DNA from: Planctomycetota bacterium
GTDB lineage: Bacteria > Planctomycetota > UBA8742 > UBA2392
Direction: 5' to 3'
Assembly (NCBI GenBank): GCA_020845475.1
Contig: JADLFN010000046.1
Coordinates: 76,997 to 140,996 of the forward strand
Length of the DNA stretch: 64,000 nt
Made by a program: the position numbers and the translations under genes. How positions within the stretch are numbered: the first letter of the stretch is position 1; each line of letters opens with the position of its first letter. Of this stretch, positions 1 to 64,000 are shown one piece after another. The notes under the pieces were generated by a model. The model was not told where the DNA came from, made no database searches, and worked only from the letters and a program-made list of their open reading frames with translations.

Positions 1-355
1 CCTCGCGGCCAAGTTGCTCGGCGCAGAGCAGCACGGCGTGATGCTCGATCGCGCTGACCACCAGCTCATCGCGCCCATTTGCACGACGCGCCATGACGCC
101 GCGCAGCGCCAGGATGTCACCCTCGGTCCCGCCGCTGGTGAAAATGACTTCGCGCGAATCCACGCCCAGCACGCGCGCAGCCCGCTCGTGCAAGGCGACC
201 ATTTCGTGTTTGGCCACGTAGGCCAGCGGGTGGTGCGCGCCGGGATTGGCGAAGTGCGTGAACGCATGCGCGCGCATGGCCTCAAACACCTCAGCGCGAG
301 GCGGGCCTCCGGCGGCGTAGTCGCAATAGATGTAAGTCTTCGCGGGCATAGCCAT
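1..355 (-). CDS. Cysteine desulfurase (NifS/IscS-like), N-terminal part; cut by window edge
   Basis: Translating the minus strand from ATG at 355 gives an open frame to the window edge, with the fold type I aminotransferase N-terminus of cysteine desulfurases: YCDYAAGGPP near the start, then a phosphate-binding loop TSGGTEG, then SAIEHHAVL, whose His normally stacks on PLP. These enzymes remove sulfur from cysteine for Fe-S cluster and thio-cofactor assembly in the cytoplasm. Only about 118 of some 380-400 residues are visible, so the PLP lysine and persulfide cysteine cannot be checked. It lies downstream of a four-cluster ferredoxin, which fits Fe-S supply. A selenocysteine lyase of the same fold cannot be excluded from this fragment. 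Confidence 0.85.
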   Translation of the reverse strand, partial: MAMPAKTYIYCDYAAGGPPRAEVFEAMRAHAFTHFANPGAHHPLAYVAKHEMVALHERAARVLGVDSREVIFTSGGTEGDILALRGVMARRANGRDELVVSAIEHHAVLLCAEQLGRE

Positions 356-370
356 GTTCTACAAGATGTG

Positions 371-421
371 GCACGGGGCTCCAGACCCGTGCGCGCGCTG
401 CACGGGCCGGGAGGCCCGTGC
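371..421. repeat. Two tandem GCACGGG/CCCGTGC hairpins between genes
   Basis: The first hairpin has 7-nt arms GCACGGG (371-377) and CCCGTGC (386-392). The second has 9-nt arms GCACGGGCC (400-408) and GGCCCGTGC (413-421) around GGGA. The second overlaps the stop codon of the ferredoxin gene. The two units share the same arm sequence, so this looks like a dispersed palindromic element, possibly acting as a 3' mRNA end or attenuator. There is no U-tract. Confidence 0.6.
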
Positions 422-1116
422 TACTTTCTCGCGGGGCGTGGCAGCACCACGATGCTCTTGGGCTCCGTCGGGCATTCCGCGACGCACAAGCCGCACCCCG
501 TGCAGACGCGGCTATCAACCTTGGGCATGGTTTTGTCAAAGGCGATCGCGTTGGGCTCCAGCGGGCAGGCGCGATGGCAACCGGTGCATGCTTCGCCCTT
601 GTAGCCCAGGCAGGTGTCGGGCTCAACGACGGCGATGCCGATGCGGATTTTGCTGATGGGCGTCTTGGCCAGTGCACCGGTGGGGCAGACATCCATGCAC
701 TCGCCGCACATCGTGCACGCGCCCTGGTTGGGCATGAGGATTGGCGTATCAACGGGCGGGCCCATGTGTGACTGCGCGGGCGTGATCACTTGCTCAGGGC
801 AGGCCTCAACGCACTTCTTGCAGCGGGAACAGGCATCAAGGAAATCGGGCTCACGCAAGGCACCCGGCGGCCGAAAGAAATTGCGCCCGTGCATGTCGAG
901 GTAGCGCGCGTCGCCCTGCTTCTCGGCGTCGGTGAATCCGCCAAATTGCTCTCGCACCTGGTCAAGCTTGCGCAGAATGCCTGATCCCGGCAGATAGCGT
1001 GTTGCGAAATCGGCGGCGCCGCTGGCCATGTCGCGCAGGGCCGCGCGTTTCTCGGGATTGCTCGGTTTTGCGCTTTCAGTCAAGAGTTGTGATATCCCCA
1101 AGCTCAGGGTGCGCAT
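421..1116 (-). CDS. Four-cluster 4Fe-4S ferredoxin, NapG/MauM-like
   Basis: This 231-residue protein carries four cysteine clusters: C96/99/102/106, C134/137/140/144, C169/177/180/184 and C205/208/211/215. The third is irregular (wide first gap), as in NapG/NapH-associated and MauM-type polyferredoxins. I see no cleavable signal peptide, although the first 50 residues contain a weakly hydrophobic stretch, so location is uncertain. Such proteins pass electrons between a quinol-side membrane protein and a periplasmic or cytoplasmic oxidoreductase. The ATG at 1116 lies inside the end of the small membrane-protein gene upstream (41-nt overlap), which suggests translational coupling. The electron partner is not identifiable here. 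Confidence 0.8.
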   Translation of the reverse strand: MRTLSLGISQLLTESAKPSNPEKRAALRDMASGAADFATRYLPGSGILRKLDQVREQFGGFTDAEKQGDARYLDMHGRNFFRPPGALREPDFLDACSRCKKCVEACPEQVITPAQSHMGPPVDTPILMPNQGACTMCGECMDVCPTGALAKTPISKIRIGIAVVEPDTCLGYKGEACTGCHRACPLEPNAIAFDKTMPKVDSRVCTGCGLCVAECPTEPKSIVVLPRPARK

Positions 1117-1219
1117 CCAAGCTGTCGCCGCGCTTGATCGTGTACCAGACTGCTACTGCCGCGCTCACCATGAACAACACCACTATCATGGCCGCAATGA
1201 CAAGTGTCAGTGGCGTCAT
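1076..1219 (-). CDS. Small single-pass membrane protein (47 aa), overlapping the ferredoxin gene
   Basis: The frame from ATG at 1219 to TGA at 1076 encodes 47 residues: a hydrophobic helix (about residues 4-26), then WYTIKRGDSLD and an acidic tail. One transmembrane segment followed by a charged, Asp-containing tail resembles the layout of CcoS/FixS cbb3-oxidase assembly proteins. Length and layout alone do not prove that. It overlaps the start of the polyferredoxin gene by 41 nt, so the two are probably co-translated and may work together as membrane anchor and electron-transfer subunit. It may be missed by annotation pipelines because of its size. Confidence 0.5.
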   Translation of the reverse strand: MTPLTLVIAAMIVVLFMVSAAVAVWYTIKRGDSLDAHPELGDITTLD

Positions 1220-1295
1220 TTTCCCCTCGCGAACAGTGAGTCAATCATTGCGTTGTGGCTTTGGACTCCACGTTTCTCTTTCACCAGCAACTGCA

Positions 1296-1315
1296 CTTGG
1301 ACCTGTAGGTCCAAG
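1296..1315. repeat. Perfect 8-bp hairpin abutting the stop codon of the MqnA/MqnD-family gene
   Basis: Arms CTTGGACC (1296-1303) and GGTCCAAG (1308-1315) flank TGTA. The right arm ends one base before the TAG stop of the minus-strand gene at 1316-1318. A stem so close to a stop could protect the mRNA 3' end or help terminate. There is no poly-U tract. Confidence 0.55.
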
Positions 1316-2164
1316 CTACACCCATTCCGGTTCGGCCTTGGCCTTGACGATGCCCGCTTCGCGGCCGAGCTTGAGGAACAGCTTCACGCTCTCCATGCCG
1401 CGCATGCCGATGTCGACGGTGTACTCGTTCACGTACATACCCACGAACTTGCGGGCACGCTCGCGGTCAAGCCCGCGGCCATAGCTGAGCGCGTGGTCGA
1501 GCGCTTCTTCGCGGTTCTTCAGCGCGTACTTGATGCTGGCCGAGAAGCACTTGCTGAACTGGGCGATGACGTCTTTGCCCAGGTCGCGGCGCGCTACGTT
1601 GCACCCCAGCGGCAGGGGCAACTCGTGTTTGCTGAACCACCACTCGCCGAGATCAACGACCTTGAAGAGCTTGAGATCGTTGTAGGTGACCTGGCCCTCG
1701 TGGATGATGACGCCCGCGGGCACCTTGCCCTCAAGCACGGCGTGCTGGACTTTGTCAAAACCCATGGGCACGGGTTTGACCTTCGGGTTGTAGAGCCGCA
1801 GCGCCAGCGCGGCGCTCGTCAGCGGGCCGGGGATGGCGACTTCCTTGCCGTCGAGGTCCTGCGGGTTCATGGGCTCGCGCGAGACAACGATGGGCCCGTA
1901 GCGGTCACCCATGGAAGCCCCGGCGCGCGTGATGACGTATTTGTCAGCGATGTACGGGTAGGCGTGGAAGCTGACGGCCGTAACGTCAAGCTCGCCGGTC
2001 TTGGCGCGCTGGTTGAGCGTTTCGATGTCGCACAGCTCGTGCTTGATCGTCAGCCAGCCGGTATCGACTTTGTGGTTCGTGAGCGCGTGAAACATGAACG
2101 CGTCGTCCGCGTCGGGACTATGCGCCACGGTGATCGTTCTCGGAACCTGCTTGGCTTTTGCCAT
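1316..2164 (-). CDS. MqnA/MqnD-family protein, probably 1,4-dihydroxy-6-naphthoate synthase-like
   Basis: This 282-residue protein has the VitK2-biosynthesis (periplasmic-binding-protein-like) fold. It has no signal peptide and carries the N-terminal motif AHSPDADDAFMF, the counterpart of the SPCPNDTF motif of MqnD rather than the YLNTLPL-type start of MqnA. MqnD converts cyclic de-hypoxanthine futalosine to 1,4-dihydroxy-6-naphthoate in the futalosine route to menaquinone. Length matches the family. No other mqn gene is in the window, so the exact reaction is inferred. Menaquinone use would fit the quinol-linked respiratory genes at 46-61 kb. A substrate-binding relative of unknown role is the alternative. 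Confidence 0.75.
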   Translation of the reverse strand: MAKAKQVPRTITVAHSPDADDAFMFHALTNHKVDTGWLTIKHELCDIETLNQRAKTGELDVTAVSFHAYPYIADKYVITRAGASMGDRYGPIVVSREPMNPQDLDGKEVAIPGPLTSAALALRLYNPKVKPVPMGFDKVQHAVLEGKVPAGVIIHEGQVTYNDLKLFKVVDLGEWWFSKHELPLPLGCNVARRDLGKDVIAQFSKCFSASIKYALKNREEALDHALSYGRGLDRERARKFVGMYVNEYTVDIGMRGMESVKLFLKLGREAGIVKAKAEPEWV

Positions 2165-2170
2165 GTTCGC

Positions 2171-2800
2171 CTACTGGAAAAGAATTCGTGAATCGCCGCC
2201 ATCGATGAGAATGCGCAGACGCCGCACCAATAGCGGCGAGCGCACAAAACCTGAGACGTCGGCGGGAAGCTGCGTGTACTCACCGTCCTTGGGATTGGCG
2301 TAAATCGTCAGGCCGCCCGAAACGGGATCCACGATCCAGTACTCCGGCACGCCTATGAACGCGTAGATGTCGCGCTTGGGGCCATGATCAAGCGTTGCTG
2401 ATTCGCGCGAAAGCACCTCAATCACCACCTTGGGCAAAAGAGTGAGCGGGCCTGTTCGGTAGCCCTTCATGTCAGCTTTGGCAAACACCATGAGGTCAGG
2501 GCAGAGCACGCTATCGGCTTTCTCCAGCAGCATGCCCATGCTCGCAATCGTGCCGTAATCCTGGTTGATATCGCACCACTTGATCCACTCGTGCACCAGC
2601 CGCGCAATAAGCGCCTGATGGCGGAAGTCCGGGCTTGGGCGCAAAACAGGCGTTGCGGCCACCAGCTCCCACTGCTGCTCTTCGGGCCAATCGAACTTCA
2701 GGAACTCACCCGGCTTCATGGTTTTGGGCACGGCGCGTTTTCCCTTCGATGTCTTGACTTTCTCGGGTGTGTGTGGCGCGTAAGGAGTGGTCAACGACAT
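2171..2800 (-). CDS. Uma2-family (DUF820) PD-(D/E)XK-like protein
   Basis: This 209-residue protein shows the Uma2/DUF820 pattern: WELV near residue 45, a conserved His in a helix, PDLMVF, VVIEVLS.ES, and EYWIVDP. The acidic residue of PDL, the E of IEVLS and the downstream charged residues form the restriction-endonuclease-like core typical of the family. The family is common in cyanobacteria, Chloroflexota and Planctomycetota and its biological role is unsettled. AGAGG lies at a good distance before the ATG at 2800. It sits between unrelated metabolic genes, so context adds nothing about substrate. Confidence 0.8.
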   Translation of the reverse strand: MSLTTPYAPHTPEKVKTSKGKRAVPKTMKPGEFLKFDWPEEQQWELVAATPVLRPSPDFRHQALIARLVHEWIKWCDINQDYGTIASMGMLLEKADSVLCPDLMVFAKADMKGYRTGPLTLLPKVVIEVLSRESATLDHGPKRDIYAFIGVPEYWIVDPVSGGLTIYANPKDGEYTQLPADVSGFVRSPLLVRRLRILIDGGDSRILFQ

Positions 2801-2837
2801 CGCTTACCTCTTGGGTGCAGTCCCGTGACGCTTTGTG

Positions 2838-4973
2838 CTACTGGGCCGCCAGTTGCGCGGGCGTTGCATCGGCCACGCGCACAACCTTAAGCTTCAGCTT
2901 TTCCCACAGCTTTGCTTCTTTCAGCAGTGCGACGACATCGGGGTCGAGGTCGCCGGCCTGTGCCATCTTGTCCAGAATTTCGAGCGCGCGTTCAAGGGGA
3001 ATCGCCGGCTTGTAGGGCCGGTCGCCGGCCGTGAGGCTATCAAACACGTCGGCCACGGCCATGAGCCGTGATCCCAGCGGCGTCTGCGCGGCCGGCACGC
3101 CGTTGGGGTAGCCTTTGCCGTTCATTTTCTCGTGGTGCTGGCCGGCAATTTCCGGCACGCGCGCAAGATCGGCCGTCCAGGGAATCTGGCGCAGGAACTT
3201 CCATGAATCACTGACGTGATTCTCGATCTCCCTGCGCTCTTCATCGTTGAGCGAGCCGCGCCGAGTGGAAAGACTGTGCAGATCGCTGTCCAGCAGCAGG
3301 GGAAACTGCCCGTTTCTGCCGCGATAGCGCTTGGCATGAATGGCCTTCACGCGTGCGAGCGCTTCGTCGGGCAAATAGCCTGGCTCCGTGCTCTTCTTGA
3401 TGAAGGCCAAATCGCCCTCAAGCTCGGCAAGTTGCAGCTGCAGATCCATGCGCACTTCCTGAGCCTCGGTGCTTTCTACGGCCAAGCCCCTTTGCAGCAA
3501 AGCCAGCTCTGCATCCAGCGCCGCGAGCATGAGTTCGCGCTTGATAACTTCGCCGCGAAACGCGATGGCGTCGGCCTCGGCCGGATAGAGCTTCCTGGCC
3601 TTGGTGAGCACATGCTCGCGCACGCCGATCTTGCCAAAGTCGTGCAGCAAGCAGGCGTAGTGCAACTCGGTCATCTCGACGTCGTTGAAGAACACGTCTT
3701 TGTACGGTCCGGTCTTGGCATCGTTGACCGCCTGTGCGAGGCCCAGAGTGACGCGATCCACGCGCGCAGAGTGGCCCGCCGTGCTGGGATCGCGCTGTTC
3801 AATGGCGCGCATGCTTGCGAAAACGAAGGACTCGAACAGCTTTTGGATCGCGTCCATCAGTCGCACGTTTTCAATCGCGACGCCTGCCTGGCTGGAGAGA
3901 CTCGAAGCCAGGTCAATGTCTTCCTTCGGAAAGGGGATCAATGTCTTGAGAGCGGCTTCGCTGCTGTCGATGCGGCGTTGCGGGTCGCGCTTCTTGTTGA
4001 TCAGCTGAACCACGCCCACGACTTCATCGTAAGTGTTCTTGAGCGGGATCGTGAGGATCGATTTGGTGTGGTAGCCGTACTTCTGGTCGATGCTCGAGTT
4101 AAACTTGTATGGCACGCCTTTGGGCAGCGCGTACACATCTTCCAGCGCTACGATTTCGCCCGTCAGCGCGGCGTAGCCCGCGATGCTCTCCATATTTGCA
4201 GGAAACACGATCTCGTGAAACGGAATCTCGACGCTGTCGTTCTGCGCAGCCGCAAAACGAAGCGAGAACATTTTGGTCGTAAAGTCTTCGCGCCGCACGG
4301 CCGCGGCCTGCGTCTGGCGCGCGGCATCGCCGACGCGTTTGCGTGCGCGCGGCGCGCCCGAACCGGCCTCGATGATGTAGATCGAGCCCGCATCGGCGTC
4401 CATGATGCTGCGCGCTTCAGTCAGGATCACGGACAAGAGCGCAGCGAGGCTGCGTTCGTTCGAAAGCGCCACACCAATGCGGTTCAGGCGCCGCAACTTG
4501 TCTGTTTCGCCTGTGCCCTCGCCTTGGGTAAACGTTCGGCTGCGCAGGTAAACCAGCTCGCGCAGGCGGCGCAGCACGGAATCCACACGTGCGGGCGTGG
4601 GCGGCAGGCCCATTTCATCGTCAATCTGGAAACTCTCATGAGCTTCTTCGGCGCTGCGCTCATCGCCGCTGCGGCGCACAAGCGCAATCGCGGCCGAGGG
4701 CTCCAGCTTCAGCAGCACAGGCGCGTACTCACGGGCCGAAGCCGCGTCGATCAAGACGGCCAGCGCGTCATTGCGGGCAAGCGCGTTGGCTGCTTCCAGG
4801 GAATGCGCGACGACAACATCATCGCGCTCCTTTGAAAACTTGCGCGACGCGGCCAGGGCATCGGCCAGCGCGTTGCGCACGGGAGCATCTTTGCCAATGA
4901 TCATCAGCGTGAGCCGCTGTTTTGCGGGTGTCACGGGCAGGCGCGACGGTAGCTTCGACGTCGGCGAATTCAT
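2838..4973 (-). CDS. GAF/HD-GYP phosphodiesterase-like protein with degenerate receiver-like N-terminus
   Basis: Residues about 20-145 look like a receiver-type domain, residues 165-375 are a GAF domain, and the HD-GYP domain begins near 395, with HDFGKIG at 444-450 and the HHEKMNGKGYP signature near 617. HD-GYP enzymes hydrolyse cyclic di-GMP (some cleave cGAMP), so this is a likely cytoplasmic second-messenger sensor. The HD-GYP region has a roughly 100-residue helical insertion between the HD motif and the GYP segment. The N-terminal domain lacks an obvious phospho-acceptor in the expected DxxMP setting. It follows nadK by 12 nt. A TATAAT hexamer (4980-4985) lies just before the ATG and may give a very short leader. 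Confidence 0.85.
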   Translation of the reverse strand: MNSPTSKLPSRLPVTPAKQRLTLMIIGKDAPVRNALADALAASRKFSKERDDVVVAHSLEAANALARNDALAVLIDAASAREYAPVLLKLEPSAAIALVRRSGDERSAEEAHESFQIDDEMGLPPTPARVDSVLRRLRELVYLRSRTFTQGEGTGETDKLRRLNRIGVALSNERSLAALLSVILTEARSIMDADAGSIYIIEAGSGAPRARKRVGDAARQTQAAAVRREDFTTKMFSLRFAAAQNDSVEIPFHEIVFPANMESIAGYAALTGEIVALEDVYALPKGVPYKFNSSIDQKYGYHTKSILTIPLKNTYDEVVGVVQLINKKRDPQRRIDSSEAALKTLIPFPKEDIDLASSLSSQAGVAIENVRLMDAIQKLFESFVFASMRAIEQRDPSTAGHSARVDRVTLGLAQAVNDAKTGPYKDVFFNDVEMTELHYACLLHDFGKIGVREHVLTKARKLYPAEADAIAFRGEVIKRELMLAALDAELALLQRGLAVESTEAQEVRMDLQLQLAELEGDLAFIKKSTEPGYLPDEALARVKAIHAKRYRGRNGQFPLLLDSDLHSLSTRRGSLNDEERREIENHVSDSWKFLRQIPWTADLARVPEIAGQHHEKMNGKGYPNGVPAAQTPLGSRLMAVADVFDSLTAGDRPYKPAIPLERALEILDKMAQAGDLDPDVVALLKEAKLWEKLKLKVVRVADATPAQLAAQ

Positions 4974-4985
4974 TGCGGAATTATA

Positions 4986-5816
4986 TCAGCGGCGCGGCGT
5001 TGTGTGGCGCGAGCTCCAGCCGAACTTGAGGCGCAACGTGTCAAAATACGAGCGCGACGGGTGCGTAACAAGTGTGATGGCCCGGGGCGCGCGGCGCACC
5101 GTCACCAAATCGCCGCCGGAAATCCTCTGGGTGTTCTGGCCATCAAGCGTGACACGGATGCTGTCATCGGCGTCCACCCACAACTCAAGGGGCCCGGCTG
5201 CGGGCAACGTGAGCGGACGAAGGGAAAGGGTGTGCGGGCAGATGGGCGTAATCACTATGGCATCCACCTCCGGGTGCACAATCGGGCCACCCGCGGAGAG
5301 ATTATGCGCCGTGCTGCCCAGGGGCGTGCTGACAATCGCGCCATCGCCCACGATCGTGGCAATTTCGGTTCCGGCGTAACGGGCGTGAATCGTGCTCATG
5401 CGGCCATCTGGCTCGTGCTGAAGAACCACGTCGTTGACGGCCAGCATCTCCGAGGCGCTGCCGGCACGCGCCACTTGGACTGCAAGCAGGATGGACTTGC
5501 GCGTCGGCATACGGCCGGAGAGCACGTCATCGAGCCTGACCAGCAGCTCCGGCAACTCAAACTCGGCCAGAAAACCGAACTTGCCGAAATTGACGCCCAG
5601 AATCGGCACCTGGTTCTCGCCCAGCCGTCGCGCAAGATGCAGGATGCTGCCGTCGCCGCCAAAGTTCAGAACCATGCGCGGGACATGTCTTGACAGGTCA
5701 AGACTCTGGTCAAGATCCACGCGGACGTCGGCTGCACGCTCGCGCACGAGCGGCTCAACCTGCGCGATGCCGTGAACCACGTCCGCGCGCTTGCCATCTC
5801 CGACGAGAAGAATCAT
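4986..5816 (-). CDS. nadK: NAD kinase
   Basis: This protein makes NADP from NAD and ATP in the cytoplasm. The 276-residue product has the family signatures GGDGSIL (GGDGT motif), a VND counterpart of the NE/D substrate motif, and GDGAIVSTPLGSTAHNLSAG followed by HPEVDA. The frame is open further upstream to 5990, but that extension overlaps the end of dxs and is basic, low-quality sequence. I therefore place the start at the ATG at 5816, where MILLVGDG begins the fold. It lies 10 nt after the dxs stop, so the two are surely co-transcribed. Pairing dxs with nadK makes metabolic sense because DXP reductoisomerase needs NADPH. Confidence 0.92.
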   Translation of the reverse strand: MILLVGDGKRADVVHGIAQVEPLVRERAADVRVDLDQSLDLSRHVPRMVLNFGGDGSILHLARRLGENQVPILGVNFGKFGFLAEFELPELLVRLDDVLSGRMPTRKSILLAVQVARAGSASEMLAVNDVVLQHEPDGRMSTIHARYAGTEIATIVGDGAIVSTPLGSTAHNLSAGGPIVHPEVDAIVITPICPHTLSLRPLTLPAAGPLELWVDADDSIRVTLDGQNTQRISGGDLVTVRRAPRAITLVTHPSRSYFDTLRLKFGWSSRHTTPRR

Positions 5817-5826
5817 GGGCGAGTGC

Positions 5827-7806
5827 TCAGGCGGTACGGCCCGCGACCGCCTTGCCTGCGGCCGAAGGGGAGGTTTCTTCAATGGCCAGGCCCAGGCGCG
5901 TTTCGATGCTCTTGAGAATTCCCGCGGGATGCAGGTTGACATCCTCAAGAACCTGCACGCGCTGGCCATGGTCAATGAACTTGTCGTCAATTGCCAGGAT
6001 CACCAGCTTGTTGGCATCAAGCAGCCGCTTGTTGCAGAACTCAAGCACGATTGAGCCAAAGCCGCCATGGCGAACATGTTCTTCCACCGTAAAGACGACG
6101 GGCGCGTTTTCAATGATCGGGCCGAGCGTCAGTTCATCAAGCGGCTTGGCGAAGCGCGCATTGACCAGCGTGAATCGCTTGCCGTGTTTCTTCTCAAGCT
6201 GCTCAACGACATCGAGCGCGTGATAGACCATCGAGCCGTAGGCCAGAACCGCGCCATCGGGGCCTTCGCGCAGTATCTCGCACTTGCCGCGCTCAATCGG
6301 TTGCTTGGCCGCGAGTTCAAGCTCCGGGCGCGGGGCTGCTGTTCGCGGGAAGCGCACGGCCACGGGCTCGCTGTGGTCGATGCCCCAGCGCATCATGGCC
6401 TTGAGTTCGGTCGCATCTCGGGGAGCGCACAGCACCACGTTAGGCAGCATGGCCATGTAGGCGATGTCAAACACGCCATTGTGCGTAGCGCCATCGGGGC
6501 CAACGAGGCCGGCGCGGTCAAGGCACATCAGCACGGGGGCCTTGATCAGCGCGATTTCCTGGAAGATCTGGTCAACGCTGCGCTGCATGAACGTGGAGTA
6601 AATCGCGCATATGGGTTTGTGACCCGCAAGACGCAGACCCTGCGCGAAGCCCACCGCATGTTGCTCGGCCATGCCGACGTCAAACACGCGCTCGGGGTAT
6701 TTGTCGAGTACCTTCTGCAAGCCCGTACCCTGCAGCATAGCCGCGGTGATGGCGACTACTTTTTCGTCTCTCGCCATCAACTCAAATGTTTCGTCGATGA
6801 AAATGTCGGTGTAGGGCTTGCCGCCATGACGCGAATACTCGCGCGGCAGGTGCGCCGTTACCTTCTGGTGCGTGCCGGCGGCGTGGTGGGCGTAGAAATC
6901 TTCATCTTCGTTCTTGAAGCCTTTGCCTTTGGTCGTGATCAAGTGCAGCACGACGGGCTTGGGCACCCGCGAGACGTTTTCAAGCGCGTCAACAATCTCG
7001 CGCACGTTGTGGCCATCGATGGGGCCGTAATAGAAAAAGCCCAGTTCCTCAAAGAGCACGCCCGGGTGCGGCGCGGGCATCAGGCCGTGCGCGGCGGCTT
7101 TCACGTGGTCGATCACGTCGTGGAAAGCGCGGCCCAATGCACCGCCCTGTTCGTCGAGCGCTTTGAGCATCTTCTTGGCTTCTTTCTTCGCGCCCATGTA
7201 CGCCGAAGAAGTACGGAACTTGCTGAAGTACGAAGCCAAAGCGCCCGTGGCTGGGCCAATGCCGTGAGCGTTGTCGTTGAGCACCACAAGGAAGCGCAAG
7301 TCGCGCAGGTTGCCGCCGTGGTTGAGCGCCTCCAGCGCCTGGCCCTCCTGCAGGGCGCCGTCGCCGATGACTGCAACACTTGTGCGATCCTTGCGACCGG
7401 CAAGTTTGTTCGCGATGGCAATACCAAGCGCCGTCGAAAGAGACGTGCCGCCATGACCAGTCTTGACCAGATCGAAGCAGCTTTCCTTGGGATCGGGGAA
7501 GCCCGAAAGCCCCTTGTGCTGGCGCAGCTTCATCAGTTTGTCGCGCCGGCCCGTGATGACTTTGTGCGGGTAGCACTGGTGCCCGACATCAAACACCAGC
7601 GAATCGTGGTTGCGAAAATTGAAGAAGTGGTGCAACGCGACCGTCAGTTCTACCGCGCCCAAACCGGAACCCAAGTGCCCGCCGGTGGTGCCGCTGACGA
7701 CATCAATAATGAACGAACGAATTTCTTTGGAAAGCGTATCGAGGTCTTCCACCGAGAGCCGTTTGAGATCCTCCGGCTCGTTGATGGTCTCTAGCAGTTC
7801 GTACAT
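5827..7806 (-). CDS. dxs: 1-Deoxy-D-xylulose-5-phosphate synthase
   Basis: This is the first enzyme of the MEP isoprenoid pathway: pyruvate plus glyceraldehyde-3-phosphate to DXP, TPP-dependent. The 659-residue protein has the full transketolase-like order: TPP-binding GDGALQEGQALEALNHGG and LNDN in the N-terminal domain, the pyrimidine-binding DRAGLVGPDGATHNG segment, and a C-terminal transketolase domain ending near the ILEFCNKR region. The start at 7806 is chosen because GGAG lies 7 nt upstream. The frame extends 18 codons further but without a site. nadK follows after 10 nt, and a prenyl diphosphate synthase lies 158 nt upstream on the same strand, making an isoprenoid cluster. Confidence 0.95.
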   Translation of the reverse strand: MYELLETINEPEDLKRLSVEDLDTLSKEIRSFIIDVVSGTTGGHLGSGLGAVELTVALHHFFNFRNHDSLVFDVGHQCYPHKVITGRRDKLMKLRQHKGLSGFPDPKESCFDLVKTGHGGTSLSTALGIAIANKLAGRKDRTSVAVIGDGALQEGQALEALNHGGNLRDLRFLVVLNDNAHGIGPATGALASYFSKFRTSSAYMGAKKEAKKMLKALDEQGGALGRAFHDVIDHVKAAAHGLMPAPHPGVLFEELGFFYYGPIDGHNVREIVDALENVSRVPKPVVLHLITTKGKGFKNEDEDFYAHHAAGTHQKVTAHLPREYSRHGGKPYTDIFIDETFELMARDEKVVAITAAMLQGTGLQKVLDKYPERVFDVGMAEQHAVGFAQGLRLAGHKPICAIYSTFMQRSVDQIFQEIALIKAPVLMCLDRAGLVGPDGATHNGVFDIAYMAMLPNVVLCAPRDATELKAMMRWGIDHSEPVAVRFPRTAAPRPELELAAKQPIERGKCEILREGPDGAVLAYGSMVYHALDVVEQLEKKHGKRFTLVNARFAKPLDELTLGPIIENAPVVFTVEEHVRHGGFGSIVLEFCNKRLLDANKLVILAIDDKFIDHGQRVQVLEDVNLHPAGILKSIETRLGLAIEETSPSAAGKAVAGRTA

Positions 7807-7964
7807 AGTTGCTCCGGGGGATCGGATGTTCTCTCTTGGTGTCCCGATCCATGCCCCCACTGTCAGAAACCAGTGGAATGGCGGCTCCCCCTAGGGAAAC
7901 AAGGAATTCTACCTTTCATGTCCAGAAAGGGCAACGTTGCCATATCGCCTTTGGCGGTGAGGAG

Positions 7965-8867
7965 TTAGTGCGTCCTAGCTACAAAATATTGCGCGATGGT
8001 GGTGAGAGCTTCCGGCCTTGCCAAATCCTTGATGCGCTTGCAGGCGGTGTTGACCAATTCCTGCGCGTAAGTTTTTGCTTTCTCGAGGCCCATCAAAGCC
8101 GGATAGGTCAACTTGTTCGCAGCCTGATCCTTGCCCGGTGACTTGCCCAGCTGTTCGGCCGTAGACGTTACATCAAGGATGTCGTCCACGACCTGAAAGG
8201 CCAGTCCGATTTCACAGCCGAATTGGCGTAACTTCCTGATCTCGCCGGTACTCGCCCCACCTACCAGTCCGCCGCTGACTATCGCCGCCGTAATCAAGGC
8301 GCCGGTCTTGCGACCGTGGATGTACACTAGCTTCTCCAATGACTGCGCCTGGCCTTCGCCCTCCAGGTCGGCCTGCTGCCCGCCCACCATGCCTTCAATG
8401 CCGGCCCCGCGGGCGAGTTCAAGGCCGACCCTTGTTGCGACGTTCGCGCCGCGCACGTTGCTGAGAATGACTTCCATGGCATAGGTAAGCATGCCGTCTC
8501 CGGCCAGAATCGCCGTTGCTTCGTCAAATGCCTTGTGGCAGGTGGGCCTTCCGCGGCGCAAATCGTCGTTGTCCATCGCGGGAAGATCATCGTGAATCAG
8601 ACTGTAGGTGTGGATCATTTCAAAGGCGGCGGCCACGGACAACGCGTGCGCGGCCTTGCCGCCAACTGCCTCACTCGCCGCCAGCACCAACATCGGGCGC
8701 AGACGCTTGCCGCCCGCGAATAAACTGTAACTCATGGCCTCCAGAAGCCGCGCGGGCGCATCGGCTTTCGGCCACGCGAATCTTTTGAGCGCCTGATCGA
8801 TGGGTTTTGAAAAGCGGCCAACCAGGAGATCAAACTGTTGCTCAGCTTCGGAATGATTTGTGTGCAT
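7965..8867 (-). CDS. ispA: Polyprenyl diphosphate synthase (farnesyl/geranylgeranyl type)
   Basis: This enzyme condenses IPP with allylic diphosphates in the cytoplasm. The 300-residue protein has the first Asp-rich motif DDLPAMDNDD, preceded by GGKRLRP, and the second Asp-rich motif DDILD. The insertion of two residues within the first motif is typical of bacterial FPP/GGPP synthases (IspA/CrtE group). Product length cannot be fixed by eye. The ATG at 8867 is favoured over further upstream starts because those would sit in the hairpin that follows pilQ. Its Shine-Dalgarno is weak. It precedes dxs, so substrate and product enzymes of isoprenoid synthesis are grouped. Confidence 0.88.
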   Translation of the reverse strand: MHTNHSEAEQQFDLLVGRFSKPIDQALKRFAWPKADAPARLLEAMSYSLFAGGKRLRPMLVLAASEAVGGKAAHALSVAAAFEMIHTYSLIHDDLPAMDNDDLRRGRPTCHKAFDEATAILAGDGMLTYAMEVILSNVRGANVATRVGLELARGAGIEGMVGGQQADLEGEGQAQSLEKLVYIHGRKTGALITAAIVSGGLVGGASTGEIRKLRQFGCEIGLAFQVVDDILDVTSTAEQLGKSPGKDQAANKLTYPALMGLEKAKTYAQELVNTACKRIKDLARPEALTTIAQYFVARTH

Positions 8868-8888
8868 GGATATGCGCTTGGGAAACGA

Positions 8889-8921
8889 AGGGACGCGGCT
8901 GTGAAATGAAGCCGCGTCCCT
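8889..8921 (-). terminator. Long hairpin after pilQ (probable end of pilMNOPQ transcript)
   Basis: Twelve-bp perfect arms AGGGACGCGGCT (8889-8900) and AGCCGCGTCCCT (8910-8921) flank a 9-nt loop, starting 31 nt past the pilQ stop. The following U-tract on the minus strand is weak (TTCGTTT), so termination may be partial. Confidence 0.6.
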
Positions 8922-8951
8922 GAAGGTCATGGGCGCGAGGCCCACAGACGT

Positions 8952-11093
8952 TTACTCGTTGGGATTGACGTCCTTGACGGTCTTGGGGCGCTTGGACGTG
9001 TCGTAGTGATTGGGCTTGGGCATGGCGCCGGGCTTGACGAGTTCACTGGCCACCAGCTTGAGCTTCTGGATATCGTCGTCGTCCCAAACCTGCGGACGGC
9101 CTTCGCGCTCAAGATCCACTTCACGGGCCATGGGGCCGCGCGCGCCCTGCGTCACGATCGTCGGACGCAGGAAGAACAGCAAGTCGGTTTTTTCGGTGCG
9201 CTTGTTCTTGGTCTTGAAGAGGTAGCCCAGCAACGGAATGTCCTTGAGGAATGGAATGCCGTTTTCCTGATTGCGCTCGCGCTCGCGGATCAGGCCGCCG
9301 ATGACAAGCGTTTCGCCATCGCGCACAAACACGTTGGTGACCGATTCGCGGTTGGAAAGAACGGGCGTGTCGTTCGACTGAATCGAGATAGTCGAAATCT
9401 GTTCCTTGATAGTGAAGGTGATATCAAGGCGGATCAAGCCATCGGCAAGGATCGTGGGAGTCACTTCCATGACCGTCGCGATTTCCTTGAACGCGACCGT
9501 GGCCGTGGCCGTACCACCCGAAGCCGATGAGGTTTCAAGGTAAGGCACTTCCTGACCGACGGTGATCTTGGCCTTCTTCTTATTGCTGACCATCGAGGTC
9601 GGCATGATCAGCGTTTCAACCTTGCCGTCATTGGCGAGCATTTCGAGCGTCACATTGACGCGCTCGCTGACAAACGTGCCCACAAATGGGCCAAAGCCCG
9701 TAGTCTGGCCGAACATATTGCCAACCGTCCGTGATGCTGTTCCGAAACTTGAGCCTGTGAAGCGTCCGTTGTTCAGGTTCTGTGCGCCGTGCTCAGTGAA
9801 AATCTGGAGACCGTAGCCGATGTAGTCATCGAGCGTGATTTCGCACAGTTTGCTGGTCAGCAGCACCTGTTGCGGCTCGGCGTCAAAGGCTGCGAAGAAG
9901 CGATCGATTGACTTGAACTGCGACAGGCGGTCGTAAATGATCACGCTGTTGCGGTCAGGGTTGACAACGACTTTGCCATTTTCCGAAAGCACAGACTGCA
10001 GGCTGTTCTTGAACTCAGGATCCGTCACGTCGCGGTTGGACTCATAGGTGCGAACGGTAAGCGGGTTGTTCTGATCCAGGGGCTTCTTCTCGAGGCGAGC
10101 CTGGTTTTGCTGCTGCAGTGTTTCCATGAACGAGACAATCGCGACCATGCGCGCTTCGGTGTCCGTCACCTGGATCAACGTGTTCTCTACGTCATAAGCC
10201 ATCCGGCCCGAGGTGCTCATCAGGTTACGGAGCTGTTGAGCCGTATCTGCGATCTTCACACCGGGGAGAATCCAGCTCTTGGTAACAAACTTGACGTCGT
10301 CCGGCTGCGGACCCTCGGTAGGCTGCGGAGTGCCGGTGCCCGGTTGCGGCGGACGATACTTGATTTCCTTGTAACGGAAGGTGTAGCCGTTGACCGGATC
10401 GCCGTCCTTGAGCAGGTCGCCCATGTCGGCGAGGCGCGTGAAAATCTGCTCTGGCTTGGCGTCGCGCATGTACATGCCAACCTTGCGCTTGGTAACGCGC
10501 TCGAGAATCTGTTCAAGCTCAGTCAGCGTGCCGCGCCACTTGTCCACCATGTCCTGAGTGAGAGCGGGCATGAAGGCGGGCGTGTTCGTGACGCGCGCGG
10601 TTTCGAGCAACGCGCTGAGCAGTTCCTGGTTGTCGAAGGACACATTGTAAAGCTGATCCGTCGAACCTTTGGTGACGTTCGCCTGGCGCGGCGCCTGATC
10701 CGGGCGCTTTTTGATGTAAATGAACGTGCCATTCTGGATGAACACCAGCTCGTTCGACTCGCAGATCGACTTGATCGCGTCAATCGGCTTGATGTCGCGG
10801 AAGATCACCGTTAGTTCTTTGGTGATATCGCCTTCCACGGTGATGTTCAGCCCAGAGCGCAGGCCGATGTAATGCATGACCACGTGGATGTCCTTGCGCA
10901 CGAAGTCAATCGTGATTTCCTTGTTGGGATCCAAGGGCGTCGTGATCTCTTTGCGCGCCTCGGTGCCTTCTTCGTCCGCAGGCTTGTCGTCCGCAGGCTT
11001 GTCCTGCGCCCAGAGCGAGCCGCCCAGCACCAACAAAAGCGCGGCCGCTGCAAAGAGGCTGCCGAACTTGAGGCCGATGCGCTGATTGAACAT
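8952..11093 (-). CDS. pilQ: Type IV pilus secretin PilQ
   Basis: This forms the outer-membrane ring through which the pilus passes. The 713-residue precursor has a signal peptide (residues 1-29, cleaved near WAQ) and a short acidic linker. An N-terminal STN/N0-like domain (ITIDFVRKDIHVVMHYIG onward) and N-domains to about 430 follow. The secretin core has VGQEVPYLET, the VPFLKDIPLLG-type motif (GIPFLKDIPLLGYLF) and LLFFLRPTIV. The C-terminus extends some 70 residues beyond the secretin core. It is the last gene of the pilMNOPQ set. The core alone does not separate PilQ from GspD, but the PilM-P context does. Confidence 0.92.
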   Translation of the reverse strand: MFNQRIGLKFGSLFAAAALLLVLGGSLWAQDKPADDKPADEEGTEARKEITTPLDPNKEITIDFVRKDIHVVMHYIGLRSGLNITVEGDITKELTVIFRDIKPIDAIKSICESNELVFIQNGTFIYIKKRPDQAPRQANVTKGSTDQLYNVSFDNQELLSALLETARVTNTPAFMPALTQDMVDKWRGTLTELEQILERVTKRKVGMYMRDAKPEQIFTRLADMGDLLKDGDPVNGYTFRYKEIKYRPPQPGTGTPQPTEGPQPDDVKFVTKSWILPGVKIADTAQQLRNLMSTSGRMAYDVENTLIQVTDTEARMVAIVSFMETLQQQNQARLEKKPLDQNNPLTVRTYESNRDVTDPEFKNSLQSVLSENGKVVVNPDRNSVIIYDRLSQFKSIDRFFAAFDAEPQQVLLTSKLCEITLDDYIGYGLQIFTEHGAQNLNNGRFTGSSFGTASRTVGNMFGQTTGFGPFVGTFVSERVNVTLEMLANDGKVETLIMPTSMVSNKKKAKITVGQEVPYLETSSASGGTATATVAFKEIATVMEVTPTILADGLIRLDITFTIKEQISTISIQSNDTPVLSNRESVTNVFVRDGETLVIGGLIRERERNQENGIPFLKDIPLLGYLFKTKNKRTEKTDLLFFLRPTIVTQGARGPMAREVDLEREGRPQVWDDDDIQKLKLVASELVKPGAMPKPNHYDTSKRPKTVKDVNPNE

Positions 11094-11126
11094 TGAACTC
11101 TCCGTAGTTGACTCGTTGGATCGAAC

Positions 11127-11789
11127 CTACTTGTAACGGTCGTTGGTAACCATCTGAAGTTTTACGCGCAAACCCATGTCGCCCTCAATCTCCACATAAG
11201 CGCCATCGGCCGAATGGTGAATCGAACTTACAACGAAGTATGTGCCCTCAAGTCGGTCACCTTCGCGGTAAAACCGCGGGTTGCCGGCGAAAAAGCACGC
11301 ATAAATCGTTCGCTCAATCTGCTCCGGAACAGGATCTTCCCCGCCGCCAGGCAGCTTGTTGTAGGTCTTTACAATTTCAGTGCCCATGATCGCGATGCCG
11401 CGCAACACCCAAACCTGCTTGAGTTTGGCGAGCACTTCCTGGTGTGCAGGGAACGAAGCATCCGGATCCAATACTTTGAGAGGATCGCGCATGCCCTTTT
11501 CCTCCACCGAGAATTTCGGCGGGTTCGGCAGCTTCAGAACCGGCTTGGGCAAGTCCGTTGGAGCAGCGGGCTGGCCGGGTGCCGGCGGTTGGCCGGGAGC
11601 CGGCGGTTGGCCGGGTGCGGGCGGCTGCCCGGGAGCCGGCGGCTGCCCGGCTGCAGGATCCGTGGCCGCCGCGACAGGAGCTTCGGGCGTTTTGCCGAAA
11701 ATCTTGTCACGGTAAAGGAACAGGAGCGCCGAACCGCCGACAGCAACGACGATCACCAGGATCAATATCTGCTTCTTCTGCTTGTCCAT
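11127..11789 (-). CDS. pilP: PilP-like inner-membrane lipoprotein-equivalent of the pilus alignment complex
   Basis: This 220-residue protein has one N-terminal transmembrane helix (residues 8-26), a low-complexity linker with about four GQPPAP repeats (residues 49-75), and a C-terminal beta-rich domain (about 120-220) with DPLKVLD and a GDRLEGTYFVVSSI stretch. That layout, an anchor, a flexible Pro-rich spacer and a small beta domain binding the secretin N0 domain, is that of PilP. Unlike classical PilP there is no lipobox, and the anchor is a plain membrane helix. The assignment rests on layout and position between pilO and pilQ. Confidence 0.75.
   Translation of the reverse strand: MDKQKKQILILVIVVAVGGSALLFLYRDKIFGKTPEAPVAAATDPAAGQPPAPGQPPAPGQPPAPGQPPAPGQPAAPTDLPKPVLKLPNPPKFSVEEKGMRDPLKVLDPDASFPAHQEVLAKLKQVWVLRGIAIMGTEIVKTYNKLPGGGEDPVPEQIERTIYACFFAGNPRFYREGDRLEGTYFVVSSIHHSADGAYVEIEGDMGLRVKLQMVTNDRYK
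11571..11657 (-). repeat. In-frame 18-bp coding repeat in pilP (GQPPAP units)
   Basis: About four and a half tandem 18-bp units encode Gly-Gln-Pro-Pro-Ala-Pro. The units vary only at a few positions, so copy number could change by slippage without loss of frame, altering spacer length between membrane anchor and secretin-binding domain. Confidence 0.8.
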
Positions 11790-11798
11790 GTCAGCTCC

Positions 11799-12434
11799 CT
11801 ACTTCGCGGGCGCGGCTGTCGCCACGCCGATAGCGGGAATATTGCGCCCTTGGACAATCCAGATGTCCACAAGGAACGTGTGCTCTTCTTTACCGTTGCG
11901 ATCGCCTTCGGCGTAGAACTCGCCGACTACGAATGTGAACTTTTCTTCGCTTTCCGCGGCAGCGATGAAGTTGACGAAATCGCTCCATTTGCCAAAGCAA
12001 TTGATCGTGACCATGGAAGCCTGAAGGCCGTTCGGAAACTCGTCCTTCATGTCCGTGCGGCGGATCGGATCTTTCTCACGGCGGACGACAGCTTCCGGCG
12101 TGCGCTTGAGGTTGCTCGCGTTGAGCAGCGCCAAAAGCCGGCCGATGGCGTTCTGTACATCGCTGCTTGCAAAGCGCGTTTCGAGCTCAGTCAGGGATTT
12201 GGCAACTTCTTCGCCTTCGCCTTGAAGTTCGAGCAACTTGCCGCCGCGAGCCATCTGCTCGTCTAGCTGGGTTCCCAGTTGAACGGTGCGCACCTTTTGC
12301 TCTTCTTTGCGCTGCACTTGTGGTTTGTACACCACAAAGAACAGGATCACCGGAATGGCGGCGCCAATGAACAGGGTGGCGGCTATCGCAAGCAAACCCG
12401 CGCCCCACTCGTTCTTTTTCTCGATTTCTGCCAT
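11799..12434 (-). CDS. pilO: PilO-like pilus alignment protein
   Basis: This 211-residue bitopic inner-membrane protein has a short cytoplasmic start, one transmembrane helix (about residues 12-35), a coiled-coil stretch with many charged residues (40-90), and an alpha/beta periplasmic domain. This is the PilO fold plan. The start at 12434 has GGGAAG upstream, whereas an earlier in-frame ATG (12464) has no site. PilO pairs with PilN to bridge PilM and PilP. Gene order M-N-O-P-Q is intact and the spacing is short. Confidence 0.8.
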   Translation of the reverse strand: MAEIEKKNEWGAGLLAIAATLFIGAAIPVILFFVVYKPQVQRKEEQKVRTVQLGTQLDEQMARGGKLLELQGEGEEVAKSLTELETRFASSDVQNAIGRLLALLNASNLKRTPEAVVRREKDPIRRTDMKDEFPNGLQASMVTINCFGKWSDFVNFIAAAESEEKFTFVVGEFYAEGDRNGKEEHTFLVDIWIVQGRNIPAIGVATAAPAK

Positions 12435-12484
12435 GGATGTCTTCCCGCCGTTAGAGCCATTCAACCGACGCCATCAAGACCGCA

Positions 12485-13186
12485 TCAGGGACCGTAGTTG
12501 CCGCCCACCGCTGAGGACTCGATGGTGAATTCGTTCCAGCGCGAGCCCTCTCCGCCGCCCTGCCCGCTGCCGCCCTGGCCGCCGCCCGTCGCGGTCGCAA
12601 GGCGCGAGCGCGCCGGCCCCACGAGCGAAACAAAACCATCGCGCTCATTCATACGCTCGTCCCAGCGGGTCATGGCCTGTTCCGTGCGAACATCCGACTC
12701 GACAATCGCGATCATGCCTGAAATACGCAAGCCGCGCGGCATCATCATCTTTGGCGTTTTGGGTGTGTTGGGCGTGCCGGTAGCGGCGCTCTGCTGAGGC
12801 TGGCCCAGTGTGAGAATCAGGATGCTGCTGAACCAGTACTTCGCGCCCGGCTTCTCGGCGTAAAGCGCCTTCAACACGGGCGAGTAGTAAGGACGCTTTC
12901 CAAGAAAGTCGATGTCCTCGTTCCACGCCTTTATTACTTCATTGCGACGCAATTTGAACACAGGCTCGTTGCGGTCGTTTTCCGCCTTTTTTGCGTTGAG
13001 CTCGGCTTCTTTGGTCTGGGCCTGCTTGGCGAGATCGTTGGTTTCATTGAGTTCCTTGAGGTAGATGCTCACCACAAACAGCGAGCACAGCGCCGCAAGG
13101 AAGCAGATGCTGGTGATCGAAAGGAAAATGACCCTGCGGCGCTGCCGCGCCCGGGCCTTATCCTTGATCAGGTTCAGTTCAAACAT
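12485..13186 (-). CDS. pilN: PilN-like pilus alignment protein
   Basis: This 233-residue protein begins MFELNLIKDK, matching the conserved FN/ELN(L/P)-type N-terminal peptide with which PilN docks into PilM. A transmembrane helix (about 20-45), a heptad-rich coiled coil (46-90) and a periplasmic domain follow. The C-terminal part carries a Gly/Ser-rich segment (GGGQGGSGQGGGEG), unusual for PilN. It lies between pilM (26 nt upstream) and pilO. Confidence 0.8.
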   Translation of the reverse strand: MFELNLIKDKARARQRRRVIFLSITSICFLAALCSLFVVSIYLKELNETNDLAKQAQTKEAELNAKKAENDRNEPVFKLRRNEVIKAWNEDIDFLGKRPYYSPVLKALYAEKPGAKYWFSSILILTLGQPQQSAATGTPNTPKTPKMMMPRGLRISGMIAIVESDVRTEQAMTRWDERMNERDGFVSLVGPARSRLATATGGGQGGSGQGGGEGSRWNEFTIESSAVGGNYGP

Positions 13187-13212
13187 CGAAGCCCCCGTTT
13201 ACTTTCTGCGCC

Positions 13213-14493
13213 TTAGAAGGTGCGCATCGCAAGGCCCAGGGCCACCGCCATGGACGGGCCCATTTCGTCGAGAAAATTCGCCGGGAACTTCTTCGAAACG
13301 CCCGACACATCCAGGCGCGCGAAGGGATTCCACAGCGTTGAAGGAATGCCCAACTGGCTCGAAAAGAACTCGTCAATGCCCGGGAATTTCGCCGTCCCGC
13401 CACACAACTTCACTTTGTCAACGCGCGGAATAATGCGGCGGTTGATGTAGTACTTGAAAGTGTCCTGGATTTCACTCACCAGGTCGCCCAAGGCATCCGC
13501 GAGAACCGCACGGTTGGCTGAAACTTTCTGGGCCGCACCCATCGCGTTCTGCGTCTGGCCGGAAGCCTCGAAATCTTCGTCACCCGTGAGGGTCTCACCG
13601 CTTCCACCGGACTGGCCGGCAGAGCCGCCCGAAGTCAGGCCCATGGAGGTTTCGTCGCCGTCGAGCAGCACATACTCTTCGTTGCCGCTTTCCGTGCCGC
13701 CGCTGCCCGCCGAAGTGCCTTCAAACTCCTCTTCACCGCCGCCGCCCAGATCCTCAAGCGGAGTGTAAATGGCTTCGCGCTTGCGCTTTTCCGCAAGCGG
13801 CAGATCAAGGCCGTAAATCTCGGACACCGCACGCGAGAGCATGTCGCCGCCCGAAGCGATGTCGCGCACGAACACACGGCGCGGGCCGTGCGTGATTGCC
13901 AGGTTAGTGAAGCGCGCGCCAATGTTGATCAGCGCCACGGTTTCACGCTCACCCACGCCTTCGGTTTCAATGTAGGCGTTGCTCAGCGCCAGCGTGTCGA
14001 TATCCAGCACCACAGGATCAAAGCCCGCACTCTTGAGCAGCACGTAGCGCTTGTCCACTTCTTCTTTGTGGACCGCAACCACGAGACCCTCCATCTGCGG
14101 CTTGCCTTCTTCCATGACTTCGTCAAAGAGCACGAAATCAAGCGCGGCTTGCGCGAGGTCAAAGGGAATAATCTGCTCAGCCTCAAAGCGGATGGCCTGC
14201 TCGACTTCGCCCTTGGGAATGCTGGGAAACTTGAAAAGTCGCGGAGCAACGCGCGGGCCTGATACTGAAAACGCGCACGGCTTTTTCGCGAACGAGGAAT
14301 CCTGCGTCACGCGCTCAAGTGCGCGCAGCGGCGCCTCAGCGAGCGCCTGCGGGCTCTCCTCAGGGTTGTATTCAGCGCGGCGGATTTCAGCCGTGCCGAC
14401 ACTCTTGAGCGAGTATCCCGAACTGCTGCGCTTGACGGCAACGGCCTTGACTGAAGACGTGCCGACATCAATGCCAACGGCGTAATTTGCCAT
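13213..14493 (-). CDS. pilM: PilM, actin-like cytoplasmic pilus assembly protein
   Basis: This actin/FtsA-fold ATP-binding protein scaffolds the inner-membrane pilus platform. It shows the phosphate-1 loop GIDVGTSSVKAV at the N-terminus and a SHS2/1B-like region with EQAIRFEAEQ and IPFDL. INIGARFTN is the phosphate-2 segment, and KLCGGTAKFPGIDEFF is the adenosine motif near the C-terminus. A low-complexity insertion of about 70 residues (roughly 250-322), rich in Gly, Ser, Glu and Asp, interrupts the fold and makes it about 426 residues instead of about 350. ATG at 14493 is chosen over the GTG three codons upstream because a G-rich site precedes it. It is first in its operon, with a promoter at 14539-14567. 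Confidence 0.9.
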   Translation of the reverse strand: MANYAVGIDVGTSSVKAVAVKRSSSGYSLKSVGTAEIRRAEYNPEESPQALAEAPLRALERVTQDSSFAKKPCAFSVSGPRVAPRLFKFPSIPKGEVEQAIRFEAEQIIPFDLAQAALDFVLFDEVMEEGKPQMEGLVVAVHKEEVDKRYVLLKSAGFDPVVLDIDTLALSNAYIETEGVGERETVALINIGARFTNLAITHGPRRVFVRDIASGGDMLSRAVSEIYGLDLPLAEKRKREAIYTPLEDLGGGGEEEFEGTSAGSGGTESGNEEYVLLDGDETSMGLTSGGSAGQSGGSGETLTGDEDFEASGQTQNAMGAAQKVSANRAVLADALGDLVSEIQDTFKYYINRRIIPRVDKVKLCGGTAKFPGIDEFFSSQLGIPSTLWNPFARLDVSGVSKKFPANFLDEMGPSMAVALGLAMRTF

Positions 14494-14538
14494 GGCCCCC
14501 ACCCGTCAAAGGTTTTGGAAATCCCCTGTAATGCGGGG

Positions 14539-14567
14539 AACATAGTGGATGCGGCGCAAATCGTCAA
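14539..14567 (-). promoter_or_regulatory. Probable sigma70-type promoter of pilMNOPQ
   Basis: On the minus strand TTGACG (14562-14567) is followed after exactly 17 nt by TATGTT (14539-14544), about 45 nt before the pilM ATG. The -35 is near perfect and the -10 is a 4/6 match. Confidence 0.6.
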
Positions 14568-14753
14568 CTGCAAATGCCGCAACACGGAATCTTACCAAGA
14601 CTTAGGGCCAAACATGAGGTCAGAGGAATTGCAACACGGGGTCACAATCGGGGTAAGAATGAGCCATGCAAACATGACTCGCCGCGTGAGCGCATGTGAC
14701 ATTTTCTGCGGGAAGAATTTTTTGGATTTTTCGGCATGAGCGGACCTGCGGGG

Positions 14754-14789
14754 GCAAAAAAAATCCCCGGCGACCGCGCCGGGGATTTT
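14754..14789 (-). terminator. Rho-independent terminator of the minor-pilin operon
   Basis: On the minus strand a GC-rich stem (AAAATCCCCGGCG with its complement, 14760-14772 and 14777-14789, loop of 4) runs into a run of about eight U. It lies 14 nt past the stop of the PilX-like gene. Together with the promoter at 14539 it separates the minor-pilin genes from pilMNOPQ. The 250 bases between them hold no gene. Confidence 0.9.
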
Positions 14790-14803
14790 CCAGCTTGGAT
14801 GCC

Positions 14804-16471
14804 TTAGAACTCGTAGCTGCGCCAGGTGCCGGTGATGAAGCGCGCCGACGTGTTGTAAGTGCGCAGGTAGTATGGCGGGGCGGTGTCGTTCAAGCGCCAA
14901 TCCCAGTCGTAATGACGGGCACCCACACCCGCCCATGCACCGGGGCTGTAAATGTTACCAAAGCCCGAGTTGATGATCGCGTTGCCGCCGTTGCCGCCGC
15001 AGAACCACAAATCGCGACCGGTGCCGTTGATGATGTTGCCTGGACACGACGCATTGACTGCCGCATAGTTACCGTCAATGCAGTGCTGGCCGGGCCGGCC
15101 CGCCGAGACGCTGGAAGTACCACCGCCCGCCGCAACAGGGCACTCTTGCGCCGCTGTCAGAACCGTCCACCATTCCCAGGCGAAATTGATGTCGGTGTTC
15201 GAGATCACGCCCAGCATTTCCGTGTAGGCCAAAGCGCCCGCACTCTGCTTGTTGTTGGCGTTGCGGAACGTGGGGTTGTTCAACAGGTACTGGTATTTGA
15301 TGCAGTCGCGAACCACCGTCATGATGTTGCCCGCGCTCACCACCGTGGCGCGATCGCCCGTGCCCAGCGTGCCGCTGAGCAGGAGCACTTTGCGCCGCTG
15401 GCGATCCCAAACGCTGGTCGCGCCGTTCAGCCAGCCCTGTGTGTAATTCGTGGCCTGGTGCAACACCTGCACGTAGTTGTTGGAATTCGCGCCACCCACG
15501 CGGTCGCCCGCGCCGGCTGCGCCTTCTTCAATGAAGATGACGGATTCCGCCGCCAGCGTGACCACTTCCGTGGCGACGTCGTAGTGCGTGTTGGTCAGGT
15601 TCGCGCCGATAATCGCGCCGTTGCCCGTGTTAATCCAGTTGTTCGCCGTGGAATACATGCCATCGTTCGCGGCCGCGGTGTTCAAGCGTCGCACATAGGT
15701 ACGAGTGAACGTGCCGTTGCCGTTGAAGTGAATCGCAATCGTGTTCTCTTTGTAAAGCATGTTCAGCGTCACGGCGCGGGCGCGCGGCACTGTGAAATTC
15801 ACCGCGCTGAAGTCGATCGTGCGCGGGGCCACGTTGGTGATCGGCGTTTGCTTGTAATTGTAAGCAGCACCTTCAACGCCAAAGGTGTTGGCTACACCCG
15901 AAGTTTCCGTCTTGCCAAAGAACTCCACACCCGTGTACCCGGCGTCGATGAAAATGTTGCCGCGCGAGTAGTGGTTGCCCACACTCTTGTAGTTCACGCC
16001 CGGGTTGTAGGTGGAGGTACTGCCCGAGAACACCGAGTAATCACTGAACTGCGGAACCTTAATCTCGTATTCCACGGCCAGACGGCGACCGGCAGTCGTG
16101 ACCACGCCGCGAATGCGCGCCTTGGGCACCGAGAAACTTCCGGTGGGCGAAGCCTGCACCTGCACGCTCAGGCCGTTGATCATCATGGGCGCGTCCACGT
16201 TGTTCCAGCCTGCCGTTGGCAGCAGCGTGGCCCAGTCATCCTGGACGCCGGCGACGAGCGTAAAGCGGCCGCGCTTGCTTTCAATGCCGGCCTCCGCAGC
16301 CGCCATCATGCGCACTGCCAGCGCCTTCTGTTGCATATCGACCTGGTGCATGTAAGAGAGCGAGAGCAGAATCGTGCCCGCGAGCGACACCGCGACCACA
16401 AACCCCACCGACACCATCAGAATGCCGCCGCGCCGCGAGTGGCGCCGTGCCAAGAGATGCCCGTTACTCAT
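14804..16471 (-). CDS. PilX-like pilus assembly protein with large C-terminal region
   Basis: This 555-residue protein has an N-terminal basic stretch, then RRGGILMVSVGFVVAVSLAG, a prepilin-like or PilX-N-type hydrophobic helix. AAEAGIESKRGRF matches the AxxAG.E motif characteristic of PilX N-terminal domains. The remaining 450 residues are a Ser/Thr/Gly/Asn-rich, beta-predicted extracytoplasmic region, far longer than classical PilX (about 170-200 residues). Such large minor-pilin-like subunits can form a tip complex or an adhesin. It follows PilV- and PilW-like genes and ends at a strong terminator. The exact role of the C-terminal part is unknown. Confidence 0.75.
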   Translation of the reverse strand: MSNGHLLARRHSRRGGILMVSVGFVVAVSLAGTILLSLSYMHQVDMQQKALAVRMMAAAEAGIESKRGRFTLVAGVQDDWATLLPTAGWNNVDAPMMINGLSVQVQASPTGSFSVPKARIRGVVTTAGRRLAVEYEIKVPQFSDYSVFSGSTSTYNPGVNYKSVGNHYSRGNIFIDAGYTGVEFFGKTETSGVANTFGVEGAAYNYKQTPITNVAPRTIDFSAVNFTVPRARAVTLNMLYKENTIAIHFNGNGTFTRTYVRRLNTAAANDGMYSTANNWINTGNGAIIGANLTNTHYDVATEVVTLAAESVIFIEEGAAGAGDRVGGANSNNYVQVLHQATNYTQGWLNGATSVWDRQRRKVLLLSGTLGTGDRATVVSAGNIMTVVRDCIKYQYLLNNPTFRNANNKQSAGALAYTEMLGVISNTDINFAWEWWTVLTAAQECPVAAGGGTSSVSAGRPGQHCIDGNYAAVNASCPGNIINGTGRDLWFCGGNGGNAIINSGFGNIYSPGAWAGVGARHYDWDWRLNDTAPPYYLRTYNTSARFITGTWRSYEF

Positions 16472-16509
16472 TGCTGACTCCCGTCGAATGGACAGAGGGA
16501 ACTCAATAT

Positions 16510-17088
16510 TTAAGGAAGATTGCGAAGGGTAACCGTGAACTGCGATTGGGCAGGCTCACCCGTCGCGACCGTATCCACAATAAAGCGAATGCGCCGGTCG
16601 GAAACGCGGATCACATCAAAGTTCGAGATGCTCGGCTCGCTCCACACCGTGGCGCCCGCAGGAATCGCGCCGCCAATCGTGCTGACATTCCATTGGTTGC
16701 CCAGAACGCCCGTACCGGAATTCCAGGTCCAGGTCGTCTGGCGAATTTCAAAGGACGCGCCGTTCCAGTGCTGCAACTCAACCCACACGCGCTCGCCATT
16801 GAAGGGCACGGTAATCGTGCCGCGCCCTGTGCCGCCGTCGGCCGGGTAAGTCACGGTCGCGTTGACAGCCGGCGAACGAATGGCGCGGCCTGAACGCAGA
16901 TTCGAGTGCAGGATATCGCGGATAATATCCACGCGGTTGAACGACTCGTGGGCCGCGATGCTTTGAGTTTCACCGCGCAACAGCCAGATCAGTGTGCTGC
17001 CCATGGCCAGGATCAGCACCGTGACCGCCGCAAGCGCGGCCAGCATTTCAATCAGGGTAAAGCCGCGTTTTCTATTGAGGGTTCGCAT
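16510..17088 (-). CDS. PilW/GspJ-like minor prepilin
   Basis: This 192-residue protein has a class III prepilin leader: KRG followed by FTLIEMLAALAAVTVLIL, with Gly-Phe cleavage and Glu at +5. Peptidase PilD would cut and N-methylate it. The C-terminal domain is beta-rich, as in PilW/GspJ. It lies 38 nt upstream of the PilX-like gene and 18 nt downstream of the PilV-like gene, consistent with a minor-pilin initiation complex. Confidence 0.85.
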   Translation of the reverse strand: MRTLNRKRGFTLIEMLAALAAVTVLILAMGSTLIWLLRGETQSIAAHESFNRVDIIRDILHSNLRSGRAIRSPAVNATVTYPADGGTGRGTITVPFNGERVWVELQHWNGASFEIRQTTWTWNSGTGVLGNQWNVSTIGGAIPAGATVWSEPSISNFDVIRVSDRRIRFIVDTVATGEPAQSQFTVTLRNLP

Positions 17089-17106
17089 GATTCGCGCTCC
17101 GGTTCG

Positions 17107-17646
17107 TTATTGGGCGATACGGGTTTCCACCACCAGCGAGTAACCAAAGGAAGGGCCCCACTGCACCGTCAACTGGATGCGGCGGTATTCCCAGGCAAGA
17201 CCGCCCAGCACTTCGCGCCAGCGGAAGTCCGTGGCGGCGGTGTAACCATCGCCGGCGCCGCCCTGACGGTTCGAGATGGCTATAGCGGTCACGCGGTACG
17301 TCGTACCTTCACGCACTTCCAGGCGCGGGTAAGTGATGCGCCGGGGATCAGCGACCGCCCAAGACCAGTTGTAACCGTAGGGAATGGTCGTGGAAGTGAA
17401 CCCGCTGGTTGATCCGTAACCCTCGGCCTGCCAGGATTCGATCTCCAGCTCGACCACGTTGAACGCTGCCTGTTCCTGCTGCGCCTGGATTTCAAACAGG
17501 CGCGCATAGAGGTAATAGCTCGTTCCGGCCAGTGAGACGATCGCGATGACAATCGTGGCGATGGCGACTTCAAGCAGCGTTGAGCCGCGCCTTGCGCGAC
17601 GCGAGCCGATGTGACCTGCAACGCTTGAGTTCTTGAGCAGCGTCAT
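17107..17646 (-). CDS. PilV/GspI-like minor prepilin
   Basis: The start at 17646 is supported by TTGGAG 8 nt upstream. The open frame to 17745 is an unsupported extension. The 179-residue product has a leader ending RRARRG, then STLLEVAIATIVIAIVSLAG, a prepilin helix with Glu at +5, though Ser replaces the usual Phe at +1. About 140 residues of beta-rich pilin domain follow. It is first in the minor-pilin operon (V-, W-, X-like order). Confidence 0.82.
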   Translation of the reverse strand: MTLLKNSSVAGHIGSRRARRGSTLLEVAIATIVIAIVSLAGTSYYLYARLFEIQAQQEQAAFNVVELEIESWQAEGYGSTSGFTSTTIPYGYNWSWAVADPRRITYPRLEVREGTTYRVTAIAISNRQGGAGDGYTAATDFRWREVLGGLAWEYRRIQLTVQWGPSFGYSLVVETRIAQ

Positions 17647-17780
17647 ATTTTTTGCTCCAACTTGGGTGGCGTTCAGAGGAATCATACACGATTGCAACGG
17701 TTTGTCAGGCGAATTCCGTAAAATATTGCGCGTGTAATATAGCAAAGCCCCACAGCCTTCATGTGCGGACGGCTATTACC

Positions 17781-17808
17781 GTAGGGGCGACTCCATCGGT
17801 CGCACCCG
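17781..17808. repeat. Degenerate copy of the GTAGGGGCGAC palindromic element
   Basis: The left half GTAGGGGCGAC is intact. The right half (GGTCGCACCC) has diverged from the expected complement. It lies in the 279-base gap between the major pilin terminator and the PilV-like gene. The rest of that gap is AT-richer and probably holds the minor-pilin promoter, but I cannot pick one hexamer pair with confidence. Confidence 0.5.
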
Positions 17809-17872
17809 AAAGCACTCTCTCTACACGTTGCAACGAGTAGAGGTAGTTTACACCAAAAACACCCGGCAGGCG

Positions 17873-17906
17873 CAAAAAAGAAGAAGGCGGCCCGAAGGCC
17901 GCCTTC
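17873..17906 (-). terminator. Rho-independent terminator of the major pilin gene
   Basis: On the minus strand, GAAGGCGGCC and GGCCGCCTTC (17883-17892, 17897-17906) enclose a 4-nt loop that reads TTCG in the transcript, and TTCTTTTTT follows. It starts 20 nt past the pilin stop. Confidence 0.92.
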
Positions 17907-17925
17907 CACTTTCTGAGAAACCAGT

Positions 17926-18306
17926 TTAGCGGTTGAACGAAGCGCTACCCGCAATCAGGTCCGCCGTGACATTCAAGGCCGCCGGGGTCGAGGAATAAAC
18001 GCCCGAGCACGAAGCAACCCAAGCGTTCACAGTCGTGGTCGGAACGGTGTAGTTGCTGTCGTTGAAGTACGAACCGTTCAGTTCCGTCGTGCCGAGACCC
18101 AGTGAGGCCTTGTTGATGGTCGCGGTCGGCGTGCGCTGGTAAACAACGCGGGCGCGATCCTTCATGGCGCCGAGCGCTGCGCGAGCCTCAGAGCTGCGCG
18201 CTTCTTCCGTGTTGCTGGCGATGAGCGGGATCGCGGCGAGGGCGAGAATGCCCACGATGACTACCACGATCAAGAGCTCGATCAGCGTAAAGCCTTTCTT
18301 CTGCAT
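17926..18306 (-). CDS. Major type IV pilin (PilA-like prepilin)
   Basis: The start at 18306 has a strong site (GGGAGGGG 5-6 nt upstream). It gives a 126-residue prepilin with a very short leader, MQKKG, cut before FTLIELLIVVVIVGILALAAIP, with Glu at +5. The mature domain ends in a C-terminal region with a single Cys in VASCSGVYS, so the usual disulfide D-loop is absent. A dedicated promoter and a strong terminator flank it, as expected for the abundant subunit. The pilus motor genes (pilB, pilT, pilC, pilD) are not in the window. Confidence 0.92.
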   Translation of the reverse strand: MQKKGFTLIELLIVVVIVGILALAAIPLIASNTEEARSSEARAALGAMKDRARVVYQRTPTATINKASLGLGTTELNGSYFNDSNYTVPTTTVNAWVASCSGVYSSTPAALNVTADLIAGSASFNR

Positions 18307-18436
18307 GTTATCCCCTCCCAAGGATTGCCCGTTATGTGGGCGATAAAAGAAATTGGTAAGACTGGTTTGTTCTCTGTTTGGCCGGTCAACACTGTGTCGC
18401 CGGTTCATCATGCTTCTCACCGCGCTACGTCACAAG

Positions 18437-18463
18437 ATTATCACGAAGACGCGTGCGTGTCAA
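18437..18463 (-). promoter_or_regulatory. Probable sigma70-type promoter of the major pilin gene
   Basis: On the minus strand TTGACA (18458-18463) is followed after 15 nt by GATAAT (18437-18442). Both hexamers are near consensus, though the spacer is short. This predicts a leader of about 125 nt. The 311-base gap 18307-18617 contains no gene apart from this. Confidence 0.55.
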
Positions 18464-18617
18464 ATTTTTCTTCAAAATCTTTCTGCTTGCAACAACCCGC
18501 TTGCCGCCAAATCCCGTTCTGTGAGGCCCGCTTTCACTCTGCGGGCTTGCCCAGCGCGTGCTTTCAAATTGCGGGCCAAGGGTATAGCAGTTGCCGCGCA
18601 CTGTGCGAAACAAAATC

Positions 18618-19928
18618 TTACGTTTCAACAATCGCAGGTTGCAAAACCGACCCTTGTAACTCGTTCGAATGCTGCCGGCTCCAGTAGTACGCGGACGCAA
18701 ACCAAACGCCGCACACCGCCAGCGTGGGCAAGCCCCAGCTCTGAATCTGCGCCGTGAAATCGTACACCCACGGTGGGAAAACGAGCTGGTAACCCAACAT
18801 CGGCGGCAGCTCTGACAACGCCATATAGCCGCCCAACACGACATAATACCAGCGCGGCGTGCGGCCCCACGAATCGGCCAGCACCGGCAACACCACCATT
18901 GACAACAGCACCATGTGCGCCTGCCACGCAAGCTGATTGCCCAGCGCGGCTGCGATCATGCACAAGCCCACAACGCCCAGCCGCCCCGCGGGACTCCGCA
19001 CGCGCCGCGCCAATGCCAGCGCGCCGACGAACATGGCCAACGCAAAAGCAAAGCCGCACCAGATGCCGGCCTGGCGCGCACTACCCGCAGTCAAATGACG
19101 CTCGGCGAAGCCAGCAAACGCGAGGTTGCCCTCGGCCTTGCGCCACATGTCGATGTCGGCATTCCAGCCACTCGTACTTTTGTTTTCCGTGTCTGCACCT
19201 GCACCCCTGAGGCGCTGCGCATAACTCAAGTCAACATGCAGTGTGGCCTGCAAGCCGCCTGCCAAGCCATGGGCGGGCGCCATCCACACAAAGGGCAGGA
19301 GCATGAACATGAACCCGGCAACGGCCATGGCCGCGGCTGCGCGGTACTTTCGCTGCGCCACAAGCATGGCCAACAACACCACGGGCAACACCTTGATATG
19401 CGCGCCCAGGGCAAACAGCACGCCGGCCCGTGCGTCATGGCCGCGCTCGAGCTGGTACCAGCCGGCAATGCAGAGAAGCGCAATGAGGGTGTTGATCTGC
19501 CCCGCGGAAATGTTGGCCATCAGGGGCCAGAGCAGCACCAGCAACGTCCAGAGCCCGATGCGCCAATGGCGCGCCCCCTGCACACGCAGCAGCAGCGCGA
19601 CACTTGCCCCTATGAATACAAGTTGAATCACGGCCCAGAGCGCGTAGGCGGCCTGCCGCGGAAGAAACGTCATGGGCGCGAACAGCGCTGCAAAGGCGGG
19701 CGGATAAATGAACGCCCCGACCATGTTGGCGTCATCGCGCGGCGGTTCATACATGGCCTGATCGCCCGCGGCCATGCGCTCGCCCGCCATCCAGTAAACG
19801 GAATGATCGTGCGTGCCCTTATGCCAGTAGCCGTAGCTGCGCGCGGCATGCAGCGCGAGCAGCAGCCCGATCACGATGCAAAGCCACTTCGCAGCCTGAG
19901 AAGGTCGTTGTTCCACGGTTGGCGGCAC
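18618..19928 (-). CDS. GT87-family (DUF2029) membrane glycosyltransferase
   Basis: This 436-residue protein has about ten hydrophobic helices. Its N-terminal part carries the family pattern: DHSVYWMAGERMAAG, the FIYPP stretch, and GQINTLIALL in a later loop. GT87 enzymes are GT-C type mannosyltransferases that use polyprenyl-phosphate sugars at the membrane. It starts with GTG at 19928, 18 nt after the kinase gene, with no clear Shine-Dalgarno. It is the last gene of the envelope-glycan operon. The exact sugar and acceptor are unknown. Confidence 0.75.
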   Translation of the reverse strand: MPPTVEQRPSQAAKWLCIVIGLLLALHAARSYGYWHKGTHDHSVYWMAGERMAAGDQAMYEPPRDDANMVGAFIYPPAFAALFAPMTFLPRQAAYALWAVIQLVFIGASVALLLRVQGARHWRIGLWTLLVLLWPLMANISAGQINTLIALLCIAGWYQLERGHDARAGVLFALGAHIKVLPVVLLAMLVAQRKYRAAAAMAVAGFMFMLLPFVWMAPAHGLAGGLQATLHVDLSYAQRLRGAGADTENKSTSGWNADIDMWRKAEGNLAFAGFAERHLTAGSARQAGIWCGFAFALAMFVGALALARRVRSPAGRLGVVGLCMIAAALGNQLAWQAHMVLLSMVVLPVLADSWGRTPRWYYVVLGGYMALSELPPMLGYQLVFPPWVYDFTAQIQSWGLPTLAVCGVWFASAYYWSRQHSNELQGSVLQPAIVET

Positions 19929-19946
19929 ATTGCCATTAGAGCATTT

Positions 19947-21119
19947 TCACGCGCTGGCTTCGCGCTCGATGAAGCCCTCAAGAGCCTTGGCGAATTCTTC
20001 CATGTGACCGTAGCGATCCTGCTGCGCTTTGGCCATGGCGCGGCCGATGATCTCTGAAAGCTCGCGCGGCAGGCCGGCGTTGAGGTCAATGGCTGACGGC
20101 GGCTGGTCAAAGAGCACGCGCTTGAGCACGTCGTAGTGGTTGTCGCCCTCGAAGGGGCGGCGGCCCGTCACGGCTTCATACAGCGTTACGCCCAGCGAGT
20201 AAATGTCGCTGCGCTCGCTGACTTCGTTGCGACCGCCCTCAATCTGCTCGGGGCTCATGTAGGCAGGCGTGCCCAGGCTCAGGCCGGTTGCCGTGAGATT
20301 CGGGCTCTGCTTCTTGAACGCCAGGCCGAAGTCCACAATCTTCAGGACCCCGTCTTTGCAGATCATCAGGTTGCTGGGTTTGACGTCACGGTGAATCACG
20401 CCGTGCGCGTGAGCATAGGCCAAGCCGCGCGCGGCATCTCGTGTCAGTTCGGCGGCGTAAAACGGGCTGAGGTGTCCGCGATCATGAATCAGCTCCCGCA
20501 GAGAGCGGCCCTCGAGGAACTCCATGGCGTAATAGTAGAAGTCGTCGTCCTGGCCGAAGGCAATGATCTTGACGATGTTGGGGTGATCGAGCGCCGTGAC
20601 CGTTTCGATTTCACGCCGGAAGCGCTCGATCTCGCGCTGGTCCTGCACCATGTGCAGTGGCAGCACCTTGAGCGCCACCACGCGGCCATCTTTCACATGT
20701 TCAGCGCGGAAGATGATGCCCATAGCGCCGCGCGCGATCTGTTTGAGGTTGCGATAGTCACCCAGCGATTTGGGGTAAAGCCGCGCGTCGGTGGCGGGGC
20801 TGCGGCCGCTGCCCACAACAGCGCGGGGGCTGATATCTTCAGCAATGCGGCGCGCGGCCAACTCGCTTGCAATGATGGCTACCGAGGCCGCAAGATCACC
20901 GGAAAGCAGGCCCTTGCGTTGAGCGGCGGTTGCCATATCGCGCGCTTCGCCCATTTCAACGACCGCGAACAACTGCTCGATCTGCGCGGCATTGAGCAAG
21001 CCGGTGATGGAGGCAACGTGTCCGAACAGGCGGTCGTAGCGCGAAACAGGCATCAACGAATGATTATCGATGAAGCGGCAATAAGCAATAGCGCGCCGCA
21101 CGGCACGAACCGAGTTCAA
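19947..21119 (-). CDS. Hanks-type Ser/Thr protein kinase, soluble
   Basis: The protein has a helical N-terminal region (about 1-110), then a complete kinase domain: ARGAMGIIFRA glycine loop, ALKV lysine, HRDVKPSN catalytic loop, DFG and TPAYMSPEQ. I see no transmembrane segment. The TTG at 21119 overlaps the TGA of the upstream glycosyltransferase. A second candidate start is ATG at 21053 (MPVSRYDR). It lies inside a glycan operon whose first gene is another kinase, so it may phosphorylate glycosyltransferases or regulators of envelope synthesis. Confidence 0.88.
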   Translation of the reverse strand: MNSVRAVRRAIAYCRFIDNHSLMPVSRYDRLFGHVASITGLLNAAQIEQLFAVVEMGEARDMATAAQRKGLLSGDLAASVAIIASELAARRIAEDISPRAVVGSGRSPATDARLYPKSLGDYRNLKQIARGAMGIIFRAEHVKDGRVVALKVLPLHMVQDQREIERFRREIETVTALDHPNIVKIIAFGQDDDFYYYAMEFLEGRSLRELIHDRGHLSPFYAAELTRDAARGLAYAHAHGVIHRDVKPSNLMICKDGVLKIVDFGLAFKKQSPNLTATGLSLGTPAYMSPEQIEGGRNEVSERSDIYSLGVTLYEAVTGRRPFEGDNHYDVLKRVLFDQPPSAIDLNAGLPRELSEIIGRAMAKAQQDRYGHMEEFAKALEGFIEREASA

Positions 21120-22384
21120 GCACCCAGCTTGGTTGCGCGCTTGGCCGAAACTTCGCCCTGTCTCGGAAGGGGCTCGTTGGCGGCCATGGCGGCATAGGTG
21201 TCGTGCAAAGCGTGCGCCATGCGTTGCGGCGAGTATTTGTTTTCGACCTCTGCAAAAGCGGCGCGGCCCATGCGCAGGCGCTCGTGGTGATTTTCGATCA
21301 GCATCAGCAGGCGCTGCTCAAGGTGGTCGGCGTCGTCGCGCTGCACCAGCAGGCCGTCTACGCCGTCTTCGACGATGTCGAATACAGCGCCGCCTTCGGT
21401 GGCCACGATGGGAAGGCCAAAGGCCATGGCGCCAAGCACCATCATGCCCGAGGCCGGCTGGCGCGTGTCAACGAATACGATGTCGAAAGGCCGCCATGCC
21501 AAAGTGTAGTCGTAGAGGCGATCGACAAGCACGATACGCTTCAACAGGTTGCGGTCTTCGGCCATGCGCCGCACCTCGGCGCGTCGCGGGCCATCGCCCA
21601 GTATGGTAAAAATGGGCTCGGGATTCCTGGCGGAGATGGCCGACACTGCGTCCATGAACGCGCCAAAGCCGAGCCCCTCTTCAAGCGGGCCCAGCATGCC
21701 CACGGCAGGCGTGGCCCGGGCGTCGAGAACGTGTTCTTCGGCCGGTTGGCGCACAGGCGCCATGGCCAGGTTGATTTGTGTAACGAGCTTGCGCGGCAGA
21801 CGGCAATCGTTGATCAGCTTCTCGCGCACGGCAGCGTCCGCGGCGACGTAACCGTCAAAGTCAGCATCTTCAACGCGGGGCAGTTCCGCCGGCTTGACAC
21901 CGTGCACGCTCACGCACATGGGCTTGCCGACGGCATCGGCCAGCCGCACGGAAGGCAGGCTCCGGTCAGGCGAAATCGCGTGCAGGATCTCCGGCCCGAA
22001 CTGCGTGACGGCATCGCGAAGTTTGCGCCAGCCAAAGAAGCCCAGTTTTCCGGCTGGCAACTCGTAGCTTGCGAATTCAAGGCCGGAAAGCGTCTGGCGC
22101 ATGGGCCCGTTGCGCGCCACCAGCATGACTTCATCGCCCTGCTCGATCAGCGCGCGCACCAGCGTGCTGGTGTAAAGCGCCAAACCGCCGAACTCCAGCG
22201 GCGGCGCAATCACGCACACTCGCCAGTTACGCTGCGGCAAAAGCTCGACGCGGCCGGTGTCCGGGCGCGAGCGGGTATCGACTTTGTCCGTGGCGCGCCC
22301 GGGACCGCGCTCGTTCATGCGCGCGGTGTCGCGGCGCCTGGCACCGCCTTCGCGACCAATTTGCCTGGCGGGCTCGCTGGGCAT
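21116..22384 (-). CDS. GT4-family glycosyltransferase
   Basis: This is a 422-residue GT-B fold enzyme. After a basic, Pro/Arg-rich N-terminal tail (1-50) the N-terminal Rossmann domain starts RVCVIAPPLEFGGLALYT. The C-terminal domain has the FTILGDGPRRAEV motif and GAMAFGLPIVATEGGAVFDIVEDGVDG, a version of the EX7E nucleotide-sugar region in which the first Glu is not obvious. It likely transfers a sugar to an envelope glycan in the cytoplasm. It begins 2 nt after the ABC exporter stop and its own stop overlaps the kinase start. Confidence 0.82.
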   Translation of the reverse strand: MPSEPARQIGREGGARRRDTARMNERGPGRATDKVDTRSRPDTGRVELLPQRNWRVCVIAPPLEFGGLALYTSTLVRALIEQGDEVMLVARNGPMRQTLSGLEFASYELPAGKLGFFGWRKLRDAVTQFGPEILHAISPDRSLPSVRLADAVGKPMCVSVHGVKPAELPRVEDADFDGYVAADAAVREKLINDCRLPRKLVTQINLAMAPVRQPAEEHVLDARATPAVGMLGPLEEGLGFGAFMDAVSAISARNPEPIFTILGDGPRRAEVRRMAEDRNLLKRIVLVDRLYDYTLAWRPFDIVFVDTRQPASGMMVLGAMAFGLPIVATEGGAVFDIVEDGVDGLLVQRDDADHLEQRLLMLIENHHERLRMGRAAFAEVENKYSPQRMAHALHDTYAAMAANEPLPRQGEVSAKRATKLGA

Positions 22385-22386
22385 GG

Positions 22387-24234
22387 TCAGGCGACCTCCA
22401 GCTGTTCGCTTTCAGTCGTCTCGCCCTGCTGCAGGCGCACGGCCGTGGCGTAGTGGCCGTTGCGTTCCATCAGTTCCTCGTGGCTGCCGGATTCGATGAT
22501 GCGCCCGCTGTGGAACACGAGAATCTTGTCGGCCTTGCGGATGGTGCTCAACCGGTGCGCCACCACAAACACGGTGCAGCCCTCGACCAGCGAGTCGAGC
22601 GCACGCTGCACCTCGCGCTCGCTGCGGGTATCCAGGTTCGAAGTCGCTTCATCGAGCAGCAGGATGGGCGCCTTCTTCAAGAATGCGCGCGCAATGGCCA
22701 CACGCTGGCGCTGGCCGCCGGAAAGATTGACGCCGCGATCACCCAGCAGCGTGTCGAGCCCTTTGGGCATGGCGGCGATTTCGTCCCACACGTTGGCGGC
22801 CTTGGCCGCGGCGATCACTTCTTCTTCGGTCGCCTCGGGCTTGCCGGCCATGATGTTCTTGCGGATGGTTGTGTTGAACAGGAAGGTCTCCTGCGTGACC
22901 ATGGCGATATTCGAAAGCCAGCTGTCCGCTTTAAGGTCGCGCAGGTCCGTGCCATCGACTTTCAGCGCGCCCCCCACCGGGTCATAGAAGCGCGGTATTA
23001 AATCCATCATTGTGCTCTTGCCCATGCCGCTTTGCCCGACGAATGCAATCATCTCGCCGCGTTTGACAGTAAATGAAACGTCATTCAACACCTGGCGCTC
23101 GGGCACATACTGGAAGCTCACGTTCTCGACACTGATTTCATTGAACTCACGCGGCGCAACGCGGGCGTCGGGCCGGTCCATGATCTCCGGCGTGCGGTCA
23201 TATATCTCGAACACACGGTCCAGCCCCACCGTCGCTTCCTGGATCTCGTTGACTGAATGGCCCATGCGCCTGAGCGGGTCATAAATCAAGAACGACGCGG
23301 CTACGAACTGGATGAACATGCCAATGCCGCCGGCTTCCTCGAACCACGCGGTGGTAAAGACAAAGCCCACGCCGACCATGATGCCGGCCATGACGAGGTT
23401 GTAGGTGATTTCAACCAGGGCCCGCGCGGTGCCTTTGTAGCGCGCAATCTTGCGTTCGCGCGCGAACACATCGATGGAGACGCGGTCGAACTCCTCCTTC
23501 TGTGCGTCCTGCATGCGGAAGGCCTTGACCACGCGAATGCCATCGAGCATCTGGTGGAAGAAGTTGCCCTGGTTCTCAAGGCCCTGGTACTTCTTGCGCG
23601 AAGCTTTCTTGATCTTCTGGGCAAAAAGGATCACCGGCACCAGCACGATCGGGCACACCACGAGCACAACGAGCGTAAGCGAAGGGCTGGTGTAAACCAT
23701 CGTGATCAGGATGGCGATGATGGTGATAGGGTGGGAAAAGAGGTCTTCGACAGCGATCTTGATCAGCGTGCTGGCCGCCGAAATGTTTGAAGTCGCACGC
23801 GAGAGCAAAGCGCCCTTGCGCTCGGCATTGAAAAACGAAATAGGCTGCTCAAGCAGGCGATCCACCACCGCGCGCTGCAAACGAATACGCGTGCGCGCCT
23901 GCACATAACCCATGAAGTACTGTTTGAGAAACGTGCCCAGCGCCATGAGCACCGCGCCCGCGGCCAGCATGCCCGCCAGCGGCAGCGTCGTTTCCAACAC
24001 GCGCCTCGCGTCGGCCTCGGACAGGTTGACGACATCAAGCCCAAGATCGACGAAGGGCTTCACCACGGGGATGCGCAGAGCAAAGCCCGCCGCGTACATC
24101 GAGGCCCCCACCAGGATCAACAGGGCCTGGGGCCACTGCGGCTTGAGGTAAGGCAACAGGCGCGTGAGGTAGCCAAACGCGCGGCGCACGCTCAGCCAAT
24201 CCAGTCGCTTGCCTTCGCCTTTGTCTTTTCCCAT
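22387..24234 (-). CDS. MsbA-like ABC exporter (fused TMD-NBD)
   Basis: This 615-residue half-transporter has six transmembrane helices over residues 20-330, then a nucleotide-binding domain: Walker A GQSGMGKST, signature LSGGQRQ, Walker B ILLLDEATSNLD and the VAHRLSTI switch His. This is the ABCB/MsbA type, which flips lipid A, glycolipids or polyprenyl-linked glycans. Its place among glycosyltransferases and a heptosyltransferase supports a lipid-linked glycan or lipid A-core substrate. Gene spacing is 18 nt upstream and 2 nt downstream. Confidence 0.88.
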   Translation of the reverse strand: MGKDKGEGKRLDWLSVRRAFGYLTRLLPYLKPQWPQALLILVGASMYAAGFALRIPVVKPFVDLGLDVVNLSEADARRVLETTLPLAGMLAAGAVLMALGTFLKQYFMGYVQARTRIRLQRAVVDRLLEQPISFFNAERKGALLSRATSNISAASTLIKIAVEDLFSHPITIIAILITMVYTSPSLTLVVLVVCPIVLVPVILFAQKIKKASRKKYQGLENQGNFFHQMLDGIRVVKAFRMQDAQKEEFDRVSIDVFARERKIARYKGTARALVEITYNLVMAGIMVGVGFVFTTAWFEEAGGIGMFIQFVAASFLIYDPLRRMGHSVNEIQEATVGLDRVFEIYDRTPEIMDRPDARVAPREFNEISVENVSFQYVPERQVLNDVSFTVKRGEMIAFVGQSGMGKSTMMDLIPRFYDPVGGALKVDGTDLRDLKADSWLSNIAMVTQETFLFNTTIRKNIMAGKPEATEEEVIAAAKAANVWDEIAAMPKGLDTLLGDRGVNLSGGQRQRVAIARAFLKKAPILLLDEATSNLDTRSEREVQRALDSLVEGCTVFVVAHRLSTIRKADKILVFHSGRIIESGSHEELMERNGHYATAVRLQQGETTESEQLEVA

Positions 24235-24252
24235 CGGGGCTTGGAGTTTACT

Positions 24253-25314
24253 TCATTTCGCCAATGAAAGCAGCGCCAATGCCATCTCAACCAGCCTCGC
24301 CGAGGGCAGTTCCCTCATGCACTTGTCGCCCAGGCCCGGGCACTCGCGCTTGAGACAGGGCATAAGTTCGCATTCGCCGTGGACCACGTTTTTCAACTGG
24401 CCATAGGGACCTGTCTGGCGCGGGTCGGTGGGGCCCAGTACGGCCACAACGGGCGTGCCCTGTGCGGCTGCGATATGCATGGGCCCGCTGTCGCATGTCA
24501 GTGTCAAATCGGCCAGGTCAAGCAGTGCCGCCAGTTCACGCAGACCCGTCTGCCCGCACAGATTAATCGGCTTTGCCGCCCTGCACGCGCTTGCGGTAGC
24601 CGCGCAGGGCTCAGCCATGTCGCCACTGCCAATAATGATCGGGCGCAGCGCGCCGCGTTCCCTTGCCAGAACATCAAGCGCCTGCGCGAACTTCTCGGGC
24701 GCATAACGCTTGGATTGCCAGCGCGCACCAGGGCACACCGCGACCAGCGTTTGGCCCTCATAGCCGTCCTGGGCAAGCAAGTCGCGCGCCCTCTGGCGCT
24801 CGGCTTCACTGACATCCAGATCTTCGCGCGCCGGCCGCAAGCATCCCAGTGCAGCCGTCAGCGCGTCGTAGCGCACGCGTGCGTGAACCGGCTGCGGCGG
24901 CGTTTCCACGCGCTGCGTGTAGAACAGCCGCGCGCCCTCGCGCGCTTTCTTGAATCCAACACGCACAGGCGCACCCGAAAGCCGCGCGAACGTGCCGCTG
25001 CGAAACAGTCCCTGCATGTCGAGGGCGATGTCAAAGCGCCCCGCGCGCAATGTTGATACGAACGCGCGCAGCGCCGTGCGCTCGCGAAATGCGCCCAGCA
25101 GGCCTTTGAATCGGGCGCGGTCAAAGGGCACCGTGGCGTCGATACATGATATGCCGCGCAACAAGGGCTCGAAGCTTGAGTTCACCAGCCAGGTCAGGTG
25201 CAACTGCGGCCAGCGCGCCTTGAGCGCCCACGCGCTGGCAACCGCATGGCACACGTCACCCAATGACGAAGGCTTGATCAAAAGCAGCCGCTTGCCGTTG
25301 AGGTCGTGAGTCAT
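24253..25314 (-). CDS. GT9 heptosyltransferase-like protein (WaaC/WaaF family)
   Basis: This 353-residue GT-B protein starts with the family signature LLLIKPSSLGDVCHA. It has LDMQGLFRS in the N-terminal domain, VAVCPGARWQSKRY and, in the C-terminal domain, LTCDSGPMHIAAAQGTPVVAVLGPTDP. This family adds heptose to LPS inner core. An extra Cys-rich tail (CELMPCLKREC...KCM) near the end resembles that of GT9 proteins in LPS clusters. Its start overlaps the stop of the WaaP-like gene by 4 nt. Confidence 0.88.
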   Translation of the reverse strand: MTHDLNGKRLLLIKPSSLGDVCHAVASAWALKARWPQLHLTWLVNSSFEPLLRGISCIDATVPFDRARFKGLLGAFRERTALRAFVSTLRAGRFDIALDMQGLFRSGTFARLSGAPVRVGFKKAREGARLFYTQRVETPPQPVHARVRYDALTAALGCLRPAREDLDVSEAERQRARDLLAQDGYEGQTLVAVCPGARWQSKRYAPEKFAQALDVLARERGALRPIIIGSGDMAEPCAATASACRAAKPINLCGQTGLRELAALLDLADLTLTCDSGPMHIAAAQGTPVVAVLGPTDPRQTGPYGQLKNVVHGECELMPCLKRECPGLGDKCMRELPSARLVEMALALLSLAK

Positions 25315-26927
25315 GGGCGAGCCTCACTTTGAAGTCTGCGACGCTCGATGCCGCGCGTCATGACCAAGGTGCGCCCGGAGGGAACGCGCAATGCCTCCTC
25401 CATGAGCTGCTTGGTTTCGTCGGGCTTGAGGAACATTGCACGCGCGTAGGCCCAGACCAGCTCTTTGAGCGCGCGTTCACCCAGTCCCTCACCCAGCGCG
25501 CGCGCAACACGACCGAGACTGGCAACGGCTTGCGCGCCAAGTTGCGAGGGCTGACCTCGGAAGAGCTGGTCCTGGCCTGTCAGCACAAATTCGCGCACGC
25601 CCCCGGGCGCGACAGAGACGCTCAATGCGGCCAATGTCTGGGAGGCTGCGGCAGGCAGAAAGTAGAGGCCAAAGGCGTGATAGCGCGCCAGTTCACGGGC
25701 CAGTTGATCGACGAGCCGCCAGTCGCGGTCATGCCGGTGCGCGGCCAGTGACTCCAGACGCCCACCCACCTTCCCGAGCACGACGAGCGCGTCGAGGTCC
25801 GCCACGCACGCCAGCGGCTTAGGGACACGCGCGCCGATTGCTTCAAGTTCGCACAGTCTTCCCCAGCTCGCCTCGATGCGGCGCCAATCCCAGCCGTTCT
25901 TGCGCTCGGCTGCTGCGTGCACCGTGCGACATACAACGCCATCTTCGACGCGCGTTTCGAAGTGACCCGTGAGTACGGACTCCCATTGCGCGGCTTCACT
26001 TCGGGCCAGAAGCTCCTCCAGTTCGGCCAGTCCCGCCGGCGCAACGGTTCGGCGAACGACGAGCAAGATTCCGTCGCGTCTAACGACCGCTTGCATCGCG
26101 GATGCTTCGGCGCAATGCGCAACGAGCAACGTATCAAGATCGAACTGCCGCTGGCGCGCATTCCCCACAACAGCATGGATCCAGTCGCGTTCGGGCCGTG
26201 CGTCGCCCAGTAGCGCCCGGTAGTCGCGCGCAAAACGCAGTTTCAAGGTGGCGGGCCACCTGGAGAAACCAAGCAAGAACGCGCCCAGGCTCCTAAGCCG
26301 ACGGGATTCATCGGCAACTGACGCCAGCGCATCAGCACTGATTTCCAGCAACTGAAACTCAAATCGCTGCGTTCCGGGCCGAGGCGGTCGCACTGCGAAC
26401 TGCGAAGGATCCATATCCAAAGGCAGCGCGCCGGCGCGGTGCAATGCCGCAATACACGCTGCAAGTCCCGCAGCAAACGCACGTGCCAAGGCAGGGTATG
26501 ACATCAACTGGCCATGCTCTCGTTCGAGCCACACCGTCAGTGGGGTGAACAGACTGGAACGCTCGGTGACAAGATAGTCGGCTCGGCCGTCGTTCGCCGT
26601 GAGCAACGCGACGGGACGTGCGCACGAAACATTGCGATCAATGCACTGCCACAGCGCGCGCCATTCTTTGGCTGAGGCGCCAAATCGCCGCATTGAAACC
26701 CGGGCCATGAAACCCGATTCGTGTGCGCGCACGTTGAAATCGCCTTCCACCGTCGAAACCTGCGCCACGCAAAGATCTTTCTGCGCGCGCAAAATCATGC
26801 AATGACCTTCCACGTTGAGCGCTTCGCGCAGCGCGATGGACACCCGTAAAGCTTCGTCGCCGCCTTCGACGATGCGCGATTCCTCAAACAGCGGCAGCAG
26901 TAGTTCGGGTATGGCCGGCGCGCCCAT
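25311..26927 (-). CDS. Tandem lipopolysaccharide-kinase-fold (WaaP/Kdo-kinase-like) protein
   Basis: This 538-residue cytoplasmic protein contains what look like two successive LPS-kinase-type domains (about 35-290 and 300-520). In the first, the catalytic-loop region reads HRAGALPLDMDPSQF where a canonical enzyme has an HxDL...N form. In the second, the corresponding YHAFGLYFLP segment lacks the Asp-Asn pair. Both may be inactive or use unusual residues. The start is taken at ATG 26927, in a TGATG overlap with the upstream glycosyltransferase. WaaP and KdkA phosphorylate LPS core sugars, so the context fits. Activity is uncertain. Confidence 0.6.
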   Translation of the reverse strand: MGAPAIPELLLPLFEESRIVEGGDEALRVSIALREALNVEGHCMILRAQKDLCVAQVSTVEGDFNVRAHESGFMARVSMRRFGASAKEWRALWQCIDRNVSCARPVALLTANDGRADYLVTERSSLFTPLTVWLEREHGQLMSYPALARAFAAGLAACIAALHRAGALPLDMDPSQFAVRPPRPGTQRFEFQLLEISADALASVADESRRLRSLGAFLLGFSRWPATLKLRFARDYRALLGDARPERDWIHAVVGNARQRQFDLDTLLVAHCAEASAMQAVVRRDGILLVVRRTVAPAGLAELEELLARSEAAQWESVLTGHFETRVEDGVVCRTVHAAAERKNGWDWRRIEASWGRLCELEAIGARVPKPLACVADLDALVVLGKVGGRLESLAAHRHDRDWRLVDQLARELARYHAFGLYFLPAAASQTLAALSVSVAPGGVREFVLTGQDQLFRGQPSQLGAQAVASLGRVARALGEGLGERALKELVWAYARAMFLKPDETKQLMEEALRVPSGRTLVMTRGIERRRLQSEARP

Positions 26928-28276
26928 CAGACCTCGAGCCTCCGCGCCAGTTCGTGCAGCGAAACATCGGCGCCGCTGGCCCACAGCCAGCCGCGCAACA
27001 GGCGCAGCTTCGCGGCGCGCCCGCTTGCGCGGCGCCATTGAGCCTTCTGTTCTTCACTGAAGGCAAAGCCCGGCGCACGTTTGAGCGTCGCCCTTTCGCT
27101 TTGCGCCCGCACCAGTACCTCCAGCACGGCTGCGGCGTTCTGCGCAGTGCTGCTGAGATTGCTCACGCCGGCCACTTTGGCTCCGTCGCGCGGCTTGCGC
27201 AAAAACTCCAGCGCGGCCTGCGCAAACTCTGAAACGCTCTCCCGATCATGCAGGGTGCGCCCATTTTCACCTTCAACAATGTGCTGGCGGGCCCCGTTCT
27301 CTTGACTCGTCAATACCGGTGTGCCGCAGGCCAATGCCTCGGTTACGGCGTTGGCGCTCGGGTCGTACATAGTCGGCAGCACAAACAAATCGGCCGCGCC
27401 GTACCACTTCTCGATTTCTGGCGTAGCCCCGTAAAACCTGGCGCGGTCAAGCAGGCCCGCGCGCTGAAGTTCTGCCCGGGCCTCCGTTTCATCGCCCCTG
27501 CCGACACACACAAACCAGAGCGGGTTTTCACGGTAGGTCTGATTCACGCTGACAAAGCCCCTCACAGCCGCCAGCAGCCCCTTGCGCCGGAAGTCCATGC
27601 CCGAGAACAGCACGACTTTGTCGCCGGCCGCAATGCCGTGACGCGCCCGATGCTCCGTTGAAGCCGCGCGTGCGGCAGGCGTGAAACGAGCCTGGTCCAC
27701 TCCGTTGGGGATGACATGGATGCGCTCGGGATCCACGCCATACATGTGCACCACCTGGCGTTTAACCATTGCGCTGTTCGCAACATATCTCGAGAAGTGC
27801 CCCGGCAGAAACAGCTCGCGTTCCAGCTTGAGTAACTGCGAATGCCGGGGATTGAGCAGCGCGCGTTTGCGCGAGGCCAGATCCGGGTAACGCATGGCCA
27901 TCCACGGCCGGTGCAGACCGTCGCCCAGTCGCAGTACATCTCCTGGCCAGGCACGAGCAAGACAGATTGTGGCGTCGGCCTTGACGCCGGCTGCGGCACG
28001 TCCGGCTCGCGCCGCAAACCACGCGTGCTTGAACGGCCCAAGTATTTTGGGGCGCGACACCTTGACTACGTCCATGCCTGCGGCGTCACGTTCATCGTGT
28101 CGGGCGCACACGACTGTAATCCGGTGGCCCTGGGCCTGCCACGCGCGGGCCAGATTGACGGCGTAGCGTTCCGCGCCGCCGCGCGCGGCATCAAACTCCG
28201 TGCGTACTAGGGCGATGTGCACTTCGGGCTCCCTGCGACGGCGAAACCTGCATGCGGCTTGTGCCGCAAATGCCAT
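26927..28276 (-). CDS. GT4-family glycosyltransferase, WaaG-like
   Basis: This 449-residue GT-B protein has HIALVRTEFDAARGGAERYAV at the N-terminus, as in WaaG-type transferases. HVIPNGVD lies mid-protein, and the donor-site region DPSANAVTEALACGTPVLTS contains the conserved Glu. WaaG adds the first glucose to the LPS core. The GGAE loop and C-terminal EX7E-like segment support the family, not the exact sugar. A GTG at the codon preceding HIALV may be the real start, because the preceding 18 residues are Arg-rich. It is 2 nt downstream of the phosphatase gene. Confidence 0.85.
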   Translation of the reverse strand: MAFAAQAACRFRRRREPEVHIALVRTEFDAARGGAERYAVNLARAWQAQGHRITVVCARHDERDAAGMDVVKVSRPKILGPFKHAWFAARAGRAAAGVKADATICLARAWPGDVLRLGDGLHRPWMAMRYPDLASRKRALLNPRHSQLLKLERELFLPGHFSRYVANSAMVKRQVVHMYGVDPERIHVIPNGVDQARFTPAARAASTEHRARHGIAAGDKVVLFSGMDFRRKGLLAAVRGFVSVNQTYRENPLWFVCVGRGDETEARAELQRAGLLDRARFYGATPEIEKWYGAADLFVLPTMYDPSANAVTEALACGTPVLTSQENGARQHIVEGENGRTLHDRESVSEFAQAALEFLRKPRDGAKVAGVSNLSSTAQNAAAVLEVLVRAQSERATLKRAPGFAFSEEQKAQWRRASGRAAKLRLLRGWLWASGADVSLHELARRLEV

Positions 28277-28278
28277 GG

Positions 28279-28767
28279 CTAACTGCTTGCGGATTTTCGA
28301 GTCTTTGAATCAGCACCGCGCGGCTTCAGCCATTCGGCAAAGGCCCGCACCACGGCTTCCTGATCTTCAGTCTCGATGCTGCCCGGGCGTTTCTCGCGCA
28401 CCAAGGCTATCGCCTCATCAGGCATTGCGCCGCGCCAGACCAGATAGGCGGCCAGAAACGTACCTGTGCGCCCCATACCCGCGCCGCAATGGACGGCGAT
28501 CGCATGCTTTTCATGCCGATGGAACCTGGCGTGCTCAATGAAGCGGCCAAGATCCTCAAGGCGCGGCGCCGCGAAGTCCGGCACCGGTAGATGCAGGCTT
28601 TCGATATTGTATTTCGCCATCAAGTCTTTGTCGGGCGCGCTTTCAGTCAGGCTGACCACGAGGCGCACGCCTTGCGCCGACAACCAGCGCCAAAGCGCGT
28701 CCTGATCCTGCCCCGGACGCGGCATGCCGCCGATTTCACCCTCAATGATCCAGGTAAATCCGTTCAC
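28279..28767 (-). CDS. Dual-specificity/tyrosine-type protein phosphatase
   Basis: This 162-residue single-domain protein has the CX5R active-site loop HCGAGMGRTGT, a general-acid candidate Asp in PVPDFAAP, and no membrane segment. It belongs to the bacterial dual-specificity phosphatase group. Its start overlaps the stop of the zinc-ribbon membrane protein by 4 nt. It sits just behind a membrane kinase gene in the same operon, so it may reverse that kinase's action. It could also act on a phosphorylated polyprenyl or sugar substrate. Confidence 0.88.
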   Translation of the reverse strand: MNGFTWIIEGEIGGMPRPGQDQDALWRWLSAQGVRLVVSLTESAPDKDLMAKYNIESLHLPVPDFAAPRLEDLGRFIEHARFHRHEKHAIAVHCGAGMGRTGTFLAAYLVWRGAMPDEAIALVREKRPGSIETEDQEAVVRAFAEWLKPRGADSKTRKSASS

Positions 28768-29363
28768 GGTTTCAGGGTAGCTACTTCGACCACATGCGCC
28801 ACCTGCTTTGCCTCAGGAGGACGAAAAACCCTGAAGATGTTGAAGATTGCTACACACAGCCAAATCAGCGCGACAACGTCAAGCACCGTAAGCATGGTTG
28901 GAGAAACCGCACCCGGTCCCGCTCGTTCCAGCAGCCAGGTCCCCAGCGCCAATGTCAGCGCTGCCAGAATGAAACGGGCCGCGGCTCGCGCTGCATCAGG
29001 CGAAATCGCAAACTGACCAACCATGGCAGCACCCATGCCGCACGCCATGGCGCCGCCCAAGGCCGCCAAGGCGCTCTGGCCCCAGAATGAAAAACCCGTG
29101 GCAACCAGAGATTGAACAAAAATAAAAAAGAAGCCGGCAAAGGCTGCCGGAACAAAACTCATGGCCACGCGCAGTACCGGGCGCAAGCGCAGACCTTCTG
29201 TAGCAGCGGCGCACATGGCGACATCCGTGTTGAGCCGACAGCCGCCGCACACAAATCGCGCCCGTGCATCCAGCTTCGATATGTCCAGCAAAGCGCCGCA
29301 ACGCGGGCAGCGCAGCCGCACGTTGATGCCGGTGAACCGCTCGGTTATTTCAGCATCCGCCAT
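28764..29363 (-). CDS. Zinc-ribbon membrane protein, unknown function
   Basis: This 199-residue protein has an N-terminal zinc ribbon (RCPRCGALLDI and VCGGC, residues 18-42) followed by about four transmembrane helices between 65 and 185. I recognise no catalytic motif. It overlaps the upstream kinase gene by 19 nt and the downstream phosphatase by 4 nt, so the three are produced together. It may be a substrate or partner of the kinase. Confidence 0.75.
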   Translation of the reverse strand: MADAEITERFTGINVRLRCPRCGALLDISKLDARARFVCGGCRLNTDVAMCAAATEGLRLRPVLRVAMSFVPAAFAGFFFIFVQSLVATGFSFWGQSALAALGGAMACGMGAAMVGQFAISPDAARAAARFILAALTLALGTWLLERAGPGAVSPTMLTVLDVVALIWLCVAIFNIFRVFRPPEAKQVAHVVEVATLKP

Positions 29364-32122
29364 GCCGTCTCATTACTTGCGTCAAGCGCCAGCGCCGCCG
29401 CCGCCTGCTTGCGCGCTTCGGCCGCGAAGCCCGCGCCCGCAAGCCTTTGCGCAAGGCGAACGAGAGCCTCTGGATTGTAAGGTTCGCGCACTGTTTTCCC
29501 CGGGGGGATCCACGATTCAATTTCAACCCAGCGCTTCAGCTCTTCCAGTCTTGCGTCAGGCGCAAGCACAGCGGCCGCATAGAGAACTGGACTGAGCAAG
29601 TCCCGCTCTGAAACGGCGGCAGCCGCGTCCAGGTACGCGCGGGCATTTTCGCCGCTTTGTTTCAGCGCCAGTCCGGCCGCCAGCAATCGCGATTCTGCAT
29701 GTCCTGCATCATGCACACGCAGGAAATCCGTTGCCAAGGCGTCATTCTCGCGTGCCGCGAAAAAGCGCAGCAGCCGCATGGACATGCTGCCCAACTGGCC
29801 GCCACTGTCCATTTGCGAGAGTTGCGCGGCCACGGCGTCTGACACTCCGGCCAGCTTCATCAGGCGCGTGAGTTCGGTTCTGGCATCGGCTGCCTTGCCC
29901 TGTGAAAACAGCCATGCAACCAAAGCAGCACGTTCTTCGAGGCTGCCTTCCTTCAGCAGCGCGCGCACGGTGGACGCATGCAGCAGCGCAGTTTTGAGGT
30001 TGCGCGCAGCTCCCCCGGCCTCCGCAATCGTGAACTCCGCCGGCTTGACGGAAGTAACCCGCCCGTTGTAGGTCTCAAGCGTGCCGCTGCGCGTGCCATC
30101 TTCGCTGATCGAAGCGTGCATCTTGAATTCAAACTCTCCGCCGCGGCGCTGCTGCCTCTCCAATGCATCGGGCAAGGCTCTTTCGGCCTTTGCCGCAAGC
30201 GCCACATCGCGCCCAAACTCATCCAGCAGCTTGCTGACCAGGTTGTCTTTGCAATCGCTGACCAGCACGCGCAGACCTTCCGCTACTTTGCTCCAGCGCC
30301 GGTTAGCGATCTCCAGTGACATCGCGTCAAGCCCCAGCGCGGCTTTGCGCGCGGCCTCACCGCGCAGCGGACCCGTGCGCTTTCGCTGCGCCTCGACTTG
30401 GTCGAGGGCAGCCTGGTGCCGCGACTCCAGCAACTGGCGCAACTGGGTCAGGCGCGCGCGCACCGTTTCCTGTGTGGCACTGGTGCGGCCTGCCAAACAG
30501 CCGTCCAGAAGTTCGCGCTCATCAAGAAGCTTGTCCTGGTCACGCAAGCGCTGAGATTTTTCCATGACGGTGGCCAGGTCATCGGCCTCGCGCGCCTTAA
30601 CGGCAGTCTTTTGCGCCTCGACGCGGGAAACGAGCGCGTCATTTTCGCCGCTGAACAACGCGACCAGCAGTTCCGCCGGGAACTTCTCCCAGATTGCGAG
30701 CGCATCGGCCGTGCGATTCTCCAGCAGTGCTTTGCCCGCAGCCGTCTCAGCCGCCTTGAACTCAAGATCACGCCGCTCTGTCACACGCCGCACCACTTCA
30801 TCGCGCGCGCCGCGCGCCTTTCCGGCCATTGCGCTCTGCGGGTAAGATCTGACGAAACTGTCCCACGCATCATAGGCGCGCTTGAAATCAGCGCGGGACA
30901 GTGCGTCACGGCTGTCCAGTTCCGCGCCGTTGAAGGCGTCCTCTTCAGGTGTGAAAGTGGGCGTGTGGCCTGCGTTCGAAGGCGGGCTCACCACGGGGCG
31001 GTTATTGGATGACGCAACGTTGATCGGGGCGTTGACAACGGGCGTGTTGGAGCTGTTGAAGGCCACGGCCTCTTCGCTCTTGCCGAATTTCACCCACAAC
31101 ACAACTGCGAGCGTAATCAAAGCGCCGACAGCGACAAGCGCACCCACCATGCCGGCCATGCGGGTGGCATCAACGCGCGGCTCTGTGGGCACCGTGCTGG
31201 TGAGTAAGCCGGTGGTCGGCGCGCCTGTATCCGCACTGGTAGCGTGAACGCGCCTGGGCAGTCGTTCAAGTACCTCGCGAAAATCGGCGGGCCGTTCGGC
31301 GGGGTGAAAGGCCATTGCGTCCTGTATCAACGCGCACAACGAGCGCGGCAAATCCGGCCGACGCGCCTCGAGCAACTCGGCTCCCTGCTTCTGGCGCAGT
31401 TGAATCTGCTGCGCACCCGTGGCGCCAAAGGGCGGCTCACCCGTCGCGAGGTGATACATCGTTGCGCCCCAGGCAAAAATGTCCGAGCGTGGGTCAGGCG
31501 TCATGCGGCGCAGCACTTCCGGGGCGGCGTAAGCGGGTGTGCCGAAGTTGAGCGGGCCCTCATGCCCCTCCGCTATAAGCCGCAGATCGCCGGCCAACCC
31601 GAAGTCAGTCAGTTTGCAGCGCCCACGCGACGACAAAATCAGGTTCTCCGGCTTGATGTCGCGGTGCAGGATGCCCTGCTTGTGCGCCGCATAGAGCGCA
31701 TCAGAGCTCTGGCGCGCAACTGACAAAAGCTCAGCGGGCTGCAATGGGCCCTTTTCCTTCACAAGAACTCGCAGGTTTACGCCTTCAGCGAAGTCCATCA
31801 CGATGAAGTGAACGTTCTTTTCTTCGAGGATGTCGATCACCTTGATGACGTTTTCGTGCTCGACGCGCGCCAGGCTTTGCGCCTCGGTGCGAAAACGCTC
31901 GATCAGATCCTTGCGCTCGGCCAGTGCCGGGTCGAGCACTTTTAGCGCCACAATCCGGTCGATGTAAACGTGGCGCGCGCGATAAACCACGCCCATGCCC
32001 CCGCGCGCCACGCGCGAGAGGATTTCGTAGCTGGCCAGACGCTTGCCCACCATCGGGTCAATACGGGCCGAATTCCCGGGGGAAGGCGAGGCTGGCTGCG
32101 GTTGGGGCGTCGTTTCGCTCAT
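29345..32122 (-). CDS. Membrane-anchored Hanks-type Ser/Thr kinase with large extracytoplasmic region
   Basis: This 925-residue protein has a cytoplasmic kinase domain (about 30-290): ARGGMGVVYRA, ALKV, HRDIKPEN, DFG and GTPAYAAPE. A transmembrane helix spans about 322-346, and a 575-residue extracytoplasmic region rich in helices, TPR-like repeats and charged coiled coil follows. It is the first gene of the minus-strand glycan operon, with a divergent neighbour at 32177. Layout (kinase, helix, sensor) is PknB/PrkC-like but the ectodomain is not PASTA. It probably senses an envelope signal and regulates the glycosylation genes that follow. Confidence 0.9.
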   Translation of the reverse strand: MSETTPQPQPASPSPGNSARIDPMVGKRLASYEILSRVARGGMGVVYRARHVYIDRIVALKVLDPALAERKDLIERFRTEAQSLARVEHENVIKVIDILEEKNVHFIVMDFAEGVNLRVLVKEKGPLQPAELLSVARQSSDALYAAHKQGILHRDIKPENLILSSRGRCKLTDFGLAGDLRLIAEGHEGPLNFGTPAYAAPEVLRRMTPDPRSDIFAWGATMYHLATGEPPFGATGAQQIQLRQKQGAELLEARRPDLPRSLCALIQDAMAFHPAERPADFREVLERLPRRVHATSADTGAPTTGLLTSTVPTEPRVDATRMAGMVGALVAVGALITLAVVLWVKFGKSEEAVAFNSSNTPVVNAPINVASSNNRPVVSPPSNAGHTPTFTPEEDAFNGAELDSRDALSRADFKRAYDAWDSFVRSYPQSAMAGKARGARDEVVRRVTERRDLEFKAAETAAGKALLENRTADALAIWEKFPAELLVALFSGENDALVSRVEAQKTAVKAREADDLATVMEKSQRLRDQDKLLDERELLDGCLAGRTSATQETVRARLTQLRQLLESRHQAALDQVEAQRKRTGPLRGEAARKAALGLDAMSLEIANRRWSKVAEGLRVLVSDCKDNLVSKLLDEFGRDVALAAKAERALPDALERQQRRGGEFEFKMHASISEDGTRSGTLETYNGRVTSVKPAEFTIAEAGGAARNLKTALLHASTVRALLKEGSLEERAALVAWLFSQGKAADARTELTRLMKLAGVSDAVAAQLSQMDSGGQLGSMSMRLLRFFAARENDALATDFLRVHDAGHAESRLLAAGLALKQSGENARAYLDAAAAVSERDLLSPVLYAAAVLAPDARLEELKRWVEIESWIPPGKTVREPYNPEALVRLAQRLAGAGFAAEARKQAAAALALDASNETAWRMLK

Positions 32123-32176
32123 GGCTTGCTATATTGAAGCTATTAAACGCGCGCCGCCTTCAAAAGGTCCAGTGTC

Positions 32177-32671
32177 GTGACCGAAGAAAAAACCCAAATC
32201 GCCAAAATCAGTGACGAGCAGATCGCCAAAATGCTCCAGGGCGACAGGCCCGCCAAGCCCGATCCTGACGCGCCTTCCGCCCGCCTGCCTGAGGCTCTTT
32301 ACTACTACATTCTGACTGTTCTCGAAGCGGCAATCCTGATCGGCATCTGGGGCTACATGCTGCGGGGCGCAAAGGGGGCCCTGGCCAAAACGCCGCCGGA
32401 AACGGACCCGGTCCTTGAGCAAGTCTGGTGGCATGTGAAGTTTGCGGTTGTTTCAACATCGCAGGGCCTGGGCGATCAAGTGCTTGCGCGCCCCTGGCTG
32501 TTGGGCGGCGTCATGCTGGGCGCCCTCGCGATTTTCGTTCCGCGCACCGCGCGCTCGCGAAAACGCGTTGTTTACCTGGTTTCAGGCATCATTGTTACTT
32601 CGCTGGCTGTGTTGCTGGTCTTTCAGTTCACTGCTGATTTCGGTCTTTCCAACTCGCGCGCGATCTATTGA
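32177..32671 (+). CDS. Small membrane protein, unknown function
   Basis: This 164-residue protein starts with GTG at 32177, with AAAGG upstream. It has an acidic N-terminal tail and about three transmembrane helices (near 42-62, 110-125 and 133-150). No known motif was recognised. It opens a divergent three-gene unit whose members overlap or nearly touch (TGATG to the next gene), so they probably form one complex. Confidence 0.7.
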   Translation: MTEEKTQIAKISDEQIAKMLQGDRPAKPDPDAPSARLPEALYYYILTVLEAAILIGIWGYMLRGAKGALAKTPPETDPVLEQVWWHVKFAVVSTSQGLGDQVLARPWLLGGVMLGALAIFVPRTARSRKRVVYLVSGIIVTSLAVLLVFQFTADFGLSNSRAIY

Positions 32672-33126
32672 TGCAGCTCTTGCTCACATTGGCGCAGTCC
32701 ACGCCCTTTGAACATGTGGACACCTACACCGGCGCGGAAGAACCCATCAACTGGGGCGTTCTGGTGTTTTCCCTTTTTGGCTCGCTCGTAATCCAGGTCT
32801 TGTTCGGATGGTGGGCCATGATGAAGGCCGAAGAACACGACAGCAACAAGATCGCCGCGTTCTTTGCCGGGTTCCTGTTTCTTTACGCGGGCGTACGAAT
32901 GGCGCCGATCCTGCGCCACGATCGCATCTTCAATAAGCCGGTGGTCCCTCGGCCGTTACCACCGCGTCAGCCGAGAGGCCCTTTGCCGCACGCCCACGGC
33001 CAACCCGTTCCTGCCCAACCTCAGCCACCACCTTCGCCCAGCAACGTATGCCCTTCATGCCACGCTCCCCGCGCGGCAGGTCGGAAGAATTGTATGGCCT
33101 GTGGCGCGGCCTTCCCTTTGGGATAA
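32671..33126 (+). CDS. Membrane protein with C-terminal zinc ribbon, unknown function
   Basis: This 151-residue protein has two hydrophobic helices (about 28-50 and 62-80), a Pro-rich linker, and CPSCHAPRAAGRKNCMACGAAF at the C-terminus, a zinc ribbon. ATG at 32671 forms TGATG with the preceding stop. It is probably made together with its neighbours, and function is unknown. Confidence 0.7.
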   Translation: MQLLLTLAQSTPFEHVDTYTGAEEPINWGVLVFSLFGSLVIQVLFGWWAMMKAEEHDSNKIAAFFAGFLFLYAGVRMAPILRHDRIFNKPVVPRPLPPRQPRGPLPHAHGQPVPAQPQPPPSPSNVCPSCHAPRAAGRKNCMACGAAFPLG

Positions 33127-33128
33127 GC

Positions 33129-33788
33129 ATGCTGCTGTTAAGCGAAATCTGGATCGGATTCGGTGGCGTCGCCGCGGTGCTGTTGGTGTTGTGCTGGCTC
33201 ATCCTGCGCAAGAAACGTGGCGACTACACCCTGAACCGGCACGAACACCCAAGCGGCCTTGATTTCGCGCATCACCAAGCGGAACTCAAGATCGAACAAG
33301 CGCGCATTGATCAAGAGCGCCAACGCGCCGCAACGGAGGCGCGCCGACTGGCAGCGCAGGCCAACACCGGTCTTCAAATCGTGGCGCATCAGGAGTCGCG
33401 CGAACTCCGGGAGATGGCGCATGCAACCTCCGCCGACATCGAAACCCTTCGTGATTCCAGATCTCGGGAACTGGAGCGACAGGCGCAAGACGCCAAACGC
33501 CGCCAGCGCGAGGAAGTTGAAGCCATTATCAAGAAACAAAGCGACGCAATCGCCCGCGTGCGTGCCGAGCAAGAACGTCAGATCGCTATCTACCAGGCGG
33601 AGTTCGAGCGCGCCCGGGAGGCGCATTTCAGCGCTTCGCGCAGCAGCGAACCGCGCCCCGCGGTTGTGAGTTATGCGATGACTAATCCCGCCCAGGAGTT
33701 GGCCAGCGTCATGCAGGCCGGCTACGCACAGGTGGCCTGGGCATTTGAAGCTCTGGCCCGCAAGCGCGAGCAATCTTCTTGCCTATGA
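33129..33788 (+). CDS. Membrane-anchored coiled-coil protein
   Basis: This 219-residue protein has one N-terminal transmembrane helix (about 5-25), then a long charged coiled coil (about 50-165) rich in Arg, Glu, Gln and Ala, and a short C-terminal helix. The start at 33129 is 2 nt after the previous stop. The frame is open to 33048 but inside the upstream gene. It overlaps the 3' end of the convergent NeuB-like gene by 6 nt. It may be a scaffold for the two small membrane proteins. Function is unknown. Confidence 0.7.
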   Translation: MLLLSEIWIGFGGVAAVLLVLCWLILRKKRGDYTLNRHEHPSGLDFAHHQAELKIEQARIDQERQRAATEARRLAAQANTGLQIVAHQESRELREMAHATSADIETLRDSRSRELERQAQDAKRRQREEVEAIIKKQSDAIARVRAEQERQIAIYQAEFERAREAHFSASRSSEPRPAVVSYAMTNPAQELASVMQAGYAQVAWAFEALARKREQSSCL

Positions 33789-34904
33789 GTTGGCCGGCTT
33801 TTCTCGCGGGGGCTTGGTTCCGAACCAGCTGGGCTCTTCCGCTTCCTGGCCCGCGAGAAACTCCCAACGCAGGGGTGCCTCCTCCGCCACGTCGCACAAC
33901 AGCGTTTTCCCCACAACTCTTGGAAGATCCTGTGGCACAACGCCTTGCATTTCGCGGCCCGGTCGCTTCAGCGCAAGATCCCCCACCGCCAGCTTTTCAC
34001 CCTTACGCAAGCCGCGCGCGGCTACCACTGCCTTGCGCATTTGCGCGGGCAGCGGTTGCTCCACGGGCATGGCGCGCTTGCGTCCGTCACCCAGTGCTTG
34101 CTCAATCTCGCGCACCTGCCCGACCATGGCCGCAAACTCATCGGGCAGAGCGCTGACTGCTCGCTGCGGCGTGCCGTCTCGTTTCAGCGCAAGCGCCTTT
34201 TGCGCAACGCAGGCGCCCGCGGCCACCGCCAGCGGCACAAGATGCGTCGTGTCCGCGTGGTCGGAGTAGCCAATCGGCACGTGTTGCGTGGTGCGCAACC
34301 GGTAAATCGCGCGCAGGTTGGTCTGAGTCGCCGGCGCCGGATAGCCCGTAACGCAGTGAAGCAAGGCCGCGCGCCCGCCGCCCTCAAACTCGTAGCCGGA
34401 GTTGCCTCCGCGCGCCGCCAGGCGGTGCCAGCCGATCACGCGCGAAATCTCGGCAGCCGAGGCCGCGCCCGTAGAAATGAGACAGGGCAGGCCGCTTCGC
34501 GCGCAGGCCTCAACAAGCGCGCGATTAGTTATTTCCGCCGACGGAATCTTCAGCAGTTGCGCACCCAGCCGGACCACCGCTTCCACGCTGGGCAAATCAA
34601 AGACGCTCGCGCAGAACTCAACGCTCATCTGCTCGCAGCGCTTCTTGATTGCGCCCAGGTCGCTTTCAGAAAGCTCGTGGCGCGCAAACCAATCGCGCTC
34701 CGTGCCCTCACCCGCATGAAGTTCCGAGCGGGGCACCGACTTGCCCACCATCAGCTCGCTCTTGTAGGCGCGAAACTTGACGCAATCCGCCCCCGATTGC
34801 CGCGCCGCATCCACAAGCGCCAGAGCCGCCTTCAGCTCGCCGCCATGGTTGACGCCCGCTTCCGCCACAATGAAACAACGCTGCGAATGCCCGATTACGC
34901 GCAT
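33783..34904 (-). CDS. NeuB-like sialic/legionaminic/pseudaminic acid synthase family protein
   Basis: This 373-residue protein has an N-terminal NeuB TIM barrel (FIVAEAGVNHGG, KFRAYKS, KIPSAEITN, STGAAS, HCVTGYPAP, GYSDH) and a C-terminal SAF/antifreeze-like domain (about 305-360, with RKAVVAARGLRKGE). Such enzymes condense phosphoenolpyruvate with N-acetylmannosamine or a related sugar to give nonulosonic acids for surface glycans. The substrate cannot be read from sequence. Partner genes (neuA, neuC) are not in the window. It is adjacent to the glycan region, which fits a role in surface sugar synthesis. Confidence 0.85.
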   Translation of the reverse strand: MRVIGHSQRCFIVAEAGVNHGGELKAALALVDAARQSGADCVKFRAYKSELMVGKSVPRSELHAGEGTERDWFARHELSESDLGAIKKRCEQMSVEFCASVFDLPSVEAVVRLGAQLLKIPSAEITNRALVEACARSGLPCLISTGAASAAEISRVIGWHRLAARGGNSGYEFEGGGRAALLHCVTGYPAPATQTNLRAIYRLRTTQHVPIGYSDHADTTHLVPLAVAAGACVAQKALALKRDGTPQRAVSALPDEFAAMVGQVREIEQALGDGRKRAMPVEQPLPAQMRKAVVAARGLRKGEKLAVGDLALKRPGREMQGVVPQDLPRVVGKTLLCDVAEEAPLRWEFLAGQEAEEPSWFGTKPPREKPANS

Positions 34905-34971
34905 CGCCAGAGTCTAGCGCGGCCCTGCAAACAACGCGACGACCTTGGCCGGTGAACAACCTCGCCGCGCG

Positions 34972-35718
34972 CTAAGCCGCGCGGTTCAGTTGCTTCCTTA
35001 CCTGTTCGTCAAAGGCATCGCGCGCGGCGGGCGCAAGCTTTTCAAACACGTGCACAATGGCCTGCAGGTCGCACTTTTTCAGCGCGGCCATGAGTTCCTC
35101 GCGGTGCACGCCGTTGACCATCTTGTAGGCGTCGCTCTTGATGAATTGCGTCGTCGCCTTGAGCACCGCCAGGTGCTCTTCGCGGTGCTCCTCCTCGCGC
35201 TTGCCCGCCGCCAGCATGTTGCCAACGTCGTCGATATCTCTTGTCGCTGCCTCGATCGCTTTGGCCCACTCCTGCTCCGTGCGCGGCTGCATGCGGTGCA
35301 GCGTTTCATGAATCATATTGCGGCACTGCAGCCGCAGCGATTCGCGCTGGTCAAGCAGCCTCGTCAGTTCGCGCGAGTGCAGGCGATCTTCGCTGACCGT
35401 CACCAGCGGGCGCTCGCCCTTTTCGCGCATCGCGTTGGGATTGGCCGCCAAACGCGCGGCTTCGGCGCGGCGGCAGGCCAGCGCGTTTTGAACGTTCTGG
35501 CGCGCAAGATCAATTTGCAGCTCAATATCCGCGCCGCCCTTGGCCACGAACAATTTCTGAATCGCGGCCGAAACCAGATCGACACGCGGATCAACGAACA
35601 AAGACTCCGGAATCGCCGCAGGCTCCGAAACAGGCGCGGCTACGGGCGCGGGCGAGGCGGGAATCGAAACAGGCGCGGCTACAGCGTCGTCATCCAACTT
35701 GCGATAATGGTTAGCCAT
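34972..35718 (-). CDS. Helical, coiled-coil-rich cytoplasmic protein, unknown function
   Basis: This 248-residue protein has a Pro/Ala-rich stretch (about 12-45) followed by a mainly helical, charged region with coiled-coil character. There is no signal peptide, membrane segment or recognised motif. The start at 35718 has GGAGGA upstream. It is alone on its strand, flanked by NeuB-like and a non-coding region. Confidence 0.65.
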   Translation of the reverse strand: MANHYRKLDDDAVAAPVSIPASPAPVAAPVSEPAAIPESLFVDPRVDLVSAAIQKLFVAKGGADIELQIDLARQNVQNALACRRAEAARLAANPNAMREKGERPLVTVSEDRLHSRELTRLLDQRESLRLQCRNMIHETLHRMQPRTEQEWAKAIEAATRDIDDVGNMLAAGKREEEHREEHLAVLKATTQFIKSDAYKMVNGVHREELMAALKKCDLQAIVHVFEKLAPAARDAFDEQVRKQLNRAA

Positions 35719-35873
35719 GGGTTCCTCCACCGAGGCCAAAGAAGCCCCTCAACCCATGAATAAAATGGGTACAGATTCAGCGCAGAAATCGAAAGAAAGT
35801 TGTAAGTCCAAACAAGCAAGCAAGATACCCGCATGGACGAATGTCACACCACGGGCCGGCCCATTTCCAACCT

Positions 35874-35901
35874 GTAGGAGCGACCCATGGGTCGTCCCTA
35901 C
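35874..35901. repeat. GTAGG(A/G)GCGAC palindromic element copy
   Basis: The 28-nt element reads GTAGGAGCGACCC then ATGGGTCGTCCCTAC, an almost perfect palindrome with two G-T type mismatches in the arms. It matches the exact copy at 42634-42661 in arm sequence. Confidence 0.75.
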
Positions 35902-35965
35902 CTAGCAACATGTGGAGCAGCAAATTCCTGGTGTTCAAGCCCGCAGAGCGGGCGACGAAAAGTAG

Positions 35966-35985
35966 CGAGGGGCAAAAGCCCCTCG
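35966..35985. repeat. Perfect 8-bp hairpin, loop AAAA
   Basis: Arms CGAGGGGC and GCCCCTCG flank AAAA. It could act as a terminator stem for neighbouring transcripts, but it lacks a U-tract. Confidence 0.6.
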
Positions 35986-36368
35986 GAAACGCGAGCCCCG
36001 GACGAGAGCCCGCGAAGCGGGCGACGCAGAACGTGCACGCGGCACACCAAGCGTCGCCCGCGCCGCGGGCTGCAACCAAAGGCCTTCCCAGATCGATGGG
36101 CTTCCGCCTGCCCCGAGGTTCTCGACGGGCCCATCGCTATTTCACGCCGCCTGCTCCGCAGGCTGGAGCGACCCCAAAGGCGAAACCCCGTTCGCCCGGC
36201 ACAAACCCGACAACATGCCCCTACCAAACAGGGCACAGGGGAGCAATGTCAGGTGAAAGCTGAACGGGGGAAAATGGAGGCGCAACTGTTGCAACATGAT
36301 GGATGCCAAAGCGTCCTCCAAGTACTACGCAATACAAGTGATCGGCATTGGGTTGAAAGCAATGCAGA

Positions 36369-36409
36369 TGTAACGTGATTCGCGCGTTGCGTACCGCAAG
36401 TACGTTACA
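36369..36409. promoter_or_regulatory. Nested inverted repeats upstream of the AAA-TOPRIM gene
   Basis: Outer arms TGTAACGT (36369-36376) and ACGTTACA (36402-36409) enclose inner arms TTGCG (36387-36391) and CGCAA (36395-36399). The element ends 17 nt before the ATG at 36427. Nested symmetry of this kind suggests a regulator site or a cruciform or RNA structure controlling the gene. Confidence 0.5.
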
Positions 36410-36426
36410 ATTCCAATGGAGCGTAT

Positions 36427-38154
36427 ATGCCGGTCTGCTTGTCCATTTCTTCCCTTACGTTCAGTGGTGGGGACACCATCGACTTGAAGCCAAATTCGGT
36501 CGTCGTGTTTGTTGGGCCAAACAACGCAGGGAAAACAACTGCGCTCAACGAGGTGTTCACGGCACTATCTGACGGTAGGCCGCGTCATGTGCTGAAAAGA
36601 GTTGATTGGGAGTTTCCTGCAACCAAGCCAGAGTTGTGGTCGTGGATGAAGGAGAACGTTTTCCACTTTGCGGAATGGGGGAAAGAGACCAAGTACCAGA
36701 GATTCGGCGCAAGTGCTTCCGAAAGTCAACTAACGTCTGCGTGGCAGGGGCACCGCGACCGTCGCAACTTGGGGGCGCTTGCCGCATTTCTTTGTTCGCA
36801 AAGCGGGGCTCTGCAGCGCCTACAAACTGCGAACGAAACATCAGCTTACGACGTGCTCCGGCAACCACCCTCCCAACCGCTTCAGTATCTCCTTCAGTTC
36901 GAAGAGCTCGAAAATCGAGTTAGTGAGATAACACAAGAGGCATTCGGTTTTCCAATTGTAGTGGATAGGGGCCCGACAAATCGCGTCCACGTATACTGCG
37001 GCGTCGCGCCGACGCGCACAAAGCGTGAGGACAGATCGTCAGCGAGCTACCGGAGTAGGCTTTTCAAATTGCCGTTGCTGTCCGAACAGGGTGATGGAGT
37101 GAAAAGTTTTATCGGTTGCGTACTTGCGGCGACCACTTCAGGAGCATTCATTCGGCTGATTGATGAGCCTGAGGTATTTCTACACCCTCCGCACGCGCGA
37201 TATCTGGGCAAACTCCTGTGCCAGAACACGCAGCTCAAGGAGGCCTGGCGTGGTTCAAAACAGCCCTTCCAGCTTTTTATAGCTACCCACAGCAGCGACT
37301 TCCTACGAGGAGTACTTGATTCAAGTGCGCAGAACGTGGTTATCGTCCGTATTACGCGTGACGGTGCGGTAAACAGGGCAAAAGCGCTCAGGCTTGGAAA
37401 GATGAACGCCCACTTGAGCAATCCGTTGTTGCGACACTCAAACGTTTTGGATGCGCTCTTTCATGATGTAGCGATCGTTTGCGAAGCGGATACGGATTGT
37501 CGCTTCTACGGCGCGGTGGCCGAGTCTCTGCTTGAAGGTACTTCCGACACCAAGAGGACGCATGCACTCTTTACTTGGGGTGGTGGCAAAGACCGGATAC
37601 CAAAAATCGTAAGCAGTCTTCGCGAGTTCGGTGTTCCCGCGCGAGCGGTCGTCGACATAGATGTCTTCGCAAATCAGAGAAACCTTCGAGACCTCATAGA
37701 GTCCATGGGGGCTCTTTGGTCAGAATTTGAAAGAGACTGGAAGATACTAGGAGATAGTTTGACGAAGGGGTCAGCCGCCCCCAAGATAAAGGAGGTTCGC
37801 AGCGTCATTGACCGTGTTCTGCCGGTTGGCAGCGCGGGTCAAATCAGCAGAGATCAATCAGAACGCATTCGAGAGGCAACAAAGTTCAAGAGCAAGTGGG
37901 ACGACGTGAAGACTGCAGGCCTGGCTGCCATCCCCTCCGGTCAACCGCAAGAAGCCGCAGTACGGTTGATTACAAAGCTTAGGACAGTAGGTATTCACGT
38001 TGTGCCCGTTGGGCAATTGGAATCGTGGGATAGAACTGTCTCCAACCACGGCGTTAAGTGGGTGTCTGAAGTACTTTCCATTCGAGACATTCTCAAGGCA
38101 CCCGAGCTCAAAGAAGCAAGAGAGTTCGTCGCCAATTTAATGTCTCAACGATAG
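36427..38154 (+). CDS. AAA-type ATPase with C-terminal TOPRIM-like domain (OLD or fused PARIS-like)
   Basis: This 575-residue protein has an ABC/SMC-like ATPase part: Walker A GPNNAGKTT (residues 30-38) and Walker B IRLIDEPEVFLHP (about 240). The C-terminal region has VCEADTDCRFYGAV (about 350-363) and VVDIDVF (about 405), the two acidic motifs of a TOPRIM nuclease. OLD nucleases and the fused form of PARIS anti-phage systems share this layout, and I cannot separate them by eye. GGAG precedes the ATG. Codon use is visibly less GC-rich than in neighbours, and the gene sits alone, which points to horizontal transfer. Likely role: abortive-infection-type phage defence. Confidence 0.7.
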   Translation: MPVCLSISSLTFSGGDTIDLKPNSVVVFVGPNNAGKTTALNEVFTALSDGRPRHVLKRVDWEFPATKPELWSWMKENVFHFAEWGKETKYQRFGASASESQLTSAWQGHRDRRNLGALAAFLCSQSGALQRLQTANETSAYDVLRQPPSQPLQYLLQFEELENRVSEITQEAFGFPIVVDRGPTNRVHVYCGVAPTRTKREDRSSASYRSRLFKLPLLSEQGDGVKSFIGCVLAATTSGAFIRLIDEPEVFLHPPHARYLGKLLCQNTQLKEAWRGSKQPFQLFIATHSSDFLRGVLDSSAQNVVIVRITRDGAVNRAKALRLGKMNAHLSNPLLRHSNVLDALFHDVAIVCEADTDCRFYGAVAESLLEGTSDTKRTHALFTWGGGKDRIPKIVSSLREFGVPARAVVDIDVFANQRNLRDLIESMGALWSEFERDWKILGDSLTKGSAAPKIKEVRSVIDRVLPVGSAGQISRDQSERIREATKFKSKWDDVKTAGLAAIPSGQPQEAAVRLITKLRTVGIHVVPVGQLESWDRTVSNHGVKWVSEVLSIRDILKAPELKEAREFVANLMSQR

Positions 38155-38166
38155 GGCGAGTCGAAA

Positions 38167-39723
38167 TCAGTAATCCAGCTTGTCGCTCACCACCTTTGCC
38201 TGCGTGAACAGGAGCAAGTAATCGCGGCCGCCGGCTTTGCTGTCGGTTCCGGACATGTTGAAACCGCCGAAGGGTTGGGCTCCGACGAGGGCTCCCGTGC
38301 ATTTGCGGTTGAGGTACAGGTTGCCTACGTGGAAGTCGCGGCGCGCCAGCTCCAGATTTTCGCGCGAGCGTGAGTAAGCCGCGCCTGTCAGGCCGTATTC
38401 GCTGCTGTTCACGATGTCTAAACCCTGCTGGAAATCCTTCACGCGCATGCAGGCGAGCACGGGGCCGAAGATTTCTTCGCAATGGATGCGCGCGTCGGGT
38501 TGCACTTCGCCGAAGATTGTCGGCTTCACGAAGTGACCGTCTGCCGGCCCGGCTTCGCCGCCGACGAGCAGCTTGCCCTCTTTCTTGCCGATTTCGATGT
38601 AACTCATGATCGTGCCCTTGGCCTTGGCGTCGATCACGGGGCCCATGAAATTCTCGACGTCCTCCACGGGGCCAAGCTTGATCTGTTTTGCGCGCTCGAC
38701 GAGGCGCGGCACGATCGCGTCGTAGCTCTTGCCCACGAAAATCGCACGCGAGCACGCGCTGCACTTCTGCCCTTGGAAACCCCAGGCCGCGGAATGAATT
38801 GCCGCCAACGCTGATTCGTAATCGCTGTTTTCGTCAATCAGCATCGCGTCCTTGCCGCCCATCTCCAGGATCGCACGCTTGATCCAGATCTGCCCGGGTA
38901 CGACCTTGCCGCACCATTCGGAAATGCCCAGCCCCACGCCTTTGCTGCCCGTAAACGCCACGGCGCGTGTGAGCGGGTGCTGCACCAGCGTGTTGCCGAC
39001 TTCGGAGCCTGAGCCCGGCACGAAATTCAGCACGCCCGGCGGCAGGCCCGCTTCTTCCAAAATCTCGACAAAGCGCGCGGCTACGAGCGGCGTATTGCTT
39101 GCCGGTTTCAGGCACACCGTATTGCCGCTCACGATCGCGGCCACGGTCATGCCCGCCATGATGGCGAGCGGGAAGTTCCACGGCGGGATGACGGCGACCA
39201 CGCCGATGGGAATGTAGTACAGCTCGTTTTCTTCGTCGGGCAGCTCGGTCAGCGGCTGTTTCTCGACTTGCAGGCGAACATCCTCGCGCGCGTAGAACTC
39301 GCAGAAATCGATAGCCTCGGCGGTGTCGCCGTCGGCCTCGGTCCAGCTCTTGCCCGCTTCAAGCACGAGATAGGCGTTGAATTCGTCGCGGTACTTGCGC
39401 AGCAGTTGCGCGGTGCGCAGCACAATGCGCACGCGGAACATCGGGTCGGTCTTGCGCCAGAAATTCATGAAGGTCTGGTGCGCGCCGTCGACAGCCGCTT
39501 TGGTGATTCCCGCGCTGGCGGCGATGCAGCGGCCGAGCAGCTCTTTGGTATTGCTGGGGTTGAAGCGCTCGATTGTCGGGCCGTCGGTGTCCAGCGAGCC
39601 GTTGACGCGCAGGGGGCGGATGTCCTTGGCGCGCTCGCGCACCTTGACAAAGCCCGCGTGCATGGAGCGCTTGCGCTCGTCGGTCCAGACAGTGGTTATC
39701 GGCTCGTTCTTGAATGGCTGCAT
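38167..39723 (-). CDS. 1-Pyrroline-5-carboxylate dehydrogenase (RocA/PruA-type ALDH)
   Basis: This 518-residue NAD-dependent aldehyde dehydrogenase converts glutamate semialdehyde to glutamate in proline and arginine breakdown. It shows NFVPGSGSEVGNTLV and AFTGSKGVGLGI, with catalytic Cys in GQKCSACS and the P5C-type C-terminal GGFNMSGTDSKAGG. The N-terminal region starting FKNEPITTVW and the length fit RocA rather than general ALDHs. It is separated from the divergent amine oxidase by a repeat-bearing gap of about 200 bases. No proline dehydrogenase gene is near. Confidence 0.88.
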   Translation of the reverse strand: MQPFKNEPITTVWTDERKRSMHAGFVKVRERAKDIRPLRVNGSLDTDGPTIERFNPSNTKELLGRCIAASAGITKAAVDGAHQTFMNFWRKTDPMFRVRIVLRTAQLLRKYRDEFNAYLVLEAGKSWTEADGDTAEAIDFCEFYAREDVRLQVEKQPLTELPDEENELYYIPIGVVAVIPPWNFPLAIMAGMTVAAIVSGNTVCLKPASNTPLVAARFVEILEEAGLPPGVLNFVPGSGSEVGNTLVQHPLTRAVAFTGSKGVGLGISEWCGKVVPGQIWIKRAILEMGGKDAMLIDENSDYESALAAIHSAAWGFQGQKCSACSRAIFVGKSYDAIVPRLVERAKQIKLGPVEDVENFMGPVIDAKAKGTIMSYIEIGKKEGKLLVGGEAGPADGHFVKPTIFGEVQPDARIHCEEIFGPVLACMRVKDFQQGLDIVNSSEYGLTGAAYSRSRENLELARRDFHVGNLYLNRKCTGALVGAQPFGGFNMSGTDSKAGGRDYLLLFTQAKVVSDKLDY

Positions 39724-39788
39724 GGCACTCTCCTGAATGCACGCAATTTAGCGGCGAGAGCGCGCGCGGCAACCCTTCAAACATTTTC

Positions 39789-39867
39789 ACCACAGAGCAC
39801 ACAGAGTGCACAGAGACATACCAAGCCAATTCCAACTGTTCTCTGCGGGCTCTGTGCTCTCTGTGGT
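39789..39867. repeat. Imperfect inverted repeat in the ALDH/amine oxidase gap (CCACAGAG...CTCTGTGG type)
   Basis: The left arm (39789-39815) is ACCACAGAGCACACAGAG then TG and CACAGAG. The right arm (39841-39867) is a CTCTG-rich complement ending CTCTGTGGT. The arms match imperfectly around an AT-richer loop. This repeat type is known from many soil and freshwater bacteria. It is non-coding here. Confidence 0.7.
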
Positions 39868-39925
39868 AAATGCCTTTGTAGTTGTTGAGAGCCGGGCACT
39901 AGGATGTGCGCACCAAGGAGCAACC

Positions 39926-41428
39926 ATGTCCCACAGCCCGCTTTTCTCCCGCGTTCGCCGCGCCGCGCAACTTGCGCGCCTCTCCGCTTTGCCCGAGATT
40001 TCGCGCCGCCGCTTCCTGCAACTTGGCGCGGCTGCGAGCACTGCGGCCGTACTGGGAAGCTGCGCGAGCGCCCCGACAAACGACACGCCGGAAATGAAGA
40101 ACGCGCCCAAGGTGGCGATCATCGGCGGCGGCCTTGCGGGCCTGAACTGCGCCTACCAACTCAAAAAGAAGGGCCTCCGCGCCACGGTCTACGAAGCCGC
40201 GCAGAGATTTGGCGGGCGCTGTTTCACCAAGCACGACGTGCTGGGCGAAGGGCTCTACACGGAGATTGGCGGTGAGTTCATGGATTCGACGCACAAGGAA
40301 ATCCTCGATCTGTGCCGCGAGTTCGAGCTCGAATTGCTTGACAAAGCCTCCGACCACGGCCTGGAGGAAGAAACCTGGTTTGCCGAGGGCAAGCGCCGCT
40401 CGGAGACGGAGTTGATCGAGGAGTTCAAGCGCATCGTGCCCATGCTGCGCACGGATTTTGAGTTGAGCGCCGATGAAAAGTCGCCGCGCTTTGCGCAGCT
40501 CGACAAGCTTTCGCTGACGCGTTATCTCAACCAGGTGAAGTGCGAGGGCTGGCTGCGTTCGCTGGTGGATTGCGCGTTTGTCACGGAGTATGGCCTCGAC
40601 ACCATCGAGCAATCGGCGCTGAATTTTGTGACGATGCTCGACCTCGACACCAGCAAGGGTTTCAAAGTATTCGGCGACAGTGACGAGCGCTTCAAGATCA
40701 AGGGCGGCAACCAGAAGCTCGCCGATGCGCTGTGCGAGCGCCTGCAGGGGCAGCTCGAAACCGGGCGCAAACTTGTGCGCATGCAAAAGCGCGGCTCGCG
40801 CTGGGCGATTTACTTTGAGCGCGGCGACACCGAGGCCGATTTCGTGGTGCTGGCGCTGCCCTTCACCACGCTGCGCGAGGTGGACCTGTACTGCGATTTC
40901 TCGCCCGAGAAACAAAAAGCCATCAAGGAACTGGGCTACGGCGCAAACTGCAAAGTCATGTTCGGCACCAAGACGCGGCCGTGGCGCAAGCAGGGCTCGG
41001 CGGGCTACGTGTTCAGCGATCTACCGTTTCAGATGGCATGGGATAACGCGCGCATGATCGGCGGCGAGGCTGGCGGCATCACGTTTTATTCCGGCGGCAC
41101 GACGGCGCAAAAGCTGGGCGAAGGCACACCGCGCGAAGCACTGGATAAGCTGCTGCCCAGCCTCGATGCGGTGTTCAAAGGCGCCAGCGCCGAGTTCAAC
41201 GGCCACTTCCAGCGCATGCACTGGCCCACGCACCCGTTCGCAAAGGCCGGCTACTCGGCTTACAAAGTGGGTCAGTGGACAAGCATCCGGGGCCACGAAG
41301 CCACACCGGAGAACAACATTTACTTCGCCGGCGAACACTGCTCGCACGATTTCCAGGGCTTCCTCAACGGAGCCATAGAAACCGGCCGCGTGGCCGCCGA
41401 GGCCATTGTCGCGCAGGCAAGAAAGTAG
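39926..41428 (+). CDS. FAD-dependent amine oxidase, exported via Tat signal
   Basis: This 500-residue flavoprotein has a twin-arginine signal (SRRRFLQLGAAASTAAVLGSC), then the dinucleotide-binding motif VAIIGGGLAGLNCAYQL and the YEAAQRFGGRCF signature. The C-terminal FAD-clasping segment is FAGEHCSHDFQGFLNGAIETG. The signal ends at LGSC, so a lipid-modified, membrane-bound form is possible. It probably oxidises a primary or secondary amine to an aldehyde outside the cytoplasm. Substrate is unknown. AAGGAG lies 5 nt before the ATG at 39926. An open frame further upstream is part of the repeat and is rejected. Confidence 0.82.
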   Translation: MSHSPLFSRVRRAAQLARLSALPEISRRRFLQLGAAASTAAVLGSCASAPTNDTPEMKNAPKVAIIGGGLAGLNCAYQLKKKGLRATVYEAAQRFGGRCFTKHDVLGEGLYTEIGGEFMDSTHKEILDLCREFELELLDKASDHGLEEETWFAEGKRRSETELIEEFKRIVPMLRTDFELSADEKSPRFAQLDKLSLTRYLNQVKCEGWLRSLVDCAFVTEYGLDTIEQSALNFVTMLDLDTSKGFKVFGDSDERFKIKGGNQKLADALCERLQGQLETGRKLVRMQKRGSRWAIYFERGDTEADFVVLALPFTTLREVDLYCDFSPEKQKAIKELGYGANCKVMFGTKTRPWRKQGSAGYVFSDLPFQMAWDNARMIGGEAGGITFYSGGTTAQKLGEGTPREALDKLLPSLDAVFKGASAEFNGHFQRMHWPTHPFAKAGYSAYKVGQWTSIRGHEATPENNIYFAGEHCSHDFQGFLNGAIETGRVAAEAIVAQARK

Positions 41429-41434
41429 CTTTGA

Positions 41435-42646
41435 TCAGGACGTGCAGCGGAGCAAAGCATTCACGGTGATCGCCGTGCACAGAAGCGGATCGTCTTCCTT
41501 CATCAATGGTGTGTTTTCGTTGCGGTAGCTGCCATCTGCTCTTTGGCGTGGCTTGAGCACTTCGCGCGTTTTCTGGCGCCAGTTGCCGGGAGCGTTCATT
41601 GCGGCCAGGGCTTCGGCGCGCGTTGCGAGGTGATAATGGAACATGGCCTCGCCCCAGGGTGTGGGTGCATCGGGCGGCAGACCCGCCGTGGTTTCGTATT
41701 CCGGGCGCGCCAGCAACCACTGCTGCGCGTCAATTACGCGCGAGTCACTGGCCGCAACGCCCGCCGCAAGCAACGCCAGCAGGCCGTCGCTCGTGGCCGT
41801 GGCGTAGCTGCGAAAATAGGCGGCCTTGCCGTCGCGCGCGCTCTCATAGAGTCCCTTGTTCATGGCCAGAAACGCCGGCGAGAAATAGAAGCCGCCGTCA
41901 TAGGTGTTGGCCTGCGTGCCCTCGGGCTCGCCGGGCACGGCGGGCTGCGCGCGTTTGTCGTCGGGGTGGCGCTGCACCATGCGCAGGAAAATCTGCGCGG
42001 CTTTGCAGATCGCATCGCTTGAGCGGCCCGCTTCACGCAGCGCCTGCAGCGCGTTGCGCGTGTGCACCACGTCCATCACGCCCGTGCGCTGGGGCGAAAC
42101 GCCCACGCCGCCAAAGCCAAATCCGCCATAGGCAACGTGCGCCGGTTCAAAGCCGAGCTGCTCGGTGAACTGGTGGCGCGCCAGCCAATCGCACATGCGA
42201 TCAATCAGCGCGCGATCCTGCTTGTTGCCGGCGAGCACGAGGCAGCGAATGGCGAATGACGTGGCGTGCGTGGGATAATCCATGACCATTTTGTCGGCCA
42301 TGCCCAGCGCGCCGTCCGCGTTCACGTTGGCGCGAATGAACGCCAGCGCGCGATCGCGAGCACCCTGCGGCTCCTCGCGAAATTCTTCGGCCGTCCGCAA
42401 TAGTGCGTGCAGCACGTAGGGCGTGAGCGACTGGCCCGAGCGCATCAGGCCGTAAGTTTCGCTGTGCCAGCCGCCGTCGGCGCTTTGCTGGCTCCACAGA
42501 AAACGGCAGGCACGCGAGAGCGCGTCGAGCCTGGGCGGCGTTGTGCGTGCAGGCTCTCGCGCGACGCAGCCCGCGAGAAGCAGGACGACAACGGATATTG
42601 TCAGCGCCTTCAAAGAACGCCTGCCAAACTGTTGTAGGGGCGACAT
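41435..42646 (-). CDS. Squalene-cyclase-fold (prenyltransferase repeat) lipoprotein A
   Basis: This protein of about 403 residues has a lipoprotein signal (LKALTISVVVLLLAGC) followed by an alpha/alpha toroid of QW-like repeats, including ADGGWHSETYG, VNADGALGM, QANTYDGGFYF and QRADGSYRNEN. The fold is that of squalene cyclases and prenyltransferases, but the catalytic Asp-rich motif is not obvious. Such lipoproteins are common in Planctomycetota and their function is unknown. The ATG at 42646 and its GGGG site lie inside the palindrome 42634-42661. A TTG at 42613 could be the original start. Confidence 0.75.
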   Translation of the reverse strand: MSPLQQFGRRSLKALTISVVVLLLAGCVAREPARTTPPRLDALSRACRFLWSQQSADGGWHSETYGLMRSGQSLTPYVLHALLRTAEEFREEPQGARDRALAFIRANVNADGALGMADKMVMDYPTHATSFAIRCLVLAGNKQDRALIDRMCDWLARHQFTEQLGFEPAHVAYGGFGFGGVGVSPQRTGVMDVVHTRNALQALREAGRSSDAICKAAQIFLRMVQRHPDDKRAQPAVPGEPEGTQANTYDGGFYFSPAFLAMNKGLYESARDGKAAYFRSYATATSDGLLALLAAGVAASDSRVIDAQQWLLARPEYETTAGLPPDAPTPWGEAMFHYHLATRAEALAAMNAPGNWRQKTREVLKPRQRADGSYRNENTPLMKEDDPLLCTAITVNALLRCTS

Positions 42647-42661
42647 ATATGTCGCCCCTAC
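42634..42661. repeat. Perfect 28-nt palindrome GTAGGGGCGACATA/TATGTCGCCCCTAC
   Basis: The element is exactly self-complementary over 28 nt. It contains the ATG and Shine-Dalgarno-like GGGG of lipoprotein A. It is the best-preserved copy of the family also seen at 35874-35901 and, decayed, at 17781. Confidence 0.92.
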
Positions 42662-42685
42662 GGTTCGCCAGTCAATGATGCGATG

Positions 42686-44020
42686 TTACTTCTTGTCCGC
42701 TGTGATGGCCGCGAGATCATCAAGCCGCACGTGCACGTCGCGGTCGGCCGTCAGGCACAGCAGCGCTGCCGCCGTGCACACGACAGGGCTGGTGATGCAG
42801 TGGTGGCCGTTCCAGCTTCCGTCGGCGTTCTGGATTTTCTCGAACATGGTGTGGAGCTTGGCGGTCCAGTCATCCCATTTCTTGCCGCCGGTGATGACCA
42901 TGGATTCACTGATCATCATGAAGCTGATGAACTCTTCGCCGCCGTTGTTTCCAAAGCCGGAGAGATAGTTCTCGTCATCGAGCTTGCGCGTCATCACGTC
43001 GTTCTGCGCCCAGGCCTGCGCCTTCTGCGCGGCTTGCTCCTGCTTGAAGCCGGCCACTTTCAGGTTTTCCTCGGTGACTTTGGCGTCCTTGGGCAGCTTG
43101 CCTGCTTCGATAGCGTATTTGATCGCGAGTTCGGCTTCATTCGAGTCCTTAGCCGCGCCGCGTTGGCCGCCAGCGCCGCCGTAGAGTGCAACACCGGCCG
43201 AGGCGTCAGAGGTGACCTCGCCTGTTGCGGCATTCACGTTGGTGCGCTGATAAGCGCGCGACTTCTCAAGCTGAACCTTGCTGACACTGCGGCCCGCGAG
43301 GTCTCCCAGTTCCAGCGCCTGGTTCATCATCGAGGATTGCAGCCCCGGCGCCCAGCCACCGTGATTCCATGAGCCGTCTTCCTTCTGGGATTTCTCGATC
43401 TTCTTGAGGCACTTATCCAGCGCGGCTTCAGCGCGCTTTTTGAGTGCAGCATCCTTTTCGAGGAAAGGCAGCACGCGCGAGAGAAACTGCGAGGCCATGG
43501 AGGTGTCGATATACGGGCCAAGCTTGATCTGCGGCTGGGTGTTTTCGAGCGTGGTGATCTTGGGGCCCTCGGGGCTGGCGTCTTCGACGACGGCGATCAG
43601 GAACTTCGTGCCGCGTAACACGACATCTTTCTGTGTGCCCTCAAAGGGCCGGTGGCCCGCGCGCATCAGCGCCATGAGCGCAAACGCGGTCGTGGCCGGG
43701 TCGGCTTTGACGGCGTGGGGGTCGCGAACTTCCTGGTGGTCGTGCGTGCCGCCGCCCCAGCCGCCGCTTTCGTGCTGGGCTTTGACGAGATAGTCAACGC
43801 CCTTGAGCATGAAGCTGGAAATGGGCTTGGGCTCGGGCAGGTTGTGCGAAATCAGCGAGCTGCCGGATTTCGAGGTGTCGGTTTTCGAGGTGTCAGTTTT
43901 GCCTGTGTCCGGTTTGACTTTGGGATCAGGCTCTCGGGCGGAAACACAGCCAAAGAGCAAGGCGCTGATGCCGACGGTAGAGGCGCAGGCAAGCAGGGCC
44001 TTGGAGCGATACGTGTTCAT
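42686..44020 (-). CDS. Squalene-cyclase-fold (prenyltransferase repeat) lipoprotein B
   Basis: This 444-residue paralogue of the preceding gene has a signal ending LLFGC. A TDTSK-rich linker follows, then alpha-toroid repeats including SGGWGGGTHDHQ, KEDGSWNHGGW and NADGSWNGHHC. The N-terminal site is GAGAG before ATG 44020. Two related toroid lipoproteins side by side may bind or process a common ligand, perhaps polyprenyl or peptide in nature. Evidence is fold-level only. Confidence 0.75.
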   Translation of the reverse strand: MNTYRSKALLACASTVGISALLFGCVSAREPDPKVKPDTGKTDTSKTDTSKSGSSLISHNLPEPKPISSFMLKGVDYLVKAQHESGGWGGGTHDHQEVRDPHAVKADPATTAFALMALMRAGHRPFEGTQKDVVLRGTKFLIAVVEDASPEGPKITTLENTQPQIKLGPYIDTSMASQFLSRVLPFLEKDAALKKRAEAALDKCLKKIEKSQKEDGSWNHGGWAPGLQSSMMNQALELGDLAGRSVSKVQLEKSRAYQRTNVNAATGEVTSDASAGVALYGGAGGQRGAAKDSNEAELAIKYAIEAGKLPKDAKVTEENLKVAGFKQEQAAQKAQAWAQNDVMTRKLDDENYLSGFGNNGGEEFISFMMISESMVITGGKKWDDWTAKLHTMFEKIQNADGSWNGHHCITSPVVCTAAALLCLTADRDVHVRLDDLAAITADKK

Positions 44021-44143
44021 GGTTTCTCTCGCAATGGGGGAGGAGTACATGAACTAGTAACGCAATGCAGGCCCCCGCGTTTCACGGAAAGCGTGTAAAT
44101 GGTTTGTCACTTCGAGAGCAGGCGCGGAACGACAACGGCGTGG

Positions 44144-44202
44144 TCCACGGATTTCACGGATAGAAACCTGTTGTATCCGTGTCTATCCGTGAAATCCGTG
44201 GA
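44144..44202. repeat. Inverted repeat with perfect 20-bp arms abutting a stop codon
   Basis: Left arm 44144-44163 and right arm 44183-44202 (TCCACGGATTTCACGG core) are exact complements around a 19-nt loop. The right arm ends one base before the TGA (44203-44205) of the orphan gene. It belongs to a known-looking CCACGGATTTCACGGAT repeat family found in many bacteria. Confidence 0.92.
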
Positions 44203-44736
44203 TCAAGTCTTGCGCTTGGGTGATTCAGGACGAGGTCTCATTTCCCGGCCGCTGGGGTCTGTTTCAAGGACGCTTTCGAGTAACCCGCCGATGGCTTTTG
44301 GTTCTTCAACGCCAGACTCAGGAATGTTCATCAGTACCCACGCTACCTGCGATTCAATTTCCTCCATGAACTCCGGTATGGATGCGCCATCAAGTAAGGA
44401 GCAAAAATTGAAAAGCAGGTTGGCTTGCTTCGCACGGACGAGGTCGACGATGTCATTTTCGTTCACACCAAGTTGCTTCATGCGTTTGAGAGCGCGACCC
44501 GCGCCGGAATAGGGGGCATCTGGCCGCTGTTCGTATTCCTCGACGTCACTCGAAATCCAGCTTGCATCTGCATCATCGACGATTTCCTGCCAGGCAGCTT
44601 TGAGGAATGCGAAGCGTGCGAGTTGGGGTATTCCCTCACTGACCTGAGATTTAGCCCAACCCTCTGGATCGTTTGCTCCAAGCTTCCTGAACACCTTGGC
44701 CAGTTTCGAAATGGCGGCGTTGTCTTTTGAGGACAT
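44203..44736 (-). CDS. Orphan cytoplasmic protein, unknown function
   Basis: This 177-residue, helical, acidic protein has no signal peptide or membrane segment. I recognise no domain. Its C-terminal tail is Arg/Pro-rich and its stop is immediately followed by a perfect inverted repeat. It lies between two lipoprotein genes and an aldehyde dehydrogenase, 9 nt downstream of the latter. It might be an adaptor or an immunity-type protein, but nothing in the sequence proves this. Confidence 0.55.
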   Translation of the reverse strand: MSSKDNAAISKLAKVFRKLGANDPEGWAKSQVSEGIPQLARFAFLKAAWQEIVDDADASWISSDVEEYEQRPDAPYSGAGRALKRMKQLGVNENDIVDLVRAKQANLLFNFCSLLDGASIPEFMEEIESQVAWVLMNIPESGVEEPKAIGGLLESVLETDPSGREMRPRPESPKRKT

Positions 44737-44745
44737 GGCTTTGCC

Positions 44746-46236
44746 TTAGTTGTTGTCGATCTGCGCGCGCTGCACTTTGCCTGAGTAATCGCAGATCACC
44801 GTTTTGATATCGCTGAACGCTTCGATGACCGTGGGCCCGCCTTCTCGGTGGCCGTTGCCGGTGTTTTTCCAGCCGCCGAACGGAGTGCTGACTTCGGCGC
44901 CGGTCGTTCCGGCGTTGATGTAGCAGAGGCCGGATTCGAGTTCGAGCGAGGCTCGGTGGCACAGGTTCACGTCGCGCGAGAAGAAGCTGGTGCTCAGGCC
45001 GTATTCGGTGTCGTTGGCGAGCGCGATCGCGTCTTCGTAGCTCTTGGCCTTGATCACGGCGAGCACGGGGCCGAAGATTTCTTCTTTGAAGATGCGCATC
45101 TTGCTCGTCACGCCGCTGAACACCGTGGGCGGATAGAAATGGCCCTTGGCGTGTTCACCCTTGGTGAGCGGCTCGCCGCCGCATTCGAGTTTGGCGCCTT
45201 CTTTGATGCCGATTTCGACGTAGCCGTGAATTGACTTCAACTGCTTTTCGTTCACGACCGCGCCCAGGAAACTATCCGGCTTGCTGCCGTGGCCTACTTT
45301 GAGTTTTTTGGCGCCCTCGACGAGCATTTTCAAAAACTTGTCATGCACTTTTTCGTGCACGATCACGCGCGAACAGGCCGTGCAGCGCTGGCCCGTGGTG
45401 CCATAGGCGCACCAGAGCACGGCGTGCATCGCGAGTTCGAGGTCGGCGTCGTCCATAATCACGACGGGATTCTTGCCGCCCATCTCAAGCGAGACGCGCT
45501 TGTTGAGCGGCGCGCATTTGCTCGCAATCCCCAGGCCCGTTTCCGTCGAGCCCGTGAAGCTGATCATGCGGATATCTTTGTGATTCACGAGCGCATCGCC
45601 AATCACGCTGCCGCTGCCGACAACCATGTTAAACACGCCCGCTGGCACGCCGGCCTCAATCAAGATCTCTGCGAACTTCTGGCCCAGCAGGCTGGTTTCT
45701 CCGGCGGGTTTGAACACGACCGTGTTGCCCATCAATAGCGCCGGGTACGTCTTCCACGTGGGGATCGCGACCGGGAAGTTCCAGGGTGTGATCAAGCCGC
45801 ACACGCCCAGGGGCTGGCGCATGGTGTACATGCGCTTGTTGGGCAGCTCGCTGGGAATCTGGTGGCCCCAGGCGCGGCGGCCTTCGGCGGCGATGTAGTA
45901 GCCCATGTCGATGGCTTCCTGCACGTCGCCGCGCGCTTCGGCAATGGGTTTGCCCATTTCGCGCGTCATGAGTTGTGCGATGTCTTCTTTGCGCTTCTTG
46001 GCAATCTCGGCGCAGGCGTAAATGACTTCGCCGCGCTTGGGCTGGGGCGTATCGCGCCAGGCCGGAAACGCGGCTTTCGCTGCCGCCACTGCGGCGTTGA
46101 CATCCTCGACGCCGGACATCAAGTACCAGCTCACTTCTTCGCCGTTGCCGGGATCGTTGCGGACGTACCTTTTGGCTTTCTTATCGGCGGGTGTCTGCCA
46201 CTTTCCGTTGATCAGGTTTTTGACTTGCTCGCTCAT
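44746..46236 (-). CDS. NAD(P)-dependent aldehyde dehydrogenase
   Basis: This 496-residue ALDH superfamily enzyme has the LITPWNFPVAIP and TVVFKPAGETS cofactor segments. SFTGSTETG and EMGGKNPVVI contain the active-site Glu, and catalytic Cys is in GQRCTACS. GGWKNTGNGHREGG ends the fold. The start at 46236 has GGAG 8 nt upstream. The open frame continuing to 46608 is Arg/Pro-rich and is rejected. Substrate is unknown. The N-terminal INGKWQTPADKK start is typical of broad-range ALDHs. It is not part of the sigma54-driven operon, which ends 50 nt upstream. Confidence 0.85.
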   Translation of the reverse strand: MSEQVKNLINGKWQTPADKKAKRYVRNDPGNGEEVSWYLMSGVEDVNAAVAAAKAAFPAWRDTPQPKRGEVIYACAEIAKKRKEDIAQLMTREMGKPIAEARGDVQEAIDMGYYIAAEGRRAWGHQIPSELPNKRMYTMRQPLGVCGLITPWNFPVAIPTWKTYPALLMGNTVVFKPAGETSLLGQKFAEILIEAGVPAGVFNMVVGSGSVIGDALVNHKDIRMISFTGSTETGLGIASKCAPLNKRVSLEMGGKNPVVIMDDADLELAMHAVLWCAYGTTGQRCTACSRVIVHEKVHDKFLKMLVEGAKKLKVGHGSKPDSFLGAVVNEKQLKSIHGYVEIGIKEGAKLECGGEPLTKGEHAKGHFYPPTVFSGVTSKMRIFKEEIFGPVLAVIKAKSYEDAIALANDTEYGLSTSFFSRDVNLCHRASLELESGLCYINAGTTGAEVSTPFGGWKNTGNGHREGGPTVIEAFSDIKTVICDYSGKVQRAQIDNN

Positions 46237-46285
46237 GGCCGCGTCTCCGTTTGGTCGGGCTACGTTGGAAAAGAGCGCGGCCATG

Positions 46286-46702
46286 TCAAGCGGGCGGGTC
46301 TTGCTTGCGGGCCTGCTCCTCGCGCTCAAGCCATGTGCCCGATTTGGGCACTGTGAAAGCCCCGGGCGCATGCACGCTCTGGGCGGGCGCGGTGTCGTCA
46401 GCGGGCGGCGGGTCTGCCGCTCTGCCGCCGCTCTTGAAGAATGGATTGGTGTCGCGTTTGAAATCCGTGCGCAGCTGCCCGGCATCGTGCAGGCGCGCCT
46501 GATGCTCTCTGCGGTTGAGCCAAACAACCAACCAGACTCCCAGAGGCCCGCCGAAAAAACCAAGAGCACGTGCGACCATAGGGCGAAGGTGGTTGTCATG
46601 GCTGACAAAGGGCGCGTATACGCCGCAGATCACGTGCGAGCAGAAGTAAAGCCCGATGAACACATCGACAACAAAGATGCCGGTAAACAGCAGCGCGTTC
46701 AT
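46286..46702 (-). CDS. Small two-helix membrane protein, unknown function
   Basis: This 138-residue protein has two hydrophobic helices (about 2-25 and 40-62) then a charged, Pro-rich cytoplasmic tail. There is an ATGA overlap with the upstream gene. It is the last gene of the respiratory operon. Role is unknown; an assembly factor is a guess. Confidence 0.65.
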   Translation of the reverse strand: MNALLFTGIFVVDVFIGLYFCSHVICGVYAPFVSHDNHLRPMVARALGFFGGPLGVWLVVWLNRREHQARLHDAGQLRTDFKRDTNPFFKSGGRAADPPPADDTAPAQSVHAPGAFTVPKSGTWLEREEQARKQDPPA

Positions 46703-47238
46703 AGCGGCCCCTGTTTTTCGCGCTTGAAGGGAGATGCCGCCCAGGGCGCGCTGGACTGGTCTTGGCGCTTGAGTTCATCCTGCGACAGGGCCTCGATCTG
46801 CCCTGCCTGAGCTGCCGGCGCGGCATGGGTCATGCGCGGCGGCACGAATGCGCGCCCGCCGGGAATTTCGGCAACGCCGGGAAGCGGCACATTCTTGTCG
46901 CGCGGCTTGTCGGGCGGCAACTCCAGTTTGGGCGCTTCAACTTCAAAGGGCCCGTGCTTGTGGTCGGGCACCTCGCGCGCCTGCCACTCAAGTTTGAGTT
47001 GCCGCACCTTTTCTTCTGCGGCCAACTTAGCCCTCTGATTGGCCCTCCAGACAAGGTAAAGGGCGCCCGGCCCCAGCAACAAGGCGAGGCAGAACGCCGT
47101 GGGCTTTGAGAACGCATCATCGCGCGTGAAGTAGGCGCCGAGTGTGCCAAAAACCATGGCCGAGGCCGCCCAGGCAAGGATGAACGTGAACGATAACAGG
47201 GCGTTGGCCGCGGCTTCGTTCTGGAGCAGTGCAGTCAT
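46699..47238 (-). CDS. Small membrane protein, unknown function
   Basis: This 179-residue protein has two hydrophobic helices (about 12-35 and 43-62), then a basic/acidic tail with a Pro-rich stretch. The start at 47238 is chosen because the frame upstream overlaps ctaB. It is one of two uncharacterised genes between ctaB and the end of the operon. Gene order suggests a role in oxidase assembly or electron transfer, without motif evidence. Confidence 0.65.
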   Translation of the reverse strand: MTALLQNEAAANALLSFTFILAWAASAMVFGTLGAYFTRDDAFSKPTAFCLALLLGPGALYLVWRANQRAKLAAEEKVRQLKLEWQAREVPDHKHGPFEVEAPKLELPPDKPRDKNVPLPGVAEIPGGRAFVPPRMTHAAPAAQAGQIEALSQDELKRQDQSSAPWAASPFKREKQGPL

Positions 47239-47284
47239 GGCCGATCTCATACTGCGCGGCGCGCCAAACCCAGACGAAGTTCGA

Positions 47285-48280
47285 TTACATGCGTGCCACT
47301 CGCTGTTCAGTTTCGCAGTCGCGGTGGACGGCGTCAACCGCAGTGGCGGCCTTGCCCTCGCTTTGGCCCGGGGGCAGGCGCCCTGGTAAGCCGGCGTGAA
47401 TAGCACCAACGATGAGGGGCACTACGTAGAGAACGGTTGCCAGTACATACCAGCGAGTTCTGAAGCCACTGGGCCCATCAGTCAGCGACCTCACCAGCCC
47501 GCACAGCGCGATGAGCGAAGAGAACGCGCTCCCCACCCACAGCGAACCGTGATTGATACCCGCCAACAACGGCAAGAGCGCGGCCGGAACAAGCACAGCA
47601 AACCCCGCGCGAAGCAACACGCGCGTCCTGGCCTCCCCCAGCCAATCCAGCAACGTATGCAGCCGAGCAACTGCATACTGATCCCGCAGGCGCAGCGCGA
47701 CCGCCATAAGGTGCGGAATCTGCCAAAGCACAAGCAGAACCGACAATGTCCATGCCAACATGGACGGCGTGCCCAACAACGCGGCGCCAATCAACGGCGG
47801 CATGGCGCCGGGTATGACGCCAACGAGGCTTGCGGCCGGAGTAATGCGTTTGAGCGGGGTATAGGCGAACGAGTAAAGCAGCAGAGCTGCCAGGCTCAAA
47901 CCTGCGGCCGCCACACTTCCCGCGATCATCACCATGGCGAGGCCCGCAAGCGACAACAGGAGTGCCTGGCCAAGGGCGGCGCGCGCTTCAAGGCGTTGCG
48001 CCGGCAATGGGCGCGCGCTGGTGCGTTCCATCAGCGCATCGGTATCGCGCTCCAACCACATGTTGAACGTGCATGCGGCCGCCACGGTCAGGGATACGCC
48101 TGCCAGCGCCAGCAAGCTTGAAGCACGGAAGCCGCCCGGCCCTTGTGCTGCCAAACCCGCCGCTGCGGCCAGAGTGGAACTCAAAGTGATGCGCGGCTTG
48201 GTGAGCACCAGCAGGTCGCGCGCCACGCGCCACGGAGCGGGGCGGGCAGGTGCAGCGATGATGGCCGCCTGCGAGGTCAT
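47285..48280 (-). CDS. ctaB: Protoheme IX farnesyltransferase (heme O synthase)
   Basis: This membrane prenyltransferase converts heme B to heme O, the precursor of heme A in oxidases. The 331-residue protein has about eight helices and the UbiA-family motif NMWLERDTDALMERTSARPLP (with Asp ligands) near residues 73-93. A second Asp-containing loop (LRLRDQYAVARL) follows. Presence of ctaB next to heme-copper oxidase genes shows that at least one uses a modified heme. No heme A synthase (ctaA) is seen here. Its start overlaps the fusion gene stop by 4 nt. Confidence 0.9.
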   Translation of the reverse strand: MTSQAAIIAAPARPAPWRVARDLLVLTKPRITLSSTLAAAAGLAAQGPGGFRASSLLALAGVSLTVAAACTFNMWLERDTDALMERTSARPLPAQRLEARAALGQALLLSLAGLAMVMIAGSVAAAGLSLAALLLYSFAYTPLKRITPAASLVGVIPGAMPPLIGAALLGTPSMLAWTLSVLLVLWQIPHLMAVALRLRDQYAVARLHTLLDWLGEARTRVLLRAGFAVLVPAALLPLLAGINHGSLWVGSAFSSLIALCGLVRSLTDGPSGFRTRWYVLATVLYVVPLIVGAIHAGLPGRLPPGQSEGKAATAVDAVHRDCETEQRVARM

Positions 48281-50271
48281 GGCGACTCCCAGTGGAAGCC
48301 GCGTCCGGTTTCAAAGCGCAGCACATGGCGGCGGCCCTCGGCGAAGTGGACTGTGCGTGACTCGTGGTGGCGCCAGCCGTTTTCGAGGCCGGTGTCATTG
48401 ATTTCAACGCGCACGGTGTGGCTTCCGGGCGCGAGCTCAAGGCGTTCCAGCGCGCTGCTGGGCCCGGCATCAGAAAGCCCGGTGGGGTCATAGGTGCGCT
48501 CAAGCAGCTTGGCGCCGTCCACGAAGATGCGCATGGCCACGGGCGCGCGTTTGGCGAGTGATGTCTGGGCGCCGCGCATGTGGGGCGCGACATCGTTGCC
48601 GGCGCGCTGGGCCGAGTCAGGCAGCACTTCGCCGGCATGGATGAACGTGACCACGAGTTCGCTCTGGGGAACGCGCGCCGGCGCAAGGGTCACCCAGCCC
48701 GCCAGCGAGCAAAGCGCTACGAACACAAACCAGAACGCGAACCCGGCGATCCAGGCCGCGCGGCTGCGAGCGGGCTTCTTCACGGTGGCGCGCTTGAGCT
48801 CGGGCAGGCCAAAGGCGGAGAGGCGCAGCAGGCTGAATTTCTCAGGGGCCGGCAGGCGGATTTTGTCGCCGGGGTCGCGCACGCCGGCGAGGCGATCCTG
48901 CGTCCAGCGCGCGCCCAGCCTGAACTGCGGGTCCGCGCCGCAGGCCGCCACCGTCACGCGATTGGCGCCGCGGCGCTGGGCGCGCTGCACGAGTTCCGGG
49001 TGCACAAAGCCCGCGCAGGGAACTTCGATAATGCGCACGCCGGGCAACTCAGCATAGGTGCCCTCGGCAGAAATATTCGCAGATGGCACCGCGCAGGCCT
49101 CGCGGCAAAGGAATATGAGTTCGTCGTGCGAGTTCCCATCAAACCAGCGGTCAATCTTCTCGCGCACGGCTTGCAGCGGCAACTCGGGCAGGACAATGGC
49201 CGCGGGGCTGCAGGAGCCCACACAGATGCCGCAGGAGGTGCATTTGTCGGGGTCGATGCTGGATACGCGACGACCGTTGAGCTGGATCATGGAGTTGGCG
49301 CCAAAGGGGCAATCCTTGACGCACTGCTCGCAGCCCGTGCAGCGCTCGGAATTCACTTTGGCGGCAGGACGGCGCCGGCGCCCAAATGCCCAGGGCACGG
49401 CAATCAGCGCCACGCTTGCAGCCAGCGCCGCCAGCCAGAGCGCACCTTCGCCCACGCGCTCGTAAAATAACAATGGCAACTGGTACCACGGGTCGAGCAC
49501 GTATTGCGCCGTGACGCGGCCAAGGTCAGCTTCACCGCGCGCCGGCGCTGGGAATATGAGAGATACCGCCACAAGGCTGAAAATAAGGGCCAGCGTCAAA
49601 GGCCTGTTCGTCAAGAGGCGCGGCTTGTTGATGCGCAACAGGTGCAGCCAGATGCCGGCGGCCAGCAGCAGCGGAATGGCAATGTGGCAGAAGAACACCA
49701 CGAAGAACAACAGCGAGTTGAGCAGGCCATGGGAGGCAAAGCCTCGCGAGAGCGGGTTGGAGAACAGCCCCAGCCGATCAACCATGGCGGCGGTCATCTT
49801 GGCGGTTTCGGCGCCGCCATCATCCCACAGCATCCAGTAGCCGAGCCAGCCATCGATCCAGAGCGTGAAAAGCAAAAGCAGGCCGGTGAACCAGGCCAGC
49901 CAGCGCGCGCCGACAAATCTCGCCTGAGCGAACGTTTTGATCACGTGCAATAGAACCAGCAGCATGCAGGCGTCGGAACTGTAGCGGTGCAATGTGCGAA
50001 TAAACAGCGCAACGGGGCCCGTGAGCGAGTCATAGGCCTGGTCCACAGCCGGCACATAAAAGAACAGCAAGGCAATGCCGCTGACCGCAGAGATGATGAG
50101 CGCGGTATTGGCAGCCGCACCAAGATGCATGAACAGGTTCAGCTCATCGGGCACGACGCGCGTGAGCATGTCCTGCGGGCCGCGCAGACCTTTCTCCAGC
50201 ACACGGAAAAGCGCGGCCGGGCGCGCCTGCGCACCCGGTTGCGTTTCCGGCGGCTGGGCGGCCTCGATCAT
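48277..50271 (-). CDS. Cytochrome b-ferredoxin-MvhD-like fusion membrane protein
   Basis: This is a 664-residue multidomain protein. Residues 50-295 form a cytochrome b-type membrane part with helix pairs H95/H109 and H196/H210, both 14 apart as in the two heme ligand pairs of bc1 cytochrome b. Two 4Fe-4S motifs follow (C311/314/317/321 and C344/347/350/354), then an MvhD-like Fe-S domain (about 384-465, with FLCREACA, VPCAGFVHPELV and AACGADPQF). A further transmembrane helix (506-528) and a Gly/Ser-rich extracytoplasmic tail complete it. This could move electrons from quinol through hemes and clusters to a partner. It overlaps SCO (4 nt) and ctaB (4 nt). Confidence 0.85.
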   Translation of the reverse strand: MIEAAQPPETQPGAQARPAALFRVLEKGLRGPQDMLTRVVPDELNLFMHLGAAANTALIISAVSGIALLFFYVPAVDQAYDSLTGPVALFIRTLHRYSSDACMLLVLLHVIKTFAQARFVGARWLAWFTGLLLLFTLWIDGWLGYWMLWDDGGAETAKMTAAMVDRLGLFSNPLSRGFASHGLLNSLLFFVVFFCHIAIPLLLAAGIWLHLLRINKPRLLTNRPLTLALIFSLVAVSLIFPAPARGEADLGRVTAQYVLDPWYQLPLLFYERVGEGALWLAALAASVALIAVPWAFGRRRRPAAKVNSERCTGCEQCVKDCPFGANSMIQLNGRRVSSIDPDKCTSCGICVGSCSPAAIVLPELPLQAVREKIDRWFDGNSHDELIFLCREACAVPSANISAEGTYAELPGVRIIEVPCAGFVHPELVQRAQRRGANRVTVAACGADPQFRLGARWTQDRLAGVRDPGDKIRLPAPEKFSLLRLSAFGLPELKRATVKKPARSRAAWIAGFAFWFVFVALCSLAGWVTLAPARVPQSELVVTFIHAGEVLPDSAQRAGNDVAPHMRGAQTSLAKRAPVAMRIFVDGAKLLERTYDPTGLSDAGPSSALERLELAPGSHTVRVEINDTGLENGWRHHESRTVHFAEGRRHVLRFETGRGFHWESP

Positions 50272-51221
50272 GGGCGTGCCCCAGGCTCGGCCAACAGCTT
50301 ATGCAGGGCCTCGATCAGCCATGCCTGCTGCGTTTGGCCCAGTGTGAAGGTGTATGCCACGCGACCGCCGCGATCGATGACGATGAAGAGGTTGTTATGG
50401 TCAATCTCGCCCGTCTCCGGGTCGTGCTTGCGGATGAAGCCGTAGTTGTCGAGCACGTGGTTGACCGTTTCGCTCTTGCCCGTCAGCAACTGGTATGTCG
50501 GCAGGGGCAGTTTCTGGGATTCCGAGATCGCGGCCAGGCGCGCGACGTCATCGCGCTCGGGGTCAAGCGTGATCGCGGCGATGGTGAGCTGCTTGAGCTC
50601 GGCCGGCGACAAAGCATCGGTTACGCTGCGCAACTGCGCAAAGATCATCGGTCACGTCTTGTTGCAATGTGAGTAATGGCCGGTAATCAGCACCACGCGT
50701 TCGCGCCAGTCGATCAAACGGAATTCCTGGCCGGCCTGGTTGACCAGCACGAAAGGCTCTGGCTTGCGCGCCGTGCGCAGGACATCGGCCGGGAAATCCG
50801 GGATCTTGTCAGGCGCGGCTTCGGCGCGGGGCGGGCTCATGGCCACCAGCGCGGCCCCTGCCAGCACAGCCACGAGCAGCGCGCCGGCCACGGGCTGGAC
50901 GAAGGCGCGCGTCTTGCGGCGCGCGGCTTCGAGCAGTTGCCGGCCCCAGACGCCAAGCACCACGCCGCCCAGCAGAATGGGGCCCACGAAATAATTGATC
51001 ACATAGTGAATGTTGGCGCCGCCCTTTTCGTAGCCGAAGCACCACTGGCGGAAGTTATCTGCAAATTCGCCGACTTCGGCGTTGGGCGCGGGCGCAAACA
51101 GCACTACAAGCACAAACAGGTTGTAGGCCAGCAGCAGCGTCAGGGAAAAAGCGGCAAAGCGCCAACCGCGGAAGCCGCGGCTGACGCCTGAAACCCACAA
51201 TGAGAGCCTGGAGTGTCGCAT
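50268..51221 (-). CDS. SCO1/SenC copper chaperone with in-frame UGA at the second CxxxC cysteine (candidate selenoprotein)
   Basis: If the UGA at 50652-50654 is read through, the product is 317 residues. It has three N-terminal hydrophobic helices (about 23-43, 72-93, 107-128) and then a thioredoxin-like SCO domain. The motif is C186-N-K-T-U190-P, followed by a conserved downstream half with H275 in IDHNNLFIVID. SCO proteins bind copper through CxxxC and a His about 85-90 residues later, and the spacing here is 85. They load CuA and related centres, which fits the CuA subunit next door. TGA serves as the normal stop of several neighbouring genes. If there is no read-through, the gene is split into 189- and 126-residue parts. 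Confidence 0.75.
50625..50654 (-). promoter_or_regulatory. Candidate bacterial SECIS-like stem-loop just after the UGA
   Basis: After the UGA (50652-50654) come 12 nt, then GCGC-AGUU-GCGC (50639-50628), extended by U-A and U-G pairs to six base pairs. The apical loop (AGUU) starts 16 nt after the UGA and has G at its second position. Bacterial SECIS elements are described as lying about 16-37 nt past the UGA with a G among the first two loop bases, as I recall. The stem is short and GC-rich, so it is supportive only. Confidence 0.5.
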
Positions 51222-51266
51222 GATGTGTCTCCCGTTGCTGCCTGCCCTGCCAAGCTCTCTTTGCGG

Positions 51267-52964
51267 CTAGCGCACGTGCCACACGTCGGCCAGTGCTTTC
51301 CAGTTCGCGAAGTAATAAACCGCAAACCACGCCATGAAGAGCAGCACCAGCGCCACGGTGCCTTTGGCCTTGAGTCCCGTCTTGCTCGGCTGCCAGTCGC
51401 TGGTGATGAGCGCCAGGTTGCTCTTCATGCGCTCCATGTCCTGCCAGCCCTCAATCGGCCCGCCCTTGTTGGACTTGCCGAAGAAGACCGCCACAACCGT
51501 CGTCAGCACGAAGATCAGCACGCCGGTGAAAGTAACCACGCCGCCAATGCCCAGCAGTGCCAGCCACGGCCCTGCGCCCTCGACGCCGCTCAGCGGAGTG
51601 CGCCGCGGCGCGCCGTGCATGCCCGCCGCGACCATGCCAATGGCCATCATGCTCAGGCCCAGCGCGAAGATGTAGGGCTGCAGGCGGCAGAGTGCCTTGA
51701 CCGGGTATTCGCGGCGCCAGATCAACGGCACGACATAATAGGCCAAGCCCATGAACGCCAGCGAGGTGCCGCCGGCAACAGTCATATGGAAGTGGCCGGG
51801 AATGCGCAGCGTGTTGTGAGCAATGATATTGATCTGGTGCGTTCCAAGGGTCACGCCGGTCACGCCGCCGCCAAAGCCGAAGATGAACAGTGAAAGGAAC
51901 ATCGCGGAGAAGCCCGGGTCTTTCCAGGGCGCAGCCTTGAGCCAGCCGAAGAGGCCTTCATTGAAGCCCTTCTTGCGCATGGCAATTTCAACCGAGGCCG
52001 GCACGGTGAAGCCGTGAATCATGGAGGCGAGTACCGCCAGGTAGAGCGCATAGGAAGTATTCCACATCTTCCATTCCGCGCTCACACCCGGGTCCACCAG
52101 CAGGTGGTGCGCCGAGGCCAGGTTGATGAAGAGAATGTAGAGCACAAAGGCGACGCGGCATACCGACTGGCTCAGCGGGCGTGCGCCCGTGGTCAGCGTG
52201 GCCAGCAGGTACCACACGGCGACGTGCGCGGCAACGTTGATCTGCTGCGAGGGGTGGCCAAGGCCCCACCACACGAGGCGGTAAACAGCGGGGTCAATGT
52301 CTGAAACGCTGCCCCAGCCGATGCCGAGCGATGCCAGGAACGTCGGCACCATGATAGCCGCGCCGTGCAGCAGCGTGAGGACGGCAATGATCGCGGCGGC
52401 AATGGCGCCGAACACGACCAGCGGCACGGAGCCCTTGTAAGTCCTGTCGCGGCGCGCGATGTAGATGCACAGGAAGAAGTTGATGACGGCAATCAGCGTG
52501 CCGACGGCAAAGGAAACAATGCCGCCATAGAAAACCGGGTCAGCGGCAAGCGGCGGGTAGGACGTCATCAGCACGTCGCCCTTGCCCTGAAGAATGGTGA
52601 TATTCACAGCCAGCGCGCCGCCGGCCATGAGTATGAACCCGACCCAGGCCAGCGCCGGCGACGCTAATCGACTTTTCAACAGCGTGGTGCCGGCGAAGTA
52701 CAGGATCGCGATCTCCATGAAAATAATCCAGAAGATCAGCATGTTCAGGCCGTGGAATGTGAGTACCCGGTAATAGGTCAGGTCGCTCACAAAACGCACG
52801 ACTTCCCAGCGCGTCAGCGCCACGGTGATGCCGGCGAGCGCGCCGATCAGCAGCGAGACGACGGCGGCCACGGCGTTGAGCTTGATGAAGCGCTCGGCTT
52901 CGAGGCACACCGGCAGCCCGGTGGTGTCGCAGACGCGCATCTTGTTCGGCAGGAAATTTTCCAT
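51267..52964 (-). CDS. B-type heme-copper oxidase subunit I lacking the active-site Tyr (candidate NO reductase, eNOR-like)
   Basis: This 565-residue protein has about 14 helices. Heme ligands are H71 (LTFHGLN) and H391/H393 in RIPGHFHMTVAG; CuB ligands are H237 and H286/H287 (SAHHLLVDPG). The segment is GLGHPSQQINVAA, so position +4 from H237, Tyr in O2-reducing A- and B-type oxidases, is Q241. Loss of that Tyr is the mark of NO-reducing members of the superfamily. The CuA subunit II next door shows B-type origin. It probably reduces NO (made by NirS) or acts in a related role. A few heme-copper enzymes with atypical sites still have unknown activity. Confidence 0.82.
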   Translation of the reverse strand: MENFLPNKMRVCDTTGLPVCLEAERFIKLNAVAAVVSLLIGALAGITVALTRWEVVRFVSDLTYYRVLTFHGLNMLIFWIIFMEIAILYFAGTTLLKSRLASPALAWVGFILMAGGALAVNITILQGKGDVLMTSYPPLAADPVFYGGIVSFAVGTLIAVINFFLCIYIARRDRTYKGSVPLVVFGAIAAAIIAVLTLLHGAAIMVPTFLASLGIGWGSVSDIDPAVYRLVWWGLGHPSQQINVAAHVAVWYLLATLTTGARPLSQSVCRVAFVLYILFINLASAHHLLVDPGVSAEWKMWNTSYALYLAVLASMIHGFTVPASVEIAMRKKGFNEGLFGWLKAAPWKDPGFSAMFLSLFIFGFGGGVTGVTLGTHQINIIAHNTLRIPGHFHMTVAGGTSLAFMGLAYYVVPLIWRREYPVKALCRLQPYIFALGLSMMAIGMVAAGMHGAPRRTPLSGVEGAGPWLALLGIGGVVTFTGVLIFVLTTVVAVFFGKSNKGGPIEGWQDMERMKSNLALITSDWQPSKTGLKAKGTVALVLLFMAWFAVYYFANWKALADVWHVR

Positions 52965-52976
52965 TGGGGTCCCCCG

Positions 52977-53537
52977 CTATTCGACAATGATCTTGCCGCG
53001 CATGTCGGCATGCTCGCCGCCGCAGAATTCATTGCAGATGATGGTGAATTCGCCCGTGGTCGTGGGCGTGATGCGCAGCACGTGGTCATAACCCGGCAGC
53101 ACGTGGAAATTCATGTTCAGGCCCTGCTCCCCCTGCACCGAGAGGCCGTGCTGGAAATCGAGCGAGGACACATGCAGGCGGTACTCCACGCCCTTTTTCA
53201 GCTTGAGCACGGGATACCAGCGCCAGGCGCGGCCAATCAGGTAGATGTCACTGCCCGGCGCGGGCTCGCACACCGGCACCTTTTCCGGCGCGCGGTTGGG
53301 GTACGTGACCTCCATCGTTCCCGTACGTGTCGCCTGGACGAACTTTTCCGTGCGCGTGTTGAAGTCGCCGGGCGCGACTTTGTACGCCTCGCCGGAACTG
53401 GTCTGTTTGCCCTTGAGGTGCCAATAGGGCATGGCGATGGAAAGCACGATGCACCAGACGAGCGACAGCCCGATCCACATTTTCTCTGCGCCATGGGGCG
53501 GTTCGCACCAGTCGGCGGGAGGCTGAGTTATGCTCAT
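52977..53537 (-). CDS. CuA-containing subunit II of the B-type oxidase/NOR complex
   Basis: This 186-residue protein has a short N-terminal membrane helix (about 20-40) followed by a cupredoxin domain. CuA ligands are in SSLDFQHGLSV (His) and ICNEFCGGEHADM (Cys, Glu, Cys, His, Met). It is short compared with classical COX2, as in ba3-type subunit II. It receives electrons from a cytochrome c (a lipoprotein c-type heme gene lies at 55621) and passes them to subunit I. SCO downstream is the expected CuA loader. It lies 12 nt upstream of subunit I. Confidence 0.88.
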   Translation of the reverse strand: MSITQPPADWCEPPHGAEKMWIGLSLVWCIVLSIAMPYWHLKGKQTSSGEAYKVAPGDFNTRTEKFVQATRTGTMEVTYPNRAPEKVPVCEPAPGSDIYLIGRAWRWYPVLKLKKGVEYRLHVSSLDFQHGLSVQGEQGLNMNFHVLPGYDHVLRITPTTTGEFTIICNEFCGGEHADMRGKIIVE

Positions 53538-53574
53538 ATTTCATTCTCCATGGCCTTGTCGGCCTCTTGTGACA

Positions 53575-53781
53575 TTACGGTGCTTCAGACGGGTCCGTTT
53601 TCGCGCCAAACAGCCCGGCGATCTCGTCGCAGAACCCGGCGAGATGCGTTTGGGCGCAGCGCTGCGATTTCGGCATCAACGCCAGCGGCAGCGCCGCCGC
53701 CAAGGCGCACAGCAGAACGCCGCCCAACACGGCCAGAATGCCGGCGCGGTCAAACCCTGTTGTCTCGTTGTGGTCTAACAC
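53575..53781 (-). CDS. Small single-pass membrane protein
   Basis: This 68-residue protein starts with GTG at 53781 and has AGAGAG upstream. It has one hydrophobic helix (about 13-35), then a tail with two Cys and Asp/Glu residues. It lies between the first oxidase-like gene and the CuA subunit. It is probably an accessory subunit. It is too short for domain recognition. Confidence 0.65.
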   Translation of the reverse strand: MLDHNETTGFDRAGILAVLGGVLLCALAAALPLALMPKSQRCAQTHLAGFCDEIAGLFGAKTDPSEAP

Positions 53782-53817
53782 GATAAATCTCTCTAAATAT
53801 CCGAATATAAGCCAGCT

Positions 53818-53985
53818 TTATGGCAGTTCTGCGGGCTTGAGCAGAAACCACTCCACCAGCCCCCACACCGTATAGGAGAGCGTCGGTATCACGATGCCCA
53901 GCACCAGCAGCAGCCACGGGTTGTCCAGTATTTTCTGGATCGTGCCGGGCGGAGGTCCTTCGTCCTGCGTCGTTGCTTCTGCCAT
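53818..53985 (-). CDS. Small single-pass membrane protein (55 aa)
   Basis: The frame 53985 to 53818 encodes 55 residues: an acidic N-terminus, then NPWLLLVLGIVIPTLSYTVWG, one transmembrane helix, and a short tail. GGGAGG is 9 nt upstream of the ATG. It begins 2 nt after the stop of the oxidase-like gene, so it is likely its small subunit, like the tiny extra subunits of B- and C-type oxidases. Confidence 0.7.
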   Translation of the reverse strand: MAEATTQDEGPPPGTIQKILDNPWLLLVLGIVIPTLSYTVWGLVEWFLLKPAELP

Positions 53986-53987
53986 GA

Positions 53988-55469
53988 TCAAGCCTCCCTC
54001 ATAACCGGCGCTTCCGCACGCTGGCGGTTGCGCCACGCCGAAATCACCAGAATCACAAACAGGCCGCCGCCGGCGACTGCCAGCACGCCGCCAATGGCCA
54101 TGATCGCCAGGCCCAGGTGCTGTTGCGCTGTGCTGACCTGCTGCTCCGCGCCGTAAACCTTGCGCGCCATGCCGTGCAGGCCCGCGAGTGCCAGCCCCAC
54201 CACGAACGTCACCTGGCCCACGCCAAACAACAGCGGTTGAATCGCGGCCGCGCGCTTGCCCTTCTCGCCGAGCTGGCCAAGTTTCAAGTGCGCCATCAGC
54301 GGGAACGCCGCGGCCATGAACGCCGCCGTCACGCCGCCGATGCTGGCGTGATAGTGCGCCGGAATCATCACGTTCGAGCCCGAGATCAGCGCCCCGCAGA
54401 TGAAGCCCGTCAGGGTCAAAGCCGCGCTTGCGCCAAAGCCCGCCACGCCCGGCTCCAGCCACCAGCGGCGCGGCATCAAGCCCGCGCGGGCGCGGCGAAC
54501 CAGAGCGACGACAAGCAGCACGAGCATCACCAGTACGCCGGGGAAAATGCCCCAGCGCATGAGTTCCGTGAAGGCGGAGAAGTAGCTGCCGGTCTGCGCG
54601 CCCTGCAGCGCGACAAGCGGGCCCGCAAGATGCGGCAGGATCAGGGCCCCGAAGATGAAAGTTGCAACGCGGCGCGAAACCGGCGAGCCGCCCAGCGCTG
54701 GCGCAAGCAGAATCAGCCACGCCGCCATCATGGCCGCGACGTTGGCCACTTGCAGGATGTGCCCGCCGCCCCAGAAGGTGCTTTCATAGAAGTGCAGCGG
54801 GTAGAGCGGCTCGCGCGTGTAAACGGCGGGCAGCGTCTGGGCCGAGGCCGCCATGGTGATCAGCGCGACGATGAAAGCCAAGGCGCACGCGCGCAGCCCC
54901 GGCATGGCGGCTGCGGGCAGGAGTGTGTGCGCCTTCATTTCTTCCCGGGCCAGGGTCAGCGGGCCGGTGATGAAGCCCGCCAGCATGCCGGCGCCAAACA
55001 GGCCCAGCCCGGCCAAAAACACCGGGTGATCGAGCACGGGCACATAATTGGAAAGCACGGGCTCGGCCTGCGGCCAGGCCAGCGAAAGCAGCATCAACGC
55101 TGTGCCGGCCATCGCCGCAACCGCCGCCGCGCGCCGCAGCAATCCCGGCGCGCCCCGAGCGGGCACAAGTTGGAACAGGGCCAGCTCCATGGCGCCGAAC
55201 CACACCAACAGGGCCAAATCAACGTGCACAACCAGGAAGCGCTTGGCAAACGTCGGATCCTGGATGAGCGTGCTCAGACCGGGCGTGCGGCCAATAACCG
55301 GGATGAAGGCAAACACGCCGGCGATCACCAGCGCCACGAAGGCCAGCGCAAACCAGGCGCGCGAAAGCGCCACCGCCAGTGATGTCACAGCAGGCGTAGC
55401 CGCACGCACGGGCTCAGTTCGCATGCGCGCGGGGCTCTTTGCCGGCAGCTCCAGTGTGGCCAAGGTCAT
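53988..55469 (-). CDS. Second heme-copper-oxidase-like subunit I with atypical active site
   Basis: This 493-residue protein has about 12 helices. Oxidase-like landmarks are H82 in LVVHVDLALLVWF, H237 in WGGGHILQVAN and H372/H374 in PAHYHASIGG. The helix that should carry the CuB His pair reads LILPHLAGP, so P279 stands where the first His is expected, beside H280. Position +4 from H237 is Val and +3 is Gln. The fold is that of the superfamily but the metal site differs from both classical oxidases and NorB. The start at 55469 follows GGAA. It opens the operon behind a consensus-like sigma54 site. Its reaction is unknown. Confidence 0.72.
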   Translation of the reverse strand: MTLATLELPAKSPARMRTEPVRAATPAVTSLAVALSRAWFALAFVALVIAGVFAFIPVIGRTPGLSTLIQDPTFAKRFLVVHVDLALLVWFGAMELALFQLVPARGAPGLLRRAAAVAAMAGTALMLLSLAWPQAEPVLSNYVPVLDHPVFLAGLGLFGAGMLAGFITGPLTLAREEMKAHTLLPAAAMPGLRACALAFIVALITMAASAQTLPAVYTREPLYPLHFYESTFWGGGHILQVANVAAMMAAWLILLAPALGGSPVSRRVATFIFGALILPHLAGPLVALQGAQTGSYFSAFTELMRWGIFPGVLVMLVLLVVALVRRARAGLMPRRWWLEPGVAGFGASAALTLTGFICGALISGSNVMIPAHYHASIGGVTAAFMAAAFPLMAHLKLGQLGEKGKRAAAIQPLLFGVGQVTFVVGLALAGLHGMARKVYGAEQQVSTAQQHLGLAIMAIGGVLAVAGGGLFVILVISAWRNRQRAEAPVMREA

Positions 55470-55502
55470 GGGCGATTCCGCAACGAGAATGCTGATTGCA
55501 TT

Positions 55503-55517
55503 GCAACCTTCGTGCCA
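55503..55517 (-). promoter_or_regulatory. Sigma54 (-24/-12) promoter of the respiratory operon
   Basis: The minus strand has TGGCAC, 5 nt, then TTGC, followed by A: a perfect match to the -24/-12 consensus (55517-55512 and 55506-55503). It lies 34-48 nt before the ATG at 55469. An NtrC-type sigma54 activator is encoded 2 kb away. Confidence 0.85.
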
Positions 55518-55533
55518 TCGCCGCCCCCGGCGC

Positions 55534-55558
55534 GTGCAGCGCGGTTCTGGCGCTGCAC
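55534..55558. promoter_or_regulatory. Inverted repeat between divergent promoters
   Basis: Arms GTGCAGCGC (55534-55542) and GCGCTGCAC (55550-55558) flank 7 nt. It lies between the two divergent sigma54 promoters, with the right arm overlapping the +strand site. It could be the enhancer site of the NtrC-type regulator or a repressor operator. Confidence 0.45.
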
Positions 55559-55562
55559 TTGC
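55548..55562 (+). promoter_or_regulatory. Sigma54 (-24/-12) promoter of the cytochrome c/regulator unit
   Basis: TGGC (55548-55551), 7 nt, TTGC (55559-55562) matches the -24/-12 core. The start codon is at 55621. Its match to the AC after TGGC is poorer than in the minus-strand site. Confidence 0.65.
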
Positions 55563-55620
55563 TTGCGTGTTCACCACGCAGGGAGTATCTGTACCCCTGC
55601 ACTTCAACCAAGGAACACAC

Positions 55621-56073
55621 ATGAAACGCATCATGCTTGCTGCCATGGCGGTTGCCGCCGTCAGCTTCGCCGTCGCCTGTGGCGGCAACACGGCCGCACC
55701 CAAGGGCAACCAGCCCGCCGCAGCCGCGCGGCCAGAAACGCCTGCGGACTTCAAGGACAAGAAGAACGCGCTCAACGGCAATGCCGACGCGATCAAGGCC
55801 GGCGAGGGACTGTTCAAGGCGCAGTGCGCCTCCTGCCATGGCAACGAAGCCGATGGCAACAGCGACGCCGGCAAAGCGCTCAAGCCCCAGGCGGGCAACC
55901 TGCGCGCCGCCGATTTCCAGGCCATGAGCGACGGCTACATCTACTGGCGCATTACCAAGGGCGGCATTGGCGCCAACATCTCCGGCTCGGCAATGCAGGC
56001 GTTTGAAACGAACCTCAGCGAGGATCAGCGCTGGCAGGTCATCGCCTATCTGCGCAGCCTGTCCGCGAAGTAA
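55621..56073 (+). CDS. Class I c-type cytochrome lipoprotein
   Basis: The 150-residue product has a signal ending AVSFAVACGG, so it is a membrane-bound lipoprotein, followed by a single heme c motif CASCH (residues 61-65) and a distal Met candidate. It is a natural electron donor to the CuA subunit and to NirS. It is divergent from the oxidase operon and shares the promoter region. AAGGAA lies before the ATG. Confidence 0.88.
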   Translation: MKRIMLAAMAVAAVSFAVACGGNTAAPKGNQPAAAARPETPADFKDKKNALNGNADAIKAGEGLFKAQCASCHGNEADGNSDAGKALKPQAGNLRAADFQAMSDGYIYWRITKGGIGANISGSAMQAFETNLSEDQRWQVIAYLRSLSAK

Positions 56074-56119
56074 GCGTCTTCACGCGCCGAAGAGGCCGTG
56101 AGACAATCGGACGCAAGGC

Positions 56120-57474
56120 ATGCCGCCAGAGAAGCAAAGCCAGGGCGCCAGCGAACTCTCTTTCGAGAGCGTCGAACGGCTGCGCGCCCTGCGCGATCTT
56201 CAATGGCTCACGCGCCTGCGCTGGTTCGCGATTCTGGGCGTGACACTCACCGCCGGCGCGGCTGCTCAATTGCACCTGCTCAGCACACCCATCTGGCCAC
56301 TGCTGACCGTGGCGTGCCTGATGGGCATTTACAACGCCCTGCTGGACTGGCGCTTCAGCGGTTCGGCGGCGCCCGAAACCAGCCGCGTTTTGCGGGCCAT
56401 TCTCGGCCAGATGCTGGTGGACATCGTTGCGCTGACGCTGCTGCTGCACTGGTCGGGCTCCTGGGCCAATCCCTTTGCCATGTACTTCGTGTTCCACGCG
56501 GCAATCGCAGCGATGTTCTTGCCGCGCGCGCAGGCCTGGCTGGTGGGGTTGGTCGCGTTTCAACTGCACGCGGGTGCCGTGGCGCTCGAAGCCGCGGGCG
56601 TGCTGCCCAGCTATCCCCTCATCGGCGCCGAGCGTGCTCCGGGGCTCACGTTCACGCTGGGCTACATCGCGGCCTTTGGCACCATGCTTGCCGGCGTGGT
56701 GTTCTTCGTGCAGACCATCGCCCAGCGGCAGCGGCAAGCCGAGCGCCAGCGCGTTGAGCGCGAGCGCGTGGCGGTGTCGCTCGAGCGCCTGGCGCGCGTG
56801 GGTGAAGTCTCGGCGGGCGTGGCCCACTCCGTGCGCAATCCGCTGCATGGCCTGCTGAATTGCGTTGAGATCCTGGAGCGCCGCCTCAAAGGCGACGCCG
56901 AAATCGCCGAGATCACCTCCATGATGCGCGAGGGCCTCAAGCGCATTGAGCAGGTCACGGCGCGCTTGCTGGTACTTTCGCGCGATGACCCGCTGCGCAA
57001 GCAGCCTACCGGGCTCAATGCCCTGGTGCGCGAAGCCGCGCGCATGGTGCGCGCCGGCGCCCCTAAATCCAAGATCCACGAAGAGCTGGACACAAGCGGC
57101 GACGGGCTGGTGGAAATCGACCAGGCGCGCTTCTCCGAGGCATTAATCAACGTGCTTGATAACGCCGTCGCGGCCTGCCGCGACAAGGGCGAAGTCACTG
57201 TCAAGGCGCGCATTGACGGGCAACGCCACCTGGCCCGCGTCGAGGTCTGCGACAGCGGCAGCGGCATTGATCCCGCTGTGCTGCCGCGCGTGTTTGACCC
57301 GTTTTTCACGACCAAAGCCGTGGGCGAGGGAACTGGCTTGGGACTTGCCATTGCCAAGCGTACACTGGAGCAGCATGGCGGGGAGATTACCGTCAAGAGC
57401 CAGAAGGGCGTGGGCACGCAGGTGCTGCTGACCCTGCCGGCAAGCAACGGTCAAACGGCAAGGCTGGAAAACTC

Positions 57475-57478
<4 letters not shown>
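56120..57478 (+). CDS. RegB/PrrB-like membrane histidine kinase
   Basis: This 452-residue protein has six N-terminal helices (about 33-195) with LRWFAILG at the start and GSWANPF (113-119) in a loop, close to the GGxxNPF quinone-binding heptapeptide of RegB. Phospho-acceptor H236 is in [11 protein letters not shown]. HATPase motifs are [16 protein letters not shown] and [10 protein letters not shown]. RegB homologues sense the redox state of the quinone pool. A Cys (C248) lies soon after the His. It overlaps the response-regulator gene by ATGA, forming a pair. Confidence 0.85.
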
Positions 57479-58860
<1,382 letters not shown>

Positions 58861-59047
58861 AGCGGTTCTGGAATTCTGTAGCGGCATCTGCTGGTGGCGG
58901 GCTTCGCGTCTGCTCGCAACACCAAATCCAAAACCGCTCTCGCGCCCAAGTTTCGGCAACGCGCGCCGAATTCTCGGCGTGACACAATCACGAAGACACT
59001 CCTCGTTGAGATAAAAGGACTTTATTGTCGTTTTATCAGGCCATTTG

Positions 59048-59065
59048 TTTGAACGGTCGTTCAAA
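59048..59065. promoter_or_regulatory. Palindromic operator-like site upstream of nirS
   Basis: TTTGAACG-GT-CGTTCAAA has perfect 8-nt arms and lies 16 nt before the -24 element. It does not match the FNR/NnrR spacing (TTGAT-N4-ATCAA). It could bind a TetR-type repressor, or be a site for the NtrC-like activator. Confidence 0.55.
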
Positions 59066-59080
59066 ATTCGACAACGCGTA

Positions 59081-59095
59081 TGGCTTGCCTTTTGC
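59081..59095 (+). promoter_or_regulatory. Sigma54 (-24/-12) promoter of nirS
   Basis: TGGC (59081-59084), 7 nt, TTGC (59092-59095) matches the core. The predicted start of transcription leaves a leader of about 80 nt before the ATG at 59187. The 326-base gap 58861-59186 holds this site and the palindrome and no gene. Confidence 0.7.
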
Positions 59096-59186
59096 GTTAG
59101 CACCCCTACCTGGAGGCTGCGGCCACGACGGTCGCTCGCAACCCAAGGCAACGCGAACGCGGAACAACTTGAGCAAGGGGGTGCAT

Positions 59187-60935
59187 ATGGGATCTCGGAC
59201 ACTACTGACTTTGAGTCTGCTGCTGGCCAGCGCGAGCCTCTTTGGCTTGCTCGCGTTCACCACCGGCTGCGGGCCGCAAGCCGGCAAAGCCAACGCCGGC
59301 AACGCCGTGGCGCAGGGTAATGCCGCGCCTGAAGGCGGCGGCGGTGGTGGCAACGGCGCGGCGGGCAGCGCGCTGTGCACGCCCGCTGAAATGGAAACGG
59401 CCAAGGACATTTACTTTGACCGCTGCGCAGGTTGCCACGGCGTACTGCGCCAGGGCGCCACAGGCAAGAAACTCACGCCCGACGTGACGGGCAAACTCGG
59501 TACCGCCTACCTCGAGAACATCATTTTCAACGGCACCGCCGGCGGCATGCCGGACTGGGGCAAGCAGGGCGTGCTGACCAAAGCCGAAGCCAACCTGATG
59601 GCGCGCTACATCCAGGTTGATCCGCCCAAGCCGCCGGAACCCACGATTGCCGACATCCGCGCCTCGTGGAAAGTCCACGTCGCCGTGGACAAGCGCCCCA
59701 CGCAGCCGCCCGCCGGCCGCAACTGGGAGAACTACTTCGGCATCATCCTGCGTGACGTCGGCAAGGTGGCGATTGTTGACGGCGACAAGAAAGAACTCGT
59801 CAGCATCGTCGACAGCGGCTTTGCCGTGCACATCCTGCGCACCTCAGCTACCGGCCGCTATTTCTACACCATCGGCCGCGACGGCAAAGTGACGATCATC
59901 GACTTGTGGATGGAGAAGCCCGCGACGGTCGCCGAATGCAAGATCGGCAGCGATGCGCGCAGCGTTGACTCCTCCAAGTACAAGGGCTTCGAAGACAAGT
60001 ACCTGATCGTCGGCGGATATTGGCCGCCCGCGATGGTGATCCTCGATGGTCTGACGCTGGAACCGCTCAAGATGCACCGCACCAGCGATTACACCCACGA
60101 CATCGGGCCCGATGGCAAAATCAACGTCGAGTACAAGGAAGAAGCCCGCGTGGCCTCCATCGTTTCCTCGCACCACGACCCGCTCTGGGTGGTGAACGTG
60201 AAGGAAGCCGGCATGATCTGGCTCGTTGATTACTCCAACATCGACGCGCTGCGCATCACCAAGATTGAGGCCGACACCGCGCTGCACGACGGCGGCTGGG
60301 ACGGCACCAAGCGCTACTTCCTTGTCGCGGCCAACGCCAAGAACAAGGTCGCGATTGTCGACACCGTGGACAAGAAGCTCGTCGGCATCCCGCTCACCGA
60401 GGGTGTGAAGCCGCACCCGGGCCGCGGCGCGAACCTGATTCACGAGAAGTACGGTCCGCTCTGGGCCACGGGCCACATCGGCAGCAACCACGTCAGCTTC
60501 GTCGGCACGGACCCGGCGAGCCACAGCCAGTACGCCTGGAAGATTGCCAAGGTGACGACCCTGCCCGGCGACGGCGGCGGCAACCTGTTCATCAAGACGC
60601 ACCCGGAATCCGAACACATCTGGTGCGACCGCCCGCTCCACAACGACCCGAAGCTCGCCACGTCGCTCTTCGTCCTCGATAAGAAGACGCTCGAGAACAA
60701 GAAGACGATCGAGATTCCCGAGAAGTGGCGCAACGGAACGCGCGCTGTGCACCTAGAATACAACAAAGCGGGAGATGAAGTGTGGGTCGCAGTCTGGGGC
60801 AAGAAGGACCAGCCCACTGCCATTCTGGTGTACGACGACAAGACGCTGCAGTTGAAGGCCGAAATCACGGGCGACTGGGTTCGCACGCCCACGGGCCACT
60901 TCAACGTCTGGAACACGACCAAGGATATCTACTAA
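59187..60935 (+). CDS. nirS: Cytochrome cd1 nitrite reductase, predicted lipoprotein
   Basis: This enzyme reduces nitrite to NO in the periplasm. The 582-residue precursor has a lipoprotein signal (FTTGC, Cys28), a Gly-rich linker, a class I heme c domain with CAGCH (80-84), and the eight-bladed cytochrome d1 propeller with ARVASIVSSHH, LHDGGWDG and PHPGRGAN. These contain the active-site His pair, and TPTGHFNVWNT is close to the C-terminus. Length and motifs fit NirS rather than NirN or NirF. A membrane-tethered NirS is unusual, since typical NirS is soluble. AAGGGGG is 7 nt before the ATG. d1-heme genes are not in the window. Confidence 0.9.
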   Translation: MGSRTLLTLSLLLASASLFGLLAFTTGCGPQAGKANAGNAVAQGNAAPEGGGGGGNGAAGSALCTPAEMETAKDIYFDRCAGCHGVLRQGATGKKLTPDVTGKLGTAYLENIIFNGTAGGMPDWGKQGVLTKAEANLMARYIQVDPPKPPEPTIADIRASWKVHVAVDKRPTQPPAGRNWENYFGIILRDVGKVAIVDGDKKELVSIVDSGFAVHILRTSATGRYFYTIGRDGKVTIIDLWMEKPATVAECKIGSDARSVDSSKYKGFEDKYLIVGGYWPPAMVILDGLTLEPLKMHRTSDYTHDIGPDGKINVEYKEEARVASIVSSHHDPLWVVNVKEAGMIWLVDYSNIDALRITKIEADTALHDGGWDGTKRYFLVAANAKNKVAIVDTVDKKLVGIPLTEGVKPHPGRGANLIHEKYGPLWATGHIGSNHVSFVGTDPASHSQYAWKIAKVTTLPGDGGGNLFIKTHPESEHIWCDRPLHNDPKLATSLFVLDKKTLENKKTIEIPEKWRNGTRAVHLEYNKAGDEVWVAVWGKKDQPTAILVYDDKTLQLKAEITGDWVRTPTGHFNVWNTTKDIY

Positions 60936-60948
60936 TCGACTCACAAAC

Positions 60949-60970
60949 GGGGCCGGCGCAAGCCGGCCCC
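60949..60970. repeat. 9-bp hairpin in the nirS-propeller gap
   Basis: GGGGCCGGC and GCCGGCCCC enclose GCAA. It lies 14 nt past the nirS stop and just before the Shine-Dalgarno GGAGGT of the next gene. It could limit read-through or stabilise the nirS mRNA. There is no U-tract. Confidence 0.6.
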
Positions 60971-60987
60971 TGCTGGAGGTACCGGAC

Positions 60988-62388
60988 ATGCGCATTCTCG
61001 CCACGATTCTTGTTGTCACCTCCGCCGCCCTCGCGCTGCTCACCAGCGGTTGCGAGGGTGGCTCCGATTTTGATGTTGAACCCTATGTTAGCGCACCGCG
61101 AATTGTGAATGTCGCGCCTGCCTCACCTTTTGTCATTATTGCCGGAACGCCATTCTCGTATGCGGTTGCTGCAGAGGGTCGGCCGCAGCCCGTGCTGTCT
61201 CTCAGTGGCGCGCCCGCGTGGCTCCATCTTGCCGGTGATTACGTCAGCGGCACTCCTTCGGCATCCGATGCCGGGCAGAGCTTCACGTTCAGCGTCGTAG
61301 CCTCAAACGGTGAGGGCCCCGACGCGGTCTTGCTCCTGACACTTGATGTCGTGGCGGCCGGCAACGTGAAATGGTCCTATGCCACTGGCGACGTGCTTTT
61401 CTCATCACCCGCCGTTGCGCCCGACGGCACGATATACGTTGGCTCTGCGGACAAGTTTGTTTATGCGTTCACTCCCGCCGGCGCGCTCAGTTGGACTTAT
61501 TCTCTGGGCTATTTCACAACCAGCTCACCGGCAGTCGGCCCAGATGGCACGGTCTACATTGGAGCCTCAGACGCCAAACTGCACGCCATCAACCCTGACG
61601 GCTCTGCGAAATGGCAATGCCCACTGACGGGCTTTGCACTCTCATCACCATCCCTGGCGGCCAACGGTGATGTTTTCATCGGCACCTCCACGGGCAATTT
61701 CTACTGCGTGTCTTCGGCCGGCGCGATCAACTGGGTTTACACCACCGGCGGCGCGATTGTCTCCACACCCGCCATTGCCGCCAACGGCACGGTTTGTGTG
61801 GGCTCGGGCGACAAGAACCTCTATGCCTTTGACGGCGCCGGCACGCTGCTGTGGTCTTACCTGACGGGCGCGACGATCAAGTCCTCGCCGGCGATTGCCG
61901 CCAATGGCGACATCCTCTTTGGCTCGCAGGACTTCAACCTGCGCTGCCTCGACGCGGCTGGCAACCTGAAGTGGAGCTACGCGACTGGCGGCATGGTCGA
62001 TTCCTCGCCAACCATCGCGCCAGACGGCACGATTTACGTCGGCTCCGCCGACAAGAAGCTGCACGCCGTCAATGCCGACGGCACGCCCAAATGGAGCTAC
62101 CTGACGGGCGACGTGGTCTGGTCCAGCGTAACGATCACGACAGATGGCACGCTGTACTTCGGCTCCAACGACAAGCACCTCTACGCGCTGGATGCGGCGG
62201 GCAACCTGCTGTGGAAGTCGATCACCGGCAACTGGGTGCGCTCTTCGCCGGCCATTGGCCAGGACGGCACGATTTACGTCGGCTCCCACGACAAATCGTT
62301 CTACGCCTTCTATGGCGCTAACGGAACCCTCGCCAATTCGCCCTGGCCCAAGTTCAGGGCCAATGACGCCAACACCGGCCGCCGTTGA
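60988..62388 (+). CDS. PQQ-propeller (BamB-like) lipoprotein with N-terminal Ig-like domain
   Basis: This 466-residue protein has a signal ending LLTSGC (lipoprotein). An Ig/cadherin-like segment (about 35-125, PVLSLSGAPAWLHL onward) precedes about eight WSY-TG-SSPA-DGTIYVGS-D repeats, a seven- or eight-bladed propeller. The repeats resemble PQQ-enzyme and BamB blades but lack clear cofactor residues. It probably acts in the envelope as a binding scaffold. It follows nirS by 52 nt on the same strand, so it may be co-transcribed, but a link to denitrification is not shown. Confidence 0.8.
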   Translation: MRILATILVVTSAALALLTSGCEGGSDFDVEPYVSAPRIVNVAPASPFVIIAGTPFSYAVAAEGRPQPVLSLSGAPAWLHLAGDYVSGTPSASDAGQSFTFSVVASNGEGPDAVLLLTLDVVAAGNVKWSYATGDVLFSSPAVAPDGTIYVGSADKFVYAFTPAGALSWTYSLGYFTTSSPAVGPDGTVYIGASDAKLHAINPDGSAKWQCPLTGFALSSPSLAANGDVFIGTSTGNFYCVSSAGAINWVYTTGGAIVSTPAIAANGTVCVGSGDKNLYAFDGAGTLLWSYLTGATIKSSPAIAANGDILFGSQDFNLRCLDAAGNLKWSYATGGMVDSSPTIAPDGTIYVGSADKKLHAVNADGTPKWSYLTGDVVWSSVTITTDGTLYFGSNDKHLYALDAAGNLLWKSITGNWVRSSPAIGQDGTIYVGSHDKSFYAFYGANGTLANSPWPKFRANDANTGRR

Positions 62389-62438
62389 ACGCTGGTGGCA
62401 GACTCAACAGCCAGGCGCCGCAGACACAGCAAGCCGCA

Positions 62439-64000
62439 CTACTTCCCATCCGCCCCGCGAAGCTCCTTGAGCTTCGCGGTCAGCGTCTTGGCGTTCGGTG
62501 CCGCGCTTTCCCATACCTTCTTGCCGTCTTTGTCGAGCACGATAACGCACGGCGCGCGGCTGCCGATGGCGTAACGCTTCTTCACATCTTTGGGCAGCGC
62601 ATCGTCAAGCGCCACGCGCACGCAAGCGCAGGAGTCGAGTTGCTCGCAAACCGCCGCGTCTTCGAACACCTCGCGCTCAAGCTTCTCGCAGGCTTCGAGC
62701 GCGGCTTTGTTCTTGGCGTCGCGCGAGTAAACGTAAATCACGACGAGCTTGCCCGCCGCCATGCCTTGTTGAGCCGCGTCGATGATTTTCTCTCCGTTTT
62801 CTTCGATGATGGCGCCTTCCTGCCAGCGGATTTTTTCGAGGCCGACACGGCGAAACGCTGCAACCGCGTGCACGGAGCCGAATTTTTTCTCGATGATCTC
62901 GAGCAGCTCGGCCTGGCGTTTGGCGTGAATCTCGGGCGTGACGATCTCGTTTTTCTCGGCAACAACGCCTTTGTCGGCCTTGAGATCAAACGTGTACGCG
63001 TAGTTGCCTTTGACCGTATTGCCCTTCACCGGCCCCACATTCTTGGTGCCAAGCTGAACCCAGGGGCGAAGTTTCGTTTCCGTCCATTGCGTGTAGCACA
63101 CGTTGTTGAGGATTGAGCAATCCTGCGCATCGGACAGCGTCACGCCGTGCCAGTGGCTGGTGTTGATGACATTGCCTTCGACCGTGAAATTGATCAGCGG
63201 GCCATCGAAGAAGCCAATGCCCTGCATCGTGGCCTGCCACTTCTGGGCTTCGCTTTCGCGCATCACAATCAAGTTCTCGCGCACCGTCACGTTGCGCACC
63301 GTGCCCGTGCCCTTGTTGAACAGAAAACACTGAATCGCGTCATCGTGGTTTTTGTCGCCGTCTTCGTCGCTCACGTAGATGTTGCGGATCACGTTGTGCT
63401 GCACGACCTGCCCGTCGCGTGTGACGCGGATGCCGTCAGCCGAGAAGTGCGAAACCACGTTGCCCTCGCACAGCGAGTCTTCGCTGCAAAGCGCAATGCC
63501 AAAGCGCGTGTTGAACACGTAATTGTTGCGAAACACGTGGCCCTTGCCGTTGCGGCCCATGAACATGCCGGAGTTGGCGCCCATCCATTCCTTGGCCGTC
63601 CACTTGGAAGTGTCGAGCGCGGTGTAAACGAAGCAGTCCTCGACGATGATCTCGCCCGAGGGCCCGCCGTCAGCCACTTTCACCATCACGTCGTCGTAGG
63701 GTTTTTCCGCGAACGAAGCGCTGATCGTCAGGCCTTTGATGCGCCATTTGGTGCCCGCCGTGATTTCGAGATAACTCAGTTGCGGCTTGCAGCCTTTGTC
63801 CGCGGCGATCGTGATGAACTCGGCGTTATCGCCGGAAAACACCGCGCGCCCATGTTTGCCGCCGCGCAGCAACAGCGTGTCGCCACCCTTCAACTTCGCC
63901 AGCGCACCGCTGGACACAACTTCCTCCAACGTACCCCAGGGCGCCGCCTTGCTGCCGGGATTCCCCGCTTTGCCATTCACGGGGTCGGCGTAGTAAGTCT
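62439..64000 (-). CDS. Right-handed beta-helix protein fused to a thioredoxin-like domain; cut by window edge
   Basis: The visible part (about 520 residues) starts YYADPVNGKAGNPGSKAAPW, the usual opening of parallel beta-helix (Pel/PbH1) proteins. Helix coils run to about residue 360, and a C-terminal thioredoxin-like region (from about GKLVVIYVYSRDAKN to the end) contains several Cys residues (CEKLE, CEQLDSCAC) but no canonical CxxC. The start lies beyond the right edge, so a signal peptide cannot be checked. The fusion is unusual. It may be a carbohydrate-binding or lyase-like surface protein. Confidence 0.7.
   Translation of the reverse strand, partial: TYYADPVNGKAGNPGSKAAPWGTLEEVVSSGALAKLKGGDTLLLRGGKHGRAVFSGDNAEFITIAADKGCKPQLSYLEITAGTKWRIKGLTISASFAEKPYDDVMVKVADGGPSGEIIVEDCFVYTALDTSKWTAKEWMGANSGMFMGRNGKGHVFRNNYVFNTRFGIALCSEDSLCEGNVVSHFSADGIRVTRDGQVVQHNVIRNIYVSDEDGDKNHDDAIQCFLFNKGTGTVRNVTVRENLIVMRESEAQKWQATMQGIGFFDGPLINFTVEGNVINTSHWHGVTLSDAQDCSILNNVCYTQWTETKLRPWVQLGTKNVGPVKGNTVKGNYAYTFDLKADKGVVAEKNEIVTPEIHAKRQAELLEIIEKKFGSVHAVAAFRRVGLEKIRWQEGAIIEENGEKIIDAAQQGMAAGKLVVIYVYSRDAKNKAALEACEKLEREVFEDAAVCEQLDSCACVRVALDDALPKDVKKRYAIGSRAPCVIVLDKDGKKVWESAAPNAKTLTAKLKELRGADGK

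Follow-up and report, generated by a model that had tools for sequence, protein, structure and literature searches.

Proteins of the SCO1/SenC family (PF02630), such as YpmQ/Sco of Bacillus subtilis (structure 1xzo), the protein of structure 4hde, and human SCO1 and SCO2, are chaperones whose site combines a C-x3-C motif with a distal histidine, and their genes are also found beside those of CuA-type oxidases. Whether SCO proteins act as copper donors or as thiol reductases is a long-standing question. Selenocysteine (Sec), on the other hand, is a feature of several families with a thioredoxin-like fold, including Prx-like (PF00578), Redoxin (PF08534) and GPX-like selenoproteins, where it lies in UxxC, TxxU or UxxT motifs. 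It has also been predicted in proteins related to copper, namely a CopZ-type 2Fe-2S protein, a P-type ATPase with a UxxC motif and an SO_0444 Cu/Zn efflux protein with a UxC motif (PMC13188914). Finally, the nitric-oxide reductases termed eNOR are defined by a glutamine at the position of the cross-linked tyrosine of heme-copper oxidases; their clusters carry a cupredoxin subunit II gene upstream of subunit I, and a SCO gene is listed in a heme-copper oxidase neighbourhood of Chloroflexi (PMC8756737).

The locus described here, from a planctomycete draft genome, combines traits of all these systems. It lies in a stretch of 64,000 nucleotides, hereafter the window. Like the SCO1/SenC chaperones, its product has a PF02630 domain with C-x3-C/U and the distal histidine in register, and its gene adjoins CuA-type oxidase-like genes; it departs from them in that the second cysteine is replaced by UGA, the N-terminus carries a conserved fusion with three transmembrane (TM) segments, and the adjacent enzyme is eNOR-like. 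With the thioredoxin-fold selenoproteins it would share Sec in a thioredoxin-like fold, and a remote Pfam similarity is detectable (AhpC-TSA, E 0.0034; GPX, E 0.28), whereas the motif is here C-x3-U, in another family and with a copper-site histidine. Placement of Sec at a possible copper-binding cysteine would also be common to the copper-related selenoproteins, whose folds are unrelated to SCO. Compared with described eNOR clusters, which have the same Gln-for-Tyr exchange and upstream cupredoxin gene, the present one stands apart by the predicted Sec of its SCO protein and by the cytochrome b/ferredoxin/FlpD fusion gene behind SCO.

The predicted selenoprotein gene occupies positions 50268-51221 of the minus strand, from an ATG at 51221 to a TGA stop at 50270-50268; a plus-strand reading of the same interval is meaningless. 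Translation with TGA as U yields a 317-residue product including Sec190, with a single internal UGA in the context GHYSHCNKT-U-PMIF. The C-N-K-T-UGA-P frame proposed in the initial annotation is thereby borne out, codon 190 being the TGA at 50652-50654 (minus strand) and the frame remaining open to the gene's own stop. Residues 155-288 match PF02630 over profile positions 2-134 of 134 (E 6.5e-21, 75.1 bits, cut-off 22.8), and an NCBIfam search matched no family. The UGA stands for the second cysteine of the SCO CxxxC motif. The first, Cys186 (TGC, 50664-50666, minus strand), aligns with the motif in 4hde and 1xzo, and the third residue of the copper site, His275 (CAT, 50397-50399, minus strand), aligns with the SCO histidine of 4hde and was correctly placed from the outset in IDHNN, 85 residues past the UGA. 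The set formed by C186, U/C190 and H275 is invariant in 13 orthologues save for the C/U exchange.

Upstream of the SCO domain, a basic N-terminus is followed by three hydrophobic segments detected by hydropathy (about residues 21-48, 71-93 and 105-133; 50823-51161, minus strand), which appear as helices in a low-confidence model. The AlphaFold model of the protein is poor (pLDDT 55) and is not a basis for site geometry. This three-TM part (50823-51221, minus strand) matches no Pfam or NCBIfam family; it is conserved and contains an invariant Cys61.

A first round of orthologue search in 99 relatives retrieved the 13 full-length orthologues, all genomes in the comparison being draft metagenome-assembled genomes (MAGs). 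TGA occupies the SCO cysteine column in nine of the 13, from nine MAGs and three genera of a single planctomycete family: three from genus g1, which includes the window's genome, five from g4 and one from g5. The remaining four, from g2, g6, g4 and family f23 (one each), have TGC or TGT at the same column. A second round, using a phylum sample of 392 genomes of which 184 had a match, added two Cys orthologues, both from f23, and all matches listed from this sample with TGA at the column belong to the window's own family. A related-locus search of genome contigs gave matches in two sister genomes only. The literature, searched for the places where the MAGs had been sampled, gave no result. Counted from the Cys or Sec codon, the frame runs for a nearly constant length before its stop: 127-128 codons in each of the UGA orthologues and 127 in the Cys orthologues, with one exception among the six. 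The tree of these sequences contains at least four Cys/Sec changes, a number that is approximate given its poorly supported deep nodes. Homologues of both kinds, which the initial annotation had singled out as informative, thus exist at position 190, and their downstream sequence is undecayed.

Comparison of the window's gene with its two same-genus copies (76% identity) gives dN/dS values past the UGA of 0.158 (0.124/0.786) and 0.147 (0.119/0.808). The same pairs give 0.204 and 0.195 before the UGA, so that the downstream part is at least as constrained as the upstream part. With a ratio of about 0.15, the sequence beyond the UGA is maintained as a protein, and the recurrence of TGA at one column in nine MAGs, together with this purifying selection, is more than chance would produce. 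A TGA that arose through an error in sequencing or assembly, or that marks a pseudogene, would take a single base change from TGC or TGT, in genomes that are all MAGs; yet nine of them, across three genera, share TGA at this codon, no other stop interrupts the frame and dN/dS is low, which leaves this explanation with a negligible probability.

The orthologues also bear on the idea that UGA190 is a real stop, separating a 189-residue membrane protein from a second protein initiated at an ATG at codon 192. The window does contain an ORF of 126 residues starting from this ATG just past the UGA. Two UGA orthologues (L028 and L030), however, have threonine instead of methionine there and hence no start codon, each Cys orthologue is one protein of roughly equal length, and the split would divide the thioredoxin fold and, with it, the copper site. 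We consider such a gene pair very improbable.

The genome encodes a complete selenocysteine system, all four components named for a search in the initial annotation being present. SelA (E 1.8e-139) lies at position 148491 of the window's own contig (C46) and a tRNA-Sec with anticodon UCA (selC) at 150361, both at a distance of about 21 kb from SCO; their presence on this contig means that mis-binning is not an issue. SelB (319 bits) and SelD (374 bits) are encoded on contigs C56 and C58, respectively. SelD is itself a predicted selenoprotein, with an in-frame TGA in SHGAG-U-GCK (L014, contig C58 of genome G000), and SelD with UxxK is a known type (PMC13188914). A second match of the tRNA-Sec model, on contig C66 of the same genome (L003), was rejected as selC and corresponds to a tRNA-Ser(UGA). 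Within the family, selA and a tRNA-Sec match were found in each of the 16 members searched, genomes with a Cys-type SCO among them, so that the Cys forms are not due to loss of Sec coding.

This complete Sec system also argues against UGA190 being read as another amino acid, through near-cognate read-through, a suppressor or a code change. Nothing specific speaks for such a reading: where orthologues have another residue at this position, it is always cysteine, and TGA terminates both the SCO gene and the cytochrome b/ferredoxin gene behind it, in agreement with the initial view that a general code change is unlikely. Its probability is extremely low.

A candidate bacterial SECIS element, UUGCGC-AGUU-GCGCAG, is found at 50626-50641 (minus strand). 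The 6-bp stem and AGUU loop described at the start are both present, with one correction: 16 nt is the distance from the UGA to the loop, the stem itself beginning at 10 nt. Published rules for bacterial SECIS elements specify a loop of 3-9 nt located 16-37 nt past the UGA, a stem of 4-16 bp, a G in the first two loop positions and an energy of -7.5 kcal/mol or lower (PMC13188914). The window hairpin has the loop spacing (16 nt), the loop G and a stem of at least 4 bp, and its energy of -7.3 kcal/mol is just short of the cut-off quoted there. Hairpins of all nine UGA genes conform in spacing and loop G, with loops 16-30 nt past the UGA. Those of g1 have the loop AGUU at 16 nt (-8.7 and -9.1 kcal/mol in the sister genomes), those of g4 the loop GGUC at 29 nt (from -5.1 kcal/mol in L022, the weakest, to -10.9), and that of g5 the loop GUG at 30 nt (-14.5 kcal/mol). 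The occurrence of two hairpin positions within one family suggests that the element has moved. Most Cys orthologues are without a strong hairpin (0, 0, 0, -3.8, -3.9 and, in L064, -6.8 kcal/mol). Protein-preserving codon shuffles give p values of 0.007-0.028 in g1 (0.02 for the window) and of 0.07-0.36 in other genera. The 50 nt around the window hairpin fold no better than shuffled sequence (z -0.01), and an Rfam scan of 50500-50800 returned no match at E up to 1, in a database where bacterial SECIS elements may be unmodelled. The hairpin evidence is thus supportive, not decisive.

Taken together, the machinery, the UGA and Cys homologues and the intact downstream sequence support the original reading of this codon, and UGA190 is very probably decoded as selenocysteine in vivo, as far as can be judged from sequence. 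SelA, SelB, SelC and SelD of the same genome would insert Sec under the direction of the downstream hairpin, producing a SCO1/SenC site made of C186-x3-U190 and H275 in a protein whose three-TM anchor would hold the SCO domain outside. Decoding may be partial: UGA recoding is normally incomplete, one study giving 30-40% in vivo (PMC4513850), and a truncated form would retain the conserved N-terminal membrane part. One could then envisage two products, a truncated three-TM protein and the full-length chaperone, in a ratio dependent on selenium, with the UGA also acting as a selenium sensor. Cys orthologues make the full form only, and we regard this regulatory scheme as unlikely.

The genes around the predicted Sec-type SCO, whose eNOR-like character went unremarked in the initial annotation, point to its possible target. 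Directly upstream on the same strand (51267-52964, minus) lies a subunit I of the heme-copper oxidase superfamily (PF00115, 1.4e-68), preceded by a CoxB-like subunit II (52977-53537, minus strand) with weak matches to TIGR02866 and to the NosZ cupredoxin domain. A default annotation of subunit I would be cytochrome c oxidase. Its GHPSQQ motif, however, aligned with GHPIVY of the ba3 oxidase, places a glutamine at the active-site tyrosine position, and GH-x-SQQ is found in all close orthologues; judged by the published definition, subunit I probably belongs to a nitric-oxide reductase of the eNOR type. The cupredoxin (CuA-type) subunit II adjoining it carries the CuA motif CNEFCGGEHADM, which is kept in the two relatives compared for coxB. 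Further along the same cluster, a second divergent COX1-family protein is encoded at 53988-55925 (minus strand; PF00115, E 7e-10), with GGGHILQV near the active-site position and no NCBIfam match; the mechanically called ORF probably extends well upstream of its true start.

Downstream of the SCO gene, a fusion of membrane cytochrome b, 2x[4Fe-4S] and FlpD-like domains (48277-50271, minus strand), identified by Pfam and by its synteny in all close orthologues, precedes a gene similar to heme O synthase (CtaB/CyoE; 47285-48280, minus strand; TIGR01473, 1.1e-49, under the curated cut-off). The order coxB-coxA-SCO-cytochrome b/ferredoxin/FlpD-ctaB is kept in two same-genus genomes, and that of coxA-SCO-cytochrome b in all close orthologues, Sec and Cys alike. 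The SCO stop overlaps the cytochrome b start as ATGA in the window and as NTGA, with ATGA, GTGA or TTGA offering a possible start, in most relatives, which suggests that translation of the cytochrome b gene is coupled to the full-length SCO frame. The fusion protein itself may be a module that feeds electrons into the NOR-like complex.

The conserved gene order, the eNOR-type glutamine and the CuA motif indicate that the SCO protein is probably an assembly factor that matures the neighbouring CuA-bearing eNOR-like enzyme. Both copper binding and the target enzyme are inferences, and Sec190 may be a copper ligand or equally a redox centre. In the first case, a Sec selenolate would take part in a Cu-S/Se/His site from which copper is handed over to the CuA centre of the nitric-oxide reductase, which would tie NO reduction to the supply of selenium; we put this forward tentatively, as a model with somewhat less than an even chance. 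In the second case, the protein would act as a thiol/selenol-disulfide reductase, with Sec190 in a C/U selenylsulfide couple that maintains the CuA cysteines in their reduced state. A reductase role is known for some bacterial SCO proteins (Thermus Sco1). The SCO fold is thioredoxin-like. Most prokaryotic selenoproteins are redox proteins of this thioredoxin-like kind (PMC13188914). The retention of C186, position 190 and H275, on the other hand, amounts to a full copper-binding set that a pure reductase would not need, and the redox function, too, is plausible without being probable.

The Sec-type SCO appears to be a selenoprotein family absent from the inventory of 119 prokaryotic families published in 2026, which lists neither SCO nor a CxxxU motif (PMC13188914). 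A literature search brought up no account of a SCO or SenC protein as a selenoprotein or with selenocysteine; most subscription papers, preprints and the groundwater MAG survey of Deng et al. (2026) were outside its reach, and a prior mention elsewhere is possible. Automatic annotation would cut the SCO gene into two broken ORFs, so that such proteins are easily missed. The predicted Sec is placed at the site of a well-studied metallochaperone, and the natural Cys/Sec pairs found in the same operon context offer direct material for the donor-versus-reductase question, since selenium can be told apart in X-ray absorption, and its presence changes copper affinity as well as redox potential.
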